From Xanthomonas sp. F10 (GTDB taxonomy: Bacteria; Pseudomonadota; Gammaproteobacteria; Xanthomonadales; Xanthomonadaceae), in contig NZ_JACHNP010000001.1 of assembly GCF_014206815.1 (NCBI RefSeq), positions 834,456 through 898,455 on the forward strand: 64,000 nucleotides of DNA, in the 5' to 3' direction. Below the pieces are notes generated by a model, which worked only from the letters and a program-made list of their open reading frames with translations, was not told the origin of the DNA and ran no database searches. Numbering within the stretch: the stretch's first letter is position 1; each line of letters starts with the position of its first letter. Shown piece after piece: positions 1 through 64,000 of the stretch. A program made the translations under genes and the position numbers.

Positions 1-89
1 CCGGCGAGCAGCAACAGTTGGAGATGCTGCTGAAGAAGATGCTGGCCGGCATCGACGGCCTCGACGCTGCCGCCGAGTCGATGACCTAG
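1..89 (+). CDS. C-terminal end of a probable MarR-family regulator (partial)
   Basis: The reading frame starting at base 3 is open from the window edge to a TAG at 87-89 and gives 28 residues. The peptide begins GEQQQLEMLLKKMLAGID. A final helix of the type 'L..eE..qL..LL.kll' is typical of the dimerisation helix at the C-terminus of MarR-like winged-helix regulators. The fragment is too short for a firm family call, and it could be another helical protein. Nothing can be said about its target genes. Confidence 0.4.
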   Translation, partial: GEQQQLEMLLKKMLAGIDGLDAAAESMT

Positions 90-141
90 GCGCCGCCGCA
101 CAGGGCGCGCGTTTCCCGTCCCGCAGCCTCTTCTGTACCGC

Positions 142-606
142 ATGGGTGCCGGCTGCCTGGACGCCGGGGTTCCGCTGGACCGCGGCGCGCAGCGGGATCG
201 AGCAACAAACGCAGCGTGCGCGCATGGCGGCGCAGCGGGCGGCGGCGCGTGGCGCGGCCACTGCGGACGGCGCGGCGCGGACCACCGCGCTGCGGTGAAC
301 GAGGGCCGGACGACGGCGCTGTCTGGAAGCGGCAATGTCACTGACGCGGCCAGTCGTGGCGCCTCGCATCGCGCGGGCACGCGTGGCGGGTCGGTGTCGG
401 GCCAGGCCGGTGCGGGCGGCAAGGGCGGTGCGCAGGCCGACAACGGGCAGGCGTAGGGGCAGTCCGGCGGCGCGGCCTTGCCGGGCGCGAGCGTCAACGC
501 CTCCAGCGACGGCCAGCACGGCGTGGCCGCGCGCGACGCAGCACGCGTCGCCATCAGGATTGCGGACAACAAACACCACGCCCGGCGAGCCGGGCGTGGT
601 GCGTGA
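142..606 (+). pseudogene. Possible degenerate Gly/Ala-rich reading frame with in-frame TAG
   Basis: This is the only coding-like signal in the roughly 600 bases between the first gene and dcp. From an ATG at 142 the frame runs to a TAG at 454-456. The same frame continues open beyond the TAG to a TGA at 604-606. Both halves are rich in Gly, Ala, Gln and Asn, for example GAGGKGGAQADNGQA before the stop and GQSGGAALPGASVNASS after it. A second high-GC3 frame overlaps the first half and ends near 296. This could be a decayed repetitive protein gene, or only chance openness in GC-rich DNA. No Shine-Dalgarno sequence or family match is visible. Confidence 0.2.
574..601 (-). terminator. Hairpin terminator downstream of dcp
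   Basis: Perfect 12-bp inverted repeat (arms 574-585 and 590-601) with a CGAG loop. On the minus strand the stem is followed by TTTGTTG, so it fits an intrinsic terminator for the leftward dcp gene. Confidence 0.6.
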
Positions 607-650
607 AGCGGTTGGTCCGGTGTATGTTGCCGCGCTGTCGCCGCAACCGG

Positions 651-683
651 GCCACGGCACGGCCGCATGGGCCGTGCCGTGGC
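651..683. repeat. Perfect 14-bp inverted repeat in the dcp 3' region
   Basis: Arms 651-664 and 670-683 are fully complementary around a 5-nt loop, immediately after the dcp stop codon. There is no T-tract on either strand, so it is more likely a 3'-end-stabilising or attenuating hairpin than a classic terminator. A second hairpin with a short T run follows at 574-601. Confidence 0.5.
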
Positions 684-688
684 ACGCC

Positions 689-2875
689 TCAGTGGGCGCT
701 CGGCGTGGCGGCAGGCGCGGCGTTGAGGCCGCGTTTCTCCAGCAAGGGCTCGATCTGCGGGGCGTGCCCGGCGAAGTCCTGGAACAGCTGCATCGCATCC
801 ACGCTGCCGCCGCGCGAGAGCAGCGTCTTGCGGAAGCGGTCGCCGTTGGCGCGGCTCAGCCCGCCGTGCTGCTTGAACCACTGCTGGGTATTGGCGTCCA
901 GCACCTCGGACCAGATGTAGGCGTAGTAGCCGGCCGCGTAGCCGCCCATGATGTGGCTGAAGTACGGCGTGCGGTAGCGCGGCGGCACCGGCGCATAGGC
1001 GATGCCGTCGGCGGCCAGCGCCTTGGCCTCGAAGTCCATCACGCCCGATGCCGGCGGCACCTGACCGGGGCTGAGCTGGTGCCAGCGCTGATCCAGCATG
1101 GCCGCGCCCAGGTACTCGGTGGTGGCGAAGCCCTGGTTGAACTTGGCGGTGGCCACCACCTTGTCCAGCAGCGCCTGCGGCATCGGCGCGCCGCTCTGGT
1201 AGTGCTTGGCGTAGTGCTTGAGGATGGCCGGATCGTCGGCCCACATCTCGTTGACCTGCGAGGGGAACTCGACGAAGTCGCGCGGCACGCTGGTGCCGGA
1301 GAAGTAGGGGTACTTCACGTTCGAGAACATGCCGTGCAGCGCATGGCCGAACTCGTGGAACGCGGTGGTGACCTCGTCCCAGGTCAGCAGGGTCGGTTGC
1401 CCGGCCGGCGGCTTGGGGATGTTGAGGTGGTTGGCGACCACCGGCTTGTCGCCGGTCAGTGCCGACTGCGACACGTAGGAACTCATCCAGGCGCCGCCGC
1501 GCTTGGATTCGCGCGCGTACATGTCGGCGATGAAGATCGCCAACTGGCTGCCGTCGGCGTCGAACACGTCGTAGACCAGCACGTCGTCGCGGTAGGTCGG
1601 CAGGTCGGTACGCTGCTTGAAGGTCAGCCCGTACTCCTGGTTGGCGGCGTAGAACACGCCGTTTTCCAGCACGTTCTTCAGTTCGAAGTAGGGCTTGAGC
1701 TGCGCCTCGTCGAAGTCGTACTTGGCCTGGCGCACCTTCTCGGTGTAGTAGGCCCAGTCCCAGGCTTCGAGCTTGAAGCTCGGCTTGCCGGCGGCCTTCT
1801 GCTCCTGGTCGATCATCGCCTGCAGGTCGGCGGCTTCGCGCTTGGCGTTGGCCACCGCGGCCGGGGCCAGCTTGCCGAGCATGGCGTTGACCGCTTCGGG
1901 GGTCTTGGCGGTCTGGGTTTCCAGCGAGTAGGTGGCGTGGTTCGGGTAGCCCAGCAACTTGGCGCGGTCGGCGCGCAGGGTCATGATCCGCGACACCAGC
2001 GCGGTGTTGTCGTACGGGCCGCCATGGCTGCCGCGCGACACCGAGGCTTCGTAGATCTTCTGCCGCAGAGCGCGGTCCTTGAGCTGCGCCAGCGGCGGCT
2101 GGCCGGTGGTGTTGAGCAGGGCGATCACGTACTTGCCGTCGAGCTTGCGCGCCTTGGCCGCTTCGGCGGCTGCGGCGATCTGCGCGTCGGACAGGCCGTC
2201 GAGCTGCTTGACGTCGTCCACCACCACTGCCGCCGCGTTCACTTCGGCCAGCACGTTCTGGCTGAACTTGGTGCCCAACTCGGCCAGTTCAGCGTTCATC
2301 GCCTTGAGCTTGGCCTTGTCGGCGTCGTTGAGCTTGGCGCCGTCGCGGACGAAGTCGCTGTGGTACTTCTCGATCAGGCGCACGCCTTCCGCGTCCAGGC
2401 CGAGCTGGTTGCGGGTGTCGTACAGGGTCTGGATGCGGGCGAACAGCTTGGGATTGAGCGCGATCGCATCGCGGTGCGCGGCCAGCTTGCCGGCGTACTC
2501 GGCCTGCAGTTTCTTGCGCGTGTCGTTGGTGTCGGCACCGACCAGGTTGAAGAATACGGTGGTGGCGCGATCCAGGATCTGCCCGCTCTTCTCCATCGCC
2601 ACGATGGTGTTGTCGAAGGTCGGCTTGGCGGTCTGATCGGCGATGGCCTGCACTTCCTTCAGCTGCTGCGCCATGCCGGCGTCGAACGCAGGCGCGAAAT
2701 CGCTGTCCTTGATCTTGTCGAACTGCGGGTAGTGCAGCGGCAGCGGGCTTTCGGCGAAGAACGGGTTGGCCTGCGTGGCCGCCGTGGCGGCGGTGGGCGT
2801 GGTGGCCGGAGCGGCGTAGGCGGGCATGGCGAGTCCGAGCGTGGCGGCGAGGGCAAGGGCGAGGCGAGAGGTCAT
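689..2875 (-). CDS. dcp: Peptidyl-dipeptidase Dcp, M3 metallopeptidase with signal peptide
   Basis: The 728-residue product is an M3-family zinc peptidase that releases dipeptides from the C-termini of oligopeptides. The zinc motif HEFGH lies near residue 507 within TAFHEFGHALHGMFS. The downstream Glu-bearing segment (FPSQVNEMWADDP) supplies the third ligand. The chosen ATG at 2875 starts MTSRLALALAATLGLAMPAYA, a clear signal peptide ending at Ala-X-Ala, so the enzyme is probably periplasmic. The frame stays open upstream to about 3811, but that extension has no recognisable protein character and overlaps the divergent peroxidase gene. Two hairpins follow the stop codon. The length is normal for the Dcp group. 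Confidence 0.95.
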   Translation of the reverse strand: MTSRLALALAATLGLAMPAYAAPATTPTAATAATQANPFFAESPLPLHYPQFDKIKDSDFAPAFDAGMAQQLKEVQAIADQTAKPTFDNTIVAMEKSGQILDRATTVFFNLVGADTNDTRKKLQAEYAGKLAAHRDAIALNPKLFARIQTLYDTRNQLGLDAEGVRLIEKYHSDFVRDGAKLNDADKAKLKAMNAELAELGTKFSQNVLAEVNAAAVVVDDVKQLDGLSDAQIAAAAEAAKARKLDGKYVIALLNTTGQPPLAQLKDRALRQKIYEASVSRGSHGGPYDNTALVSRIMTLRADRAKLLGYPNHATYSLETQTAKTPEAVNAMLGKLAPAAVANAKREAADLQAMIDQEQKAAGKPSFKLEAWDWAYYTEKVRQAKYDFDEAQLKPYFELKNVLENGVFYAANQEYGLTFKQRTDLPTYRDDVLVYDVFDADGSQLAIFIADMYARESKRGGAWMSSYVSQSALTGDKPVVANHLNIPKPPAGQPTLLTWDEVTTAFHEFGHALHGMFSNVKYPYFSGTSVPRDFVEFPSQVNEMWADDPAILKHYAKHYQSGAPMPQALLDKVVATAKFNQGFATTEYLGAAMLDQRWHQLSPGQVPPASGVMDFEAKALAADGIAYAPVPPRYRTPYFSHIMGGYAAGYYAYIWSEVLDANTQQWFKQHGGLSRANGDRFRKTLLSRGGSVDAMQLFQDFAGHAPQIEPLLEKRGLNAAPAATPSAH

Positions 2876-3199
2876 CAAGCGGTATCCGCAATCATGGTGA
2901 TCGGGCAGGCTACCCCAGGCCGGCAGGCGTGACCCGTGACGAAAGCCATGGGAGCGCTGCAGCATCTGCGCGTATTTCTTGGGGCTTTGCGGCATCTGGC
3001 GTGAACGTTGATGCAGTACGCTCTCCAGCATGCTGTGCCGGTGCAGGCACGTGTGGGTGGTGCGTTGGCAGCGTGTTGTCTTCCTCCGCGCGGATGACGC
3101 GGGCGCGCGCGTGTGGCTTGCCTGCTGGCGACGTCTGCGGCCACCGCGTAGCATCGCGTCGACCCAGCGCCGCAGCGGCGCGCCGCGCCACGAGGATCC

Positions 3200-3691
3200 A
3201 TGGACACGCCGACCACCGCCTACGCCTTCACCGCGACCACGCTGGACGGGCAGGCGCAGCCGCTCGCCGAGTACGCCGGCAAGGTGTTGCTGATCGTGAA
3301 CGTCGCTTCCAAGTGCGGCTTCACGCCGCAGTACGCCGGGCTGCAGGCGCTGTGGCAGCGCTATCGCGATCGCGGCTTGGTGGTGCTGGGTTTTCCCTGC
3401 GATCAGTTCGGCCATCAGGAACCGGGCGATGCCGCGGAAATCCGCCAGTTCTGTTCGCTCAGCTACGACGTCGATTTCCCGATGTTCGCCAAGGTGCAGG
3501 TCAACGGCGAAGGCGCGCATCCGCTGTGGCGCTGGCTCAAGCAACAAAAATCCGGGCTGCTCGGCATCGCCGCGATCAAGTGGAATTTCAGCAAGTTCCT
3601 GGTCGGCCGCGACGGTCAGGTGCTGGCGCGTTATGCACCGACCGACAAGCCGGAAGCGCTGGCCGACGAGATCGAGCGGGCGCTGGGCTGA
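3200..3691 (+). CDS. Glutathione peroxidase family thiol peroxidase
   Basis: The 163-residue product belongs to the GPx/BtuE family, which reduces hydrogen peroxide and organic hydroperoxides, in bacteria usually with thioredoxin. The peroxidatic cysteine is Cys39 in VNVASKCGFTPQY. The family motif GFPCDQFGHQEPG and the catalytic KWNFSKFLV segment with Trp and Asn are intact. A GAGG Shine-Dalgarno sequence lies just before ATG 3200. The gene is divergent from dcp and is followed by REP-like palindromes at 3744-3808 and 3861-3925. No signal peptide is seen, so it should act in the cytoplasm. Confidence 0.93.
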   Translation: MDTPTTAYAFTATTLDGQAQPLAEYAGKVLLIVNVASKCGFTPQYAGLQALWQRYRDRGLVVLGFPCDQFGHQEPGDAAEIRQFCSLSYDVDFPMFAKVQVNGEGAHPLWRWLKQQKSGLLGIAAIKWNFSKFLVGRDGQVLARYAPTDKPEALADEIERALG

Positions 3692-3743
3692 CGATTCGCC
3701 GGCGAGCTCCCGGCCTGGTCCCGAATGCCGGGGTGCTTGCTCT

Positions 3744-3925
3744 TGTGGGAGGGACTTCCGTCCCGACGCCTTTGACTCGAACGCGTCGGGACTGAAGTCC
3801 CTCCCACACACGATTTCGCCATTATTTCGCTTTGATCTGTTGCCGTGTCGCTTATGCCGGTAGCAGCGGCTTCAGCCGCGATGCGCTTTATCGGTAACGC
3901 CTGTCGCGGCTGAAGCCGCTCCTAC
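3744..3925. repeat. Two REP-like palindromes (inverted pairs)
   Basis: Two inverted-pair elements sit between the peroxidase gene and fpr. The first, 3744-3808, has arms TGTGGGAGGGACTTC and its complement. The second, 3861-3925, uses the GCAGCGGCTTCAGCCGC form, which differs by one base from the commoner GGAGCGGCTTCAGCCGC. Related copies occur at 42854-42920, 48949-48972, 49171-49197, 49322-49350, 49528-49556, 59222-59284, 59391-59446 and 61592-61658. All are intergenic. They lie between convergent genes here and may help separate transcription units. Confidence 0.8.
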
Positions 3926-3947
3926 GACCGGAAAAGTGCAGCCCCCG

Positions 3948-4727
3948 TCACTTCTCGACAAATGCGCGCTCGAACACGTAGTGCCCCGGCGAACCGATGC
4001 GCGGCGAGGCGACGAAGCCGCGGGCGTCCAGGGTGTGGCGCAGGTCGGCCAGCATCTGCGGGCTGCCGCAGATCATCGCGCGGTCGTGTTCCGGATTCAG
4101 CGGCGGCAGGCCCAGGGTGCGCTGCATTTCGCCGCTCTCGAGCAACTCGGTGAGACGGCCGCGGTTGCGGAAATCCTCGCGGGTCACCGCCGGGTAGTAC
4201 AGCAGCTTCTCGCGGATGGTCTCGCCGAGGAACTCGTGCTGCGGCAGTTCCTTCTCGAAATAGTCGCGGTAGGCCAGGTCCTTCTCGAAGCGCACGCCGT
4301 GGGTGAGGATCACCTTGTCGAAGCGCTCGTAGGTTTCCGGGTCCTTGATCACCGACAGCCACGGCGCCAGGCCGGTGCCGGTGCCCAGCAGGTACAGGTG
4401 GCGGCCCGGGTGCAGGTCGCTGATCAGCAGGGTGCCGGTGGGCTTCTTGCCGACCAGCACCGAATCGCCGGGCTTGATGTGCTGCAGGCGCGAGGTCAGC
4501 GGGCCGTCCGGCACCTTGATGCTGAAGAACTCCAGTTGCTCTTCCCAGTTGGCGCTGGCGATGGAGTAGGCGCGCAGCAGCGGCCGCGTCTCCGTCTCCA
4601 GGCCGATCATCACGAACTGGCCGTTGTCGAAGCGGAAGCCGTCGTTGCGGGTGGTGGTGAAGCTGAAGTAGTCCTCGGTCCAGTGGCGGACATCGAGCAC
4701 CGTTTCGGGGCCAAAAGCGGAAGACAT
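3948..4727 (-). CDS. fpr: Ferredoxin-NADP reductase
   Basis: The 259-residue flavoprotein exchanges electrons between NADPH and ferredoxin or flavodoxin. The FAD-binding motif RAYSIAS (with LLRAYS) is present near residues 51-58. The NADP-binding GTGTGLAPWLSV follows near 115. The C-terminus is short, HYVFERAFVEK, as in the bacterial subclass I reductases (Azotobacter/Pseudomonas type). The start is the ATG at 4727. A near-perfect Fur box at 4780-4802 and a TAGAAT -10 element lie upstream, which predicts iron repression. Fpr is known to feed Fe-S repair and oxidative-stress responses. The gene stands alone and leftward, with the next gene ending at 4832. Confidence 0.95.
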   Translation of the reverse strand: MSSAFGPETVLDVRHWTEDYFSFTTTRNDGFRFDNGQFVMIGLETETRPLLRAYSIASANWEEQLEFFSIKVPDGPLTSRLQHIKPGDSVLVGKKPTGTLLISDLHPGRHLYLLGTGTGLAPWLSVIKDPETYERFDKVILTHGVRFEKDLAYRDYFEKELPQHEFLGETIREKLLYYPAVTREDFRNRGRLTELLESGEMQRTLGLPPLNPEHDRAMICGSPQMLADLRHTLDARGFVASPRIGSPGHYVFERAFVEK

Positions 4728-4760
4728 GCCGTTGATCGTGATGGGGAAGGAACGGCGGCC

Positions 4761-4802
4761 ATTCTACCCCATGCGGGTTCAAATGAGATCAACTCTCATT
4801 TG
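4761..4802 (-). promoter_or_regulatory. Fur box overlapping the fpr promoter
   Basis: Bases 4780-4802 form a perfect palindrome with 9-bp arms CAAATGAGA and TCTCATTTG around a 5-nt centre. The inner arms AATGAGA-N5-TCTCATT match the classical Fur box geometry. A TAGAAT -10 element lies at 4766-4761 on the minus strand, so the palindrome covers where the -35 would be. This is what a Fur-repressed promoter should look like. A fur gene is encoded at 51425-51847. Confidence 0.75.
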
Positions 4803-4831
4803 TGGCGCCGTGCCGATCCTGGCGAAGCGGC

Positions 4832-5230
4832 TCACTTCTCGAACGAGACCTCGTAGGACAGGTACAGCGGCGCCTGCGGCGGCGCCAGCAGCGGGCGCTG
4901 GCGCAGGAAACGCTCCAGGCACAGCGCGAGCGGGGTGGTCCCGTTGCGCCAGCTGGCGCCGACGCTGCCGTCGGCCTGCACCTGCACCACCACGGTGAAC
5001 GGCGAGGTGTCCGGGCGCGGCGTGGCGCAACTGGCCACGCCCTCGTCCAGCGCCGCGCGCTGCAGGGTCTGCAGGCGTTCCTCCATCGCCGCAGGCAGGC
5101 TGGCCTCGTCGCGGTTGGCCAGGGCCTTGGCCGCGGCGTAGTCGGAGGGCGCCGGCGTGTCCGCGGCGGGAGCGGCGGCGGCCGGGACGGCGAGGGCGGC
5201 GGCGAACAGACAGGGCAGGGTGCGGAGCAT
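4832..5230 (-). CDS. Small exported protein of unknown function
   Basis: The 132-residue product starts with a signal peptide (MLRTLPCLFAAALAVPAAAA). The mature part holds two cysteines and a TonB-C-like beta pattern (FTVVVQVQADGSVGASWRNG), which resembles the small TonB-C-terminal-like proteins of xanthomonads, but no firm domain can be named. It starts 28 bases after the stop of the ABC exporter gene on the same strand, so the two are probably co-transcribed. It is likely periplasmic. Confidence 0.7.
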   Translation of the reverse strand: MLRTLPCLFAAALAVPAAAAPAADTPAPSDYAAAKALANRDEASLPAAMEERLQTLQRAALDEGVASCATPRPDTSPFTVVVQVQADGSVGASWRNGTTPLALCLERFLRQRPLLAPPQAPLYLSYEVSFEK

Positions 5231-5258
5231 GGCGGCGTCGGAAGGGGGCGGACCAGGC

Positions 5259-7142
5259 TCAACGATACCCAGCGGCCTGCAATTCGAACAGTTCCGCGTA
5301 GCGGCCGCCCTGGGCCATCAGTTCGTCGTGGGTGCCGCTGGCCTCGATCCGGCCGTCGGCCAGGACCAGGATGCGGTCGGCCATGCGCACGCTGGAGAAA
5401 CGGTGCGAGATCAGCACCGCGGTGCGGTTGTCGGACAGCTCCTTGAAGCGCTGGAACACCTCGAACTCGCTGCGCGCGTCCAGCGCGGCGGTCGGCTCGT
5501 CGAGGATCATCACCTGTGCGTCGCGCATGTAGGCGCGGGCGATGGCGATCTTCTGCCACTGCCCGCCGGACAGGTCCACGCCGGTCTTGAAGCGGCGCCC
5601 GATCACCTGCGCGTAGCCCTGCGGCAGGCCGTCGATCAGCTCGGCGGCCATCGCCCGCTGCGCGGCGGCGCGGATCCGCGGGGTGTCGTCCAGCGCGTCG
5701 ACCTGGCCGACGCCGATGTTCTCGCCGGCGCTGAAGTGGTAGCGCACGAAGTCCTGGAAGATCACCCCGAGGTTGGCGCGCAGGTCGTCCAGGTCGTAGT
5801 CGCGCAGGTCGCGGCCGTCGAGCAGGATGCGGCCCTCGTCCGGGTCGTACAGGCGTGCCAGCAGCTTGACCAGGGTGGTCTTGCCGGCGCCGTTCTCGCC
5901 GACCAGGGCCAGCACTTCGCCGGCGCGCAGGGCGAAGTCCAGGTGCCGCACCGCCCACTGCTCGGCGTCCGGGTAGCGGAAGCCGACGTTCTCGAACACG
6001 AAGCCCTGCACGATCGGTCGCGGCACCGGCACCGCGCCGGGGCGGGTGCGGATCTCCGGGACGATGCGGAAGAACGAGTACAGGTCGTCCAGGTACAGTG
6101 CCTGCCCGGCCACCTGCGAAAAGCCAATCAGCAGCCCTTCCAGCAACTGCCGCAGGCGCAGGAAGCTGCCGGCCAGGAAGGTCAGGTCGCCGATGCTGAA
6201 GTCGCCGCGCACGGTGCGCCAGGCGATGTAGCCGTAGGCACCGTAGTAGCCCAGCGTGCCCAGCGCCGCCAGCAGCGTGCCCCACAGCATGCGCTTGCGC
6301 GCCAGCGCGCGGTTGGCCTGGAAGTAGCGGTCGGCGAGGGCGCGGTAGCGCGCGATCAGGAAGTTGTGCAGGTTGAAGATCTTCACTTCCTTGGCGGTCT
6401 CGACGCTGGCGCCGAGCTGGCGCAGGTAGTCGAGCTGGCGGCGCTCGGCCGTCCACTGGAAGTTGAGCGAGTAGCCCAGCGCGTTGAAGTGCGCCTCGCC
6501 GATGAAGGCCGGCACCAGCGCCACCGCCAGCAGGGCGATGAGCCACGGCGCGTAGACCAGCAGGCCGACCGCGAAGCTGACCACGGTGATCGCGTCCTGC
6601 ACCTGGCCGAACAACTGGCTCATCAGGTTCATGCGGCCCATGGTCTGGCGCCGCGCGCGGTCCAGCCGGTCCTGCTGTTCTGGGTCCTCGAAATCCTCCA
6701 GGTCCAGTTGCGCGGCGTGCTCCATCAACTGCACGCTGGTGGTGTTGTTGAACAGCTCCGACAGCAGCGTGTCGGCATAGCTGACCAGCCGCCCGAGCAG
6801 GTCCGAGGCGATCGCCAGCGCCAGTTCCAGGGCCAGCAGTTCCAGCAGCCGGTTCAGGCGGCCACTGGCCAGGGCCTGGCCCAGCGCGTCGAAGCCGGGC
6901 GATTGCCCGACCAGGTGGATCGCCTCGTCGATGATCAGCTTGCCGACGTACAGCGAGGCCACCGGCAGCAGCGCGCGGATCACGCGCAAGCCGATGCTGC
7001 TGAGGGTCAGCCAGCGGCTGGTCTGCCAGATCTGGCGCAGGAACGGCGGCAGGTTGCGCATCGCGTCGAAGCGCTCGCGCAGGCTCGGGCCGGTGCGGGG
7101 CGCGGTGCGGGCGCCGCCATGAGAAGGGGAAGAAGATGCCAT
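5259..7142 (-). CDS. ABC exporter, fused permease and ATPase
   Basis: The 627-residue protein has an N-terminal six-helix membrane domain (roughly residues 30-330) and a C-terminal nucleotide-binding domain. Walker A is GENGAGKTT near residue 415, the signature is LSGGQ near 522, and Walker B is VMILDEPTAALD. This architecture is that of homodimeric type IV ABC exporters. The substrate cannot be inferred from sequence. The chosen start ATG 7142 lacks a good Shine-Dalgarno sequence, and a start about 28 codons downstream (MRNLPPFL) is possible. A small exported protein follows on the same strand. Confidence 0.9.
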   Translation of the reverse strand: MASSSPSHGGARTAPRTGPSLRERFDAMRNLPPFLRQIWQTSRWLTLSSIGLRVIRALLPVASLYVGKLIIDEAIHLVGQSPGFDALGQALASGRLNRLLELLALELALAIASDLLGRLVSYADTLLSELFNNTTSVQLMEHAAQLDLEDFEDPEQQDRLDRARRQTMGRMNLMSQLFGQVQDAITVVSFAVGLLVYAPWLIALLAVALVPAFIGEAHFNALGYSLNFQWTAERRQLDYLRQLGASVETAKEVKIFNLHNFLIARYRALADRYFQANRALARKRMLWGTLLAALGTLGYYGAYGYIAWRTVRGDFSIGDLTFLAGSFLRLRQLLEGLLIGFSQVAGQALYLDDLYSFFRIVPEIRTRPGAVPVPRPIVQGFVFENVGFRYPDAEQWAVRHLDFALRAGEVLALVGENGAGKTTLVKLLARLYDPDEGRILLDGRDLRDYDLDDLRANLGVIFQDFVRYHFSAGENIGVGQVDALDDTPRIRAAAQRAMAAELIDGLPQGYAQVIGRRFKTGVDLSGGQWQKIAIARAYMRDAQVMILDEPTAALDARSEFEVFQRFKELSDNRTAVLISHRFSSVRMADRILVLADGRIEASGTHDELMAQGGRYAELFELQAAGYR

Positions 7143-7291
7143 CGGCGCATTGTGCCGGGGGCGGGTGTGGGCGGGGAGTGTGGGCTGCGCCGGGTCAGAG
7201 GCTGCACAGGGGCTGACGCCGGTGGCTGGCGCGCGACCTCATAAGGCGAGGCGTCGGTTAGTCTCGTCGATGTCCCGCCGAGGCCGTTGCC

Positions 7292-7555
7292 ATGTCCGAT
7301 CCCGTCGCGCCTGCCGTCGCCCGCCTGGGGGCGCATCTGCCGTCGCGGCGCGAGCTGCTCGGTTGCACGGTCTTGGTCCTGTTCGCCACCGCGCTGCTGT
7401 GGTGGGGCAACGCCGCCGCCATGGTGGTATTGACACTGTCGTATCTGGTCTTCGCGATCGGCTACAGCCTGTCTCGCTTGTTCGGCGGCCGCGGCGGCAT
7501 CGATCTCGGTCAGTTGTGGCGCGAGGTGCTCGATGCGGTGCTCGGTCTGTGCTGA
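7292..7555 (+). CDS. Small membrane protein of unknown function
   Basis: The product has 87 residues with two adjacent hydrophobic segments (about 30-46 and 47-62: CTVLVLFATALLWW, AAMVVLTLSYLVFAIGY). The C-terminal tail is amphipathic. The gene is divergent from the ABC exporter. The GTTGCC before the ATG is a weak ribosome site. No family is recognised, but the composition and GC3 are those of a real gene. Confidence 0.6.
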   Translation: MSDPVAPAVARLGAHLPSRRELLGCTVLVLFATALLWWGNAAAMVVLTLSYLVFAIGYSLSRLFGGRGGIDLGQLWREVLDAVLGLC

Positions 7556-7614
7556 TGGGGTGTTGGTGGTGGTCGCTCTGCTTGGCGCGACGGCCGTGGC
7601 ATGCATTGTCCCGT

Positions 7615-7651
7615 ACCCTCACCCCAACCCCTCTCCCGGTAGGAGAGGGGC
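7615..7651. repeat. Xanthomonas-type CCCTCACCCCAACCCC repeat
   Basis: Copy of a short element with the core ACCCCAACCCCTCTCCC followed by an inverted GGAGAGGGG arm, giving a CCCCTCTCC hairpin. Other copies are at 51922-51959 and 52059-52097. It lies between the small membrane gene and the convergent amidinotransferase gene and could act as a terminator-like hairpin. Confidence 0.75.
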
Positions 7652-7681
7652 TGATTCTGCGGCTCACGGGAGCCTCTCGGC

Positions 7682-8584
7682 TTATTCGTCCAGCCGCAGC
7701 GTCAGGCACTTGGCGGCGCCGCCGGCCTTGAGGAATTCGTCCAGCGGGGTCTGTACCGCGCGGTAGCCGATCGCGGCCAGGGCGGCACACAGTTCGGGCG
7801 AGGCGCGGTTGAGCAGCAGGGTGTCGTCCAGGTCCACCGCGTTGCAGGCGAAGGCGAGGGCGTCGGCCTCGCTGACGACGATGCGCTGCGATGCGGGGAT
7901 GTGCTGGGCGATCGCCTGCTGCGCGGCGGCGTCGAACGCGGCCGGGTAGTACAGCAGGTAGCCGTCGCGCAGCGGGCAGAAGCAGGTGTCCAGGTGATAG
8001 AAGCGCGCGTCGGTCAGGCGCAGCGGCACCACCTCGATGTCCAGCAGGTCGGTCAGTTCGTGCGCCGCGGCCAGGTCGCTGCGGTGGCCGTGGCCCATCC
8101 ACAGCCGGTGCGCGCCGCGGTCCAGCAGCGCATCGCCGGCGCCTTCGAAATACACCTGTTCCGGCAGTTCGCGAATGCGCAGGCCGGCCTGGCGGCACCA
8201 GGCGGTGAACAGGGCTTCCTCGCCACGGCGCTCGGCGTGGCGGAAGCGGCTGGGCACGAAGCAGTCGCCGAGCACCAGGCCGGCGTTGGCGCTGAACACC
8301 ATGTCCGGCAGGCCCGGCGCGGCAGCAATGCACTCGACGCGGGCACCTGCCGCCTCGGCGGCGGCCACCAGCGCGTTCCACTGCGCCTGCGCGCGCTCGC
8401 GGCTGGCGGCGTGCACGTTGCCTTCCATCCAGGGGTTGATCACGTAGTCCACCGCGAAGTGCTGCGGCGCGCACATCAGCAGGCGGTGGCGGTCGCTGAC
8501 GCTGGCGCGGGACTGCGGTTCGGGGGAAGCGAGGGCCAGGTCGGCCTCATCGGTCAGGCCGACAGCAAGGACGTTCTCGATCAT
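7682..8584 (-). CDS. Amidinotransferase/DDAH-family guanidine hydrolase
   Basis: The 300-residue product belongs to the penta-bladed guanidino-group-modifying fold (arginine deiminase, dimethylarginine hydrolase, amidinotransferase). Family marks include MCAPQHFAVDYVINPWM near residue 37, DMVFSANAGLVLGD near 94, the catalytic His in YHLDTCF, and the C-terminal Cys in KCLTL. These enzymes hydrolyse or transfer amidino groups of arginine-like compounds. The exact substrate is unknown. ATG 8584 is preceded by GGAG at 7-nt spacing. A later start at MCAPQHF would also keep the fold. Confidence 0.85.
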   Translation of the reverse strand: MIENVLAVGLTDEADLALASPEPQSRASVSDRHRLLMCAPQHFAVDYVINPWMEGNVHAASRERAQAQWNALVAAAEAAGARVECIAAAPGLPDMVFSANAGLVLGDCFVPSRFRHAERRGEEALFTAWCRQAGLRIRELPEQVYFEGAGDALLDRGAHRLWMGHGHRSDLAAAHELTDLLDIEVVPLRLTDARFYHLDTCFCPLRDGYLLYYPAAFDAAAQQAIAQHIPASQRIVVSEADALAFACNAVDLDDTLLLNRASPELCAALAAIGYRAVQTPLDEFLKAGGAAKCLTLRLDE

Positions 8585-8660
8585 GCGCGCGCTCCGCGTC
8601 GGGGATGCGCGCCACGCTAGCGGCGCCGTGTTGCGAGGACATGTCGGTGGGCGTGTTGCG

Positions 8661-8868
8661 GGATGATCAGCCATTCGGCTGCTGAAAAGCCGGGGATTCG
8701 GGATTGGGGATTCGTGCAAGCAGAGCCGCGCGCTCTGTTGGTCTGCCTGGCATTGGCGCGTGGGTAGTGTCCAGGGGCGAGCACTCGGGATTAGGGAAGC
8801 GGCACGCATGCTTGTCGACTGCGCGATCCTGCACCCCAATCCCCAATCCCCAATCCCCAATCCCGGCG
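8661..8868. repeat. Composite intergenic repeat and GGGATT tandem
   Basis: Bases 8661-8714 hold a composite element: GGATGATCAGCC, a small hairpin, GCTGAAAAGCC, then tandem GGGATTC/GGGATTG units. A nearly identical copy starts at 48861 and an inverted one lies at 49411-49458. Bases 8833-8866 contain four head-to-tail CCCCAAT units in the opposite orientation. No gene is seen in this interval. Confidence 0.75.
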
Positions 8869-8878
8869 CGCAGCGTCT

Positions 8879-9319
8879 TTAGGGCAGTGCCGGCTGCAAG
8901 CCCACGCCCAACCGATTCCAGGCGTTGATCACCGCCACCGCCATGCTCAGTGCGCTGATCCCGGCCGGGTCGAACTGCGCCGCGAGTGCGTCATAGACGG
9001 ACTGCGCCGGCGCGCCCGCGGGCAGCGTGGTCAGCGCCTCGGCCCAGTCCAGCGCGGCGCGCTCGCGGGCGTCGAAGAAGCGGCTGTCGCGCCAGGCGGC
9101 GAGGGTGTCGAGCTTGCGCGGTTCGGTGCCGGCGCGGCGCAGCGCGGTGGCATGCATGTCGATGCAGTAGGCGCAGCCGTTGAGTTGGGAGACGCGCAGG
9201 AACACCAGTTCGGTGAGGGCGCTGCCGAGCGGGCCGCCGTGGACCTGCTGGCTGGCGCCGAGCAGGGCGCGGTACGCCTCGGGTTCGTGGCGGGTGTAGT
9301 CGATACGGTGGAAGTGCAT
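8879..9319 (-). CDS. Carboxymuconolactone decarboxylase/AhpD-like protein, ECF41 partner
   Basis: The 146-residue all-helical protein carries the AhpD-type redox motif CAYCIDMH near residue 54, as in the CMD/AhpD family of thiol peroxidase or decarboxylase-like proteins. The typical neighbour of ECF41 sigma factors is a CMD, oxidoreductase or epimerase gene, and the sigma gene lies just upstream on the same strand. A TGTCAC-N17-CGTC promoter precedes it at 9364-9390. Its physiological substrate is not known. Confidence 0.88.
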   Translation of the reverse strand: MHFHRIDYTRHEPEAYRALLGASQQVHGGPLGSALTELVFLRVSQLNGCAYCIDMHATALRRAGTEPRKLDTLAAWRDSRFFDARERAALDWAEALTTLPAGAPAQSVYDALAAQFDPAGISALSMAVAVINAWNRLGVGLQPALP

Positions 9320-9363
9320 GGCGGTTCGCCCATGGCGGCCACCATGGCCGCCTTCCCCTCCAG

Positions 9364-9390
9364 GACGCGGCGGGGCGCGCCGGCGTGACA
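9364..9390 (-). promoter_or_regulatory. ECF41-type promoter of the CMD-like gene
   Basis: On the minus strand TGTCAC (9390-9385) and CGTC (9367-9364) are separated by 17 bases. This matches the published ECF41 target consensus TGTCACA-N16-CGTC in kind and spacing. It lies about 45 bases before the CMD start codon, and the same arrangement precedes the sigma gene itself. Confidence 0.75.
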
Positions 9391-9402
9391 GCGCCGCGCA
9401 GT

Positions 9403-10281
9403 TCAGTCGTCGGCGCCAGGCGGGGCCGTCGGCACCGGCAGCTTGTCCGGGTTCATCAGGGTCAGCACCTCGGCGATGCGCTCGCCGTCGATCACCAGCA
9501 CGGTCGCCGAATGCAGCCGCGGCCCCAGGAAGCGCAGGATCGCCGGTTCGCCGTTGACCGTGCCGATCCGCGCCTGCAGGCCCAGGTTGCGCCGCGCCAC
9601 GGCGCAGTACAGCCGGCCGATGCGCTCGGCGCCGTGCAGCGGGCGCAGGCTGGCGGTGACCTTGCCGCCGCCGTCGGAGCGCAACTGTGCGTCGGCATGC
9701 AGCAAGGCGGCGATGGCGGCGCGGTCGCCGCGCTGCGAGGCGTGCAGGAAGCGCTCCAATAACTGGCGATGACGCTCGGGCGTGACCGCGAAGCGCGCCT
9801 GGCCCTGGCCGAGCCGCTCGCGCGCCCGGTGCACCAGTTGCCGGCAGCCGGCCTCGCTGCGCTCCAGGGCGCGGCCGATCTGCGCGTAGTCGTAGTCGAA
9901 CGCCTCCTTCAGCAGGAAGGCGGCGCGCTCGTGCGGGCCGAGCCGCTCCAGCAACGCCAGGAAGGCCAGCGAGACCTGTTCGGCGCGGTCATGGCGCTCG
10001 GCCGGGTCGGCGGCGTCGGCGATCTCCAGCGGCTCGGGCAGCCACGGGCCAACGTAGTGGGCGCGGGCGCTGCGCGCCGCGCGCAGGCGGTCCAGGCCGA
10101 GGCGGGTGGTGGCGGTCACCAGCCAGGCTTCGGGGTCGCGGATCGCGCCGCGGTCGCTGGCCTGCCAGCGCAGCCAGGCATCCTGCACGGTGTCCTCGGC
10201 GTCGGCGCGGCTGCCGAGCAGGCGGTAGGCCAGGCCGAACAGCCGGGGGCGGTGGGATTCGAAGGTCGGATCGTGGGTCAT
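9403..10281 (-). CDS. ECF41-group RNA polymerase sigma factor with SnoaL-like C-terminal domain
   Basis: The 292-residue protein has region 2 (RPRLFGLAYRLLGSRADAED) and region 4 of an ECF sigma factor, then a C-terminal SnoaL-like extension. Two signatures of the ECF41 group are visible: DGGGKV near residue 208 and NPDKL near 280. In this group the extension tunes sigma activity in place of an anti-sigma factor. ECF41 members usually control one linked gene, here the CMD-like protein. An ECF41-type promoter lies directly upstream, so autoregulation is expected. The -10 is so close that the transcript may be leaderless. Confidence 0.93.
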   Translation of the reverse strand: MTHDPTFESHRPRLFGLAYRLLGSRADAEDTVQDAWLRWQASDRGAIRDPEAWLVTATTRLGLDRLRAARSARAHYVGPWLPEPLEIADAADPAERHDRAEQVSLAFLALLERLGPHERAAFLLKEAFDYDYAQIGRALERSEAGCRQLVHRARERLGQGQARFAVTPERHRQLLERFLHASQRGDRAAIAALLHADAQLRSDGGGKVTASLRPLHGAERIGRLYCAVARRNLGLQARIGTVNGEPAILRFLGPRLHSATVLVIDGERIAEVLTLMNPDKLPVPTAPPGADD

Positions 10282-10290
10282 GACGACCAG

Positions 10291-10317
10291 GACGGAACAG
10301 GGCGTGCCGGCGTGACA
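10291..10317 (-). promoter_or_regulatory. ECF41-type promoter of the sigma gene (autoregulation)
   Basis: TGTCAC (10317-10312) and CGTC (10294-10291) are separated by 17 bases on the minus strand. The first bases of the spacer match those in the promoter before the CMD gene (GCCGGC). The -10 ends 10 bases before the ATG at 10281, which implies a leader of a few bases or none. Confidence 0.7.
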
Positions 10318-10382
10318 GCGGGCGGGGCCGCCACTTTGCCCTAAAATGGGCGGGTTTCCCCCCGCCAGCCGCAGAGCCAGCC

Positions 10383-11903
10383 GTGACCTCGATCAAGCAG
10401 GAAGACCTCATCCAGTCCGTCGCCGACGCGCTGCAGTACATCAGCTACTACCACCCGGTCGACTACATCAAGAACCTGTCCGCGGCCTACGAGCGCGAGC
10501 AGTCGCCGGCGGCCAAGGACGCCATCGCGCAGATCCTGATCAATTCGCGCATGTGCGCCGAGGGCCACCGGCCGATCTGCCAGGACACCGGCATCGTCAC
10601 CGTATTCCTCGAGATCGGCATGAACGTGCGCTGGGACGACGCCACCATGGGCGTGGAGGACATGGTCAACGAGGGCGTGCGCCGCGCCTACAACCATCCG
10701 GACAACAAGCTGCGCGCTTCGGTGCTGGCCGACCCTGCCGGCAAGCGCCAGAACACCAAGGACAACACCCCGGCCGTGGTCAACGTGAAGGTCGTCCCCG
10801 GCGACACGGTGGACGTCATCGTCGCGGCCAAGGGCGGCGGCTCCGAGGCCAAGAGCAAGTTCGCCATGCTCAATCCCTCCGACTCCATCGTCGACTGGGT
10901 GCTCAAGACCGTGCCGACCATGGGCGCCGGCTGGTGCCCGCCGGGCATGCTCGGCATCGGCATCGGCGGCACCGCCGAGAAGGCGATGCTGCTGGCCAAG
11001 GAAGCGCTGATGGAGCCGATCGACATCGTGGACCTGCAGGCCCGCGGCGCGTCCAACCGTGCCGAGGAACTGCGCCTGGAACTGTACGAGAAGGTCAACG
11101 CGCTGGGCATCGGCGCGCAGGGCCTGGGGGGCCTGACCACGGTGCTGGACATCAAGGTCAAGGATTACCCGACCCACGCCGCCAACCTGCCGGTGGCGAT
11201 GATCCCCAACTGCGCGGCCACCCGCCATGCGCACTTCACCCTGGACGGCAGCGGCGCGGTGATGCTGGATCCGCCCTCGCTGGAAGACTGGCCCAAGCTC
11301 ACCTACAACCCGACCAACGCGCGCCGGGTGAACCTGGACACCATCACCCGCGAGGACGTGGCCAGCTTCAAGCCGGGCGAAACGATCCTGCTCAACGGCA
11401 AGCTGCTGACCGGCCGCGACGCCGCGCACAAGCGCATGATCGACATGCTCAACCGCGGCGAGACGCTGCCGGTGGACTTCACCAACCGCTTCATCTACTA
11501 CGTCGGTCCGGTCGATCCGGTACGCGACGAAGTGGTCGGCCCGGCCGGCCCCACCACCGCCACGCGCATGGACAAGTTCACCCGGCAGATGCTGGAGCAG
11601 ACCGGCCTGCTGGGCATGGTCGGCAAGTCCGAGCGCGGCGATGCGGCGATCGCCGCGATCCGCGACAACAAGGCCGTGTACCTGATGGCGGTCGGCGGCT
11701 CGGCCTATCTGGTGTCCAAGGCGATCAAGGCCAGCAAGGTGCTGGCGTTCGAAGACCTGGGCATGGAGGCGATCTACGAATTCGAGGTCAAGGACATGCC
11801 GGTGACCGTGGCGGTCGACGCCAGCGGCGAGTCGGTGCACAAGACCGGCCCGCGCGAGTGGCAGGCGCGCATCGGCAAGATCCCGGTGGTGGTCGAGGCC
11901 TGA
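10383..11903 (+). CDS. fumA: Class I fumarate hydratase (Fe-S)
   Basis: The 506-residue enzyme interconverts fumarate and malate in the TCA cycle using an oxygen-sensitive [4Fe-4S] cluster. Cysteines that can serve as ligands occur in RPICQDTG, GWCPPG and NCAATRH, and the family segment GGGSEAKSKFAML is intact. The alpha and beta parts are fused as in E. coli FumA/FumB. The start codon is GTG at 10383. A TAAAAT -10-like element lies at 10342-10347. The gene is divergent from the ECF41 sigma gene. The symbol is for the class; the organism may use another name. Confidence 0.93.
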   Translation: MTSIKQEDLIQSVADALQYISYYHPVDYIKNLSAAYEREQSPAAKDAIAQILINSRMCAEGHRPICQDTGIVTVFLEIGMNVRWDDATMGVEDMVNEGVRRAYNHPDNKLRASVLADPAGKRQNTKDNTPAVVNVKVVPGDTVDVIVAAKGGGSEAKSKFAMLNPSDSIVDWVLKTVPTMGAGWCPPGMLGIGIGGTAEKAMLLAKEALMEPIDIVDLQARGASNRAEELRLELYEKVNALGIGAQGLGGLTTVLDIKVKDYPTHAANLPVAMIPNCAATRHAHFTLDGSGAVMLDPPSLEDWPKLTYNPTNARRVNLDTITREDVASFKPGETILLNGKLLTGRDAAHKRMIDMLNRGETLPVDFTNRFIYYVGPVDPVRDEVVGPAGPTTATRMDKFTRQMLEQTGLLGMVGKSERGDAAIAAIRDNKAVYLMAVGGSAYLVSKAIKASKVLAFEDLGMEAIYEFEVKDMPVTVAVDASGESVHKTGPREWQARIGKIPVVVEA

Positions 11904-12011
11904 TCGGCGGCAGCGCGAACGCCGGCGTGGATGCCGGCGTTGTGCGTGGCGCTGGCGGCGCGCCGGCGTCGCGGCAATAATCGGCGCTGGTTCGCCTCCG
12001 GGGAAAGCGTC

Positions 12012-12647
12012 GTGTCCATCGTGCTTTACGGCTCGCCCAGTACCGCCTCGTTCGTCGTGCACTGGTTGCTGATCGAACTGCAGGTCGATTTCGAACTGCG
12101 CATGCTCGATTTCGACCGCCAGGAGCAGAAAAGTCCCGAGTATCTGGCGCTCAACCCGCAGGGACGCGTGCCGACCCTGGTGCTGGACGGACAGGTGCTG
12201 ACCGAATCGGTCGCCATCGCCATGCACCTGGCCGACCTCTATCCGCATGCCGGCCTGGCGCCGCCGCCCGGCACGCCCGAGCGCGCGGCCTACTACCGCT
12301 GGATGCTGTTCGGCGCCTACACCCTGATGCCGGCCTACCGCGATTGGTTCTATCCCGACGAACCGGCCGGCGCCGACAACGCCGAGCACGTGCGCGCCAA
12401 CGCCCGCGCGTTCCTGGAAAAGGCCTGGGACGAGGTGGCGACCCACTTGGAGCAGGGCGGCCCCTACCTGCTCGGCGAGCACTGCAGCGCCGCCGACTTC
12501 GTGCTGGTCATGCTGATGCGCTGGTCGCGCAACATGCCGCGGCCCACCGACACCTGGCCGGGGCTGAAGGCGCTGGCCGACAGGATGAAGGCGCGCCCGG
12601 CGTTCCACGAAGCCTATCGGCGGGAGGGCATTACCGATTGGATGTGA
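12012..12647 (+). CDS. Glutathione S-transferase family protein
   Basis: The 211-residue product has the thioredoxin-like N-terminal domain with the cis-Pro segment GRVPTLVLDG and the ESVAIAMHLAD glutathione-binding motif, followed by an all-helical C-terminal domain. The N-terminal motif is SPSTASFVVHW. A GTG start at 12012 is chosen because GGGGAAAG lies at good distance and the protein begins with beta-strand 1 (SIVLYG). The substrate is unknown. Confidence 0.88.
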   Translation: MSIVLYGSPSTASFVVHWLLIELQVDFELRMLDFDRQEQKSPEYLALNPQGRVPTLVLDGQVLTESVAIAMHLADLYPHAGLAPPPGTPERAAYYRWMLFGAYTLMPAYRDWFYPDEPAGADNAEHVRANARAFLEKAWDEVATHLEQGGPYLLGEHCSAADFVLVMLMRWSRNMPRPTDTWPGLKALADRMKARPAFHEAYRREGITDWM

Positions 12648-12964
12648 GTGGCAGCGCGCAGGCGCCGCGTCGGAGGTCAGCGGCCGCGGCGTTGTCTGGC
12701 GTCGGTGACCGTGTCTTCCCTGCCGTCTTTCAAGGACGACGCGCAGGCGCTCGCGGACGCTGCACGAACGGGTGCTTTTTCCTGGCCTGCGCCCTGGAAT
12801 CGAACCAAGGACGCATGGATCGAAGGCAGGCGCGCTGACCGTTCGCGTGGTGTGCCTCGCGCATGGAAGCGCTGAGCGGCGCATGGCATCGCCGTCCTGC
12901 GTCACGTTGTCGCACCTGCCACGGCGGCCGATGCATTGCCGTTGCTGCCGCCTAGAATGGCGCC
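12648..12964. other. Intergenic region before the copper uptake pair
   Basis: No convincing gene is seen in these 317 bases. A CCTAGAATGG stretch near 12951 may contain a -10 element for the downstream gene. A short tRNA T-arm-like segment on the minus strand at 12784-12810 does not fold into a tRNA. Confidence 0.5.
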
Positions 12965-13408
12965 GTGTCCGTCCTCCGTGCTCCCGCCCGACTGCGCCGC
13001 CTGATGCGCTGGCCCGCCTTGCTGGCCGCGCTGTTGCTGGTGGTCGCGCCGGTGGCCAGCCGCCTCCTCGAGATGGCGGCGCTGCCGGTGCCGCTATGCA
13101 CCTCGACCGGATTGCAGGCCGATGTGGACGTGCCGCCGCAGCACGGCGCCCTCCATGTCGGCCACGAAGACGCGTCGGGTGTGCAGCGCGACCATGGCCT
13201 GGCGCACGCCGCCTGCGACTACTGCCTGCTCGCCGCACGGCTGTTGCCGTGGCTGGCGATCGTTCTGCTGCTGGCCGCTGCGCTGCCCGCGCCTGCAGCC
13301 GCGACGCCATTGCGCCATCGCATCCACGCTGCCGTGCGCTGGCGCGCGCACGCCGCACGCGCACCGCCACTCAATCTCCAGAACGCTCTCCTGTTTCCGG
13401 TGCGCTAG
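12965..13408 (+). CDS. DUF2946 family membrane-associated protein, copper-linked
   Basis: The 147-residue protein has an N-terminal hydrophobic segment (LLAALLLVVAPVAS) and a central His/Cys motif with HGLAHAACDYC followed by a second hydrophobic stretch (LLPWLAIVLLLAAAL). The H-x-C-x2-C layout is that of DUF2946. Such genes commonly precede TonB-dependent copper receptors, as here. The start is GTG 12965. A role in copper handling at the inner membrane is inferred from context and the Cys/His residues. Confidence 0.8.
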   Translation: MSVLRAPARLRRLMRWPALLAALLLVVAPVASRLLEMAALPVPLCTSTGLQADVDVPPQHGALHVGHEDASGVQRDHGLAHAACDYCLLAARLLPWLAIVLLLAAALPAPAAATPLRHRIHAAVRWRAHAARAPPLNLQNALLFPVR

Positions 13409-13443
13409 GCGCGCCGGCGCCGTTCCTTTCTGGAGTCCAATCC

Positions 13444-15498
13444 ATGTCCCACTTCCTGCCGTCGCCCACGCGGGCGGCGTTGTCGTGCTGCATCCTCGCC
13501 AGTCTGTTTCCTGCGTTCGGCCATGCCGAGACGCCCGACGCCACCACCCTCGACCGGATGCAGGTGACCGCTACCGCCCCGGTCGCGCCGCTGACCTGGA
13601 CGGTGGATCCGAAGTTGCCGCGGCAGCCGGTGCCGGCCAGCGACGGCGCCGACTACCTGAAGACCGTGCCCGGCTTCGCCGCGATCCGCAACGGCGGCAC
13701 CAACGGCGATCCGGTGCTGCGCGGCATGTTCGGCTCGCGGCTCAACGTGCTCAGCAACGACGGCACCCTGGTCGGGGCGTGCCCGGCGCGCATGGACAAC
13801 CCCTTGTCCTACATCGCCCCGGAAACCTTCGATCGGCTCACCATCGTCAAGGGCCCGCAGACCGTGCGCTGGGGACCCGGCGCCTCCGCCGGCACCGTGC
13901 GCTTCGAGCGCGACACCCCGCACTACGCCGGGCCGACGCTGGAGGGCGAGGCCAGTGCGCTGGTCGGCTCCTGGAACCGCAACGACCAGAACCTGGACCT
14001 GCGCGGCGGCAACCGCAGCGGCTACGCACGCGTGGACGCCAACCGCTCCGAGTCCGGCGACTACCGCGACGGCGACGGTGCGGTGGTGCCCTCGCGCTGG
14101 CGCAAATGGAATGCCGATGCCGCGGTCGGCTGGACCCCGGATCCGGACACCGTGCTGGAGTTCTCCGCCGGTAGCGGCGATGGCCTGGCGCGCTACGCCG
14201 GGCGCAGCATGGACGGCACCCAGTTCCGCCGCACCAGCTACGCCGCGCGCTTCGAGCGCACCGACCTGCCCGGCGCCTGGGAGGCGCTGCGCGCCAACGC
14301 CTACGTCAACGATGCCGACCACGTCATGGACAACTACACGTTGCGCCGGCCCAATCCGCAGTCGGCGATGCCGATGCCGATGGCTTCCAACGTCGACCGG
14401 CGCACCCGCGGCGGGCGCGTGGAGTCGGAGTGGCGCTGGGACCAGATCGTGGTCCAGGCCGGCTTCGACACCCAGCAAAGCCGCCACCGCGACCGCAGCG
14501 CCAGCGGCGAGGGCGCGTACCGGAGCGTGCCGTGGCGCACCGACGCGCGCTTCGACAATCTTGGCGCGTTCACTGAAGCCACCTTCGGCGCCGGCACGGC
14601 GCAACGCTGGATCGCCGGCCTGCGCCTGGATCGCGCCCAGGTCGAGGACACCCGCCGCAGCGTCGGCATGATGGGCATGCCCAATCCCACCGCCGGACAG
14701 ACGCGCCGCGAAGACCTGGGCAGCGGCTTCCTGCGCGTGGAGCGCACCCTCTCGGCCGACACGGTCTGGTATGCCGGCCTCGGCCGCAGCGCGCGCATGC
14801 CCGACTACTGGGAACTGTTTTCCGCCGACATGGGCCCGAGCGGCGCGGCCAATGCCTTCGCCGGCCTGCGCCCCGAGCGCACCACCCAGCTCGATCTCGG
14901 CCTGCAGTACCGCGGCGCGACCGTGCAGAGCTGGGTCTCCGCCTACGCCGGGCGGGTGCAGGACTTCATCCTGTTCACCTATGCCGAGGGCGGGATGATG
15001 GGCACCACCACCCGCGTCGACAACGTCGATGCGCGCATCGCCGGCGCCGAGGCAGGCGTGGATTGGCAGCCGCTGCGCGGCCTGACCCTCGGCGGCACGC
15101 TGGCCTATGCCTGGGGCAAGAATCGCAGCGACGGCACGCCATTGCCGCAGATGCCGCCGCTGGAATCGCGGCTGCAGGTGCAGTGGGAAGGGCAACGCTG
15201 GTCGGCCGGGGCGCTGCTGCGCGCGGTCGCGCGGCAGGGTCGGGTGGCGTTGGACCAGGGCAACGTGGTCGGCCGCGACCTCGGCCGCAGCGCCGGTTTC
15301 GCCACGCTGGGGCTGAGCGGCGGCTACCGGGTCAGCGAGGGGCTGCGGCTGAGCGCCGGCATCGACAACGTGTTCGACCGGCGCTACAGCGAACATCTCA
15401 ACCTGGCCGGCAGTGCCGATTTCGGCTTCCCGGCCGACCCGGTGCGCATCGCCGAACCGGGCCGCAACCTGTGGCTGAAGGGCAACTACCGGTTCTGA
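13444..15498 (+). CDS. TonB-dependent copper receptor (OprC/NosA-like)
   Basis: The 684-residue protein has a signal peptide (to about residue 28), a TonB box-like DRMQVTATAP, a plug domain and a beta-barrel ending in aromatic F (KGNYRF). The plug motif with RMDNPLSYI and VKGPQTVRWGPGASAG is diagnostic of copper receptors of the OprC/NosA group. Methionine-rich loops (SAMPMPMASN, GMMGMPNP, GGMMG) are suited to binding Cu(I). It lies 35 bases after the DUF2946 gene, so they are likely one operon. No Fur-like site is seen upstream. Confidence 0.92.
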   Translation: MSHFLPSPTRAALSCCILASLFPAFGHAETPDATTLDRMQVTATAPVAPLTWTVDPKLPRQPVPASDGADYLKTVPGFAAIRNGGTNGDPVLRGMFGSRLNVLSNDGTLVGACPARMDNPLSYIAPETFDRLTIVKGPQTVRWGPGASAGTVRFERDTPHYAGPTLEGEASALVGSWNRNDQNLDLRGGNRSGYARVDANRSESGDYRDGDGAVVPSRWRKWNADAAVGWTPDPDTVLEFSAGSGDGLARYAGRSMDGTQFRRTSYAARFERTDLPGAWEALRANAYVNDADHVMDNYTLRRPNPQSAMPMPMASNVDRRTRGGRVESEWRWDQIVVQAGFDTQQSRHRDRSASGEGAYRSVPWRTDARFDNLGAFTEATFGAGTAQRWIAGLRLDRAQVEDTRRSVGMMGMPNPTAGQTRREDLGSGFLRVERTLSADTVWYAGLGRSARMPDYWELFSADMGPSGAANAFAGLRPERTTQLDLGLQYRGATVQSWVSAYAGRVQDFILFTYAEGGMMGTTTRVDNVDARIAGAEAGVDWQPLRGLTLGGTLAYAWGKNRSDGTPLPQMPPLESRLQVQWEGQRWSAGALLRAVARQGRVALDQGNVVGRDLGRSAGFATLGLSGGYRVSEGLRLSAGIDNVFDRRYSEHLNLAGSADFGFPADPVRIAEPGRNLWLKGNYRF

Positions 15499-15507
15499 GC
15501 GACCGGC

Positions 15508-15537
15508 GCACGCGACGCCCAGGCGGGCGTCGCGTGC
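15508..15537. terminator. Hairpin between convergent copper receptor and pldA genes
   Basis: Perfect 13-bp stem (15508-15520 with 15525-15537) and an AGGC loop, between two converging stop codons. There is no T-tract, so its strength as an intrinsic terminator is uncertain. Confidence 0.5.
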
Positions 15538-15556
15538 GTCGCTCAGGCGTGGCCGA

Positions 15557-16708
15557 TCAGAACCACTCCAGCAGCGAGATGCCCACGCCGACGTAGGTGG
15601 CGCGGTGGTTGTAGTCGATCATGCTCTCGCCGTAGCCATCGAACACCTGCACATGGCCGCGCAGCAGGTTGCTGATCGGGAAGCCCCAGTCCAGCTGCAC
15701 CGCGCCGTGCGAACGGTCGCCGCCGCGCAGCGAGTGCCGCGCCATCAGCGCCACCTCGTGGCCGTTGCGGTTGTAGATCAGGGTCGCGTCGCCGCGGCCC
15801 ATGTAGTCCTCGATGTCCGGGTTGTTGTCCTGCTTGCGGCTCTCCGGGATGCGGTACCAGGGGCGCAGCACCAGTGCCCAGTTGTCGCGGTCCAGGCCGA
15901 TGTTGAGCATCGCCCGGTTCCAGCTGCGCGACAGCGGATCGCTGCGGCCGTTGGACTGGTGGGTCAACTGGATGCCGGTCATCCGTCCCTTCCAGCCGAA
16001 CAGGCTGTAGTTGTTGCGGAACACCAGCATCACTTCCGGCTCGTAGTTGGTCTCGCGGAACGGCCGCGACTGCTCCGAGTTGTAGACCTGCCAGCGCGAG
16101 CTCTGGGTGTAGCCGCCCCACAGGTCGCCGTTGTCGCCGAAGATGTTCTCCACGATCTTGGTCTTGAAGCTCAGCTGGAACTTCGCCTCCACGCTGTCCA
16201 GCGGCTCGGCGGTGGTCACCGTGTTGGCGGGGTTCGGCGAGGACGGCAGTTCGTTCTTCTTGCTGGTCCAGAACGCCGGCAGCAGGTACACCGGCTTGTA
16301 GGCGCGCAACTGGAAGGTGCCCAGCTTGGAGTCCTTGGCCAGTTCCCAGCGGCTGTCCAGCAGCGAGCCCTTGCCGGCATTGGCGATGGTGCTGTCGTAG
16401 CGATCCTCCTTGAAGATCGCCGCGGCCCGCTGGCGGGTGCGTTCGGCGACGCCGGCGTCCTCCGGCAGGGTCGCGTCCAGTTTCTGCTTCTGGCGTTCGC
16501 TGGCGGCCTGCGCCGCAGCGTCCGCGGCCTGCGGGTCGGCGGTCCGGCGCGACAGTGCCTGGTCGTAGCAGGCCAGGCGGGCGGCATCGCTGGAGATGGC
16601 CACGCAGGCTTCCGGCGAGGCAGGGGTGGGCAGGACTTCCTGCGCGTGCGCAAGCGGCACGGCCGCGATCGACAGCAGTAACAGGGGGCGGACCTGGCGG
16701 TGGGACAT
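15557..16708 (-). CDS. pldA: Outer-membrane phospholipase A (PldA/OMPLA)
   Basis: The 383-residue product has a signal peptide (MSHRQVRPLLLLSIAAVPLAHA) and a C-terminal 12-strand barrel ending in ISLLEWF. The catalytic block LTHQSNGRSDPLSRSWNR holds the His, Ser and Asn of the OMPLA active site. The enzyme hydrolyses phospholipids that reach the outer leaflet. ATG 16708 is preferred over the earlier ATG 16807 because it gives the signal peptide directly. The N-terminal region between signal and barrel (about 100 residues) is charged and helical, longer than in E. coli PldA. Confidence 0.93.
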   Translation of the reverse strand: MSHRQVRPLLLLSIAAVPLAHAQEVLPTPASPEACVAISSDAARLACYDQALSRRTADPQAADAAAQAASERQKQKLDATLPEDAGVAERTRQRAAAIFKEDRYDSTIANAGKGSLLDSRWELAKDSKLGTFQLRAYKPVYLLPAFWTSKKNELPSSPNPANTVTTAEPLDSVEAKFQLSFKTKIVENIFGDNGDLWGGYTQSSRWQVYNSEQSRPFRETNYEPEVMLVFRNNYSLFGWKGRMTGIQLTHQSNGRSDPLSRSWNRAMLNIGLDRDNWALVLRPWYRIPESRKQDNNPDIEDYMGRGDATLIYNRNGHEVALMARHSLRGGDRSHGAVQLDWGFPISNLLRGHVQVFDGYGESMIDYNHRATYVGVGISLLEWF

Positions 16709-16850
16709 GCGGTTCTCGCTGCAACGGGCGGCGCGGGCGGGTGGTGCGCTGCCGGGGTGAATGGCCGGCAGCGAAAATACAGGAAGTGACGACAACAGGG
16801 TCATCACACGTTCATGCTGTCGCCGCGACGCGGTCTTCAGGCGTGCTGCG

Positions 16851-17336
16851 TCAAAGCAGCCAGGCCACCGCGAACAGCGCCAGCATCGCCAGCGCCAGGC
16901 CGAGCTTGGCAGCGGTGCCCAGCACGATCCCCAGCCAGGTGCCGGCCCCGACCCGCGTCGCCTGCCGCAGTTCGCGGCCGTGCCAGTACTCCCCGACCAG
17001 GGCGCCGACGAAGGGGCCGACGAACAGCCCGATCGGCATGAAGAACATGCCGGCGATCCCGCCCAGCACCGACCCCCACAGCGCCTTGCGGCTGGCGCCG
17101 ACGCGCTGCGCGCCGAACGCGGTGGCCAGCAGGTCGACCAGCAGCGACAGTGCGGTGAGCACGCCGAGCACGGTCAGCGTCGGCCAGCCCACGCGCTGGA
17201 AGCCGTCTGCCCAGGCCGCCAGCAGCAGCCCGGCGAACATCAGCGGCGTCCCCGGCAGGGCCGGCAGCACCACCCCCGCCAGCCCGACCAACACCAGCAG
17301 TCCGGCACACAGGTAATAGATGAACGCAGGGTCCAC
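16851..17336 (-). CDS. DUF456 membrane protein
   Basis: The 161-residue protein is almost entirely hydrophobic with about five membrane segments and the glycine-rich motifs LVLVGLAGVVLPALPGTPL and GPFVGALVGE typical of DUF456. Function is unknown. GTG 17336 is preceded by GGTGAG at good spacing. An alternative GTG lies at 17345. The frame remains open much further upstream, across the cold-shock leader, which is not likely to be coding. The gene is divergent from csp. Confidence 0.85.
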   Translation of the reverse strand: MDPAFIYYLCAGLLVLVGLAGVVLPALPGTPLMFAGLLLAAWADGFQRVGWPTLTVLGVLTALSLLVDLLATAFGAQRVGASRKALWGSVLGGIAGMFFMPIGLFVGPFVGALVGEYWHGRELRQATRVGAGTWLGIVLGTAAKLGLALAMLALFAVAWLL

Positions 17337-17574
17337 GTGGCTCACCGCGGGGGAGGTTTGGGGGTTGACAGATGGGGTCTTTTTGCGGATTGCATTTTCA
17401 TTTTGACCGGGGTAAGTTGCAGCCGCTGCGTTTGCAAAGGTCACCGTGAATCGTGGCCTGATGCGGTAGATCCATCGATCCGCTACATCGTTATACCTCG
17501 CTTCCTCCTTGCAACCAGCCGCCGCACCCCCGGCGTACCCACCCCTGAGACGTGTTCCAAGGAGTAAGTCCATC

Positions 17575-17787
17575 ATGAACGGCAATCGCGAAAACGGCAC
17601 CGTGAAGTGGTTCAACGATGCCAAGGGTTTCGGTTTCATCAGCCGCGAGAACGGCGAAGACGTGTTCGTGCACTTCCGCGCCATCCAGACCCAAGGCTTC
17701 AAGAGCCTGAAGGAAGGCCAGAAGGTCAGCTTCACCGTGGTGCAGGGTCAGAAGGGCCTGCAGGCCGACGCGGTGCAGCCGCTCTGA
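17575..17787 (+). CDS. Cold-shock protein, CspA family
   Basis: The 70-residue single cold-shock domain carries both RNA-binding motifs, KGFGFIS (RNP1) and VFVHF (RNP2). It acts as a nucleic-acid chaperone. The Shine-Dalgarno AAGGAG precedes ATG 17575. The stretch from 17346 to 17574 is non-coding and could hold the long 5' leader usual for csp genes. A TTGACA hexamer at 17365 has no good -10 partner at 16-18 bases. The gene ends before a strong intrinsic terminator at 17821-17851. Confidence 0.95.
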
Positions 17788-17820
17788 GTCGCCGCCGCGC
17801 GCCGCGGTGCGCCGCGCGCA

Positions 17821-17851
17821 GCAAAAAGGCCCGCAATGCGGGCCTTTTTGC
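17821..17851. terminator. Bidirectional intrinsic terminator after csp
   Basis: A 14-bp perfect stem (17821-17834 with 17838-17851) around loop AAT, with AAAAA on the left arm and TTTTT on the right arm. It can end transcription of csp rightward and of the glycine-zipper gene leftward. Confidence 0.9.
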
Positions 17852-17877
17852 GTGTCAGGCAATGCCGCCGGCGCGGA

Positions 17878-18360
17878 TCAGCGCGGCACCACGCGCCCGT
17901 TGACCACGCGCACGTAGGTGTTCTCGCGCACGCCGGCCAGGTCGCGCTGGTTGACCACGATCACCCGCCCGTCGTCCATCTGCACGTGCACGTCGTAGGT
18001 GTCGCTGGTGACGTTCTTCTGGATCTGGTTGCCGGCCAGCGCGCCGGCCGCCGCGCCGGCCACCGCCGACACGTTCTGGTTGCCCTTGCTGCCGCCGGTG
18101 TGGTCGGAAATCTCGTGGCCGGCGACCGCGCCGACGATGCCGCCCAGGATCGCGCCCGTGGCCGACGGCGCAGTGCGGCCCGACGGCACGGTGTCGATGC
18201 GGGTGACGATGCCGCAGTCGGCGCAGCGGGTCTGGGTGTAACCGCCGCGCGCCGGCTGGCTGTAGCCGCCGCCGTAACCGCCGCCATAGCCGGGGGACGT
18301 GGCGCAGCCTGCCAGCGCCAGGGTCGCCACGGCCGCGGTGGCCATCAGTTGAATCTTCAT
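17878..18360 (-). CDS. Glycine-zipper lipoprotein (SlyB/17-kDa antigen type)
   Basis: The 160-residue protein has a lipoprotein signal with lipobox LALAGC near residue 18, then a low-complexity GYGGGYGGGYSQ stretch. The glycine zipper is GAILGGIVGAVAGHE and GAAAGALAGNQI. The C-terminal part DTYDVHVQMDDGRVIVVNQ is a small beta domain. Such proteins sit in the outer membrane or periplasm. The start ATG 18360 follows a GGAG-containing leader. It ends close to the shared terminator at 17821-17851. Confidence 0.88.
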   Translation of the reverse strand: MKIQLMATAAVATLALAGCATSPGYGGGYGGGYSQPARGGYTQTRCADCGIVTRIDTVPSGRTAPSATGAILGGIVGAVAGHEISDHTGGSKGNQNVSAVAGAAAGALAGNQIQKNVTSDTYDVHVQMDDGRVIVVNQRDLAGVRENTYVRVVNGRVVPR

Positions 18361-18657
18361 GGGTGCTCTCCTCGACAGACAGTGTGTGGAGCGCGGCGGC
18401 AGCGCCGCGTTCGCACGCATCCTGTCCACCCCTGCGTGAATGCAACGCCAACCCTGGCAGGCGCCGTTCAGCCTCGCCGCGGCCGGCGTCAGCGGCAATT
18501 CATGCAAGCGTGCGAGGGCGCGTTCGGCACACAGCGCGTCGGCAGCTCAGCGCTATGCGCGATGGCACGTCCGTGGAAACGCGGATCGTATCGGCATCGA
18601 TCCGCGCGATTGCATGCCGCCAGACAGGCTGGACGTTCTTCCTGTCTCGCTGCACGT

Positions 18658-19086
18658 TCAGCGGAAATCGCGGTGGCAGGCGTCGCAGCGTTCGTCGATC
18701 TGCTGGCGGGCCTGCGCCAGCGCGGCGCAGTCGGCCGGCGGCGGCGCCAGTGCCGCGTCGACGCCGGCGCGCAAGGCATCGGCATGCTCGCGAAAGCGGC
18801 TGTCGTCGGTCAGGTCGGGGAAGGCCGTGTCCAGTTCGTCGCCGAGCAGGCGCAAGGTGCGCAGGCGCGCCTGCGGACCGGCGCCACTGCATTGCCGGTG
18901 CGCGGTGTCGCGTTCGAGCAACGCCAGTTGCTTGCCCATGACCTGCATCAGGCTGCGCGGGAACGGATCCTGCCGCGCCTGCACCGCGCGCAGCGCCATC
19001 ACCGTCAGCACCAGGCCGAGCAGCAGCCCGGCCAGCAACACGAACAGATAGCGGGAAGCGGAGGTGGGCGCAGGCGGCTTGGCCAT
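18658..19086 (-). CDS. Membrane-anchored cytochrome c'-like protein with C-terminal CxxCH
   Basis: The 142-residue protein has one N-terminal membrane anchor (YLFVLLAGLLLGLVLTVMAL) and a helical periplasmic part. It ends in a haem-c motif, CDACHRDFR, at the extreme C-terminus. Helix plus C-terminal CxxCH is the layout of cytochrome c' and c-556 four-helix bundles. Two other cysteines lie before it. The role is unknown, and covalent haem attachment is a prediction. A 297-base gap without a visible gene (18361-18657) follows it. Confidence 0.65.
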   Translation of the reverse strand: MAKPPAPTSASRYLFVLLAGLLLGLVLTVMALRAVQARQDPFPRSLMQVMGKQLALLERDTAHRQCSGAGPQARLRTLRLLGDELDTAFPDLTDDSRFREHADALRAGVDAALAPPPADCAALAQARQQIDERCDACHRDFR

Positions 19087-19204
19087 CGGAGCAGGCGCAG
19101 CGGGATGGAGTCCCGATGGTACGCCTGCGGCAACGCGTCGCGCACGAGCGCCCAGACCGCTGCGGGGAACGCCTATCCCCAATCCCGAATCCCGAATCCC
19201 GGCC

Positions 19205-19217
19205 TAAAATAGGCGGA
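19205..19217 (+). promoter_or_regulatory. TAAAAT -10 element directly before tcdA
   Basis: TAAAAT at 19205-19210 ends only 6 bases before the tcdA ATG at 19217. Transcription would start at or next to the A of the start codon, giving a leaderless mRNA. No clear -35 is seen. The preceding 19171-19202 bases are GGGATT-type tandem repeat in CCCCAAT orientation. Confidence 0.4.
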
Positions 19218-20029
19218 TGAATGAACAATGGCGCGAGCGTTTCGCCGGCATCGACCGGCTCTACGGGCAAGGCACGATCGGGCGGCTGGCGCAGTGCCGG
19301 GTGGCGGTGGTGGGCATGGGCGGGGTCGGCTCCTGGGTGGTGGAGGCACTGGCGCGCTCGGCGGTCGGACATCTGACCCTGATCGACGCCGACGACATCT
19401 GCGTGTCCAACACCAACCGGCAGCTGCCGGCGCTGGCCGGGCAGTACGGTCGCAACAAGGCCGTGGCCATGGCCGAGCGCTGCGTGGCGATCAATCCGCA
19501 GATCGAGGCGGTCGCGGTCGAGGCCTTCCTGACCCCGACCAACATCGCCGAACTGCTCGATGCCGGCTTCGACCTGGTGATCGACGCCTGTGACAGCTTC
19601 CGGGTCAAGGTCGAGACCATCGCCTGGTGCCGGCGGCGCAAGCTGCCGCTGCTGACGGTGGGCTCGGCCGGCGGACGCACCGATCCGACCCTGGTGCGGA
19701 TCCGCGACGTGTCGCGGACCGAGCACGACGCGATGCTGGCGCTGATCCGCAAGAAGCTGCGCAGCGAATTCAACTTCCCCAAGAACCCGCAGCGCTATTT
19801 CGGCGTGCCGGCCGTGTACTCGCTGGAAAACGTGCGCTACCCGCAGGCCGACGGCAGCGTCTGCGGACTGCGGCCGGCGCTGGGGCCGGATGCGGCCTTG
19901 AACCTGGACTGTGGCGCCGGCTTGGGCGCGGCCACCCACATCACCGGTGCGTTCGCCTTCGCCGCGGTCGGCAAGGCCCTGGAGATGCTGTTGAAGCGCG
20001 CCGCGGCGCGCGAGGCCGCGGCCGCCTAG
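19217..20029 (+). CDS. tcdA: tRNA threonylcarbamoyladenosine dehydratase TcdA (CsdL)
   Basis: The 270-residue E1-like enzyme uses ATP to cyclise t6A37 in ANN-decoding tRNAs to ct6A. The nucleotide-binding GMGGVGSWVVEALARSA is near residue 33. DADDICVSNTNRQ and the downstream DACDSFRVK are also typical of the family. The C-terminal AVYSLENVRYP block matches TcdA rather than MoeB or ThiF. Its stop codon overlaps that of the convergent EAL gene by four bases. Confidence 0.94.
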   Translation: MNEQWRERFAGIDRLYGQGTIGRLAQCRVAVVGMGGVGSWVVEALARSAVGHLTLIDADDICVSNTNRQLPALAGQYGRNKAVAMAERCVAINPQIEAVAVEAFLTPTNIAELLDAGFDLVIDACDSFRVKVETIAWCRRRKLPLLTVGSAGGRTDPTLVRIRDVSRTEHDAMLALIRKKLRSEFNFPKNPQRYFGVPAVYSLENVRYPQADGSVCGLRPALGPDAALNLDCGAGLGAATHITGAFAFAAVGKALEMLLKRAAAREAAAA

Positions 20030-21441
20030 CGCGTGGCGGCTGGTGGTGGCGCAGCGTTCGCCAGGTTGCGCTCGGTGCCGGCCTGCAGCGTGGCCAGCCG
20101 TTCCAGGTCCTGCGCCGGCTGCGGCCGGCCGAACAGGAAGCCCTGGAAGTGCCGGCAGCCCATCGCCGAGAGCATCTCGCACTGCTGCGCCTCCTCGATG
20201 CCTTCGGCGAGCGCGACCATGCCCATCACCTCGGAAATCTCCACGATCTTGGCCAGCAGGCGCCGCGAGGACTCGTCGGCCTTGGCGTCGTTGACGAACT
20301 GCCGGTCGATCTTGAGCTTGGTGACGGGGAGCGTCCTGAGCATCGCCAGCGACGAGAAGCCGGTGCCGAAGTCGTCCAGTGCCCAGCCGATGCCGAACGT
20401 CTTGAGCTCGTGCATCTTGGCGCGGACCCCGGCGGTGTCCACATACAGCGCCGACTCGGTCAGCTCGAATTCCAGCGATGCCGGCGCCACGCCCTCGCTG
20501 GTGATCACCTGCTTCACCGAGGCCACGAAGTTGGGATCGAGCAACTGCACCGGGCTGACGTTCACCGCCACCACCAGCGCACGCAGGTCCGGTTCCAGCG
20601 ACCAGCGCCGCAGCGTGCGGCAGACCTGGCGCAGCACTTCCAGTCCCACTTCGCGAATCAATTGGCTCTCTTCGGCCAGCGGGATGAACTTGTCCGGGGT
20701 CAGTAGCTTGCCGCTGGGGTGCCGCCAGCGCACCAGCGCCTCGGCCCCGAGCATGTGGCCGTTCGCGTTGACCTGCGGCTGGTACAGCACCTCGATCTCG
20801 CTGTTGCCGACCGCACGCGCCAATTCCCGCTCCAGCGAAATGCGCGCGTTCACGTCGTTGCGGTAGATGTGCAGGATCGCCGCCAGCAAGCCGGCCGCGC
20901 ACGCCATGTTGGAGATCGCGCCGAGCCGGCGCATCCCCAGTGGTGGCGAGGACGCCGGCGCCAGCCAGTCCAGTTCGCCCGAGCCGAACGCGACAAAGGC
21001 GCCCAGGCAGGCCAGCGGGAACACCAGCGCGCGGTAGCGGCGGCTGCGGTCGAACACGAACAGTGCGCCGGCCGCCAGCGGCAGGAAGAAGGTGTGCACC
21101 GAGCGCGGCACCGTGCCGATCGGCGCGTCGATGATCGAGATGACCAGCACCACGACGAAGATGCCGTGCGCCACCAGCGACAGCGAGGCTTCGTCGCAAT
21201 GGCGGCGGCGGCCCAGCGCCAGCAGGCCCACGGCGGTCAGTCCGACGAAGGCGAACGCCAACTCCGGCCGGCCGTAATACAGGTAGCACACGGTCCATAG
21301 GGCGCCGAGCGTGGTGCACGAGACCCCGGCCAGGGTCAGGGTGCTGCGCATCTTGCGGCTGCGATTGCTGTCGCGGAATTTCAGGGAGACCCAGCTTTCG
21401 CCGTTGGAGGCGGGTTTTTCCGAACTCGTGCCGCTCTTCAT
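20026..21441 (-). CDS. Membrane-bound EAL-domain c-di-GMP phosphodiesterase
   Basis: The 471-residue protein has about six membrane segments (residues 35-195) and a C-terminal EAL domain (about 210-450). The catalytic set is present: GAEALVRW, AVNVSP, ELTESA, DDFGTGFSSL, KLKIDRQF, EGIE and FQGFLF. It should therefore hydrolyse c-di-GMP. There is no GGDEF partner in the same protein; a separate GGDEF enzyme lies at 42980-43990. ATG 21441 is the first start with plausible N-terminus. The frame upstream is open but unsupported. Confidence 0.9.
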   Translation of the reverse strand: MKSGTSSEKPASNGESWVSLKFRDSNRSRKMRSTLTLAGVSCTTLGALWTVCYLYYGRPELAFAFVGLTAVGLLALGRRRHCDEASLSLVAHGIFVVVLVISIIDAPIGTVPRSVHTFFLPLAAGALFVFDRSRRYRALVFPLACLGAFVAFGSGELDWLAPASSPPLGMRRLGAISNMACAAGLLAAILHIYRNDVNARISLERELARAVGNSEIEVLYQPQVNANGHMLGAEALVRWRHPSGKLLTPDKFIPLAEESQLIREVGLEVLRQVCRTLRRWSLEPDLRALVVAVNVSPVQLLDPNFVASVKQVITSEGVAPASLEFELTESALYVDTAGVRAKMHELKTFGIGWALDDFGTGFSSLAMLRTLPVTKLKIDRQFVNDAKADESSRRLLAKIVEISEVMGMVALAEGIEEAQQCEMLSAMGCRHFQGFLFGRPQPAQDLERLATLQAGTERNLANAAPPPAATR

Positions 21442-21915
21442 CGTCGCAGCGCCCGCGTGCGCGCCGTCGTCGTTCGCGCCGGAGCGGCAGCGGAGGACGA
21501 CGCGATCGCATGCATGCGCCGCGCGCCGTGGAGAAGCGGGTAGGGAATGCGGCTTGCCGGTTGTTTCACGCCAGGAGGATCCCGATCTGCCAGAACGCGC
21601 GCCATCGAGCCGGCCGCCAAGCCTTTGCTGAGAGCGAACGGATTCACACTCCGGTGCCTGGCGGACAAAGGAGCCGCTCGCCGTTTCAGCGCGGTGCACA
21701 GTAGCAGAAGCAAGTGCGCCGAAACGCGGTCGAAAGGCAGTCATCCACCTGCCCAGTTCACAGTTTCGTGCGAAAGCCGTTTCGACAGGCGAGGTGTCAC
21801 GCCGATCGCCTTGCCGTCGCGCCGTGCGTGGCCGGCGTGTAGCGGCTGTACCTGCGTCAATGCGTCAGTAAGCGACGTGCAGTGTCGGAATTGCGGTGCG
21901 CAGGGACGCGCCGCG
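21442..21915. other. Intergenic region without a visible gene
   Basis: These 474 bases between the EAL gene and the tatD-like gene hold open frames on both strands, but none shows a ribosome site or family character. No repeat of the local families is present either. Confidence 0.5.
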
Positions 21916-22710
21916 TCAGGTGGTGACAGGCGTCGCGGCGCGCGTATCGGGCAGGCCGAACAGGCGTCGTGCGTTGGCCGTGGTCTGCGCGGCGATGGCC
22001 GCGGCAGGTGCGTCGCGCAGCGCGGCGATGGTGTCCAGCACCGTGCGCAGTCGCGCCGGTTCGTTGCGCTGCCCGCGGATCGCCGCATCGGGCTGGTCCG
22101 GCGCATCGGTTTCCAGCAGCAGTTGCTCCAGGGGCACCGTGGCGGCGAGCCGGCGCAGGCGCTGCGCCCGTTCGTAGGTGACCGGCCCGCCGAGGCCGAT
22201 CAGGAAATCCAGCGAACGCAACTGCGCGGCCTGTTCGGCGCTGCCGGCGAAACTGTGCACCACGCCACGCACGCCGCCGACCTTGCGGATCGCCAGGATC
22301 ACCGCGTCCACCGCACGCCGCGCATGCACGATCACCGGCAGGTCGAACGCTCGTGCCAGTTGCAGTTGCCCGACGAAATACCGCTGCTGCTCGGCTTCGT
22401 CCAACCCTTCGACGAAGAAGTCCAGGCCGCATTCGCCGATGGCGCAGGGGCGCTCGCGTTCGATCCATTGGCCGAGCAAGGGCAGGTGCTCGGGGCGGTG
22501 CTGGTCCAGGAACAGCGGATGCAGGCCGTACGCCGGATACAGGCCGGGCGCAGCCGCGCACACCGCGCGCAGTTTGGGCCAGGAGGCCGCAGTGACCGCC
22601 GGCACCACCTGCGCCTGCACACCGGCCGCCTGCGCGCGCGCGACCACCGCGGCGCGGTCCGGATCGAACTCCTCCGCATCCAGGTGACAGTGGCTGTCGA
22701 TCAACTGCAT
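21916..22710 (-). CDS. TatD-family metal-dependent hydrolase (DNase)
   Basis: The 264-residue TIM-barrel protein begins with the metal motif DSHCHLD. IGECGLDFF, PVIVHARRA and VVHSFAGS carry further ligands, and ETDAPDQP holds the final Asp. TatD proteins are 3'-5' exonucleases or AP-type repair nucleases. The gene starts 6 bases after the stop of the upstream DUF6116 gene, so they form an operon read leftward. Confidence 0.92.
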   Translation of the reverse strand: MQLIDSHCHLDAEEFDPDRAAVVARAQAAGVQAQVVPAVTAASWPKLRAVCAAAPGLYPAYGLHPLFLDQHRPEHLPLLGQWIERERPCAIGECGLDFFVEGLDEAEQQRYFVGQLQLARAFDLPVIVHARRAVDAVILAIRKVGGVRGVVHSFAGSAEQAAQLRSLDFLIGLGGPVTYERAQRLRRLAATVPLEQLLLETDAPDQPDAAIRGQRNEPARLRTVLDTIAALRDAPAAAIAAQTTANARRLFGLPDTRAATPVTT

Positions 22711-22716
22711 CGGCGC

Positions 22717-22953
22717 TCAGCGGCGCACGCGCCGCGCGGTGGAAGCCAGCGGCTCGGTGGCCGGCGCCGGCGTGCGGCTCTTCCAGTTCGCCAGCAGCAG
22801 GGTGCCCAGGCCGAACACGATCTCGTCGATGAAGGGCACCGGATCGGGCAGCAGCACGCTCAGCACGAACAGCCCGGCGGTGATCTTGAACAGCGTCGGG
22901 TAGCGCAATTTGCCCGCCCAGCGCAGCAGCGGGTACACGATCGGATTGGGCAC
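22717..22953 (-). CDS. DUF6116-type small membrane protein
   Basis: The 78-residue protein has an amphipathic start (MPNPIVYPLLRWAGKLRYPTL), then membrane segments ITAGLFVLSVLLPDPVPF and EIVFGLGTLLLANW. The tail is basic. It resembles the DUF6116 proteins found next to TatD genes in xanthomonads. GGAGG lies 6-8 bases before ATG 22953. The function is unknown; operon partnership with the TatD-type gene is inferred from the 6-bp gap. Confidence 0.8.
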   Translation of the reverse strand: MPNPIVYPLLRWAGKLRYPTLFKITAGLFVLSVLLPDPVPFIDEIVFGLGTLLLANWKSRTPAPATEPLASTARRVRR

Positions 22954-23125
22954 GGCACGTCCTCCGGGAAGCGGTGGAAACGCTAACAGCCTCGATATGG
23001 CGACGTTCTGGCGGCGTTACCAGTCGCGGCGCCGACGCATTGCTGAATAGGGAGCGGATTGGTTCAGCTTCCGCATGGTAATCACAGCACCGTAGACAAC
23101 GCGGTCAGCCCGCAGGAGAGCACAC

Positions 23126-23941
23126 ATGAAAAGCACTACGACAACCGTTCTGGTCGCGGCTGGCGCCTTGCTGGTCGGCGGCGTCGCCACCGCGGCCTTC
23201 ATGAACAATCGCGACAAACCGGTGGACGTCGTCAACAGCGACGTGCGCCCGGCCCTGGACAATACGCGCGGCGACAGCGCGCTGGACAACAGCGTCGGCG
23301 GCAAGCTCGACTACGCCGACGTGGTGCGGGTCGATCCGATCACCCAGAAGCAGCAGCGCTATGCCGAGGTGATCGGCACCGAGCCGCTGCGCGAGACCTC
23401 CACCACCACCACGCCGCGCCAGGTCTGCAACGACGTGGTGGTGCAGGAGCGCCTGCCGGAGCGCGACGGCAACGTCGGCGGCACCGTGGTCGGTGCGCTG
23501 GTCGGCGGCCTGCTCGGCAACCAGGTCGGCCACGGCAATGGCCGCAAGGCCGCGACCGCGGCCGGCGCGGTGGCCGGCGGCTTCATCGGCAACCGCATCG
23601 ACCGGAACCACGTCGGCGGCCGCGTGGTCGACCGCACCGAGCGCCAGTGCCACACCGAGAACAGCACCGCGCAGTCCTCGACCATCACCGGCTACAACGT
23701 GACCTACCGCAACGACGACGGCACCACCGGCACCATGCGCATGGACAGCAAGCCGGGCAGCCGCATCGCCATGGGCACGCAGGACGTGGTCAAGGGTTAC
23801 GACGTGACCTACCGCTACGACGGCCAGGAAAAGACCGTGCGCATGGACGACCGCCCGAACAGCGACCGCCTACCCGTGCTGGACGGCCGCCTGGTCACCC
23901 AGACCGCCTCGGCCGGCGACAGCGCCGTCAGCCAGCGCTGA
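23126..23941 (+). CDS. Glycine-zipper 2TM-domain envelope protein
   Basis: The 271-residue protein begins with a membrane signal (TTTVLVAAGALLVGGVATAAF). Its centre has a glycine zipper (GALVGGLLGNQVGHGNG, GAVAGGFIGNRID), and the C-terminal third contains two repeats of the form 'GYNVTYRNDDGTTGTMRMD' and 'GYDVTYRYDGQEKTVRMDD'. This repeat pair is a beta-rich unit of unknown role. The GGAG ribosome site precedes ATG 23126. An intrinsic-terminator-like hairpin follows at 23967-23994. Two other glycine-zipper lipoproteins occur in the window. Confidence 0.85.
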   Translation: MKSTTTTVLVAAGALLVGGVATAAFMNNRDKPVDVVNSDVRPALDNTRGDSALDNSVGGKLDYADVVRVDPITQKQQRYAEVIGTEPLRETSTTTTPRQVCNDVVVQERLPERDGNVGGTVVGALVGGLLGNQVGHGNGRKAATAAGAVAGGFIGNRIDRNHVGGRVVDRTERQCHTENSTAQSSTITGYNVTYRNDDGTTGTMRMDSKPGSRIAMGTQDVVKGYDVTYRYDGQEKTVRMDDRPNSDRLPVLDGRLVTQTASAGDSAVSQR

Positions 23942-23966
23942 GTCGCACCCACGCTGCACCTCCCTC

Positions 23967-23994
23967 CGAAGGCCGGCGCTTGCGCCGGCCTTCG
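23967..23994 (+). terminator. Hairpin terminator after the glycine-zipper gene
   Basis: A 13-bp inverted repeat (23967-23979 with 23982-23994) followed by TCTGTCTG. The stem is GC-rich and ends in a CTTCG-type arm. Tail uridines are interrupted, so efficiency is uncertain. Confidence 0.65.
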
Positions 23995-24058
23995 TCTGTC
24001 TGCGGGCGGCAGCGCGGGCGGGGCCGATACAATGCGGCTTTCGCCGTGGACACCCGCC

Positions 24059-25222
24059 ATGCCCTTGCCTTGCGACGACCTGTTCAACGTAGCCGCGCTG
24101 CTCAGCGAGGAGGAACGCGCGATCCAGCAGGCGGTGGCGCGCTTCGTCGATGCCAGGGTGCTGCCGGTGATCGGCGACGCCTTCGACCAGGCGCGGTTCC
24201 CGCGCGAACTGGTGCCGGAACTGGCGCAGTTGGGATTGCTCGGTGCCAGCCTGCCGTCCGGGCAGGGCGGTGGCGGCCTCAACGCGGTCTGCTACGGCCT
24301 GATCTGCCAGGAACTGGAGCGCGGCGACAGCGGACTGCGCAGCTTCGTCAGCGTGCAGTCCTCGCTGTGCATGTACCCGATCCACGCCTACGGCAGCGAC
24401 GCGCAACGCCAGCGCTGGCTGCCGGCGATGGCCGCCGGCACCGCGATCGGCTGCTTCGGCCTGACCGAGGCGCAGGGCGGCTCCGACCCGGCGGCGATGC
24501 AGACCCGCGCGGTGCGCGACGGCGATGGCTGGCGCCTGAGCGGCAGCAAGATGTGGATCACCAACGGCAGCATCGGCGACGTGGCGATCGTGTGGGCGCA
24601 GACCGAGGACGGCATCCAGGGCTTCCTGGTCGAGGCCGGCACCCCGGGCTTCGGCACCCAGGACATCACCCACAAGATGAGCCTGCGCGCCTCGGTGACC
24701 TCGGCGCTGTTCTTCGACGACGTACGCCTGCCCGACAGCCAGCGCCTGCCCGGCGTGCGCGGGCTGAAGGGGCCGCTGGGCTGCCTGACCCAGGCCCGCT
24801 ACGGCATCAGTTGGGGCGCGATCGGCGCGGCCATCGCCTGCCTGCGCGAGGCGCTGGCCTACGCCGGCGAGCGCATGCTGTTCGGGCGGCCGCTGGCGGC
24901 GACCCAGAGCGCGCAGATCAAGCTCGCCGACATGGCGCGGCGCATCGCCGCCGCGCAGTTGCTGGCGCTGCAGCTGGGCCGGCTCAAGGACGCAGGCGTG
25001 TTGCAGCCGGCGCAGGTGTCGCTGGCCAAGTGGAACAACGTGCGCATGGCCCTGGACATCGCCCGCGAATGCCGCGACCTGCTCGGCGGCGCCGGCATCA
25101 CCACCGACTACGGCGCGATCCGCCATGCGCTGAACCTGGAATCGGTGATCACCTACGAAGGCACCGAAACCGTGCACCAGTTGGTGGTCGGTCGCGAGCT
25201 GACCGGCATCAATGCGTTTTGA
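24059..25222 (+). CDS. gcdH: Acyl-CoA dehydrogenase, glutaryl-CoA dehydrogenase type
   Basis: The 387-residue FAD enzyme belongs to the acyl-CoA dehydrogenase family. The motif ARYGISWGAIGA and the segment SVQSSLCMYPIHAYGS fit the glutaryl-CoA dehydrogenase subgroup, which oxidises and decarboxylates glutaryl-CoA to crotonyl-CoA in lysine/tryptophan breakdown. The catalytic Glu is in ITYEGTETVHQ. FGLTEAQGGSDP and KMWITNGS are the FAD-binding signatures. ATG 24059 is preferred to the in-frame ATG 24032 because a TACAAT -10-like element lies at 24027-24032. The exact substrate needs an assay. Confidence 0.85.
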   Translation: MPLPCDDLFNVAALLSEEERAIQQAVARFVDARVLPVIGDAFDQARFPRELVPELAQLGLLGASLPSGQGGGGLNAVCYGLICQELERGDSGLRSFVSVQSSLCMYPIHAYGSDAQRQRWLPAMAAGTAIGCFGLTEAQGGSDPAAMQTRAVRDGDGWRLSGSKMWITNGSIGDVAIVWAQTEDGIQGFLVEAGTPGFGTQDITHKMSLRASVTSALFFDDVRLPDSQRLPGVRGLKGPLGCLTQARYGISWGAIGAAIACLREALAYAGERMLFGRPLAATQSAQIKLADMARRIAAAQLLALQLGRLKDAGVLQPAQVSLAKWNNVRMALDIARECRDLLGGAGITTDYGAIRHALNLESVITYEGTETVHQLVVGRELTGINAF

Positions 25223-25270
25223 ATCCATGTCCCGCGCGCGGCGCGGGCCCGTTTTGCAGGAGAACCGACG

Positions 25271-25810
25271 ATGAGTGTCTTCGATGTGCGCGTGGAAACC
25301 GAGCGCCTGTTGCTGCGCCCACCGATCGCCGAGGATTTCGCGGCGTTCTGCGCGTTTTCCGCCGATGCACAGACCATGCATCACCTCGGCGGCGTGCAGG
25401 CGCCGTCGGTCGTCTGGCGCGGCCTGGCGACGATGGTCGGCAGCTGGCAGTTGCAGGGATTTGCGATGTTCTCGGTGATCGAGAAGCGCAGCGGGCAGTG
25501 GATCGGCCGGGTCGGCCCCTGGCAGCCGCACGGCTGGCCGGGCACGGAGGTCGGTTGGGGTATCGCGCGTGCGTACTGGGGCCATGGCTATGCACCGGAG
25601 GCGGCCGCGGCGTCGATCGACTGGGCGTTCGCGCAGTTGGGTTGGAGCGAGGTGATCCACGTGATCGCGCCGGACAACGCCAACTCCAAGGCGGTGGCGG
25701 GCAAGCTCGGATCGCGCTATCTGCGTCCCGGACAATTGCCGGAGCCGCTGCCGCAGGAGCCGATCGAGGTCTGGGGACAGTCGCGCGCGCAATGGCAGGC
25801 GCGGCGCTGA
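25271..25810 (+). CDS. GNAT-family N-acetyltransferase
   Basis: The 179-residue product has the RimJ/RimL-like N-terminus VETERLLLRPPIAEDF and the acetyl-CoA-binding segment GWGIARAYWGHGYAPEAA. It is expected to acetylate a small molecule or protein N-terminus. The start ATG is preceded by CAGGAG. It lies 48 bases after the acyl-CoA dehydrogenase gene, possibly in the same transcript. Confidence 0.88.
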   Translation: MSVFDVRVETERLLLRPPIAEDFAAFCAFSADAQTMHHLGGVQAPSVVWRGLATMVGSWQLQGFAMFSVIEKRSGQWIGRVGPWQPHGWPGTEVGWGIARAYWGHGYAPEAAAASIDWAFAQLGWSEVIHVIAPDNANSKAVAGKLGSRYLRPGQLPEPLPQEPIEVWGQSRAQWQARR

Positions 25811-25861
25811 CCCGCGGCCGCGGCGGAGCGTCGTCGGGGGGGGCGAGGCACCGCTCTTGCG

Positions 25862-25895
25862 CATCCCCATTCCCGACTCCTCAATCCCGACCCTT
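25862..25895. repeat. GGGATT-family tandem repeat copy
   Basis: Degenerate CCCCATT/CCCGACT/CTCAAT units between the GNAT and GST genes belong to the GGGATTC/GGGATTG family seen at 8692, 19171, 48986, 49506, 49612, 57789 and 59084. Confidence 0.6.
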
Positions 25896-25915
25896 CAGCA
25901 AGCAAGGAGCGATGC

Positions 25916-26593
25916 ATGGCAGCCGAACGTGTCCCCCTGACCGTGTACGGCATGGCGCTGTCCGGCAATTGCTACAAGGTGCGGCTGTTGCTGGAGCAAC
26001 TGGGCTGCGCCTACCGCTGGGTCGAGATTGACAGCGCCAACGGCCAGACCCGCACCCCGGCGTTCCTGGCCAAGAATCCCAACGGCAAGGTGCCGCTGCT
26101 GGAGCGCGAGGACGGGCGCGTGCTCGCCGAATCCAACGCCATCCTGTGCTGGCTGGCCGAGGGCACCGGCCATCTGCCCGCCGATCCCTGGCAGCGGGCG
26201 CAGGCGCTGAGCTGGCTGTTCTTCGAGCAGTACAGCCACGAACCCTACGTTGCGGTGGCGCGCTTCGTCTGCGGTTGGACGCCGCCCGACTCGCCGCGCC
26301 GCGCCGAACTGCCGCGCCTGCGCGAGGGGGCGACGCGGGCGCTGGCGGTGATGGAACAGCACCTGCAGACGCAGGCCTGGTTCACCGGCCCGGCCTACGG
26401 CATTGCCGACATCGCGCTGTTCGCCTACACCCACTGCGCCGGCGACGCCGGCATCGTGCTGGCGCACTATCCGGCGCTGTGCGACTGGCTGCAGCGGGTC
26501 CGCGCCACGCCGGGCTTCGTGGCGCTGCCGCCGCTGCCGGACGAGGTGCGCGCGCGCCTGGCGCCGGCGGGGACGGCCGTGGCGTTCACCTGA
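25916..26593 (+). CDS. Glutathione S-transferase family protein
   Basis: The 225-residue product has an N-terminal thioredoxin-like domain (LTVYGMALSGNCYKVRLLLEQ) with the NPNGKVPLLE cis-Pro loop and ESNAILCWLAEG glutathione-binding motif. An all-alpha C-terminal domain follows. It differs from the GST at 12012-12647, so it is a separate paralogue. AAGGAG precedes the ATG. The substrate is unknown. Confidence 0.9.
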   Translation: MAAERVPLTVYGMALSGNCYKVRLLLEQLGCAYRWVEIDSANGQTRTPAFLAKNPNGKVPLLEREDGRVLAESNAILCWLAEGTGHLPADPWQRAQALSWLFFEQYSHEPYVAVARFVCGWTPPDSPRRAELPRLREGATRALAVMEQHLQTQAWFTGPAYGIADIALFAYTHCAGDAGIVLAHYPALCDWLQRVRATPGFVALPPLPDEVRARLAPAGTAVAFT

Positions 26594-26645
26594 CTGCCGC
26601 GCGCCGGCGGCTAGCCTGAAGATTCATTCAGTCGGGAGCTACGCC

Positions 26646-27200
26646 ATGAGCCAGTACCGCATCGCCGTGTTCGTCGGCAGCCTGCGCAAGGAATCGTTCA
26701 ACCGGCGCCTGGCGCACGCGCTGGAGCGACTCGCCGGCGACCGTGCGCGCTTCGAATACGTCGAGATCGGCGACCTGCCGCTGTACAACCAGGACCACGA
26801 CCACGACTATCCGGAGCAGGGCCGACGCCTGAAGACGCAGGTCAGCGGCGCCGATGCGGTGCTGTTCGTCACCCCGGAATACAACCGCTCCATCCCCGGC
26901 GTGCTCAAGAATGCCATCGACCTGGGCTCGCGGCCGTACGGCGAGAGCGCCTTCGCCGGCAAGCCGGCGGCGGTGTGCGGGACCTCGCCCGGGGCGATCG
27001 GCAGCGCCCTGGCGCAGCAGCACCTGCGCAATGTGCTGGCCTACCTGGACATGCCGGTGCTGGGCCAGCCGGAGATCTTTTTGCAGTTCAAGGAGGGCCT
27101 GATCGCCGAGGACGGCGCCATCGACGACGAGCGCACCCGCAAGTTCCTCGCCGGTTTCGTGGACAAGTTCATCGCCTGGATCGACGAACTGCAGGCCTGA
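26646..27200 (+). CDS. NAD(P)H-dependent FMN reductase (ChrR/YieF-like)
   Basis: The 184-residue flavodoxin-fold protein carries the FMN-binding GSLRKESFNRRLA and the TPEYNRSIPGVLKNAIDLGSR motif of the NADPH-dependent FMN reductase family. These enzymes reduce quinones and, in some members, chromate. It is 52 bases downstream of the GST gene on the same strand. The GGGAG ribosome site is clear. Confidence 0.9.
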   Translation: MSQYRIAVFVGSLRKESFNRRLAHALERLAGDRARFEYVEIGDLPLYNQDHDHDYPEQGRRLKTQVSGADAVLFVTPEYNRSIPGVLKNAIDLGSRPYGESAFAGKPAAVCGTSPGAIGSALAQQHLRNVLAYLDMPVLGQPEIFLQFKEGLIAEDGAIDDERTRKFLAGFVDKFIAWIDELQA

Positions 27201-27277
27201 GCAGTGCCGGGGTGCGCCGGCGGTAGCGCCGGGAGCAGGGGCCTTGCGTGGCGGGGCGTCGGCGAGGTTCTCAACCG

Positions 27278-27300
27278 CTTGTCCCCAGACTTGTCCCCAG
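27278..27300. repeat. 12-bp direct repeat upstream of dnaB
   Basis: CTTGTCCCCAG occurs twice, at 27278-27288 and 27290-27300, giving a 12-bp period. It lies in the dnaB upstream region, about 140 bases before ATG 27442. A TAAAAT-like -10 is near 27374. Confidence 0.6.
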
Positions 27301-27441
27301 CGTTGGCGAGCGATGCTGATACACGCGTCGCCACCGGCCGGCGCCTCGCCCTAGCCCCAACCGGGCGCGGCGACTAAAATCGGTGCCCGGGCCGCGGTGA
27401 GGCCGCGCCCGGCGTCCGCGCCCACAGAGAAGACCCAGCCT

Positions 27442-28860
27442 ATGTCCGCCCGTCCCGGCTACCGCGGCGATCGCAAAAGCGAGCGCAGCGAACGCAGCGA
27501 GCCGCGTCTCGACCAGTTGCGCGTGCCGCCGCACTCGATCGAGGCCGAACAGGCCGTGCTCGGCGGCCTGATGCTGGCGCCGGAGGCCTACGACCGGGTC
27601 AACGACCAGCTCACCGACAAGGATTTCTACCGGCGCGATCACCAGTTGATCTACCGTGCGATCCGCGAGCTGGCCGAGAAGGGGCGTCCGTTCGACGCGG
27701 TGACCCTGGGCGAGTGGTTCGAGTCGCAGGGCAAGCTGGAGATGGTCGGCGACGGCGCCTACCTGATCGAACTGGCCAGCACCACGCCCTCGGCCGCCAA
27801 CATCGCCGCCTACGCGGAAATCGTGCGCGACAAGGCGGTGCTGCGGCAGCTGATCGAGGTCGGCACCACCATCGTCAACGACGGCTTCCAGCCGGAAGGG
27901 CGCGAGAGCGCCGAGTTGCTGGCGTCGGCGGAAAAGGCCGTGTTCCAGATCGCCGAGGCCGGCGCGCGCGGGCGCAGCGACTTCGTGGCGATGCCGGGCG
28001 CGTTGAAGGATGCGTTCGAGGAGCTGCGCAACCGCTTCGAGAATGGCGGCAACATCACCGGCCTGCCGACCGGCTACAACGACTTCGACGCGATGACCGC
28101 CGGCCTGCAGCCGACCGACCTGATCATCCTCGCCGCGCGTCCGGCGATGGGCAAGACCACCTTCGCGCTGAACATCGCCGAGTACGCGGCGATCAAGTCG
28201 AAGAAGGCGGTGGCGGTGTTCTCGATGGAAATGTCGGCCTCGCAGCTGGCGATGCGCTTGATCTCCTCCAACGGCCGCATCAACGCGCAGCGTCTGCGTA
28301 CCGGCCAGCTCGAGGACGAGGACTGGGCGCGGGTCACCGGCGCGATCAAGATGCTCAAGGAGACCAAGATCTTCATCGACGACACGCCGGGCGTGTCGCC
28401 GGAAGTGCTGCGCTCCAAGGCGCGCCGGCTCAAGCGCGAGCACGACCTGGGCCTGATCGTGATCGACTACCTGCAGCTGATGTCGGTGCCCGGCAACAGC
28501 GAGAACCGCGCCACCGAGATCTCGGAGATCTCGCGTTCGCTCAAGGGCCTGGCCAAGGAACTGGGGGTGCCGGTGATCGCGCTGTCGCAGCTCAACCGCT
28601 CGCTGGAAACGCGTACCGACAAGCGTCCGGTGATGGCCGACCTGCGCGAATCCGGCGCCATCGAGCAGGACGCGGACATGATCGTGTTCATCTACCGCGA
28701 CGACTACTACAACAAGGAAAATTCGCCGGACAAGGGCCTGGCCGAAATCATCATCGGCAAGCACCGCGGCGGCCCGACCGGATCGTGCAAGCTGAAGTTC
28801 TTCGGCGAATACACCCGCTTCGACAACCTCGCCCACGATTCGGTGGGCGCGTTCGAGTAA
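27442..28860 (+). CDS. dnaB: Replicative DNA helicase DnaB
   Basis: The 472-residue ring helicase unwinds DNA at the replication fork. The N-terminal domain (PPHSIEAEQAVLGGLML) binds DnaG. The RecA-like domain has Walker A ARPAMGKTTFALN near residue 233, Walker B LGLIVIDYLQLM, and the DnaB-specific LSQLNRSLETR. ATG 27442 gives the usual short basic tail; the in-frame ATG at 27397 is less likely. It is followed by a GC-rich hairpin at 28900-28925 and a convergent secreted-protein gene. Confidence 0.96.
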   Translation: MSARPGYRGDRKSERSERSEPRLDQLRVPPHSIEAEQAVLGGLMLAPEAYDRVNDQLTDKDFYRRDHQLIYRAIRELAEKGRPFDAVTLGEWFESQGKLEMVGDGAYLIELASTTPSAANIAAYAEIVRDKAVLRQLIEVGTTIVNDGFQPEGRESAELLASAEKAVFQIAEAGARGRSDFVAMPGALKDAFEELRNRFENGGNITGLPTGYNDFDAMTAGLQPTDLIILAARPAMGKTTFALNIAEYAAIKSKKAVAVFSMEMSASQLAMRLISSNGRINAQRLRTGQLEDEDWARVTGAIKMLKETKIFIDDTPGVSPEVLRSKARRLKREHDLGLIVIDYLQLMSVPGNSENRATEISEISRSLKGLAKELGVPVIALSQLNRSLETRTDKRPVMADLRESGAIEQDADMIVFIYRDDYYNKENSPDKGLAEIIIGKHRGGPTGSCKLKFFGEYTRFDNLAHDSVGAFE

Positions 28861-28899
28861 GCCGCCGCCCGCATGCGCGGGCAACGGCGGTGACCGGCG

Positions 28900-28925
28900 C
28901 GGCGTCCGCAACGCTGCGGACGCCG
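28900..28925. terminator. Hairpin between dnaB and the convergent gene
   Basis: An 11-bp perfect stem (28900-28910 with 28915-28925) with an ACGC loop, between two convergent stop codons. There is no T-tract. Confidence 0.45.
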
Positions 28926-28942
28926 GCCGCGCGGCGCGACGA

Positions 28943-29437
28943 TCAGTAGGGAATCTCGATCTCGGCGTTGCTGGTGACGTCGTAGGTGTTGGCGCCGTAC
29001 TCGGCATGGTGGGTGCAGACCACGGTGATCTTGCGGTAGATCCCATAGACGAAGTTCGACGCGAAGTGCACGTCGACCAGGGCACCGTTGCCTTCCTCGT
29101 CGTAGTCGGTGGTGTAGCCGTTGCCGTACGGGTCGTAGGCGTTGCAGCGCACGTTGATGTAGCGGGCGTCGACGCGGTCGTTGTTGGCGTTGGCGAAGCG
29201 CGAGTAGGCGCGGATCTTCAGGCGCTTGCCGCCGGCCGGGCGGTTGTCGGACTCGTAGCCCTGGTTCTGGATCACGCCCTGCAGCGTGTAGACCGGCGTG
29301 CTGCCGCCGCCGCTGCCCGGCGGCTGGTAGCCACAGGAGCCCGGGCCTTCCTCGATGTCGGTACTGCAGGCCATCGCGAGCGGGGCGGCGAGGCTCAGCG
29401 CGAGGGTGAGGGCGGCTTTTGCGATGCGCTTGTCCAT
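28943..29437 (-). CDS. Secreted protein of unknown function
   Basis: The 164-residue protein has a signal peptide (ALTLALSLAAPLAMA) cleaved before CSTDIEEGPGSCGY. The mature part has four cysteines, an Ala/Gly-Ser linker GSGGGSTP, and beta-rich stretches (KLRIKAYSRF-like, GIYRKITVVCTHHAEYG). Two further Cys suggest disulfides. AGGAG precedes ATG 29437 at good spacing. No family is recognised. Export to the periplasm or medium is likely. Confidence 0.75.
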   Translation of the reverse strand: MDKRIAKAALTLALSLAAPLAMACSTDIEEGPGSCGYQPPGSGGGSTPVYTLQGVIQNQGYESDNRPAGGKRLKIRAYSRFANANNDRVDARYINVRCNAYDPYGNGYTTDYDEEGNGALVDVHFASNFVYGIYRKITVVCTHHAEYGANTYDVTSNAEIEIPY

Positions 29438-29929
29438 GGGTCTTGCTCTCCTGAGGTCATTGCGGATGTCGGCGATGGGCATGGCCGCGTTGCGCCGGTC
29501 GCTGCCCGCGGCGCGTCGCGTCCTGCAGATGCAGGTCCGGACGCGGCGGCTCGGGGCGCACGCAGCTGCGCTCGCCGGCCGTGGTGGCCGTGAGATCGCA
29601 GAGGCGATGGCGGATGTCCCCAAGCGCGCGAGACGGCCGTGGCCGTGTCGTACGCGGTGCAGCGAAAGCACGGATGACGTCCTTCCCCGGAACGTCATCC
29701 AACAGCAGCGGTCGCGGCGCCGCTTCGACATGACGGCGCCCGCCTCGGCGTTATAGCAGGGCCGGCGAGGCCCACGTGCGCGACGCACGGCGATGTCTAC
29801 GAATCAGTCCGTGGCTGCACGCGCGGCATACGACCCGCATCGCCAGGCGCGTGCGGCGCGTCGCCGCATGCTCACCTGGCCGCTGCACCCGATCCGTATC
29901 ATGGCGCGTCCTTCGCTGCGTCCCCTCGC
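29438..29929. other. Intergenic region between divergent genes
   Basis: No gene could be supported in these 492 bases. Frames are open on both strands, as is usual at this GC content, but lack ribosome sites. Promoters of the secreted-protein gene (leftward) and phrB (rightward) must lie here. Confidence 0.5.
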
Positions 29930-31351
29930 ATGAGCTACGCCATCGTCTGGTTCCGGCGCGACCTGCGCCTGCACGATCAACCCGCCCTGCAGGCCGCGCT
30001 GGATGCCGGGCATACGCCGGTGCCGGTCTACCTGCACAGCCCGGAAGACGAAGGCGCCTGGGCCGCGGGTGCGGCCTCGCGCAGCTGGCTGCAGCGCTCG
30101 CTGGCGGCGCTGGACGCGCAACTGCGCGAACGCGGCTCGCGCCTGATCCTGCGCCAGGGCCCGGCCGAGACCGCGTTGCGCCAGGTGATCGCCGACTGCG
30201 GCGCGGTGGCGGTGTACTGGAATCGCCGCTACGAGCCGGCCACGCAACCGCGCGATGCGCGGCTCAAGCGCGCGTTGCGCGAACAGGGCCTGGAGGTGCA
30301 CAGCCACAACAGCGCGCTGCTGTTCGAACCCTGGCAACTGGCGACGCAGCAGGGCGGTCCGTACAAGGTGTTCACCCCGTTCTGGCGCAGCGCGCTGAGC
30401 CACTGGCAGGTGCCGGCGCTGCAGCCTGCGCCGAAGACGCTGCCGCCGCCGCCCGCGGGCCTGCAAAGCCTGCCGCTGGAGCGGCTCGGCCTGGCGCCGG
30501 CGCTGGATTGGGACCGCGGCTTCTGGGAGGTCTGGCAGCCGGGCGAGGCGGGCGCGCACGAGGCGCTGGACGTGTTCGTCGACGGCGCGCTGCGCGACTA
30601 CCTCGATGGCCGCGACCGCCCGGACCAGGTCGGCACCTCGCGGCTGTCGCCGCACCTGCATTTCGGCGAGATCGCACCGTGGCACATCGTCGCCACGCTC
30701 GAACGCCATCGCCGCGCCGCCACCGCTGCGGCCATCGACGGCTACATCCGCCAGCTCGGCTGGCGCGATTTCGCCCACCACCTGCTGCACCATTTCCCCG
30801 ACACGCCCGAACGCAACCTCAATCCGCGCTTCGAGCGCTTTCGCTGGGCCAAACCCGACCCCGCGCAGTTGCACGCCTGGCAGCGCGGACGCACCGGCGT
30901 GCCGATCGTCGACGCTGGCCTGCGCGAGCTGTGGCACACCGGCTGGATGCACAACCGCGTGCGCATGATCGTCGCCAGCTACCTGTGCAAGCACCTGCGC
31001 GTGCACTGGTCCGAAGGCGCGCGCTGGTTCTGGGACACCCTGGTCGACGCCGACCTGGCCAACAACACGCTGGGCTGGCAGTGGGTGGCCGGCACCGGCG
31101 CCGATGCCGCGCCGTATTTCCGCGTGTTCAATCCGGTGACCCAGGCGCAGAAGTTCGACCCGAAGAGCGACTACATCGCGCGCTGGGTGCCGGAACTGGC
31201 GGCGCTGCCGGTGGCCGACCGCTTCGCCCCGTGGCAGGCGCCGCAGCGGCTGGCGCGCGCTGCACCGCAGTATCCGCGGCAGCCGATCGCGGACCTGGCG
31301 GCGGGCCGCGATGCGGCGCTGGCCGCCTACCGCGAGACCGCCGCCGGCTGA
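29930..31351 (+). CDS. phrB: Deoxyribodipyrimidine photolyase (CPD class I)
   Basis: The 473-residue flavoprotein repairs UV-induced pyrimidine dimers with blue light. The N-terminal antenna domain begins SYAIVWFRRDLRLHDQPAL. The FAD-binding C-terminal half contains WAKPDPAQLHAWQRGRTGVP and MHNRVRMIVASYLCKHL, followed by the core NTLGWQWVAGTGADAAPYFRVFNP. All are typical of class I CPD photolyases. The length is normal. Its own promoter must lie in the preceding 490 bases. Confidence 0.95.
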   Translation: MSYAIVWFRRDLRLHDQPALQAALDAGHTPVPVYLHSPEDEGAWAAGAASRSWLQRSLAALDAQLRERGSRLILRQGPAETALRQVIADCGAVAVYWNRRYEPATQPRDARLKRALREQGLEVHSHNSALLFEPWQLATQQGGPYKVFTPFWRSALSHWQVPALQPAPKTLPPPPAGLQSLPLERLGLAPALDWDRGFWEVWQPGEAGAHEALDVFVDGALRDYLDGRDRPDQVGTSRLSPHLHFGEIAPWHIVATLERHRRAATAAAIDGYIRQLGWRDFAHHLLHHFPDTPERNLNPRFERFRWAKPDPAQLHAWQRGRTGVPIVDAGLRELWHTGWMHNRVRMIVASYLCKHLRVHWSEGARWFWDTLVDADLANNTLGWQWVAGTGADAAPYFRVFNPVTQAQKFDPKSDYIARWVPELAALPVADRFAPWQAPQRLARAAPQYPRQPIADLAAGRDAALAAYRETAAG

Positions 31352-31448
31352 GCGCCGCGCCGCAACGGCGGCGTGCGCAGGTGCCTGGGCGCGCGATTGA
31401 CGCCCTTCGCCGACGCATGATTCACTCCGGGCTCGGACAGGAGCCCGC

Positions 31449-32903
31449 ATGGCCACCAGCTCAGCTCGCCGCAAGCCGCAGCGCGAACCGATGTCGCGCG
31501 TGGACACCGCCTGGTTGCGGATGGACCGGCCGACCAATCCGATGATGATCACCGGCGTGCTGATGTTCGACGAGCCGCTGACCCTACCTGCGCTCAAGCA
31601 ACTGGTGCGCAAGCGCTTCCTGGCCTTCCCGCGGTTCCTGCAGAAGCCGGTGGAGACCGCTACCGGCGCGTACTGGCAGCGCGACGACGATTTCGATCTG
31701 GACTGGCACGTGCGCCTGTCGGCCTTGCCGGGGCGTGGGCAGAAGAAGGCGCTGGAGCGCTTCGCCGGGCAGATGGCGTCCACGCCCTTGGACAAGACCA
31801 AGCCGCTGTGGCAGTTCCACCTGATCGAACGCTACGAAGGCGGCTCGGCGCTGGTGGCGCGGATCCACCACAGCTACGCCGACGGCATCGCCCTGGTGCA
31901 GGTGCTGCTGTCGCTGACCGATACCCAACGTACGCCGGAGCCGTCGGCGCAGCTCGGCCGCGCCTGGCTCAAGGACGACGGCAAGGAGGTGGTGCGCCGG
32001 GTCGGCGCGGTGGACCGCTACCTCAAGCTCGGCGGGCGCATGCTCGACAAGGGCCGGGCGATGGCGCAGGACCCGAACCTGCCGCAGATGCTGGCGCGCG
32101 AAGGCGGGCTGATCGGCCGCGAACTGGTCAATGCCTTGCTGCTGGCCGACGATCCGCCGACATTGCTGCGCGGGCGCCTCGGCGTCAGCAAGCGCGTGGC
32201 CTGGGCCGAGCCGCTGGACCTGGACGAGGTCAAGGCGGTCGGCCGCGCCTGCGATTGCACGGTCAACGACGTGCTGATGGCGACCATGGCCGGCGCCTTG
32301 CGCGACTACATGCTCGAGCGCGGCGAACGCCTGGACGGGGTGACCCTGCGTGCCACCGTGCCGGTCAACCTGCGCCCGCTGGAGCATGCGCGCAAGCTCG
32401 GCAACCACTTCGGCCTGGTGTTCCTGGACCTGCCGGTGGGCGAGGCCAATCCGGTGCGGCGCCTGCAGTGCGTGGCCCAATCGATGCAGCAGCTCAAGCA
32501 GTCGCGCCAGGCGATGGTGGTGTTCGGCCTGCTGGCGGCCGTGGGCATGGCCCCGGCGGCGCTGCAGTCGGCGGCGCTGGACCTGTTCAGCCGCAAGGCC
32601 ACCACCGTGGCGACCAACGTGCCGGGGCCGCAGCAACCGCTGTACCTGGCCGGCAGCCGCGTGCGCGAGATGATGTTCTGGGTGCCGCAGACCGGGTCGA
32701 TCGGCGTCGGCGTGTCGATCATGAGCTACAACCATCGCGTGCATTTCGGCCTGATCGGCGATGCGCGGCTGATTCCCGATCCGGACGCGGTGATGCGGCG
32801 GGTCGGCGCCGAATTCGAGAAGCTGCTGTACCTGGCGCTGATGAGCGACTGGGAGCAGCCGCTGCGCGCCGCCGACGCCGAGACCCTGCTGCCGTCTTCC
32901 TGA
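31449..32903 (+). CDS. Wax ester synthase/diacylglycerol acyltransferase (WS/DGAT)
   Basis: The 484-residue protein is a member of the bifunctional WS/DGAT family that makes wax esters or triacylglycerols from acyl-CoA. The active-site motif HHSYADG fits HHxxxDG and lies near residue 139. PLWQFHLIE and the NDVLMATMAGALR segment also match. The C-terminal domain contains TNVPGPQQPLYLAG. The start ATG has GGAG upstream. It stands alone, 98 bases after phrB. Whether this organism stores neutral lipid is not known from the sequence. Confidence 0.93.
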   Translation: MATSSARRKPQREPMSRVDTAWLRMDRPTNPMMITGVLMFDEPLTLPALKQLVRKRFLAFPRFLQKPVETATGAYWQRDDDFDLDWHVRLSALPGRGQKKALERFAGQMASTPLDKTKPLWQFHLIERYEGGSALVARIHHSYADGIALVQVLLSLTDTQRTPEPSAQLGRAWLKDDGKEVVRRVGAVDRYLKLGGRMLDKGRAMAQDPNLPQMLAREGGLIGRELVNALLLADDPPTLLRGRLGVSKRVAWAEPLDLDEVKAVGRACDCTVNDVLMATMAGALRDYMLERGERLDGVTLRATVPVNLRPLEHARKLGNHFGLVFLDLPVGEANPVRRLQCVAQSMQQLKQSRQAMVVFGLLAAVGMAPAALQSAALDLFSRKATTVATNVPGPQQPLYLAGSRVREMMFWVPQTGSIGVGVSIMSYNHRVHFGLIGDARLIPDPDAVMRRVGAEFEKLLYLALMSDWEQPLRAADAETLLPSS

Positions 32904-32994
32904 ACCGGGCGCATCGCACGCCGGGTTGCGTTCATCCGCGCCTCGCGTGGCGCTGTTTATGCTGCGGCCACGTCAAACCAGGTTCGGAGAGAAC

Positions 32995-33702
32995 ATGATG
33001 AAAACGACCACCCTTCGCGGCGTGTCCGTGGCCCTGGCCAGTGCGCTGGTGTTGTCCGCCTGCGCCACCGGCGGCTCCTACGTTCAGCGCGACCAGTACG
33101 GCAACCCCACCGAGCAGCAGAACCGCACCGGCCGCGGCGCGCTGATCGGCACCGCGGTCGGCGTGGCCGCCGGCCTGCTCAGCGGCAGCAGCGCCACCGA
33201 GCGCCGCCAGCACGCGATGATCGGCGCCGGCATCGGCGCGCTTAGCGGCGCGGCGATCGGCAATTATCAGGATCGGCAGGAGCGCGCGCTGCGCGAGCGC
33301 ACCGCCAACACCGGCATCGACGTGCGCCGCGACGGCGACAACATCACCCTCAACCTGCCCGACGGCATCACCTTCGACTTCAACCAGTCCACGCTCAAGC
33401 CGCAGTTCTATTCGGCGCTCAACGGCGTGGCCCAGACCCTGGGCGAATACAACCAGACCATGATCGAAGTGGTCGGCCACACCGACAGCATCGGCAGCGA
33501 TGCGGTCAACCAGCGCCTGTCCGAACAGCGCGCGTCCTCGGTGGCCGCATACCTGACCGCACAGGGCGTGCAGCCCGAGCGCATCCAGACCCTGGGCGCC
33601 GGCAAGAAGTATCCGATTGCCGACAACAGCACCGAGGCCGGCCGCGCGCAGAACCGTCGCGTCGAGATCCGCGTGGTGCCGCTGCGCGCCTCGGCCGGCT
33701 GA
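32995..33702 (+). CDS. OmpA-like lipoprotein (glycine zipper plus peptidoglycan-binding domain)
   Basis: The 235-residue lipoprotein has a lipobox LVLSAC with Cys23. A glycine-zipper segment (RGALIGTAVGVAAGLLSG, GAGIGALSGAAIGNYQ) follows, and the OmpA_C domain carries FDFNQSTL, VVGHTDSIGSD and NRRVEIRVVPL. It probably links outer membrane and peptidoglycan, in the manner of YiaD. Two adjacent ATG codons lie at 32995 and 32998; either may serve as start. GGAGAG lies upstream. A terminator hairpin follows. Confidence 0.92.
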   Translation: MMKTTTLRGVSVALASALVLSACATGGSYVQRDQYGNPTEQQNRTGRGALIGTAVGVAAGLLSGSSATERRQHAMIGAGIGALSGAAIGNYQDRQERALRERTANTGIDVRRDGDNITLNLPDGITFDFNQSTLKPQFYSALNGVAQTLGEYNQTMIEVVGHTDSIGSDAVNQRLSEQRASSVAAYLTAQGVQPERIQTLGAGKKYPIADNSTEAGRAQNRRVEIRVVPLRASAG

Positions 33703-33723
33703 CCGATCCGCCGACCGCAACGA

Positions 33724-33750
33724 CGAACGGGCCGCATTGCGGCCCGTTCG
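33724..33750 (+). terminator. Terminator after the OmpA-like gene
   Basis: A 12-bp stem (33724-33735 with 33739-33750) with loop ATT and downstream CGTTTCT. It lies between the OmpA-like gene and the convergent LysR gene. Confidence 0.75.
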
Positions 33751-33792
33751 CGTTTCTGGCGTGCCGATGCGACGCGCCGCGCGCGGCGCGGC

Positions 33793-34896
33793 TCAGACCA
33801 GCGCCGCGTCCTCTTCGTCCTCGGCTTCCGCGTCCAGCGCCGCATCCGCAGGAACTGGTGCGGGAGAGGTGGCGATGCGCGGCACGTTGCCCAACGACTG
33901 CGTGTTCATCGCCACGCCGCTGCACAGGGTGAACTCGGCGCCGTCCTCGGCCTGCTGCGTGGCCAGCTTGGCCGGGCACTGCGCCATCATGTAGCTGACG
34001 TCGAAGTTGAGCTTGTCGACCAGGAAGTCGACGAAGGCGCGCACCTTCGGCGAGAGCATGCGCCCGCCCGGGAACACCGCGTTGAAGTCCAGGTCCGGCC
34101 CGACCCAGCCGCCGAGCACGCGCCGCGCCTTGCCGGCTTCGATCAGCGGCTTGATCGTCGCATCGCTGGCCAGCACCAGGCCTTCGCCGCAGACCAGGCC
34201 GCCGATCAGCGCCGCCGAGTCGTTGGCCAGCAGGATTGGCTGGACCAGGAACTCGCCGCTCTGCTTGCCATTGCGCAGCGGCCAGCACAGCCTGTTGCCG
34301 CCGTTGCGGCCGGTACTCAGCGCCAGCGTGCGGTGGTGCTGCAGGTCGTCCGGATGCAGCGGCTCGCCATGGCGTTCGATGTAGTAGGGGCTGGCGAAGA
34401 CCTGGGTGCGGAAGGTGGCGAGCTTGCGCGCGACCATGGTCGAATCCGGCAGCGTGCCCATGTGCAGGGCCACGTCCACGCCTTCGGCGATCGGATCGAC
34501 CTTGTCGCTGGTCATGATCATCTCCAGGCGCACTTCCGGGTGCTGGCGGTGGAACTCGCCCAGGATCGGCGCCACCCAGGAGATGCCGGCCGAGTAGGGC
34601 ACGCTGAAGCGCAGCCAGCCGCGCGGGCCGGCCTGCAACTGGCCCACCGCGCTCTCGGCTTCCTCCAGTTCGCGGGCGATGCGCTGGCAATGCTCGTGGT
34701 AGACCGCGCCGGCCTCGGTCAGCCCGAGCCGGCGCGTGGTCCGGTGCAGCAGGCGCGCGCCCAGCCGCGCCTCCAGGTCCTGCACCTTGCGGCTGACGGT
34801 GGTCTTGGGCAGGCCGAGGGCATTGGCCGCGGCGATGAAGCTGCCTTGCTCGACCACCTTGACGAAGATCAGGGTGTCGTTCAGATCGTGGCTCAT
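33793..34896 (-). CDS. LysR-family regulator with acidic C-terminal extension, divergent from RND operon
   Basis: The 367-residue protein has an N-terminal HTH (ANALGLPKTTVSRKVQDLE) and the LysR effector-binding domain. The usual LysR length is near 300, and here a tail of roughly 65 residues follows, ending in acidic EAEDEEDAALV. The gene is divergent from the RND efflux operon starting at 35244, so it is probably its local regulator, in the manner of MexT for mexEF-oprN. The 347-base intergenic region contains CGGAC...GTCCG and TTA-N8-TAA inverted repeats (about 34950-34995). Confidence 0.9.
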   Translation of the reverse strand: MSHDLNDTLIFVKVVEQGSFIAAANALGLPKTTVSRKVQDLEARLGARLLHRTTRRLGLTEAGAVYHEHCQRIARELEEAESAVGQLQAGPRGWLRFSVPYSAGISWVAPILGEFHRQHPEVRLEMIMTSDKVDPIAEGVDVALHMGTLPDSTMVARKLATFRTQVFASPYYIERHGEPLHPDDLQHHRTLALSTGRNGGNRLCWPLRNGKQSGEFLVQPILLANDSAALIGGLVCGEGLVLASDATIKPLIEAGKARRVLGGWVGPDLDFNAVFPGGRMLSPKVRAFVDFLVDKLNFDVSYMMAQCPAKLATQQAEDGAEFTLCSGVAMNTQSLGNVPRIATSPAPVPADAALDAEAEDEEDAALV

Positions 34897-34948
34897 GGCG
34901 GTTCCTTGAGGTGGAGACGATTGGACCGGTAGCGGGACGATTATTCCC

Positions 34949-34995
34949 CTTAATTCGGACTAATCAAGTGCGGCTTTGGCGCCTAATTTGTCCGC
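34949..34995. promoter_or_regulatory. Candidate operator between the LysR gene and the efflux operon
   Basis: TTA-N8-TAA starts near 34950. CGGAC (34956-34960) and GTCCG (34990-34994) are inverted around a 29-base centre, and both are flanked by TAAT-type bases. LysR regulators bind such partially symmetric AT-rich sites in divergent promoters. It is a candidate only. The remainder of the 347-base interval (34897-35243) shows no gene. Confidence 0.35.
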
Positions 34996-35243
34996 ATTCG
35001 CCATCACCGACGGTCTTTGCCCATGTCGATGCGCACCCTGTTCCAGTTTTTCGCCTGCCCCGATCGCCAGCTGCGGCGCCGTTCTGCGCCCGCGGCATCG
35101 GCGCAATCCCCTTATCCGAAAGCGTTTCGCGAGTTCACGCCGCCGCCGCGGCGCCAGGGCGGCAGCAGTTTGCGCCTGGGCGCGTCCGGCAACGACCGGC
35201 TGGGCCGCATCGCGATTGTCCCGTCGGCGGGAGGAAAAGTCCC

Positions 35244-36017
35244 GTGAGCGGGATGTTGGCCCCCGAGGTCCTAGTCCTCGGCGGCAGCGGCACGGTCGGG
35301 CAGGGCGTGGTGCAGGCGCTGCTGGAGGCGGGCAGCCCGGTGCTGGCGGTGGCCCGCGACCGCGCCCGGCTCGCGGCGCTGCGCGATCGTCACCGCGACG
35401 AGCCCGGCCTGGACGTGCTGTGCGGTTCGGTTGCCACCGACGCGGCCGCCGCGGCGTTGGTGGGCGAGGTCGCGCAGCGGCCGCGGCCGTTGGCCGCGGT
35501 GGTCGCCGCTTTGGGCAGTCCGCTGCGCCCCGGGCGCCTGCTGGAGCGGCCGCTGAGCGCGCTGCGCAAGCGCCTGGATGCCGACCTGCTGCCGCACCTG
35601 GCCGCGGCCCGGCATCTGCTGCCGCTGCTGGCCGAGCATCCGCGCGGCGGCCGCTACGTCCTGTTGGGTAGTCCCTGCGCGCTGCGCGCCTGGTCCGGGC
35701 ATGGCGACAGTTCGGTGGCGTCAGCGGCGATCCGCATGCTCGCCCAGGTGCTGCACGAGGAAGCCAAGCCGCTGGGCGTGCACGTGCACCTGCTGTCGCT
35801 GTCCGAGCCGGTGTGCCGCAGCGACGACGCCATCGGCGATTGCCCGGACTGGTTCACCACCCTCGGTGTTGGCCGCGCCGTGGTCCACCTGCTTGCCGAT
35901 CCGCAGCGGCCGGACCGCGCGCTGGTCGAAATCGATCGCCGCCATGTCGCGCGTCCGCGCAGCGCGCTGCTCAACGCCTTGCCGTTTTCCTTCTCCACCC
36001 ACGAGGTCTCTCCATGA
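35244..36017 (+). CDS. SDR-like NAD(P)-binding protein lacking the catalytic Tyr and Lys
   Basis: The 257-residue product has the Rossmann nucleotide site LVLGGSGTVGQGVV and a fold like short-chain dehydrogenases. The expected Tyr and Lys of YxxxK are both Ser in the corresponding stretch SGHGDSSVASAAIR, so normal SDR catalysis looks impossible. It is the first gene of the efflux operon, and its stop overlaps the next start (ATGA at 36014). The chosen GTG 35244 is preceded by GGAGG at good spacing; ATG 35253 is an alternative. It may act as a cofactor sensor; this is inference. Confidence 0.75.
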   Translation: MSGMLAPEVLVLGGSGTVGQGVVQALLEAGSPVLAVARDRARLAALRDRHRDEPGLDVLCGSVATDAAAAALVGEVAQRPRPLAAVVAALGSPLRPGRLLERPLSALRKRLDADLLPHLAAARHLLPLLAEHPRGGRYVLLGSPCALRAWSGHGDSSVASAAIRMLAQVLHEEAKPLGVHVHLLSLSEPVCRSDDAIGDCPDWFTTLGVGRAVVHLLADPQRPDRALVEIDRRHVARPRSALLNALPFSFSTHEVSP

Positions 36018-37219
36018 ATCCGATTCCGATGCCGTCGCGCCTGCTGCCGGGCGCCCTGCGCCCGCTGGCGGTGGCGCTGCTGGTCGCCACGCTCGCCGCC
36101 TGCGGCAGCCAGGCCAACGAACAGGGCGCGCCGCCGCCGCCGAGCGTGGGCGTGGCGCCCGCGCTGCAGAAGCAGATCAGTCAGTGGGACGAGTTCAGCG
36201 GCCGTGTCGAGGCGGTCGAACACGTGGACCTGCGCCCGCGCGTGTCCGGCTACATCGACAAGGTCAACTACGTCGAAGGGCAGGAGGTGAAGAAGGGCGA
36301 TGTGCTGTTCACCATCGACGCGCGCAGCTATCGCGCCGAACTGGCCCGCGCCGAGGCCGACCTGGCGCGCGCACGCACCCAGGCCAAGCTCAGCGCCAGC
36401 GAGGCTGCGCGTGCCAAGACCCTGTCCGAACAGCAGGCCATCTCCACCGAGAGCTGGGAACAGCGGCGCGCCGCCGCCGAGCAGGCACAGGCCGACGTGC
36501 TGGCCGCGCAGGCGGCAGTGGACAGCGCACGCCTCAACCTGGAATGGACCCAGGTGCGCGCGCCGATCGACGGCCGCGCCGGCCGCGCGATGGTCACTGC
36601 CGGCAACCTGGTCAGCGCCGGCGACAGCGCCAGCGTGCTGACCACGCTGGTGTCGCTGGACAAGGTGCACGTGTACTTCGACGCCGACGAAGGCACCTTC
36701 CTGCGCTATGCGCAGATGGCGCGCGACGGCCAGCGCCCGAGCGAGCGCGACGGTGGCCTGCCGGTGCAGGTCGGCCTGGTCGGCGAGGACGGCTATCCGC
36801 ATGCCGGCAAGGTCGATTTCCTCGACAACCAGCTGGTGCGCAGCACTGGCACCATCCACGTGCGCGCGCTGCTGGACAACGCCGACCGCCGCTTCACCCC
36901 GGGCCTGTTCGCGCGGGTGCGGCTGCTCGGCAGCGGCCGCTTCGACGCGGTGCTGATCGACGACCGCGCGGTGCTCACCGACCAGGACCGCAAGTACGTC
37001 TACGTGGTCGACAAGGACGGCAAGGCGCAGCGGCGCGACGTGCAGCTCGGCCGCAGCGCCGAGGGCCTGCGCATCGTGCAGAGCGGCCTGTCCGCCGGCG
37101 ACAAGGTCATCGTCGACGGCGTGCAGAAGGTGTTCATGCCCGGCATGCCGGTGCAGGCCAAGCCCATCGCGCCGACCACGTCCCCGACCGCACCGCGCCA
37201 GGCCGTCGCCCTCGACTGA
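36014..37219 (+). CDS. RND efflux periplasmic adaptor lipoprotein (MexE/AcrA-type)
   Basis: The 401-residue membrane-fusion protein has a lipoprotein signal (LLVATLAAC near residue 25) and a lipoyl domain VSGYIDKVNYVEGQEVKKGDV, an alpha-hairpin (RAEADLARARTQAKL... ALNLEW-type), and a beta-barrel domain. It links the inner-membrane pump and the outer-membrane channel. ATG 36014 overlaps the previous stop by four bases. It sits in operon order adaptor, pump, SDR, channel, as in multidrug efflux systems. Confidence 0.95.
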   Translation: MNPIPMPSRLLPGALRPLAVALLVATLAACGSQANEQGAPPPPSVGVAPALQKQISQWDEFSGRVEAVEHVDLRPRVSGYIDKVNYVEGQEVKKGDVLFTIDARSYRAELARAEADLARARTQAKLSASEAARAKTLSEQQAISTESWEQRRAAAEQAQADVLAAQAAVDSARLNLEWTQVRAPIDGRAGRAMVTAGNLVSAGDSASVLTTLVSLDKVHVYFDADEGTFLRYAQMARDGQRPSERDGGLPVQVGLVGEDGYPHAGKVDFLDNQLVRSTGTIHVRALLDNADRRFTPGLFARVRLLGSGRFDAVLIDDRAVLTDQDRKYVYVVDKDGKAQRRDVQLGRSAEGLRIVQSGLSAGDKVIVDGVQKVFMPGMPVQAKPIAPTTSPTAPRQAVALD

Positions 37220-37354
37220 GTCGCGGGCGTCGACGCATCACCGGCCGAGTCGTGCCGGCCGTACCCGCCGGGCCCGCAACGGCCCGGCGTCGCCACCGGC
37301 ATGCCTGCGTCCGCGCCCGGCCCCCCGTTTCATCCGTTTCCAGGACCACCACCC

Positions 37355-40300
37355 ATGGACTTTTCCAGATTCTTCATCGACCGGCCGATCTTCGCCGCCG
37401 TGCTGTCGATCGTCATTTTCGCCGCGGGCCTGATCGCCATCCCGCTGCTGCCCATCGGCGAGTACCCGGATGTGGTGCCGCCCTCGGTGGTGGTGCGCAC
37501 GGTGTATCCGGGCGCCAACCCCAAGGTCATCGCCGAGACCGTCGCCACGCCGCTGGAGGAAGCGATCAATGGCGTGGAGAACATGATGTATATCAAGTCG
37601 GTCGCCGGCTCCGACGGCGTGCTGCAGATGACCGTGACCTTCCGCCCGGGCACCGATCCGGACGATGCCGCGGTCAAGGTGCAGAACCGCGTGGCGCAGG
37701 CACAGGCGCGCCTGCCCGAGGACGTGCGCCGGCAGGGCGTGACCACGCAGAAGCAGTCGCCCACCTTCCTGATGGTGGTGCACCTGACCTCGCCCAAGGG
37801 CAAGTACGACACCCTGTACCTGCGCAACTACGCGCGCCTGCACGTCAAGGACGCGCTGGCGCGGATCCAGGGCGTGGGCGATGCGCAGGTGTTCGGCGGC
37901 GGCGACTACGCGATGCGCGCCTGGCTGGACCCGGAGCGGGTGGCCGCGCGCGGACTCACCGCCAGCGACGTGGTTGCGGCGATGCGCGAGCAGAACGTGC
38001 AGGTCTCCGCCGGCCAGCTCGGCGCCGAGCCCATGCCCGAGAGCAAGTTCCTGACCCTGATCAACGCGCAGGGCCGCCTGCGCACCGAACAGGAGTTCGG
38101 CGACATCGTGCTCAAGGTCGGCGCCGACGGGCAAACCGTGCGCCTGTCCGACGTCGCGCGCCTGCAACTGGGAGCCGGCGACTACACCCTGCGCGCGCAG
38201 CTGGACGGCAAGAACGCGGTCGGCATCGGCATCTTCCAGGCGCCGGGCGCCAACGCGCTGCAGATCCGCGATCAGGTCATCGCCAAGATGGACGAACTGA
38301 CCAAGCAGTTCCCGGACGACGTGAAGTATGAGGCGGTGTACGACACCACCATCTTCGTGCGCGACTCGATCAGCGCGGTGGTCCACACCCTGCTGGAGGC
38401 GGTGCTGCTGGTGGTGCTGGTGGTGATCCTGTTCCTGCAGACCTGGCGTGCCTCGATCATCCCGCTGATCGCGGTGCCGGTGTCGGTGGTCGGCACCTTC
38501 GCCGCGCTGTACCTGCTGGGCTTCTCGATCAACACGCTGACCCTGTTCGGGCTGGTGCTGGCAATCGGCATCGTGGTCGACGATGCGATCGTGGTGGTGG
38601 AGAACGTGGAGCGCAACATCGAGGAGGGGCTGACCCCGCTGGCGGCCGCGCACCAGGCCATGCGCGAGGTGTCCGGCCCGATCATCGCGATCGCGCTGGT
38701 GCTGTGCGCGGTGTTCGTGCCGATGGCGTTCCTGTCCGGGGTGACCGGGCAGTTCTACAAGCAGTTCGCGGTGACCATCGCCATCTCCACGGTGATTTCG
38801 GCGATCAATTCGCTGACCCTGTCGCCGGCGCTGGCCGCGCGCCTGCTGCAAGGCCACGACGCACCCAAGGACCGCCTGTCGCGCGGCATGGAGCGGCTGT
38901 TCGGCGGCTGGCTGTTCCGTCCGTTCAACCGCTTCTTCCATCGCAGTTCCGACCGCTACCAGGGCGCGGTGTCGCGCATCCTCGGCCGCCGCGGCGCGGT
39001 GTTCGCGGTGTACGTGGCACTGCTGCTGGTCACCGGACTGATGTTCAAGGCGGTGCCGGGCGGCTTCATCCCGACCCAGGACAAGATGTATCTGATCGCC
39101 GGCGTCAAGCTGCCGGAAGGCGCGTCGATCGAGCGCACCGACGCGATGCTGCGCAAGGTCGCCACCATCGCCATGCAGACCGACGGCGTGGCCCATGCGA
39201 TCTCGTTCCCGGGCCTCAACGCGCTGCAGTTCACCAACACGCCCAACACCGGTGTGGTGTTCCTGCCGCTGAAGCCGTTCGCCGAGCGCCACCGCAGCGC
39301 GCTGGAAATCAATGCCGAGATCAACCAGCGCATCGCGCAGCTGGGCGAGGGCATGTCGTTCGCCTTCATGCCGCCGCCGATCCTCGGCCTGGGCAACGGC
39401 AACGGCTACCAGTTGTTCATCGAGGACCGCGCCAACCTCGGCTACGGTGCGCTGCAGAACGCGGTCAGTGCCATGCAGGGTGCGGTGGCGCAGACCCCGG
39501 GCATGAGCTTCCCGATCGGTACCTACCAGGCCAACGTGCCGCAGCTCGACGCCGAAGTCGACCGGGTCAAGGCCAAGGCCCAGGGCGTGGCCCTGACCGA
39601 TCTGTTCGATACCTTGCAGACCTACCTGGGCTCGACCTACGTCAACGACTTCAACCAGTTCGGCCGCACCTGGCAGGTGATCGCCCAGGCCGATGCGCCG
39701 TTCCGCGAGAGCGTGGAGGACATCGCCCGGCTGCGCACCCGCAACGCCCAGGGCGAGATGGTGCCGATCGGCTCGATGGTGACGATCAAGCAGACCTACG
39801 GCCCGGACCCGGTGCTGCGCTACAACGGCTATCCGGCCGCCGACCTGGCCGGCGAAGCGGATGCGCGATCGCTGTCCTCGGCCGAGGCGATGGCCAAGAT
39901 CACCCAGATCGCCAAGCAGGTGCTGCCCAACGGCATGGAGATCGAGTGGACCGACCTGAGCTACCAGCAGGCCACCCAGGGCAATGCGGCGCTGGTGGTG
40001 TTCCCGCTGGCGGTGCTGCTGGCGTTCCTGGTGCTGGCCGCGTTGTACGAGAGCTGGACGCTGCCGCTGGCGGTGATCCTGATCGTGCCGATGACCCTGC
40101 TGTCGGCGTTGTTCGGGGTGTGGTTGAGCGGCGGCGACAACAACGTGTTCGTGCAGGTCGGCCTGGTAGTGCTGATGGGCCTGGCGTGCAAGAACGCGAT
40201 CCTGATCGTCGAGTTCGCCCGCGAGCTGGAGCTGCAGGGCAAGGGCATCGTCGAATCGGCGCTGCAGGCCTGCCGCCTGCGCCTGCGCCCGATCGTGATG

Positions 40301-40525
40301 ACTTCCATCGCCTTCATCGCCGGCACCGTGCCGCTGGTGTTCTCGCATGGCGCGGGCGCGGAAGTGCGCTCTGCCACCGGCATCACCGTGTTCGCCGGCA
40401 TGCTGGGCGTGACCCTGTTCGGTCTGTTCCTCACCCCCGTGTTCTATGTCGCCCTGCGCAAGCTGGCCGGGCGACCGCTGGTCTCGCATGCGCCGGCCCA
40501 CGCCGACGCGCCGGCGCACGGCTGA
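37355..40525 (+). CDS. RND multidrug efflux pump, MexF-like
   Basis: The 1056-residue protein starts MDFSRFFIDRPIFAAVLSIV, an N-terminus close to MexF. It has the 12-helix RND fold; the proton-relay Asp pair is in GIVVDDAIVVVENVERN. Long segments (FLQTWRASIIPL, VVHLTSPKGKYD) are strongly like P. aeruginosa MexF. Such pumps export chloramphenicol, quinolones and some quorum-sensing precursors. The ATG is 136 bases after the adaptor stop. The pump's place between adaptor and SDR fits a single operon. Confidence 0.96.
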   Translation: MDFSRFFIDRPIFAAVLSIVIFAAGLIAIPLLPIGEYPDVVPPSVVVRTVYPGANPKVIAETVATPLEEAINGVENMMYIKSVAGSDGVLQMTVTFRPGTDPDDAAVKVQNRVAQAQARLPEDVRRQGVTTQKQSPTFLMVVHLTSPKGKYDTLYLRNYARLHVKDALARIQGVGDAQVFGGGDYAMRAWLDPERVAARGLTASDVVAAMREQNVQVSAGQLGAEPMPESKFLTLINAQGRLRTEQEFGDIVLKVGADGQTVRLSDVARLQLGAGDYTLRAQLDGKNAVGIGIFQAPGANALQIRDQVIAKMDELTKQFPDDVKYEAVYDTTIFVRDSISAVVHTLLEAVLLVVLVVILFLQTWRASIIPLIAVPVSVVGTFAALYLLGFSINTLTLFGLVLAIGIVVDDAIVVVENVERNIEEGLTPLAAAHQAMREVSGPIIAIALVLCAVFVPMAFLSGVTGQFYKQFAVTIAISTVISAINSLTLSPALAARLLQGHDAPKDRLSRGMERLFGGWLFRPFNRFFHRSSDRYQGAVSRILGRRGAVFAVYVALLLVTGLMFKAVPGGFIPTQDKMYLIAGVKLPEGASIERTDAMLRKVATIAMQTDGVAHAISFPGLNALQFTNTPNTGVVFLPLKPFAERHRSALEINAEINQRIAQLGEGMSFAFMPPPILGLGNGNGYQLFIEDRANLGYGALQNAVSAMQGAVAQTPGMSFPIGTYQANVPQLDAEVDRVKAKAQGVALTDLFDTLQTYLGSTYVNDFNQFGRTWQVIAQADAPFRESVEDIARLRTRNAQGEMVPIGSMVTIKQTYGPDPVLRYNGYPAADLAGEADARSLSSAEAMAKITQIAKQVLPNGMEIEWTDLSYQQATQGNAALVVFPLAVLLAFLVLAALYESWTLPLAVILIVPMTLLSALFGVWLSGGDNNVFVQVGLVVLMGLACKNAILIVEFARELELQGKGIVESALQACRLRLRPIVMTSIAFIAGTVPLVFSHGAGAEVRSATGITVFAGMLGVTLFGLFLTPVFYVALRKLAGRPLVSHAPAHADAPAHG

Positions 40526-40556
40526 TCCTTTTCCCCTTCTTCTCAGGAGTTTCGCA

Positions 40557-41291
40557 ATGAACGCAGCACACAAGATCGCCCTGGTCACCGGCGCCACCCG
40601 CGGCATCGGCCTGCATACCGTGCGGCAACTGGCCGAGGCCGGCGTGCACACCCTGCTGGCCGGGCGCGATGCCACCCGCGCCAGCGCCGCGGCCCTGGAA
40701 CTGCAGGGCGAGGGCCTGCCGGTCGAGCCGCTGACCCTGGACGTCACCGACGCCGCCAGCATCGCCGCGGCGGTGGAGACGGTGCGCGCACGCCACGGCC
40801 GGCTGGACATCCTGGTCAACAACGCCGGCATCCTGCGCGACGACCTGCGCCTGAGCGTGTCGCAGCAGTCGCTGGAGTCCTGGCGCGAGACCTTCGACAC
40901 CAACCTGTTCGGCCTGATCGCGGTCACCCAGGCGTTCCTGCCGCTGCTGCGGGAAGCGCCGGCCGCGCGCATCGTCAACGTCTCCAGCCTGCTCGGCTCG
41001 CTGACGCTGCACAGCCAGCCGGGCTCGCCGATCTACGACTTCAAGGTACCGGCGTACAACGTGTCCAAGAGCGCGGTGAATGCCTGGACCATCCAGTTGG
41101 CCTACGAACTGCGCGAGACCCCGATCAAGGTCAACACCATCCACCCCGGCTACGTGAAGACCGACATGAACGCGGGCGAGGGCGAGCTGGAGGTGGCCGA
41201 CGGCGCGCGCAGCAGCGTGATGATGGCGCTGCTCGATGCCGATGGCCCCACCGGCAGCTACACCCATGTCGGACAGGTGCTGCCATGGTGA
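40557..41291 (+). CDS. Short-chain dehydrogenase/reductase in the efflux operon
   Basis: The 244-residue protein has the SDR cofactor motif TGATRGIG near residue 12, NNAG near 86, Ser, and YNVSK (the catalytic YxxxK) near 165. It should reduce a carbonyl or oxidise an alcohol with NAD(P)H. It lies 31 bases after the pump gene with a CAGGAG site. Its stop overlaps the start of the channel gene by 7 bases. This is the intact counterpart of the degenerate SDR at 35244-36017. Confidence 0.93.
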   Translation: MNAAHKIALVTGATRGIGLHTVRQLAEAGVHTLLAGRDATRASAAALELQGEGLPVEPLTLDVTDAASIAAAVETVRARHGRLDILVNNAGILRDDLRLSVSQQSLESWRETFDTNLFGLIAVTQAFLPLLREAPAARIVNVSSLLGSLTLHSQPGSPIYDFKVPAYNVSKSAVNAWTIQLAYELRETPIKVNTIHPGYVKTDMNAGEGELEVADGARSSVMMALLDADGPTGSYTHVGQVLPW

Positions 41292-42745
41292 TCCGGCCCG
41301 CACTTGGCGCGCTGGCGTTGGCGCTGCTCAGCGCCTGCGCCAGCGTCGGCCCCGACTATCACGCACCGGCGCAGCCGGCGGTGACGCTGCAGGGCGCGGC
41401 GTCGCCGGTGTTCGCAACGGATTCGCCGGTCGCGTCCTGGTGGGCGCAGTTCGACGATCCGGTGCTGGAGCAACTGGTACACGACGGTCTGGTCGCCAAC
41501 CTGGACCTGCGCATCGCCCTGGCGCGTGTGCACGAGGCACGCGCCGTCTTCGCCGAGCAGCGCCTGGACCAGGCGCCGCACGTGACCGCCGGCGGCGACT
41601 ACACCCGCGGCAAGGCGCCGGACGCCGATGCCGGCGGCGCGCGCGTGCTGACCGAGAGCTACAGGCTCGGCTTCGATGCCGGCTGGGAGCTGGACCTGTT
41701 CGGGCGCCAGCGCCGTGCCAGCGAGGCCGCGCGTGCGGATCTGGAGGCCGAACAGGCCGGCTTGGCCGACGCCCAGGTCACCGTGGCCGCGGAGGTGGCG
41801 CGCAACTACTTCGCCCTGCGCGGCACGCAGAAGCGCATCGCCCTGGCGCGCACCACGCTGGACAACCTGCGCGATACCCAGCGGCTGACCGAGACCCGCT
41901 GGCGGCTGGGCGCGGGCAGCGAACTGGACGTGCAGAGCAGTCGCGCACGGCTGAAGGCGATCGAGGCCGATATCCCGCTGTTGGAAGTCGACGCCGCGCA
42001 GGCGCGGCACCGGCTGGCGGTGCTGCTGGGCAAGCCGCCAGGCGCGCTCGATGCGCTGCTGGCGCCGCAGCCGACCCCGGCTTACGCGCGGGCCCTGCCG
42101 CTAGGCGACACCACGCAGTTGCTGCGCCGGCGTCCCGACGTGCGCAGCGCCGAACGTCGCCTGGCGGCAGCGACTGCGCGGGTCGGCGTGGCCACCGCCG
42201 ACCTGTTCCCGCGGATCAGCCTGTCCGGCTTCGTCGGCTTCCTGTCTGGCGATGCCGGTGCCCTGCTGCACGGCCGCAGCAAGGCCTGGTCGCTGACCCC
42301 GTCGATCCAGTGGGCGGCATTCGACATGGGCAGCGTGCGGGCGCGCCTGCGCGCGAGCGAAGCGCAGGCCGACGGCGCCGCCGCCGACTACGAGAAGGCG
42401 GTGCTCGGCGCGCTGGAGGACACCGAGAACGCCTTGACCGCCTACGCCCACGAACAGGCACGGCTGGCGATCGTGGCCGAACAGACGCAGGCCGCGCAGC
42501 GCGCCGAGGCGCTGGCGCAAATCCGCTACCGCGAAGGCTCGGAGGATTTCCTGACCCTGCTCGATGCGCAGCGCACGCAACTCACCGCCGAGGCCGACCT
42601 GGCCGACGCCGAAGCGGCGGTGAACATCGGCGTGGTGCGGGTGTACAAGGCGCTGGGCGGCTGGGGCCAAGATGCGGGCACGGACGCCGGCAGCAGGGAC
42701 GTTGCGACCACCGCGGGGGCGGCGTCTGCGGTGCAGTCGCGTTGA
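41285..42745 (+). CDS. Outer-membrane efflux channel lipoprotein (OprN/TolC-type)
   Basis: The 486-residue protein has a lipoprotein signal (LALALLSAC), then the OEP repeat domains (SYRLGFDAGWELDLFGRQRRA and WSLTPSIQWAAFDMG). It should form a trimeric outer-membrane channel docking to the adaptor at 36014-37219. The ATG overlaps the SDR gene end. The family is NodT/OprM-OprN. The C-terminal tail is rich in Ala and Gly. Confidence 0.94.
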   Translation: MVIRPALGALALALLSACASVGPDYHAPAQPAVTLQGAASPVFATDSPVASWWAQFDDPVLEQLVHDGLVANLDLRIALARVHEARAVFAEQRLDQAPHVTAGGDYTRGKAPDADAGGARVLTESYRLGFDAGWELDLFGRQRRASEAARADLEAEQAGLADAQVTVAAEVARNYFALRGTQKRIALARTTLDNLRDTQRLTETRWRLGAGSELDVQSSRARLKAIEADIPLLEVDAAQARHRLAVLLGKPPGALDALLAPQPTPAYARALPLGDTTQLLRRRPDVRSAERRLAAATARVGVATADLFPRISLSGFVGFLSGDAGALLHGRSKAWSLTPSIQWAAFDMGSVRARLRASEAQADGAAADYEKAVLGALEDTENALTAYAHEQARLAIVAEQTQAAQRAEALAQIRYREGSEDFLTLLDAQRTQLTAEADLADAEAAVNIGVVRVYKALGGWGQDAGTDAGSRDVATTAGAASAVQSR

Positions 42746-42853
42746 GTTGTAGGCCGCAAAGGCCGCGGTGCTGGCCGCCTGCACGCACCGTGGCCTTCTC
42801 GGCACCTCACTTCATCTGCTTTTTGTCAGCATCAGGCCGATGCGGGGTTTCCT

Positions 42854-42920
42854 GTAGGAGCGGCTTCAGCCGCGACGGGCGTTCCCGGTGTAGCCTGTCG
42901 CGGCTGAAAGCCGCTCCTAC
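42854..42920. repeat. REP-like inverted pair
   Basis: GTAGGAGCGGCTTCAGCCGC followed by an inverted copy with one extra A. It is the same family as at 3861-3925 and sits between the efflux operon and the convergent GGDEF gene. Confidence 0.85.
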
Positions 42921-42979
42921 GGAGGCTGGTGACGGCTGCCGGACCGGATCGCGCCGCGTCTGCTGCCGGTGCCCGCCGC

Positions 42980-43990
42980 TCAGTCCTGCGCCACGTCCTC
43001 GGCGATCACGTAGCGGTCGCGTCCGTTGTTCTTGGCCTGGTACAGCGCGGTGTCGGCGCGCGAGAACCAGTCGTGCCATTGCGCTTCGTCGCACAGCATC
43101 GCCGCGCCCAGCGACACGGTGATGGTGCCGTTGGGGCCGCGCAGCGCCGTGCGCGCGGCATCGTGCAGGCGCCTGGCGAAGGCCGACAGTTCGGTCGCGG
43201 ACTGCAGCCGCGCCACCACCACGAACTCCTCGCCGCCGAACCGGAACACCTCGTCCGGCGCGCGCACCTGCGCGCGCAGCAACGTGGCCAGGTCGACCAG
43301 CACCCGATCGCCCTCGGCATGGCCGTAGAGGTTGTTGACCTCCTTGAAGTGATCGATGTCGAGCACGATCAACCCATGCCGGCGGGTCGCCCGGCGTGGA
43401 TCGGCCACCCGTTGCGACAGGCTGCGCTCGAGCATGCGGCGGTTCGGCAGCCCGGTCAGCGAGTCGTGCGAGGCCAGCTGCTCCAGTTGCACGCGATCGC
43501 CCTCCAGCCGCAACGCCAGCATATAGCCCAGCCCGGTGATCAGCAGCGACACCGCCAGCATCGAGAAGAAATGCTCGGCACCCAGCGTGCTCGGGGTGAC
43601 CACCAGCAGCACCGCGATCAGGGTCGCGTTGCAGGCCAAGGCGACATTGCGCGTGACCGCGAAGAAGTTGCTCATCATCACCAGGTACAGCCACGGCACC
43701 GCGGCATGGCGCAGCACATGGCAGGCCAGGGCGCTGCCCAGCAGCCAGCTCAGCGACAGCAACGGATCCATGCGGCCGTCGCTGCGATGCAGGGCCAGCC
43801 AGGTCGCCAGGGCGGCCAAGCCGGCCAGGGCGGCGCCGGCCAGCGCGGTGAACGGCGCGCCGATCGCGATCTGGTAGAGCGCGAACAGCAGCAGCACCCC
43901 GGCCGTGGAGGGGCCGAGAACCTTGATGATGCCGAGCCGGAAGTGCCGGCGCAGGGTCAAGCCCGCGCTCACGGAGAGGCGCTCCGGCAC
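42980..43990 (-). CDS. Membrane-bound GGDEF diguanylate cyclase
   Basis: The 336-residue protein has about five to six membrane segments (residues 20-165). The C-terminal GGDEF domain carries the active-site motif GGEEF near residue 250 and an RAPD-type I-site five residues upstream. DSLTGLPNRRMLE starts the domain. It should make c-di-GMP with product inhibition. The stop is close to the REP pair at 42854. The start ATG 43990 is the longest plausible. Confidence 0.92.
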   Translation of the reverse strand: MPERLSVSAGLTLRRHFRLGIIKVLGPSTAGVLLLFALYQIAIGAPFTALAGAALAGLAALATWLALHRSDGRMDPLLSLSWLLGSALACHVLRHAAVPWLYLVMMSNFFAVTRNVALACNATLIAVLLVVTPSTLGAEHFFSMLAVSLLITGLGYMLALRLEGDRVQLEQLASHDSLTGLPNRRMLERSLSQRVADPRRATRRHGLIVLDIDHFKEVNNLYGHAEGDRVLVDLATLLRAQVRAPDEVFRFGGEEFVVVARLQSATELSAFARRLHDAARTALRGPNGTITVSLGAAMLCDEAQWHDWFSRADTALYQAKNNGRDRYVIAEDVAQD

Positions 43991-44481
43991 GGCGCACGAT
44001 CATGGCGGGCGGGTGGACTGGGGCGGGCGACGAACATGGCGACGTCAGGATGGCGGAGGAATGTTGCGATGACATAGGCAAGTTCCATGCCTGAAGCTCT
44101 TCTGTGGTGCGCATCCCGATGCTGAACACGGGACACTGGAATTGCCGACACCTTGCGCGCCGCGACGGCATCGCATTGACGCAGCGACCGGCGTCGCGCC
44201 GAGCGCCCGCGCCACGCGCCGGCTGGGTCTGGTTGCGGCGGCTAGGGCAGGGCCGCGCAAAGACGCGCGCCCCTGCTGCCTTCTGCCTCTGGCAGAAGGT
44301 TGCGCGCGGCGCCGGATGAGGGGCGGGCAAGGTCAGCCGCGCTGCGCAAGGCGTACCCGCGGTCGCGTCAAAACGGCGATGCGCAAATCGATGTGCGAAG
44401 CCGCCGCGGCGCCGCCGCGCATGCGGCCCGGTGGCGTTGCCGGCGCGGGCGGGATCAGCGCGCTGGCTCGCCAGGGATGGG
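43991..44481. other. Intergenic region with a diverged MITE-like hairpin
   Basis: No gene is supported in these 491 bases. At 44271-44324 a perfect 9-bp hairpin, CCTTCTGCC-TCT-GGCAGAAGG, is followed by GCCGGATGAGGG. The layout parallels the CTTCTCCC-ATC-GGGAGAAGG element at 51965-52020, so it looks like a diverged copy of the same repeat. Confidence 0.5.
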
Positions 44482-44655
44482 CTAGGCTTCGCTACCGTCG
44501 ATGGCCTTGAGCCCCTTCTGGCTCAGCGCGAGATCGCCGTCCTCGCCTTGCGCCGCATAGTCCTCGCGCACCGCCCAGGTCGCCTCTGCCTCGCTGACCG
44601 GCTTGGTGGCGTGGATGTCCTGCAGGATGCGCAGTTGTTCCTGGGTCAATGGCAT
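44482..44655 (-). CDS. 57-residue hypothetical protein
   Basis: A short frame from ATG 44655 to TAG 44484-44482 encodes 57 residues. The product begins MPLTQEQLRILQDIHATKP and ends LALSQKGLKAIDGSEA. GC3 is high and the sequence is charged and helical, in the manner of a winged-helix-like small protein. No Shine-Dalgarno sequence is seen. No family can be named, but the residue pattern is that of a real gene. Confidence 0.55.
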   Translation of the reverse strand: MPLTQEQLRILQDIHATKPVSEAEATWAVREDYAAQGEDGDLALSQKGLKAIDGSEA

Positions 44656-44738
44656 GGCAAGTAGTCCGAATGAGGGAGGGTAGCCTCACCGTACAGGCCG
44701 GCGGTGACGGGCATGTCGGTGCGTCACTGCGGTGGCGA

Positions 44739-44963
44739 GATTGCTTGCATTGTCGTGGTGGCGCGATCGCGGCAATCCGCGAACTCGCGTGCGCCATCTC
44801 CTCTCATCGCGCGGCCACGACGCTGCCGACATCATTCCGCAACGCCTCGAGGACGCCGGCGTAACGGGTGCCCACGCATGATGCGCCTACCAGCTGTGCG
44901 GCCGGGGCGATGCCTGGGGCTGCTTCAAGGATGCAGGCATCCGCGGCTGGACCACTTTCTTCG
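44739..44963 (+). pseudogene. Possible gene remnant with in-frame TGA
   Basis: A plus-strand frame with high GC3 runs up to a TGA at 44879-44881 (ending EDAGVTGAHA). The same frame is open after the TGA and reads CAYQLCGRGDAWGCFKDAG. Both parts look like protein sequence, but there is no start codon between them and no known family. The remaining bases of the 44656-45193 gap show nothing convincing. A decayed gene is the simplest reading. Confidence 0.25.
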
Positions 44964-44994
44964 CGCACCGGCAGGCATCCCACCTGCCGGTGCG
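44964..44994 (+). terminator. Strong hairpin with T-rich tail
   Basis: A perfect 12-bp stem (44964-44975 with 44983-44994) followed by TTTGCGTTTTGCG. It resembles an intrinsic terminator on the plus strand, downstream of the possible gene remnant at 44739-44963. Confidence 0.6.
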
Positions 44995-45193
44995 TTTGCG
45001 TTTTGCGTTTCGCGCAGCGCGGTCGAAGTGCGCGGCTCGCTACCGACCTCTACAGCGCACGGGCAGCATCTCGGATCTGAGGCACGTCCCGCACTGGCGA
45101 GGTCCATTGCCGCCGACTTTGCCGCGGGTTTGGATGCCTGCCATCTGCGAACCGATGGGGGCCGTGCAATGGACCCGGAGTCGTGTTGCCGAC

Positions 45194-45577
45194 CTAGCTG
45201 CTCAGTGGGTTGAAGACCGCTTCGACGCGGTGCCCATCCGGGTCGACCACGAAGGCAGCGTAGTAGGCATCTCCGTAGTCATGGCGGAGGCCGGGTGCGC
45301 CATTGTCGTGACCGCCGGCCTGCAGTGCGGCGCGGTGGAACGCGTCCACCTGCAACTGCGTTGCCGCGGCGAACGCCAGATGGAAGCCGGGTCCCGGCGC
45401 TGTGGCGTGGTCATGCAGTTTTAGGCAGAACAGATCGTCGCTGCCCTCGGCGATGCCATATCCAATCGCGGTCTCGTCTTCGAACACGCGCAGGTAGCCC
45501 AACGGCCGCAGCGCGGCATCGTAGAACGCGCCTGCCACGGCAAGATCGCGGACGCCAAACGAAACATGGTGGAGCAT
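45194..45577 (-). CDS. VOC-family (glyoxalase/dioxygenase-fold) protein
   Basis: The 127-residue product starts MLHHVSFGVRDLAVAGAFYDAAL and ends AAFVVDPDGHRVEAVF. The paired metal-ligand pattern His...Glu is that of the glyoxalase/bleomycin-resistance/dioxygenase superfamily. The specific substrate is unknown. It ends just before the ambiguous 44656-45193 region and is read leftward. Confidence 0.88.
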   Translation of the reverse strand: MLHHVSFGVRDLAVAGAFYDAALRPLGYLRVFEDETAIGYGIAEGSDDLFCLKLHDHATAPGPGFHLAFAAATQLQVDAFHRAALQAGGHDNGAPGLRHDYGDAYYAAFVVDPDGHRVEAVFNPLSS

Positions 45578-45664
45578 CGTGCTACCCGTGCGAAGCGTTG
45601 GGGAATTGCGGGGTGCGGGCACCGCCAGTCGCGCGGTGGCGCGTCCCAAGCACCGAACGCGGGA

Positions 45665-45695
45665 CAATAAAAAACCCCTGACGAATCAGGGGTTT
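45665..45695 (-). terminator. Intrinsic terminator of ssrA
   Basis: On the minus strand AAACCCCTGA (complement of 45686-45695) pairs with TCAGGGGTTT (45672-45681) around TTCG, followed by TTTTATTG. The hairpin begins four bases after the tmRNA CCA end at 45700. Confidence 0.9.
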
Positions 45696-45699
45696 CGAA

Positions 45700-46051
45700 T
45701 GGTGGAGGTGGGCGGAATCGAACCGCCGTCCGAAGGCACTCCATCCCCGGCACTACATGCTTAGCTCATCGTTGGATCTCATCCCGGAACAGCACGATGT
45801 GCGAAGCGCATCCCGGGACCAGCCTGCTTGATTTAGCCAATGGCTGACAGGCAGCCACCACCGGCGATTCCGTGATAATGACCCTACGTCGCGAGCACGG
45901 ACACAAGCGATTTCGGGGCTAGGCCTTAAGCGGCCAGTGCGTAGTTGTCGTCGTTGGCAACTATAAGTTTGCGGCTGGATTTACGAGGAAAGCTGCCCCC
46001 TCGGCATGCGCCAAGCGATTTTGCAACCCCCGTCGAAACCAGTGCACCCCC
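45700..46051 (-). ncRNA. ssrA: Transfer-messenger RNA (tmRNA)
   Basis: The minus strand starts GGGGGTGCACTGG and ends with a tRNA-like T-arm, GGCGGTTCGATTCCGCC, then CACCTCC and ACCA. GGGGGTG pairs with CACCTCC to form the 7-bp acceptor stem. The tag frame ends at TAA 45926-45928 and reads ANDDNYALAA. This RNA rescues stalled ribosomes together with SmpB (49642-50145). The 352-nt length is normal for the group. Confidence 0.97.
45926..45958 (-). other. tmRNA tag-peptide reading frame
   Basis: Ten codons give ANDDNYALAA followed by TAA. The final residues ALAA are the ClpXP/ClpAP degron. The first codon GCC is the resume codon. Confidence 0.95.
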
Positions 46052-46080
46052 GGGGACAACGTCAAACGCTGACACCGCAC

Positions 46081-46109
46081 AGTGTAGGGATCGGGGAGGG
46101 CAGTCACAA
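46081..46109 (-). promoter_or_regulatory. Promoter of ssrA
   Basis: On the minus strand TTGTGA (46109-46104) and TACACT (46086-46081) are separated by 17 bases. This is a good sigma70-type pair. The first base of the mature tmRNA is 46051, so about 23-25 bases of 5' leader would be trimmed, as is known for RNase P. Confidence 0.75.
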
Positions 46110-46193
46110 GTCTTGCGACAGACCGCGCTTAAGCTGGCTTCACTGCGGTGCTGGCCCTGCGGCGCCGCGGTCCCCCCAGCATGGAGCAACGCA

Positions 46194-48851
46194 ATGGCAA
46201 GCAGACAGCCGCGTGGCCGCAGCAGCGGGTCCGCGCCGAAGGCACCCGTCACGTCCTCTGGGTCCACGCCGGGCAAGCCGCCGGCGACATCCGCCGCCAA
46301 GCCGAGAGCGGCAGCGCGCAAGACGACAGCCGGTGGCGCGCGTGCTGCCAAGGCGCCCAAGGCGGCGACACCGGCACCGACAGCGACGGAGGCACCCGCA
46401 TCGGCACGGGCCGCTGCACCGTCCCGACCCAACGTCGCGGCTCCCAGCGTCAGCAGACCAGCCTCGGCGATGCCCGCCGCCACGCCACCGGCCGGCACCG
46501 CGTTGCGGCGCAAGGCCACCGGCGAAGGCTCGCTGGCGCAGGGGCGGGCACGCACGGTCGTCTACATCCACGGCATTGGCAACAAGCCGCCGGCCGAGGT
46601 GCTGCGTTGCCAGTGGGACCGTGCCTTGTTCGGCCGCGCCATGGGCGAGCGCACGCGCATGGCCTACTGGGTCAATCGCGAACGCTATCCGTCGCCGGAA
46701 CCGGGCGATTGCCAGGATCAGGATCGCGGCCCGGTGTTGAACCAGGCCGAGCAGCGCGTGCTGAGTGCACTGGGCGTGGCCCCGCAACTGGCCGATCTGC
46801 GCCAGCTCGCCGATACCTTGGCCGGCAGCGAGGTCGAGCGCGCACGGCTGCAGCAGCTGCTGGATGAAGTGGAGGCGGCGGCGCCGGCGCCAGCGACGGC
46901 AACCGCCGACGTGCAGGCGCAAGGCGTGGTCGACGTGCTCAACCGCGCGTTGCTCAAGCTGATCTCCGCGGCGCTGCTGCAGGACGTGCACGACTTCTTC
47001 TTCGTGCCGGCGCGACGCACGCAGATGCGCGAGAGCCTGCTGCAGCGCATCCGCGCCGGCGGCGGCCCGTTCGTGGTGATCGCGCACAGCCAGGGCTCGC
47101 TGATCGCCTACGACGTGCTGCGGGAGCTGCAGCCGCAGGATTGCGAGGTCTCGCTGCTGCTCACGCTCGGCTCGCCGCTGGGCCTGCCGGTGGTGCGCAG
47201 CATGTTCAAGGAGTGGACCGGCACGCCGACGCTGCCGTTCCCGCCCTGCGTGGCGCGCTGGGTCAATGTCGCCGAGCGGCGCGACCCGGTGGCCCTGGAC
47301 GACGATCTCAGCGACGACATCGGCGATGCCGACGGGCGCTTCCAGAACATCGCCGGGTCGAAGATCAACCCGGATTGGCAGCACAACCCACATTCGGCCG
47401 CCGGCTACCTGTCCATCCCCGACGTGCGGGCCGAGGTGCGGCGCGCGGTGGGGGTGGGCTTCGACCAGCCGATCGCGCATCCGGTGCTGATCAAGGATCT
47501 GTCCGACCAGTTGGAGGCGCGCGCGCCGGACTATCGGCACGAGGTGCTGATCGAACTCGAACGATTGTCCGATGCCGGCGATGCGGCGCAGCGCAAGCAT
47601 GCGCTGATCGCGGCGCTGCGCGCGCTGACCCAGGCCTCCACCGGGCTGCAGGGCGAGGCGCTGGATGCGCAGATCGAACTGGAGGACACCCTGCAGCGCT
47701 ACGTGTCGGCGCGGCTGACCCGGTTCGAGATCGAAAGCCTGCGCGAGCGCTATCGCGACCTCAACCTCAAGCGTTTGTGGCGCGATGCGGGCAAGCGTGC
47801 GCTGATCTACCAGTCGCGCAGCACGATCCAGGTGGATGCGGCGCAGGTGGCCTATCGCGCGCTCGGCGCCGGCATCGGCTGGGCGGTGCTGGACAGCGGC
47901 ATCGCCGCGGCGCATCCGCATTTCCACGTCGCCGGGCAGCCGCCGACCGTGCTTGCCCAATGGGACTGCACCCAGCGCGGACGCCCACGCGCGCTGCGCC
48001 CGGGCGAGGCCGGTTTCGATGCGCTCGACGGCAACGGCCACGGCACCCACGTGGCCGGCATCATCGCCGGGCAATGCGAGGCGCCGCTGCCGGGCGTGCC
48101 GGCCACCGCGCCGCTGCAGTTCGCCGGCATGGCACCGTTGGCGCGGCTCTACGGATTGAAGGTGCTGGACGACGACGGCAACGGCCGCGACTCGTGGATC
48201 ATCAAGGGCGTGCAGCAGGTGGCCGAACTCAACGAGCGCGCCGGCGAACTGGTGGTGCACGGGGTCAACCTGAGCCTGGGCGGCTACTTCGACGCCGAGA
48301 GCTACGGCTGCGGCTTCACCCCGCTGTGCAACGAACTGCGCCGGCTGTGGCGGCAGGGCGTGGTGGTGGTGATCGCGGCCGGCAACGACGGCCTGGCCTG
48401 GCTGATGCAGGGCGATGGCGAGGCCTATCCGCTGAACCTGGACCTGAGCATCGGCGACCCGGCCAACCTGGAGGAATCGCTGGCGGTGGGCTCGGTGCAC
48501 AAGAGCAGCCCGCACAGCTACGGCATTTCGTATTTCTCCTCGCGCGGCCCCACGGCCGATGGACGCTACAAGCCCGACCTGGTCGCGCCGGGCGAAAAGA
48601 TCCTGTCGGCCCACCACGGCTATGCGGTCGCGGATCCGGGCACCTGGATGGTGGAGATGAGCGGCACCAGCATGGCTGCGGCGCATGTGTCGGGGCTGAT
48701 TGCCGCCTTCCTGTCGGTGCGCCGCGAGTTCATCGGCGCCCCGGATCGGGTCAAGCAGCTGGTGCTGGCGCAGTGCCTGGACCTGCAGCGCGATCGCTAC
48801 ATGCAGGGCAGCGGATTGCCGAGCTTGATGCGGATGCTTGGTGGGACGTGA
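46194..48851 (+). CDS. Fusion of alpha/beta-hydrolase (lipase-like) and S8 subtilisin-like protease
   Basis: The 885-residue product has three parts. Residues 1-115 are Ala/Pro/Lys/Thr-rich with no signal peptide. Residues 120-440 resemble an alpha/beta hydrolase: VVYIHGIGN with the oxyanion His126, and the nucleophile elbow IAHSQGS with Ser299. Residues 545-870 are an S8 protease: Asp567 (VLDSGIA), His616 (GHGTHVAG), Asn731 (AAGNDG) and Ser826 (GTSMAAAH). All catalytic residues are present, so both halves should be active. GGAG lies 7 bases before ATG 46194. The gene is divergent from ssrA and lies between it and smpB. The function is not known. A cytoplasmic or non-Sec effector is possible. 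Confidence 0.85.
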   Translation: MASRQPRGRSSGSAPKAPVTSSGSTPGKPPATSAAKPRAAARKTTAGGARAAKAPKAATPAPTATEAPASARAAAPSRPNVAAPSVSRPASAMPAATPPAGTALRRKATGEGSLAQGRARTVVYIHGIGNKPPAEVLRCQWDRALFGRAMGERTRMAYWVNRERYPSPEPGDCQDQDRGPVLNQAEQRVLSALGVAPQLADLRQLADTLAGSEVERARLQQLLDEVEAAAPAPATATADVQAQGVVDVLNRALLKLISAALLQDVHDFFFVPARRTQMRESLLQRIRAGGGPFVVIAHSQGSLIAYDVLRELQPQDCEVSLLLTLGSPLGLPVVRSMFKEWTGTPTLPFPPCVARWVNVAERRDPVALDDDLSDDIGDADGRFQNIAGSKINPDWQHNPHSAAGYLSIPDVRAEVRRAVGVGFDQPIAHPVLIKDLSDQLEARAPDYRHEVLIELERLSDAGDAAQRKHALIAALRALTQASTGLQGEALDAQIELEDTLQRYVSARLTRFEIESLRERYRDLNLKRLWRDAGKRALIYQSRSTIQVDAAQVAYRALGAGIGWAVLDSGIAAAHPHFHVAGQPPTVLAQWDCTQRGRPRALRPGEAGFDALDGNGHGTHVAGIIAGQCEAPLPGVPATAPLQFAGMAPLARLYGLKVLDDDGNGRDSWIIKGVQQVAELNERAGELVVHGVNLSLGGYFDAESYGCGFTPLCNELRRLWRQGVVVVIAAGNDGLAWLMQGDGEAYPLNLDLSIGDPANLEESLAVGSVHKSSPHSYGISYFSSRGPTADGRYKPDLVAPGEKILSAHHGYAVADPGTWMVEMSGTSMAAAHVSGLIAAFLSVRREFIGAPDRVKQLVLAQCLDLQRDRYMQGSGLPSLMRMLGGT

Positions 48852-49641
48852 GCGGGGCGGGGATGATCAGCCATTCGGCTGCTGAAAAGCCGGGGAATCG
48901 GGAGTGGGGAGTCGCAACAGCAGTTCCCTCGGCGGCACGGTCTCCCTTGTAGGAGCGGCTTCAGCCGCGACGCGCTGAGGTTTGGACTCGGGATTCGGGA
49001 TTCGGGATTGGGGGATCACAACGGCGGTTGCCAGGCCGCATCGTTTTCATCGGGGAATCTGCTTTCGCCACGACGGGTGAATGCCAACGTTTCCGGATGA
49101 GGGCATGAAGCGGGTTGGCGCGTCTTCTGCCACCGGCGCGCCCGAATCGCGTCGAGATTCCGACTTCATCGCGTCGCAGCTGAAGCCGCTCCCACAAGGG
49201 CGTTGATACGCCAAAGAGGGTTTGCGACTGCCGAAATTTCGGCATTGCTGCGCTGCGCTGCGCGTGCAACTGAGCGCGTGCGCCGTGACGTGGCTTTCGC
49301 GAATCCCGACTCCCGGCCCGACCGCGTCGCGGCTGAAGCAGCTCCTACACAAAAGGCGAGGCGGGCAAGAGCGCTGAGACGGGCACGGGAGACTCGCCCT
49401 TGCGAATCGCACTCCCCAATCCCCTGCTTTTCAGCAGCCAGATGGCTGATCATCCCGGCTCCTCAGGTGCGGCTGAGCTGGTGCTCCGGGGAACGGCCTC
49501 TCGACTCCCCAATCCCCAATCCCGGCACCGCGTCGCGGCTGAAGCCGTTCCTACAGAAAAAGGCTAAGCGGGTAGGAAAGCTGAAGCGGGCAGGGGACCC
49601 GCCCCTGCGAATCCCCAATCCCGAATCCCAAATCCCCGCCC
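48852..49641. repeat. Repeat-filled intergenic region before smpB
   Basis: About 790 bases have no supported gene. They hold a mosaic: the composite element at 48861-48915 (nearly identical to 8661), GGAGCGGCTTCAGCC at 48949-48972, GGGATT tandems at 48982-49014, palindrome arms at 49171-49197, 49322-49350 and 49528-49556, an inverted composite at 49411-49458, and CCCCAAT tandems at 49506-49523 and 49612-49638. It is the densest repeat array in the window and follows the hydrolase-subtilase gene. Confidence 0.85.
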
Positions 49642-50145
49642 TCACGCATTCTTGTTGTGCCGGCGCATGATCCGTTGCTTGTCGCGGGCCCAGTCGCGGT
49701 CCTTGGCCGCGTTGCGCTTGTCGTGGTCCTGCTTGCCCTTGGCCAGCGCGATCTCGAGCTTGATCTTGTTCTTGCTCCAGTACATCGCGGTGGGCACGAG
49801 GGTGTAGCCGTCGCGCTCGACGCGGCCGATCAGCTTGTCGATCTCGTTCCGGTGCAGCAGCAGCTTGCGCGTGCGCCGGTCGTCGGCGACCACATGGGTG
49901 GAGGCCTGGATCAACGGGGTGATCTGCGCGCCGAACAGGAACAGCTCGCCCTGGCGCACGAAGGCGTAGCTCTCACCGATGTTGGCGCGGCCGGCGCGGA
50001 TCGACTTCACCTCCCAGCCCTGCAGGGCCAGGCCGGCCTCGTAGCGGTCCTCCAGGTGGTATTCGTGGCGCGCGCGCTTGTTCAGGGCGATGGTCTTGTT
50101 GGCCGTCGCGCCGTTTGCTTTATCCTTGACGGGTTTCTTGCTCAT
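49642..50145 (-). CDS. smpB: SsrA-binding protein SmpB
   Basis: The 167-residue protein binds tmRNA and places it in stalled ribosomes. The oligonucleotide-binding fold starts at [20 protein letters not shown] with [14 protein letters not shown] and ends with [21 protein letters not shown] and [10 protein letters not shown], the basic tail that enters the mRNA channel. ATG 50145 lies 58 bases from ratA's ATG; the two are divergent. ssrA lies 3.6 kb downstream on the same strand. Confidence 0.96.
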
Positions 50146-50203
50146 CTTGCTATTGTCTCCGATTCGGGGCCTCCCGAACGTCTTGGTCCCACTTCCCGTC
50201 CGA

Positions 50204-50635
50204 ATGCCTATCATCCGCCGCAGCGCTCTGGTCGAACACGCCGCAACGCGCATGTTCGATCTGGTCAACGACGTCGCCGCCTATCCGCGCCGGTTCGCCT
50301 GGTGCGATGCGGCCCATATCCTCGAGCAGAACGACCGCGTCCTGGTGGCACGGCTGGACCTGGGGCTGGGCTCGTTCCGCACCTGGTTCACCACCGAGAA
50401 CAGCCTGCAGCGCCCGGATCGCATCGATATGCAGCTGCGCGACGGCCCGTTCAAGCGCCTGCAGGGGCAGTGGACCTTCCAGGGCTTCAACGAACACGCC
50501 AGCAAGGTCAGCCTGATGCTCGACTTCGAGCCGGCCTCGCGGCTGCTGGGGCCGGCGCTGGCGCTGGGCTTCCAGAGCCTGGCCGACCGCATGGTCAACG
50601 ACTTCGTGCGCGTGGCCGACCGGGAACAGGCCTAG
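50204..50635 (+). CDS. ratA: RatA/START-like protein (CoQ10-binding family, ribosome association toxin)
   Basis: The 143-residue START/polyketide-cyclase-fold protein starts [34 protein letters not shown], the hallmark of the RatA/Coq10 family. E. coli RatA was reported to bind 50S subunits; homologues act in ubiquinone function. It is divergent from smpB and followed after 5 bases by rnfH, in the usual ratA-ratB order. Confidence 0.93.
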
Positions 50636-50640
50636 CCGCC

Positions 50641-50895
50641 ATGCAGATCGAGGTGGTGCTGGCCTGGCCGGAGCGCTTCGTGTCGAAGCGGCTGGACCTG
50701 CCGGAGGGCGCGACGGTTGCCGATGCGCTGGCGGCCGCCGCATTGCCCGAGGCGACGCCCGACATGGCCTGCGCGGTGTATGGCGACATCGCCGCACCGA
50801 CCCGGCTGCTGCAGGAGGGCGATCGGGTGGAACTGCTCAGGCCGCTGCTGATCGATCCCAAGGACGCCAGGCGCCGTCGCGCCAAGCCGCGCTGA
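50641..50895 (+). CDS. rnfH: RnfH-family ubiquitin-like protein (RatB)
   Basis: The 84-residue beta-grasp protein with IEVVLAWPERFVSKRLDLPEGATV and the GDRVELLRPLLIDPKDARRRRAKPR C-terminus is of the RnfH family. Its function is unclear. The ATG begins five bases after the ratA stop, so they are co-transcribed. Confidence 0.92.
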   Translation: MQIEVVLAWPERFVSKRLDLPEGATVADALAAAALPEATPDMACAVYGDIAAPTRLLQEGDRVELLRPLLIDPKDARRRRAKPR

Positions 50896-50922
50896 GCGGC
50901 CAGGCCCCACGTGGCCGCTGGC

Positions 50923-51330
50923 TCATTCGCCGCGGCGCTGCTTCTTCTTGTCCTTGGCCAGGTTGCGGCCGAACTGGCGCACGCTGTTCTTGGCCAGCTC
51001 TTCGTCCTGATCCGGGAAATAGTCGCCTTCCCAGCGGGTGACCATGTCGTTGTCGAAGAACACCACGAAGTTCTTGATCTCGGTATGGCCCAGGCGATCG
51101 ACACGCTCGGTGGAGGTGTAGTCCCAGCGCTGCGCGTGGAACGGATCCGGAATCGAGGGGCTGCCGAGCAGCGCGCTGACCTGCTGCTTGCTCTGTCCGA
51201 CCTTGAGCTGCTCCACGGCCGACGGCTTGATCAGATTGCCCTGGTAGATGGGCTGCTTGTAAATGATGCCGCAGCCAGCGGTGGACAGGGCAACAGCGGC
51301 GACCAGCAGGAGATTGCGCATCGGGGACAT
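50923..51330 (-). CDS. bamE: Outer-membrane assembly lipoprotein BamE
   Basis: The 135-residue lipoprotein has the lipobox ALSTAGC and the SmpA/OmlA fold: IYQGNLIKPSAVEQLKVGQSKQQV, GSPSIPDPFHAQRWDY and the C-terminal basic tail. It is part of the BAM complex. ATG 51330 is used; MRNLLLV (51321) would also give a signal peptide. It is divergent from fur, which is the usual xanthomonad order. Confidence 0.94.
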   Translation of the reverse strand: MSPMRNLLLVAAVALSTAGCGIIYKQPIYQGNLIKPSAVEQLKVGQSKQQVSALLGSPSIPDPFHAQRWDYTSTERVDRLGHTEIKNFVVFFDNDMVTRWEGDYFPDQDEELAKNSVRQFGRNLAKDKKKQRRGE

Positions 51331-51424
51331 GGCTGAATGAAATCGCGTCGATGATACACTCCCGGCGACCGCCGCGACCCATTCCCAGGCAGCTGGCGAT
51401 AAACCAGCTATGAACGGAGACGCC

Positions 51425-51847
51425 ATGGAATCCCACGATCTGCGCAAAGTCGGCCTGAAGGTCACGCACCCCCGGATGCGCATCCTCGAGCTGCTGGAGC
51501 AGAAATCGGCGCGGCACCACATGACCGCCGAGGAGATCTATCGGCAGTTGCTGGACCACGGCGACGAGATCGGCCTGGCCACGGTGTACCGGGTGCTGAC
51601 CCAGTTCGAGGCGGCCGGGCTGGTGCTCAAGCACAACTTCGAGGGCGGCCAGGCGGTGTACGAACTGGACCGCGGCGGCCACCACGATCACATGGTGGAC
51701 GTGGATACCGGCAAGATCATCGAGTTCGAAAGCGCGGAAATCGAGGAACTGCAGCGCAAGATCGCTGCCGATCACGGCTATGAGCTGGAAGAGCACTCCC
51801 TGGTGCTTTACGTGCGCAGCAAGCGGCCGAGCGGCAAGAAGGGTTGA
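51425..51847 (+). CDS. fur: Ferric uptake regulator Fur
   Basis: The 140-residue repressor senses Fe(II). The winged-helix domain is LRKVGLKVTHPRMRILELLE, and the metal-binding GGHHDHMVDVDTG follows. It lacks the C-terminal CxxC zinc site, as in Xanthomonas and Pseudomonas Fur. The start MESHDL at 51425 is chosen over MNGDAM at 51410 since GGAGA lies just upstream. A Fur box is seen before fpr (4780-4802). Confidence 0.96.
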   Translation: MESHDLRKVGLKVTHPRMRILELLEQKSARHHMTAEEIYRQLLDHGDEIGLATVYRVLTQFEAAGLVLKHNFEGGQAVYELDRGGHHDHMVDVDTGKIIEFESAEIEELQRKIAADHGYELEEHSLVLYVRSKRPSGKKG

Positions 51848-52217
51848 GTTCCGCCGCCGGGTGAACCCGGTCCGCGTGTGGCCCCTCCTTGTGCGCCAGA
51901 TGCGCGAGGGCTTCGCCACGGACCCTCACCCCAACCCCTCTCCCGGCAGGAGAGGGGCTACTGCTTCTCCCTTCTCCCATCGGGAGAAGGTGCCCCGCAG
52001 GGGCGGATGAGGGTGCGGGGGTGCCGCGTGGATCACGTCAGCGGGTCGCTCCGCGCCTAACCCTCACCCCAACCCCTCTCCCGGCGGGAGAGGGGCTTGT
52101 TGATGCGCGCGGCTTAGCTGCATTGGCGGCTGGGGCTGTGCCGCTTTGTGATCCGATCCAGATCGCCCATGTGGGGCAGTTTGGCCCAGCGGTGCAGCCG
52201 CGTGCGATGGCCGCCGC
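51848..52217. repeat. Repeat-containing region between fur and recN
   Basis: No gene is supported in 370 bases. It holds the CCCTCACCCC element twice (51922-51959 and 52059-52097) and between them a CTTCTCCC-ATC-GGGAGAAGG hairpin element with GGGCGGATGAGGG (51965-52020). Both neighbours converge here, so the hairpins may end transcripts. Confidence 0.8.
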
Positions 52218-53879
52218 TCAGCCGGCGCTGAGCAGCAGCCGCTTGGCCGCGGCGCGGGCTTCCTTGCTGACCTCGACGCCGCCCAGCATCCGCGCCAGTT
52301 CTTCCTCGCGCTGGCGCGGGGCCAGCAGTTCCACCGAGCTCTGGGTCATGCCCTCGACCGGTGCCTTGCTGACCCGGTAGTGGGCGTGGCCCTGGGCGGC
52401 GACCTGCGGCAGGTGGGTCACGCACAGCACCTGGCGCTGCTCGCCGAGCGCGCGCAACTTCTTGCCGACGATGTCGGCGACGGCGCCGCCGATGCCCGAG
52501 TCCACTTCGTCGAAGACCATGGTCGGCACCGCGTCCAGGCCCAGCGCGGCGACCTCGATCGCCAGCGAGATGCGCGACAGTTCGCCGCCGGAGGCGACCT
52601 TGCGTAGGGCGCGGGGCGGCTGCCCGGCATTGGCGGCGACCAGGAACTCGACCCGCTCGGCGCCAGCCGGGTCCGGCCGTTCGGTGTCGTGCGGCTCGAG
52701 CTGGATCAGGAAGCGGCCGCCGCCCATGCCCAGTTCGCCGATCAGGGCGGTGGTATCGCGCGACAGCGCCTGCGCGCCGCGGTCGCGGGTGGCGGTCAGG
52801 GCGGCCGCGGCGTCGCGCCAGGCCTGGGTGGCCTGGGCGATCTCGGCGTCGAGCACGTCCAGCCGCTCGCCGGCGCCGCGCAGGCTCTCCACCTCGGCCA
52901 ACAGGGCGTCGCGGTGCCCGGCCAGCGCGTCCACGCCGATCCGGTGCTTGCGGGCCAGGTCGTGCAGGCGGCCGAGCTTGCGTTCCATGTCCTCGAACTG
53001 CGCCGGGTCGGCGTCCAGGTCGTCGCGGACCCGGTCGATCAGCGCCAGCGCTTCCTCCAGCTGGATGCCGGCGCTGTCGATCAGCGCCTGCACCTCGGCC
53101 AGGCGCGGGTCGTACTCGCCGACCTTGCCGAGTTCGTGGCGGGTCTGCTGCAACAGGTCCAGCACCGCCGGCGCCTCGTCGCCGTTGAGCCGCTGCGCCG
53201 CGCCCTCGCAGGCACCGATCAGCGCGGCGGCGTGGGCCTGGCGGCGATGGTTGGCGTCCAGGGAAGCGATCGCCGCCGGGTCCAGGTCCTCGCGCTGCAG
53301 TTCGGCCAACTGATGCTGCAGGAAGCCGATGCGGTCGCTGACATCGCCCTGCGCCAGCAGGGCCTCGCGCTCGCTGAGCAGGCCCTGCCAGCGGGCCGCG
53401 GCGGCGCGCACCGCGGCGCGTTCGGCCTCGTTGCGGGCATAGGCGTCCAGCAGGCCGAGCTGGCTGCCGCGCGAGAGCAGGGCCTGGTGTTCGTGCTGGC
53501 CGTGGATCTCGACCAGGTGGCCGGCCAGTTCGGCCAGTTGCGACAGGGTCACCGGGCGCCCGTTGATCCAGGCGCGGGAGCCGCCGTCGGCGCGGATCAC
53601 CCGGCGCAGCTGGCACTGGTCCTCGTCGTCGAGTTCGTTCTCGCGCAGCCAGGCGCGGGCCTGGGCGGGGGCGACGAACTCGGCCGACAGTTCGGCGCGG
53701 TCGGCGCCGTGGCGGACCACGCCGCTGTCGGCGCGCAGCCCGGACAGGAAGCCGAGCGCGTCCACCATCAGCGACTTGCCGGCGCCGGTTTCGCCGGACA
53801 CCACGGTCATGCCGGGGCCGAATTCCAGTTCGGTGCCGCGTACGACGGCGAAATCCTTGATCGAGAGATGTCTGAGCAT
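52218..53879 (-). CDS. recN: DNA repair protein RecN
   Basis: The 553-residue SMC-like ATPase acts in double-strand break repair. The N-terminus reads MLRHLSIKDFAVVRGTELEF with Walker A GETGAGKSLM. The long middle is a coiled-coil. The C-terminal ABC signature LSRISLAIEV (after VASGGE) and Walker B TMVFDEVDSGIGG are present. The length is typical. No LexA box is seen in the 111 bases to hrcA, so SOS control is not evident. Confidence 0.96.
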   Translation of the reverse strand: MLRHLSIKDFAVVRGTELEFGPGMTVVSGETGAGKSLMVDALGFLSGLRADSGVVRHGADRAELSAEFVAPAQARAWLRENELDDEDQCQLRRVIRADGGSRAWINGRPVTLSQLAELAGHLVEIHGQHEHQALLSRGSQLGLLDAYARNEAERAAVRAAAARWQGLLSEREALLAQGDVSDRIGFLQHQLAELQREDLDPAAIASLDANHRRQAHAAALIGACEGAAQRLNGDEAPAVLDLLQQTRHELGKVGEYDPRLAEVQALIDSAGIQLEEALALIDRVRDDLDADPAQFEDMERKLGRLHDLARKHRIGVDALAGHRDALLAEVESLRGAGERLDVLDAEIAQATQAWRDAAAALTATRDRGAQALSRDTTALIGELGMGGGRFLIQLEPHDTERPDPAGAERVEFLVAANAGQPPRALRKVASGGELSRISLAIEVAALGLDAVPTMVFDEVDSGIGGAVADIVGKKLRALGEQRQVLCVTHLPQVAAQGHAHYRVSKAPVEGMTQSSVELLAPRQREEELARMLGGVEVSKEARAAAKRLLLSAG

Positions 53880-53990
53880 GGGGTCTGCATCCGGAGCCGC
53901 GCAACGCTAGCATGCGCGGGTAGGTGGGCCAATGACTTGCCAAGCCGGCGTGCAGACATTATCTAAGGACCAGTCTCACGGGTTGATTCC

Positions 53991-55049
53991 ATGCGCGCTT
54001 CCCCGGTCCATTCCAGCCTCGATCCGCGTGCCCGGCAGCTGCTGCGCACGCTGATCTCGCGCTACATCCGCGACGGCGAGCCGGTCGGCTCGCAGACCCT
54101 GGCCCGGCACGCCGGGCTGGACGTGAGCCCGGCGACGATCCGCAACATCCTGGCCGACCTGGAGGACGCCGGGCTGCTCAGCTCGCCGCACACCTCGGCC
54201 GGGCGCGTGCCCACCGCCACCGGCTACCGGGTGTTCGTCGACAGCCTGGTGCAGATGCGCCCACCGGCCGAGGGCGAGGTGGCGCGGTTGCGCGCGGAGA
54301 TGGCCAATGCCGCCGGCACCCAGGCGCTGCTCGGCAGCGCCTCGGAACTGCTGTCGGCCATGACCCACTTCGTCGGCGTGGTCAGCGCGCCCAAGCGCGA
54401 GCAGTTCGCGTTCCGGCACATCGACTTCGTGCCGCTGGACGCGCGGCGGGTGCTGGCGATCCTGGTGTTCGCCGACAACGAGGTGCAGAACCGGGTGATC
54501 GAGCCGCGCAAGGCCTACGAGCCGGCCGAGCTGGAGCGGGTGGCCAACTATCTGAACCGGCATTTCGCCGGGCGTGCGCTGGCCGACATCCGCGCCAGCC
54601 TGCTGCGCGACCTGCGCCATGCGCGCGACGAGATGGAGCAACTGCTGGCGCACAGCGTCGAGCTGGCCGAGCAGGCGCTGGCCCCGGCCGGCGACGACAT
54701 GGTGCTGGCCGGGCAGACCAAGCTGATGGGCGTGCAGGACCTCTCGGACCTGGAGCGGTTGCGCGAACTGTTCGAGGTCTTCGCCAGCAAGCGCGAGATC
54801 CTGCAACTGCTCGAGCGCACCATCCGCGCGCCCGGCGTGCGCATCTTCATCGGCGAGGAGACCGGCATGGTGCCGCTGGAGAGCGTGTCGCTGGTGACCG
54901 CCCCGTACATGGCCGGCGGCCAGGTCTTGGGCGTGCTGGGCGTGATCGGTCCCAAGCGCATGGACTACGACCGGGTCATCCCGCTGGTGCAGACCGCCGC
55001 CGATGTCCTGGGCGCCCGCCTGGACCCGTCCCCGCCCGGCGACCGCTAG
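53991..55049 (+). CDS. hrcA: Heat-inducible transcription repressor HrcA
   Basis: The 352-residue protein has an N-terminal winged-helix (RQLLRTLISRYIRDGEPVGSQTLARHAG) and the DVSPATIRNILADLEDAGLL recognition segment. The C-terminal GAF-like domain contains VRIFIGEETGMVPLESVSLVTAPY. HrcA represses heat-shock operons by binding CIRCE elements, aided by GroEL. No CIRCE is visible in the hrcA-dnaJ region here, so its site may lie elsewhere, e.g. at groESL. Confidence 0.96.
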   Translation: MRASPVHSSLDPRARQLLRTLISRYIRDGEPVGSQTLARHAGLDVSPATIRNILADLEDAGLLSSPHTSAGRVPTATGYRVFVDSLVQMRPPAEGEVARLRAEMANAAGTQALLGSASELLSAMTHFVGVVSAPKREQFAFRHIDFVPLDARRVLAILVFADNEVQNRVIEPRKAYEPAELERVANYLNRHFAGRALADIRASLLRDLRHARDEMEQLLAHSVELAEQALAPAGDDMVLAGQTKLMGVQDLSDLERLRELFEVFASKREILQLLERTIRAPGVRIFIGEETGMVPLESVSLVTAPYMAGGQVLGVLGVIGPKRMDYDRVIPLVQTAADVLGARLDPSPPGDR

Positions 55050-55084
55050 GGCGCCGCAGCGCTATTCGCCCGCCGGCCGTCCAC

Positions 55085-55115
55085 GCAAATCCCCACTCCC
55101 GACTCCCCCATCCCC
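55085..55115. repeat. CCCCAAT/CCCGACT tandem between hrcA and grpE
   Basis: Four degenerate units of the GGGATT family sit between the hrcA stop and the heat-shock promoter of grpE. Confidence 0.65.
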
Positions 55116-55122
55116 TGATTCA

Positions 55123-55149
55123 CTTGAATCCGCCGGCGCCGCCCACATA
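55123..55149 (+). promoter_or_regulatory. Sigma32-like promoter of grpE
   Basis: CTTGAA (55123-55128) and CCCACATA (55142-55149) are separated by 13 bases. This fits the sigma32 consensus CTTGAA-N13-CCCCATnT with two or so mismatches in the -10. Start of grpE is at 55193. Confidence 0.75.
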
Positions 55150-55192
55150 GGTGGTCCGGTAAGGCGGGACGCACCCCGCCAGGGACACGGAC

Positions 55193-55714
55193 ATGACGCA
55201 AGAGCACCCCGAATTCGATTCCGAACACCTGACCGAGGCGCAGCAGCCCTCGACCGATCCGCTGCAGGCGGAAGTGGAGACGCTGCGCAGCGAACTGGCC
55301 CTGGTCAAGGCCGACGCCCTGCGCGAGCGGGCCGACCTGGAGAACCAGCGCAAGCGCATCGCCCGCGACGTGGAGCAGGCGCGCAAGTTCGCCAACGAAC
55401 GCCTGCTCGGCGATTTGTTGCCGGTGTTCGACAGTCTGGACGCGGGGTTGACCGCCGCCGGCAGCGAGCCCAGCCCGCTGCGCGATGGCCTGGAACTGAC
55501 CTACAAGCAGTTGCTCAAGGTCGCCGCCGACAACGGCCTGACCCTGCTCGACCCGACCGGCGAGCCGTTCAACCCGGAGCATCACCAGGCGATCAGCCAG
55601 GCCGAGGCCGAAGGCGTTCCCCCGGGTCACGTGATCCAGGTGTTCCAGAAGGGCTACCTGCTCAACGAGCGCCTGCTGCGGCCCGCGCTGGTGGTGGTGG
55701 CCAAGCACGACTGA
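55193..55714 (+). CDS. grpE: Nucleotide exchange factor GrpE
   Basis: The 173-residue protein exchanges ADP on DnaK. The N-terminal coiled coil ([32 protein letters not shown] type) and C-terminal beta domain with [16 protein letters not shown] are intact. The gene follows hrcA by 143 bases with its own sigma32-like promoter, and is followed by dnaK. Confidence 0.96.
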
Positions 55715-55778
55715 GCGCGCCGGCCGCCCGCGCCTGAACCCGGCGCGGCGGCCGTGGAACGCTAATTTGCGGCGATGG

Positions 55779-55806
55779 CTTGAATGACCTGCAGCCATCC
55801 CTATAT
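55779..55806 (+). promoter_or_regulatory. Sigma32-like promoter of dnaK
   Basis: CTTGAA (55779-55784) and CCCTATAT (55799-55806) are separated by 14 bases. The -10 differs from CCCCATnT at one position. dnaK starts at 55860, so the leader is roughly 45 bases. Confidence 0.75.
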
Positions 55807-55859
55807 CCGAACCAGATCCCGGCACTGGCCGGCTACACGACCTTTCAGGAGTCATTGCA

Positions 55860-57785
<1,926 letters not shown>

Positions 57786-57868
57786 GCCGGGATTGGGGAT
57801 TGGGGATTGGAGATGCGCAAGGCGCGTTGCCTTGCGGTCTCCGCCCCCGATCCCTGTCCATCCAGTTT

Positions 57869-57903
57869 GCAAGAGCGGAAGAGCCGAGGCTCTCCGCTTT
57901 TGC
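57869..57903 (+). terminator. Hairpin between dnaK and dnaJ
   Basis: GCAAGAGCGGA-A-GAGCC pairs with GGCTCTCCGCTTTTGC (57888-57903) with one G-T pair and one bulged A. The right arm contains CTTTTGC and is followed by ATTG. A partial terminator or attenuator is likely. GGGATT tandems lie on both sides, at 57789-57812 and 57910-57942. Confidence 0.55.
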
Positions 57904-57944
57904 ATTGAACGAATCCCGACTCCCGAATCTCGAATCCCCGCCCC

Positions 57945-59078
57945 ATGAGCAAACGCGACTATTACGAGGTGCTGGGTGTGGCCCGCACCGCCAGCGACGA
58001 CGAGCTGAAGAAGGCCTATCGCCGTTGCGCGATGAAGTACCACCCGGACCGCAATCCCGGCGACCAAGCCGCCGAGGCCGCGTTCAAGGAATGCAAGGAA
58101 GCCTATGAGGTGCTCTCCGACGGCAATCGCCGGCGCATGTACGACGCGCACGGCCATGCCGCGTTCGAGCACGGCATGGGTGGGATGGGCGGCGGCCCTG
58201 GCGGTCCGGACATGGGCGACATCTTCGGCGACATCTTCGGCAACATCTTCGGTGGTGCCGGTGGTGGTGGTGGACGTGCGCCGCGGCGTGGTGCCGATAT
58301 CGGCTACGTGCTGGAGCTGGACCTGGAAGAAGCGGTGGCCGGCATCGAGCGCCGCATCGAGATTCCGACGCTGAGCGAATGCGAGCACTGCCACGGCAGC
58401 GGCTCGGAGGACGGCAAGGTCGAGACCTGCGTCACCTGCCACGGGCGCGGCCAGGTGCGTATCCAGCGCGGCATCTTCGCCATGCAGCAGACCTGTCCGC
58501 ATTGCGCCGGCCGCGGCCAGATCGTGCAGAACCCGTGCGGCGTCTGCCACGGCGCCGGGCGTGTGGAAGAGACCAAGGTGCTGTCGGTGAAGATTCCCGC
58601 CGGCGTCGACAACGGCGACCGCATCCGCCTGTCGGGTGAGGGCGAGGCCGGTCCGGCCGGTACGCCGCCAGGCGATCTGTATGTGGAAGTGCGGGTGCGC
58701 GAGCATCCGATCTTCCAACGCGACGGCGACGATCTGCATTGCGAGGTGCCGATCCGCATCTCGCAGGCGGCGCTGGGCGACACCGTGCGCGTGGCCACTC
58801 TCGGCGGCGAGGCGGAAATCCGCATTCCGGCCGAAACCCAGACCGGCAAGCTGTTCCGCCTGCGCGGCAAGGGCGTGCGCTCGGTGCGCAGCCGCAGCGA
58901 GGGCGACCTGTATTGCCGGGTGGTGGTGGAGACGCCGATCAACCTCACCGCCGACCAGCGCAAGCTGCTGGAGCAGTTCGAGTCCACCTTCACCGGCGAG
59001 GACGCGCGCAAGCATTCGCCGAAGTCGGCGACCTTCATCGATGGGGTGAAGGGGTTCTGGGATCGGATGACGTCGTAA
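57945..59078 (+). CDS. dnaJ: Hsp40 co-chaperone DnaJ
   Basis: The 377-residue type I J-protein has a J-domain with HPD ([10 protein letters not shown]) and a Gly-rich linker (residues 75-110). Four zinc-binding repeats follow: [24 protein letters not shown] and CGVCHGAG. The substrate-binding C-terminal domain is complete. It lies 159 bases after dnaK, past a hairpin. Confidence 0.97.
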
Positions 59079-59521
59079 GGCCGGGATTGGGGATTCGGGA
59101 TGACCGGTCTGCGGCTGTTGGAAGCCCGGATTGGGAATCCGGGATTCGGGATGACCAGCCCGGGGCTGTTGAAACCGGGGGTCGGGATTTTCCCAGCGTT
59201 TCTGGCCGCTGCCAGGCTTTTTGTGGGAGGGGCTTCAGCCCCGACGCTTACTGTCAGACGCGTCGCGGCTGAAGCCGCTCCTACAGCGGACCGTGTTGCT
59301 GGAATGTTTCGCCCGCTGCGTGCAGCGAAGGTATCAAGGTTTGCGATTCCGGATGCGTGGCCGTTTTTTCGCATCCTGACTCCCTGTTGTGTAGGAGCGG
59401 CTTCAGCCGCGACGCTTTCTCGTCGGAGCGCCGCAGCTGAGGCCGTTGTTGCTGAAAGCCCCCGCAACACCGCGCATGCACGCGCCGCTGAGCGTCCTTG
59501 CGCCGGCGCTACACTACGGCG
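59079..59521. repeat. Repeat-rich region between dnaJ and pdxY
   Basis: It holds GGGATT tandems (59084-59101 and 59128-59155), a diverged composite GGATGACCAGCC...GCTGTTGAAACCGGG, the palindrome pair at 59222-59284 (arms GGGAGGGGCTTCAGCCCC and GTCGCGGCTGAAGCCGC), and a further one at 59391-59446. No gene is supported in 443 bases. Confidence 0.8.
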
Positions 59522-60442
59522 ATGAACGCTTCCGCCGACAGCAACGCCGCAAATCATCTCATCCATGGCCGCCGCCAACGGCCCGACGGGCCGGTGCCGG
59601 TCGACGTCATCTCCGTGCAGTCGCAGCTCGTCTACGGCCACGCCGGCAATAGCGCGGCGGTGCCGCCGATGCGCGCGCTGGGCCTGCGCGTGGCCGAGAT
59701 CCCTACGACGTTGCTGAGCAATGCGCCGTTCTACGCCACGTTGCGCGGCAAGGTGCTGCCCTCGGACTGGTTCGCCGACCTGCTGCTCGGCGCCAGCGAA
59801 CGCGGCCTGCCGCAACGCGCGCGCATGCTGGTGTCCGGCTACTTCGGCAGCGTCGGCAACGGCGCCGCCTTCGCCGACTGGCTCGACGCCACGCTGCCGC
59901 AGTGCCCGACGCTGCGCTACTGCCTGGACCCGGTGATCGGCGATACGCATACCGGTCCTTACGTGGAACCAGGCCTGGAAGCGATCTTCGCCGAGCGCCT
60001 GTTGCCGCATGCGTGGCTGGTGACGCCGAACGCCTTCGAACTCGGCCGCCTGACCGGCATGCCGGCGCTGGCCCAGGACGAGGCGATCGCCGCCGCGCGC
60101 GTGTTGCTGGCGCGCGGCCCGGAGTGGGTGCTCGCCCACAGTGTCGGCGGCGATGCCGGGCAACTGGTGACGCTGGCGGTGAGCCGCGAGGCGGTCTACC
60201 GCTGGTGCTCGCCATTGCTGCCGGTGGACGTGGCCGGCACCGGCGATGTGCTGATGGCGCTGCTGGTGGCCTTCCTGCTGCGTGGCGACAGCTTCGAGGC
60301 GGCGATCGGCCGCGCCATCGCCGGCGTGCATGCGGCGCTGGAGGCGACCCTGGCGGCGGACGTGGAAGAGCTGGACGTGCTGGCGGCGGCGCCGGCCGCG
60401 CTGGCCACGCCGCTGCGCTTCGTCGCCGAGCGCCTGGCGTGA
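59522..60442 (+). CDS. pdxY: Pyridoxal kinase PdxY
   Basis: The 306-residue ribokinase-fold enzyme phosphorylates pyridoxal in the B6 salvage pathway. The ISVQSQLVYGHAGNSAAVPPM start, YCLDPVIGDTHTGPYV, and the ATP-binding LPVDVAGTGDVLMALL are typical. ATG 59522 is preferred; the GTGA overlap at 60439-60442 links it to tyrA, so translation of the two is coupled. Confidence 0.93.
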   Translation: MNASADSNAANHLIHGRRQRPDGPVPVDVISVQSQLVYGHAGNSAAVPPMRALGLRVAEIPTTLLSNAPFYATLRGKVLPSDWFADLLLGASERGLPQRARMLVSGYFGSVGNGAAFADWLDATLPQCPTLRYCLDPVIGDTHTGPYVEPGLEAIFAERLLPHAWLVTPNAFELGRLTGMPALAQDEAIAAARVLLARGPEWVLAHSVGGDAGQLVTLAVSREAVYRWCSPLLPVDVAGTGDVLMALLVAFLLRGDSFEAAIGRAIAGVHAALEATLAADVEELDVLAAAPAALATPLRFVAERLA

Positions 60443-61551
60443 GCCTGCGCCCGGTCGTCGGCATCGTCGGCAGCGCCGGCGCCTACGGCCGCTGGCTGAG
60501 CCGCTTCTTCCGCGAGCGCATGCAGTTGGAGGTGGTCGGCCATGATCCGGCCGACCCGCAGTCGCTGGCGCCGGAGGCACTGCTGCAGCAGGCGCAGGTG
60601 CTGATCTTCTCCGCCCCGATCCGGCACACGCCGGCGTTGATCGGCGCGTACGTGCAGCGCGCCGGCGGCCGCGAGCGCGGCCAGTTGTGGCTGGACGTCA
60701 CCTCGGTCAAGGCCGAGCCGGTGGCGGCGATGCTAGCCTCGCAGGCGGAGGTGGCCGGCCTGCACCCGATGACCGCGCCGCCGAAGTCGCCGACGCTCAA
60801 GGGCCGCGTGCTGGTGGTGTGCGAAGCGCGGGTGACGCAGTGGCAGCCCTGGCTGCAGCAGCTGTACGCGGCGCTGGAAGGCGAGTGCGTGCGCACCACG
60901 CCCGAGCACCACGACCGGGTGATGGCGCTGGTACAGGCGATGGTCCACGCCACCCATCTGGCCCAGGCCGGAGTGCTGCGCGAGCATGCGCCGGCACTGG
61001 GGCCGCTGCAGGCCCTGCTGCCGTACCGCTCGGCCTCTTTCGAGTTGGACACAGCGATCATCGCGCGCATCCTGGCCCTGAATCCGGCCATCTACGAAGA
61101 CATCCAGTTCGGCAATCCGCATGTCGGCGACGTGCTCGATGGGCTGATCGCACAACTGTCGCGGCTGCGTGCGCAGGTCGGCCGTGGCGACGATGCGGCG
61201 CGCGCGCAGTTCCGCGCCGAGTTCCTCGACGCCAACCGGCAGGCGCTGGGCGAGGCGGCGATCGCCCAGGGCAACTACAGCTACGAGCGGGTGGGTTACC
61301 TGCTGGCCGATCTGACCGAGCAGTCCACCCTCAGCGTGTATCTGCCGGAAGACCGCGCCGGCTCGCTGCGCGCGCTGTTGCACGTGTTCGAGCGCCACGG
61401 CGTCAACCTGGCCTCGATCCATTCCTCGCGCACGCAGGCGGGCGAGCTGCATTTCCGGCTCGGCTTCGATCCGGCCAGCGATGCTGCAGCGGTGCGTGCC
61501 GCGGCGGCGGAAATCGATGCCAGCGGGATCGGGCGGGTGCTGGCGGGTTGA
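60439..61551 (+). CDS. tyrA: Prephenate dehydrogenase TyrA with ACT domain
   Basis: The 370-residue protein converts prephenate to 4-hydroxyphenylpyruvate in tyrosine synthesis. The Rossmann motif GIVGSAGAYGRWLSRFF is near residue 9. WLDVTSVKAEPVAAML and GLHPMTAPPKSPTLKG are the substrate region, with His in HPM. The last 75 residues (LSVYLPEDRAGSLRALLHVFERHGVNLASI) form an ACT domain for feedback control. The start codon GTG 60439 overlaps the pdxY stop. Confidence 0.93.
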   Translation: MSLRPVVGIVGSAGAYGRWLSRFFRERMQLEVVGHDPADPQSLAPEALLQQAQVLIFSAPIRHTPALIGAYVQRAGGRERGQLWLDVTSVKAEPVAAMLASQAEVAGLHPMTAPPKSPTLKGRVLVVCEARVTQWQPWLQQLYAALEGECVRTTPEHHDRVMALVQAMVHATHLAQAGVLREHAPALGPLQALLPYRSASFELDTAIIARILALNPAIYEDIQFGNPHVGDVLDGLIAQLSRLRAQVGRGDDAARAQFRAEFLDANRQALGEAAIAQGNYSYERVGYLLADLTEQSTLSVYLPEDRAGSLRALLHVFERHGVNLASIHSSRTQAGELHFRLGFDPASDAAAVRAAAAEIDASGIGRVLAG

Positions 61552-61591
61552 GTGGCGCGGCGCTTGCCGATTGCGTGGTTTCTCGGGTTCG

Positions 61592-61658
61592 TGGTCGCGG
61601 CTGCAGCCGCTCCTACCCAAGCATAAAGACCCTTGCAGGAGCGGCTTCAGCCGCGACC
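61592..61658. repeat. Pair of REP palindromes in outward orientation
   Basis: GGTCGCGGCTGCAGCCGC and GGAGCGGCTTCAGCCGC flank a short spacer. Their order differs from the 3861 and 42854 pairs. It lies between tyrA and the DnaA-box-like cluster. Confidence 0.8.
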
Positions 61659-61706
61659 GTACAGCCTTAAACCCCAAGGGATCACCCGACGGACAACCAC
61701 CGCAAT

Positions 61707-61752
61707 TCATCCACAGCGCATGTGGATGGTCGCTGCACAAACATGTGGATAA
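61707..61752. promoter_or_regulatory. Cluster of DnaA-box-like sites
   Basis: TGTGGATAA at 61744-61752 is an exact DnaA box (TTATCCACA) on the minus strand. TCATCCACA at 61707-61715 (8/9) and TGTGGATGG at 61721-61729 (7/9) lie within 46 bases. The remainder of the gap to 61878 shows nothing else. DnaA titration or local control is possible. Confidence 0.45.
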
Positions 61753-61878
61753 CCGTTGGCGCGCCTTGCGTGGCAAGCCTGTCAAGAGGTGTGGCGAAAA
61801 ATTGACCAGCCCGCCGCCAGCGCGCCGAACGCCAGCGGAGGTGACGGTGCCGAGCTGCGAGACTCGGCCTTCGTGTCG

Positions 61879-62091
61879 CTAGACCGCAGTCAAGGTCAAC
61901 TCGCCGCCGGTGGTGACGAATTGCTGGCCCCTGCGGATCAGCTTGCGGCCGTCGGCCAGTTCGTAGCGCAATCCGCTGTCCGCGTGCGGATCGTGCTGCG
62001 CCTGCTGCTGGCGCGGCGCATCGTCCTGGAACTCGGTGATCAGATAGGCCTCGCCGTCGGGACCGAGGGCAGGCAATTGGCGAAAGGACAT
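61879..62091 (-). CDS. 70-residue hypothetical protein
   Basis: The product starts MSFRQLPALGPDGEAYLI and ends FVTTGGELTLTAV. An excellent Shine-Dalgarno AGGAGG lies six bases before ATG 62091, which fixes the start over the in-frame upstream ATG 62151. It is a small, slightly acidic, beta-rich soluble protein. No family is recognised. Confidence 0.7.
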   Translation of the reverse strand: MSFRQLPALGPDGEAYLITEFQDDAPRQQQAQHDPHADSGLRYELADGRKLIRRGQQFVTTGGELTLTAV

Positions 62092-62209
62092 CGGGAGCCT
62101 CCTGTCGAACGCTGCATCGAATGCGGGACGCCGGCACGGCAGCCGCGACATGCGCGGCCCGCGGCAGACGCGGATCGACCGTAGTCCCGCCGCCGTTAGC
62201 GCGGCGTGC

Positions 62210-63976
62210 TCAGTCGATGAACTGCAGGCGAGCGAGTTCGGCGTACAGCCCCCCCTGCGCCAGCAGCTCGGCGTGGGTGCCCTGGGCGACGATGCGGCCG
62301 TGGTCCATCACCACGATGCGGTCGGCCTTGAGCACGGTGGCCAGGCGGTGCGCGATCACCAGGGTGGTGCGCCCGGCCATCAGCCGCTCCAGCGCCTGCT
62401 GCACGGCGTTTTCGCTCTGCGCGTCCAGGGCGCTGGTGGCCTCGTCCAGCAGCAGGATCGGAGCGTCCTTGAGCAGGGCGCGGGCGATGGCGATGCGCTG
62501 CTGCTGGCCGCCGGACAGGCGCGCGCCGCGCTCGCCCAGTTCGCTGGCGTAGCCGTCGGGCAGCTGGCGCAGGAATGCGTCGGCTTCGGCGGCGCGCGCC
62601 GCAGCCTCGACCTCGGCCTCGCTGGCCTCGAGCCGGCCGTAACGGATGTTGTCGGCGGCGCTGGCGGCGAACAGGGTCGGGTGCTGCGGCACCAGTCCGA
62701 TCGCTGAGCGCAGCTGCGACGGGTCGAGCGTGCGCAGGTCCAGGCCATCCACCTGCACGCTGCCGGACTGCGGATCGTGGAAGCGCATCAGCAGCGCCAG
62801 CACCGTGCTCTTGCCGGCGCCGGAGGGACCGACCAGGGCCACGCTCTCGCCGGGCCGCACATGCAGGTCGAAGCCGTCCAGCGCCGGGTGATCGGGGCGC
62901 TGCGGGTAGCGGAAGCTGACGTGGTCGAAACGCACCTCGCCGCGCAACGGCTGCGGCAATGCACGCGGCTGCGCCGGCGCGACCACCTCGGGACGTTCCT
63001 GGAACAGCTCGGCGATACGGCCCATGCCGCCGGCCGCGCGCTGCAGATCGTTCCAGACCTCGGCCAGCGAAGCGACCGAGCCGCCGCCGAACATCGCGTA
63101 CAGCACGAACTGGCCGAGCGCGCCGGCGCTGAGTTCGCCGGCAGCGACCTCGTGCGCGCCGGACCACAGCACCAGCACGATGGCGCCGAAGATCAGCACG
63201 ATGGCCGCGGCGGTGATCAGCGCCTGCGCGCCGACCCGGCGCCGCGCCACCGCCACGGTCTGCGCCAGCGCCTCGCCGAAGCGGCCGCGTTCGTAGCCTT
63301 CGCGCGCATATGCCTGCACCGTGCGCACCGCGCCCAGGGTCTCGGCCGCCAGGGTGTTGGCGTCGGCGACGCGGTCCTGGCTGGCGCGCGAGATCTTCTG
63401 CAGGCGGCGCGCACCGAGCACGATCGGCAGCACCGCCAGCGGGATGCCGAGCAGGGTGTAGGCGGCCAGGTGCGGGCTGGTCACGCACAGCATCACCACG
63501 CTGCCGATCGCGGTGACCGTGCTGCGCAGGGCCACCGACATGGTGCTGCCGATGACCCCGCGCAGCAGTTCGCTGTCGGCGGACAGGCGCGAGACCAGTT
63601 CGCCGCTGCGGTTGCGGTCGTGGAAACCGGCATGCAGGCCGATCAGATGCGTATACAGACGTTCGCGCAGGTCGGCGACGACTTTCTCGCCAAGCAGGGA
63701 CACGAAGTAGAAGCGCGTGGCGGTGGCCACCGCCAGCACCACCGCGACCGCGAACAGCAGGGCGAAGGACTGGTTGATGCGGCTGCTGTCGCTGAAACCG
63801 TGGTCGATCATCTGCCGCACCGCCACCGGCAGGCTCAACGTGGCGCTGGAGGAGATCGCCAGCGCCACCAGCCAGGCGATCAGCAGGCCGCGACGGCGAC
63901 GCACGAACGGCCACAGGGTGCGCAGGCTGCCGAGTCTGCGCAGCGACTTGGCCTGGTCGGCCGGCGGGGTGTTCAT
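62210..63976 (-). CDS. MsbA-like ABC exporter (permease plus ATPase)
   Basis: The 588-residue homodimeric exporter has six membrane helices (residues 30-315). The ATPase has Walker A GPSGAGKST near 380, signature LSGGQ near 488 and Walker B ILLLDEATSALD. Other segments (DHGFSDSSRINQSF) match LmrA/MsbA-type pumps. The substrate is unknown. The ATG at 63976 lies near the window edge, so its own promoter is outside or in the last 24 bases. It is read leftward. Confidence 0.92.
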   Translation of the reverse strand: MNTPPADQAKSLRRLGSLRTLWPFVRRRRGLLIAWLVALAISSSATLSLPVAVRQMIDHGFSDSSRINQSFALLFAVAVVLAVATATRFYFVSLLGEKVVADLRERLYTHLIGLHAGFHDRNRSGELVSRLSADSELLRGVIGSTMSVALRSTVTAIGSVVMLCVTSPHLAAYTLLGIPLAVLPIVLGARRLQKISRASQDRVADANTLAAETLGAVRTVQAYAREGYERGRFGEALAQTVAVARRRVGAQALITAAAIVLIFGAIVLVLWSGAHEVAAGELSAGALGQFVLYAMFGGGSVASLAEVWNDLQRAAGGMGRIAELFQERPEVVAPAQPRALPQPLRGEVRFDHVSFRYPQRPDHPALDGFDLHVRPGESVALVGPSGAGKSTVLALLMRFHDPQSGSVQVDGLDLRTLDPSQLRSAIGLVPQHPTLFAASAADNIRYGRLEASEAEVEAAARAAEADAFLRQLPDGYASELGERGARLSGGQQQRIAIARALLKDAPILLLDEATSALDAQSENAVQQALERLMAGRTTLVIAHRLATVLKADRIVVMDHGRIVAQGTHAELLAQGGLYAELARLQFID

Positions 63977-64000
63977 GCGGGGGCGGGTTCCGAACAGCGG

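What the first reader, a model, noticed from the sequence alone, without database searches (positions are those of the whole stretch)
46194..48851. Intact alpha/beta-hydrolase fused to an intact subtilisin-like protease
Seen: one 885-codon gene with a lipase-like nucleophile elbow (Ser299), an oxyanion HGIG, and a complete S8 triad (Asp567, His616, Ser826, with Asn731). It has no signal peptide and a 115-residue low-complexity N-terminus. Known: both folds occur widely but their covalent fusion in one chain is not a textbook architecture. Inference: one half may activate, process or target the other, and the protein may be a self-processing effector or defence protein.
Basis: partly seen in the sequence, partly recalled or inferred. 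Interest (0 to 1): 0.75.

Follow-up and report, generated by a model that had tools for sequence, protein, structure and literature searches.

The report
Lipase-like enzyme fused to subtilisin
A bacterial gene joins a lipase-like enzyme and a protein-cutting enzyme in one chain; its relatives suggest it is the one-piece form of a recurring protease-plus-hydrolase pair, possibly a built-in switch for defence or cell suicide, but this has not been tested here.

Summary
Window 46194-48851 encodes one 885-residue chain: a basic, low-complexity tail, an alpha/beta-hydrolase (Ser299, Asp364, His400), a conserved 110-residue middle and a complete S8 subtilase (Asp567, His616, Asn731, Ser826). It is not a one-off. 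Of 52 related loci, 46 keep an open fused chain (Xanthomonas, Pseudoxanthomonas, Malikia, Nitrosomonas, one cyanobacterium); both triads are invariant in the 29 rows aligned, and both halves are under purifying selection. The best clue is partner swapping. Of 23 plasmid records with close relatives of the S8 half, 17 carry a separate alpha/beta-hydrolase gene directly downstream and 5 a metallo-beta-lactamase gene (LmuA/Avs1a-like in the 4 scanned). In a tree the fused S8s are sister to the hydrolase-paired ones. Of 16 stand-alone hydrolase relatives examined, 5 sit beside a caspase-like gene. I read the gene as the single-chain form of a protease-hydrolase module, most likely a protease-controlled lipase/esterase effector. 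The partnership is well supported; direction of control, substrate, trigger and any defence role are inferred. PADLOC already holds a bare model, 'subtilase', that the chain matches strongly. In Xanthomonadaceae the gene lies at a fixed place between ssrA and smpB, which speaks against a mobile defence island.

The parts
46194..46547 (+). N-terminal basic low-complexity tail (residues 1-118; 19 K/R, 2 D/E), fast evolving
   Evidence: composition; dN/dS 0.14-0.96 in 12 pairs; at least 48 residues long in 44 of 46 open chains, 9 in L020 (start codon uncertain) and 7 in the cyanobacterial L057
46548..47483 (+). alpha/beta-hydrolase half (residues 119-430)
   Evidence: dN/dS 0.05-0.24
46569..46580 (+). 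HGIG, presumed oxyanion-loop motif (residues 126-129)
   Evidence: HGI invariant in 29 of 29 rows, Gly129 in 24; function recalled from the fold
47088..47090 (+). Ser299, presumed hydrolase nucleophile (AHSQG)
   Evidence: invariant 29 of 29
47283..47285 (+). Asp364, presumed hydrolase triad acid
   Evidence: invariant 29 of 29
47391..47393 (+). His400, presumed hydrolase triad histidine
   Evidence: invariant 29 of 29; the nearby His397 is not conserved
47484..47813 (+). conserved middle region (residues 431-540), at the place where subtilases often carry a propeptide (recalled)
   Evidence: alignable with the N-terminal part of two-gene S8 relatives; Inhibitor_I9 matched in 0 of 20 members
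47814..48851 (+). S8 subtilase half (residues 541-885) and stop codon
   Evidence: Pfam PF00082 E 3e-43; PADLOC subtilase E 4e-69
47892..47894 (+). Asp567 of the S8 triad
   Evidence: invariant 29 of 29
48039..48041 (+). His616 of the S8 triad
   Evidence: invariant 29 of 29
48384..48386 (+). Asn731, S8 oxyanion-hole residue (role recalled)
   Evidence: invariant 29 of 29
48669..48671 (+). Ser826 of the S8 triad (GTSMA)
   Evidence: invariant 29 of 29
45700..46051 (-). tmRNA gene ssrA, divergent neighbour (142 bp before the start codon); context, not part of the protein
   Evidence: beside the gene in 42 of 43 Xanthomonadaceae loci
49642..50145 (-). smpB (named by eye from its sequence), next recognised gene downstream; context
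   Evidence: found in 41 of 41 Xanthomonadaceae loci with room

Best explanation
The gene encodes a cytosolic two-enzyme module in one chain: a lipase/esterase/thioesterase-like alpha/beta-hydrolase followed by a subtilase. It is the fused form of a recurring protease-hydrolase pair whose members also occur as adjacent genes, with either side exchangeable (subtilase or caspase as protease; alpha/beta-hydrolase or metallo-beta-lactamase-type protein as partner). Most likely the protease is the switch and the hydrolase the effector: on an unknown signal the subtilase cuts the chain (middle region, or an insertion of the hydrolase half), freeing or activating the hydrolase, which attacks acyl esters or thioesters, probably membrane lipids, and stops or kills the cell. 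Shown here: the intact fusion, invariance of both active sites, purifying selection, and partner swapping. Inferred: protease-to-hydrolase direction, cleavage, substrate, trigger, and a role in defence or stress suicide. My odds: functional partnership about 0.85, protease controls hydrolase about 0.5, antiphage role about 0.35.
For: Both triads invariant in 29 of 29 rows. Fused open chain in 46 of 52 loci, across Xanthomonadaceae, Comamonadaceae, Nitrosomonadaceae and a cyanobacterium. Plasmid relatives of the S8 half (E <= 1e-35): next gene is an alpha/beta-hydrolase in 17 of 23, an MBL gene in 5, neither in 1. In a draw of 398 genomes of the phylum, 4 have the S8 type at E <= 1e-60: own (fused), 2 with MBL directly downstream, 1 with neither. 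Tree of 36 rows: fused S8s one clade (100/100), sister to hydrolase-paired S8s (95/86), MBL-paired next, other subtilases outside. Control: 0 of 9 other subtilase loci have a partner of these kinds. Relatives of the hydrolase half follow a caspase-like gene in 5 of 16 loci; 3 of the 4 such caspases scanned match PADLOC's 'caspase'. One S8-MBL pair follows, as next genes, a Pycsar cyclase-E2-TIR set. Published precedent: proteases activate paired MBL pro-nucleases by cleavage (PMC12799240); in VMAP ternary systems a caspase domain always comes with a neighbouring alpha/beta-hydrolase gene (PMC7159879, passage).
Against: No structure prediction could be run. The middle region has no I9 propeptide match (0 of 20), so autoprocessing there is a guess from position. 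The separate hydrolases of the rhizobial pairs share little more than the nucleophile region with the fused one (hhalign probability 20%, E 0.001, 101 columns), and neither they nor the caspase-linked hydrolases match any PADLOC model. In Xanthomonadaceae the gene sits at a fixed locus (42 of 43 beside ssrA), and 13 of the 15 Rhizobium/Sinorhizobium hydrolase pairs are followed by thiamine genes, not defence genes. 13 of the 17 hydrolase-paired plasmid records are close Rhizobium copies, so independent events are few. In 11 of 16 hydrolase loci no homologue of the caspase gene was found; two S8 relatives (L075, L126) have no partner of these kinds. No substrate or phenotype is known.
Confidence: 0.45

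Rival explanations
1. A resident stress or quality-control enzyme tied to trans-translation: it shares its intergenic region with ssrA, lies next to smpB, and may clear tagged or stalled products or respond to ribosome-rescue stress.
For: ssrA divergent and adjacent in 42 of 43 Xanthomonadaceae loci; smpB downstream in 41 of 41 with room; low dN/dS suggests steady use.
Against: A tmRNA gene is near the fused gene in 0 of 8 loci examined outside the family and not near the more distant Lysobacteraceae copy in L088; a lipase-like half has no known role in tag-directed proteolysis (recalled); 6 of 52 copies are broken (some may be assembly errors), so it seems dispensable.
Confidence: 0.15
2. Two independent degradative activities on one chain that act in parallel on a third target, for example as an exported enzyme, without controlling one another.
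For: Both active sites intact; the basic tail could be a sorting or binding element.
Against: No signal peptide; no secretion or immunity gene recognised by eye in the ORFs at 40-56 kb; the tail is fast evolving and missing in the cyanobacterial copy; partner swapping with MBL proteins and caspases fits control better than joint degradation.
Confidence: 0.15
3. The reverse direction: the hydrolase half, or a lipid or acyl ligand bound to it, senses a signal and switches on the subtilase, which is the real effector.
For: The hydrolase half stands N-terminal, on the side where subtilases carry inhibitory propeptides (recalled); the S8 half has the lower dN/dS in 11 of 12 pairs.
Against: In relatives the partner is also an MBL protein of the gated-nuclease kind, for which activation by proteases is published (PMC12799240); the hydrolase keeps a complete triad, so it is not a mere binding domain.
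Confidence: 0.15
4. Shadow frame or chance fusion without function.
For: G+C-rich window with a long antisense frame (848 aa).
Against: Homologue at 46% identity over residues 121-885 in a cyanobacterium; dN/dS 0.02-0.24 for the two halves.
Confidence: 0.01

Closest known systems
PADLOC-DB model PDLC03014 'subtilase'
   Same: Matches this chain with 231.9 bits from residue 141 to 878 and the cyanobacterial homologue from the equivalent residue 28, so the model seems to have been built from fused chains of this family (inference).
   Different: The name is bare; I could not find which system or paper it stems from. By eye no further defence gene was recognised among the ORFs at 40-56 kb; these were not scanned with PADLOC.
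Protease-activated MBL pro-nuclease pairs (Hachiman, AVAST, Lamassu, DRT, canu; Tuck et al. 2025, PMC12799240)
   Same: A protease gene paired with a hydrolase effector; relatives of our S8 half sit next to MBL proteins of that type (LmuA/Avs1a models match the four scanned).
   Different: The proteases described in what I read are trypsin-like or caspase; the main text does not mention subtilisin (0 hits), though it mentions proteases of 'other diverse families' in a supplementary figure not seen. The window partner is an alpha/beta-hydrolase in cis, not a nuclease.
Caspase plus alpha/beta-hydrolase pairs of VMAP ternary conflict systems (Kaur et al. 2020, PMC7159879)
   Same: Protease and alpha/beta-hydrolase proposed to operate together; stand-alone relatives of our hydrolase half lie next to caspase-like genes.
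   Different: Protease is a caspase and separate; MoxR/vWA genes were not looked for around the window gene beyond reading its ORFs.
IetS, subtilase of the IetAS antiphage system
   Same: S8 protease domain; weak profile similarity (33 bits).
   Different: Far below the NCBIfam cut-off (26.7 against 900 bits); IetS profiles match only within the S8 half.

Membership tests
Peptidase family S8 (subtilase) | Pfam PF00082 above gathering score | tested here: met
   148.6 bits against 21.8
Peptidase family S8 (subtilase) | Asp/His/Ser triad and oxyanion Asn | tested here: met
   D567, H616, S826, N731 invariant in 29 of 29
Alpha/beta-hydrolase superfamily | Ser/Asp/His triad in order, nucleophile elbow | tested here: met
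   S299 (AHSQG), D364, H400 invariant in 29 of 29
Alpha/beta-hydrolase superfamily | curated profile above cut-off | tested here: inconclusive
   window protein below cut-off (20.6 against 26.3 bits); Abhydrolase_6 matched in 20 of 20 and Thioesterase in 17 of 20 members at E <= 0.01, the cyanobacterial one above the Thioesterase cut-off (37.8 against 26.4)
Alpha/beta-hydrolase superfamily | eight-stranded fold in a structure | not testable with these tools
   structure prediction switched off
PADLOC 'subtilase' (PDLC03014) | profile match over the whole model | tested here: met
   positions 2-391 of 391, E 4e-69
IetAS | NCBIfam IetS equivalog cut-off | tested here: not met
   26.7 bits against 900
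Protease plus MBL pro-nuclease pair (Tuck et al.) | adjacent MBL nuclease gene | tested here: not met
   none recognised by eye among the ORFs around the window gene; an adjacent MBL gene is present in 5 of 23 plasmid relatives of the S8 half
Caspase plus alpha/beta-hydrolase pair (Kaur et al.) | adjacent caspase gene | tested here: not met
   none recognised by eye near the window gene; present in 5 of 16 loci of stand-alone hydrolase relatives
Type VII secretion mycosin | TIGR03921 cut-off | tested here: not met
   90.1 bits against 278.75

The most novel reading that the evidence does not exclude
A single-chain suicide switch: a lipase-like proenzyme that carries its own activating subtilase, the subtilase counterpart of caspase- and trypsin-gated immune effectors, kept in Xanthomonadaceae between the two trans-translation genes so that translation failure or phage attack could trigger it.
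Probability: 0.2. Interest if true: 0.8.

Novelty: new variant of a known kind. Interest (0 to 1): 0.55.

Why it matters
Bacterial immune systems repeatedly pair a protease with a dormant effector. If a subtilase does the same for a lipase-like enzyme, and in one chain, the family offers the simplest form of that principle: one gene, two active sites, each removable by one substitution. It would also give a function to a PADLOC model and to hypothetical genes beside S8 peptidases in rhizobia, actinobacteria and elsewhere.

Tried and rejected
Structure prediction of the full chain with an alignment: tool switched off, so domain docking and a lid or gate in the hydrolase could not be examined. 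Propeptide reading of residues 431-540: position suggests it, and the S8 profile match starts at residue 13 of 9ues_B and 125 of 3afg (that the longer N-terminus of 3afg is a propeptide is recalled), but Pfam gave no I9 match in 20 members at E <= 10; kept as a guess only. Homology of the fused and the separate rhizobial hydrolases beyond the fold: not supported. Phage-borne or plasmid-borne fused copies: no record with one place covering 80% of the chain in either collection; the two viral-contig hits (L006, L007) look like prophages integrated at ssrA whose records run on into the host gene. Conserved neighbours outside Xanthomonadaceae: only local gene order of close species was shared. Which system PADLOC's 'subtilase' belongs to: the neighbouring model number is RTasTM, a hint of reverse-transcriptase systems, but no paper was found. 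Promoters and terminators: no promoter-like site, terminator-like sites at chance level. Literature: ten full-text searches showed no paper on this fusion in their listings; three of them listed only part of their hits (20 of 98, 10 of 13, 10 of 67), the single hit (PMC4652430) was not opened, subscription papers are mostly not held and one sought paper was not held. Passages were also seen of PMC8195603, PMC10910872 and PMC10586767; none describes this architecture.
Full report
OBSERVATION. The ORF at 46194-48851 encodes 885 residues. Pfam gives Peptidase_S8 at 564-872 (E 3e-43). The first half is an alpha/beta-hydrolase: alone it scores Abhydrolase_6 E 8e-4, and all 20 members of alignment A4 match that model while 17 match Thioesterase, best 1.6e-9. 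A profile search of solved structures gives a polyketide synthase chain (E 7e-4), fengycin synthetase (E 0.005) and Group XV phospholipase A2 (E 0.026) as nearest. Ser299, Asp364, His400, Asp567, His616, Asn731 and Ser826 are invariant in the 29 chains aligned, 28 of the 46 open relatives plus the window's. There is no signal peptide, and the 118-residue tail is strongly basic.

A FAMILY, NOT AN ACCIDENT. A pattern scan of the collection of 84,980 species' genomes with the hydrolase half alone (alignment A2) returned 50 loci, and two more came from viral contigs. All 52 also encode the S8 half after the hydrolase half (in L019 about 6 kb further on). In 46 of 52 the chain is open; one of these (L056) runs off its contig. 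Six are broken: L019 by what looks like an insertion, L044, L045, L046, L047 and L055 with alignments in pieces. Sources are Xanthomonas, Pseudoxanthomonas, Malikia, Nitrosomonas (with a Burkholderiales MAG) and the cyanobacterium Kastovskya, whose chain has almost no tail, so the tail is not part of the core. In 12 close pairs dN/dS is 0.05-0.24 for the hydrolase half, 0.02-0.20 for the S8 half, 0.03-0.26 for the middle and 0.14-0.96 for the tail (a few dS values are near saturation). In a draw of 60 genomes of the window's family, 8 hold a match to the hydrolase half, among them the window's own genome, one of the same species and one of the same genus; seven have open frames of 823-968 aa as the fusion needs, of which I checked the S8 half in two (G000, G008), and one (G048) is a separate hydrolase. 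So the gene is frequent in Xanthomonas and near kin but patchy in the family.

GENOMIC PLACE. In 42 of 43 Xanthomonadaceae loci tmRNA lies just upstream on the other strand (not detected in L046), and smpB follows in 41 of 41 loci with room. Outside the family no tmRNA is near in the 8 loci examined, nor in L088. The place looks ancestral to the group; it does not by itself tell the function.

PARTNER SWAPPING. tblastn of the S8 half against 72,556 plasmid records gave 23 at E <= 1e-35. I fetched all 23. The next gene downstream is a roughly 440-residue alpha/beta-hydrolase in 17 (gap 9-13 bp; interrupted in L085), an MBL-fold protein in 5 (L005, L068, L070, L071, L076) and neither in L075. 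Thirteen of the 17 are close Rhizobium copies, so the independent cases are fewer: two Rhizobium types, Sinorhizobium medicae and two Rhodococcus. Seven of the 17 separate hydrolases were aligned and keep Ser, Asp and His. Four of the five MBL proteins were scanned and match PADLOC's LmuA, Avs1a and DRT-associated MBL models; the separate hydrolases scanned match no PADLOC model. Other genes nearby include patatin-like phospholipases (L005, L071), a Tle1-like phospholipase (L068), FRG and SIR2 genes (L076) and, in Methylorubrum, a Pycsar cyclase, E2 and TIR set upstream. By contrast 13 of the 15 Rhizobium/Sinorhizobium hydrolase pairs are followed by thiamine genes. In a draw of 398 genomes of the phylum the S8 type is rare: 4 of 398 at E <= 1e-60, namely the window's, two with an MBL gene directly downstream and one with neither (lower bounds, since the tool scored at most 4 candidates per genome). 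As control, none of 9 other subtilase loci (7 of the same genome with about 1.5 kb flanks, 2 plasmid ones) has a partner of these kinds.

A tree of 36 S8 domains puts the fused ones in one clade (100/100), sister to the hydrolase-paired ones (95/86); the MBL-paired ones come next and the other subtilases lie outside (several long branches, and the clade's partnerless row L075 has no firm place). The hydrolase half has its own stand-alone relatives: in the draw of 398 genomes, 15 match the profile at E <= 1e-10, one of them the window's. Of 16 such loci examined (15 stretches of the other 14 genomes, and L087 of G048), 5 have a homologous caspase-like gene directly upstream, counting L087 whose gene was the query. 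Pfam's caspase model matches four of these at E <= 0.0013, two above its cut-off, and misses the fifth, a broken copy of which only the open stretch was scanned. In the other eleven no homologue of that gene was found; other proteases were not looked for.

HOW IT PROBABLY WORKS. Two enzymes found next to each other in some lineages and fused in others usually act together; here both sides of the pair are exchangeable. The best studied relative is the protease-MBL pair, where the protease cuts gating insertions of a pro-nuclease and so unleashes it (Tuck et al. 2025, PMC12799240; I saw the abstract, part of the introduction, part 1 of the results, section 8 and search passages). Kaur et al. 2020 (PMC7159879, passages only) report that caspase domains of VMAP ternary systems always come with a neighbouring alpha/beta-hydrolase gene. 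By analogy I take the subtilase as switch and the hydrolase as effector. The conserved middle region, also present in front of the S8 domain of the two-gene forms, is the natural place for a cut that would part the two halves; this is inference, and no known propeptide family matches it. Lipid as substrate is a guess from the nearest folds.

WHAT SPEAKS AGAINST. Structure could not be predicted. The defence reading rests mainly on the MBL branch; the alpha/beta-hydrolase pairs in rhizobia lie mostly in metabolic surroundings, and the Xanthomonas gene is a fixed resident. The fused and the separate hydrolases are not close relatives, so the pairing may have arisen more than once or changed partners.

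COMPARISON. The chain is a member of peptidase family S8 and, by triad and profiles, of the alpha/beta-hydrolases. It matches PADLOC's 'subtilase' model over its full length, and the model appears to include the hydrolase part because it starts at the same aligned residue in the window protein and the cyanobacterial one. It fails the IetS and mycosin cut-offs. It works like, but is not a member of, the published protease-nuclease pairs.

VERDICT. Real, conserved, not found described in the listings of the ten searches made, and more than a curiosity because its partners can be traced; but function remains inferred.

Noticed in passing
45700-46051 (-) and loci L008-L048: The tmRNA tag predicted here has 10 residues (ANDDNYALAA, gene 352 nt); most other Xanthomonas loci have 14 (ANDDNYGSDFAIAA or close, gene 397-398 nt). 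Both forms occur scattered in Xanthomonas and Pseudoxanthomonas.
   Followed up: no
L006:3963-5225, L007:4125-5375: What look like prophages lie next to tmRNA with an integrase-like gene (named by eye, not scanned) beside it; the viral records run on through tmRNA into the host fusion gene and end at its stop codon.
   Followed up: partly
L070:1-6082 (Methylorubrum extorquens CM4 plasmid): Pycsar-type cyclase, E2-like protein and TIR effector are followed, as next genes, by the S8 peptidase and an MBL gene, suggesting that a subtilase-MBL pair joined a signalling defence system.
   Followed up: partly
L068:3536-7674 (Miltoncostaea plasmid): S8 peptidase, MBL protein and a Tle1-like phospholipase in one tight run.
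   Followed up: no
L054:6219-7013, L053:10359-11153, L051:10372-11043 (-): In three Nitrosomonas loci a conserved gene of unknown kind lies downstream of the fused gene on the other strand.
   Followed up: no
L019, L044, L045, L046, L047, L055: Six of 52 fused loci carry broken copies; some may be assembly errors (four pieces in L046, where tmRNA was not detected either).
   Followed up: partly
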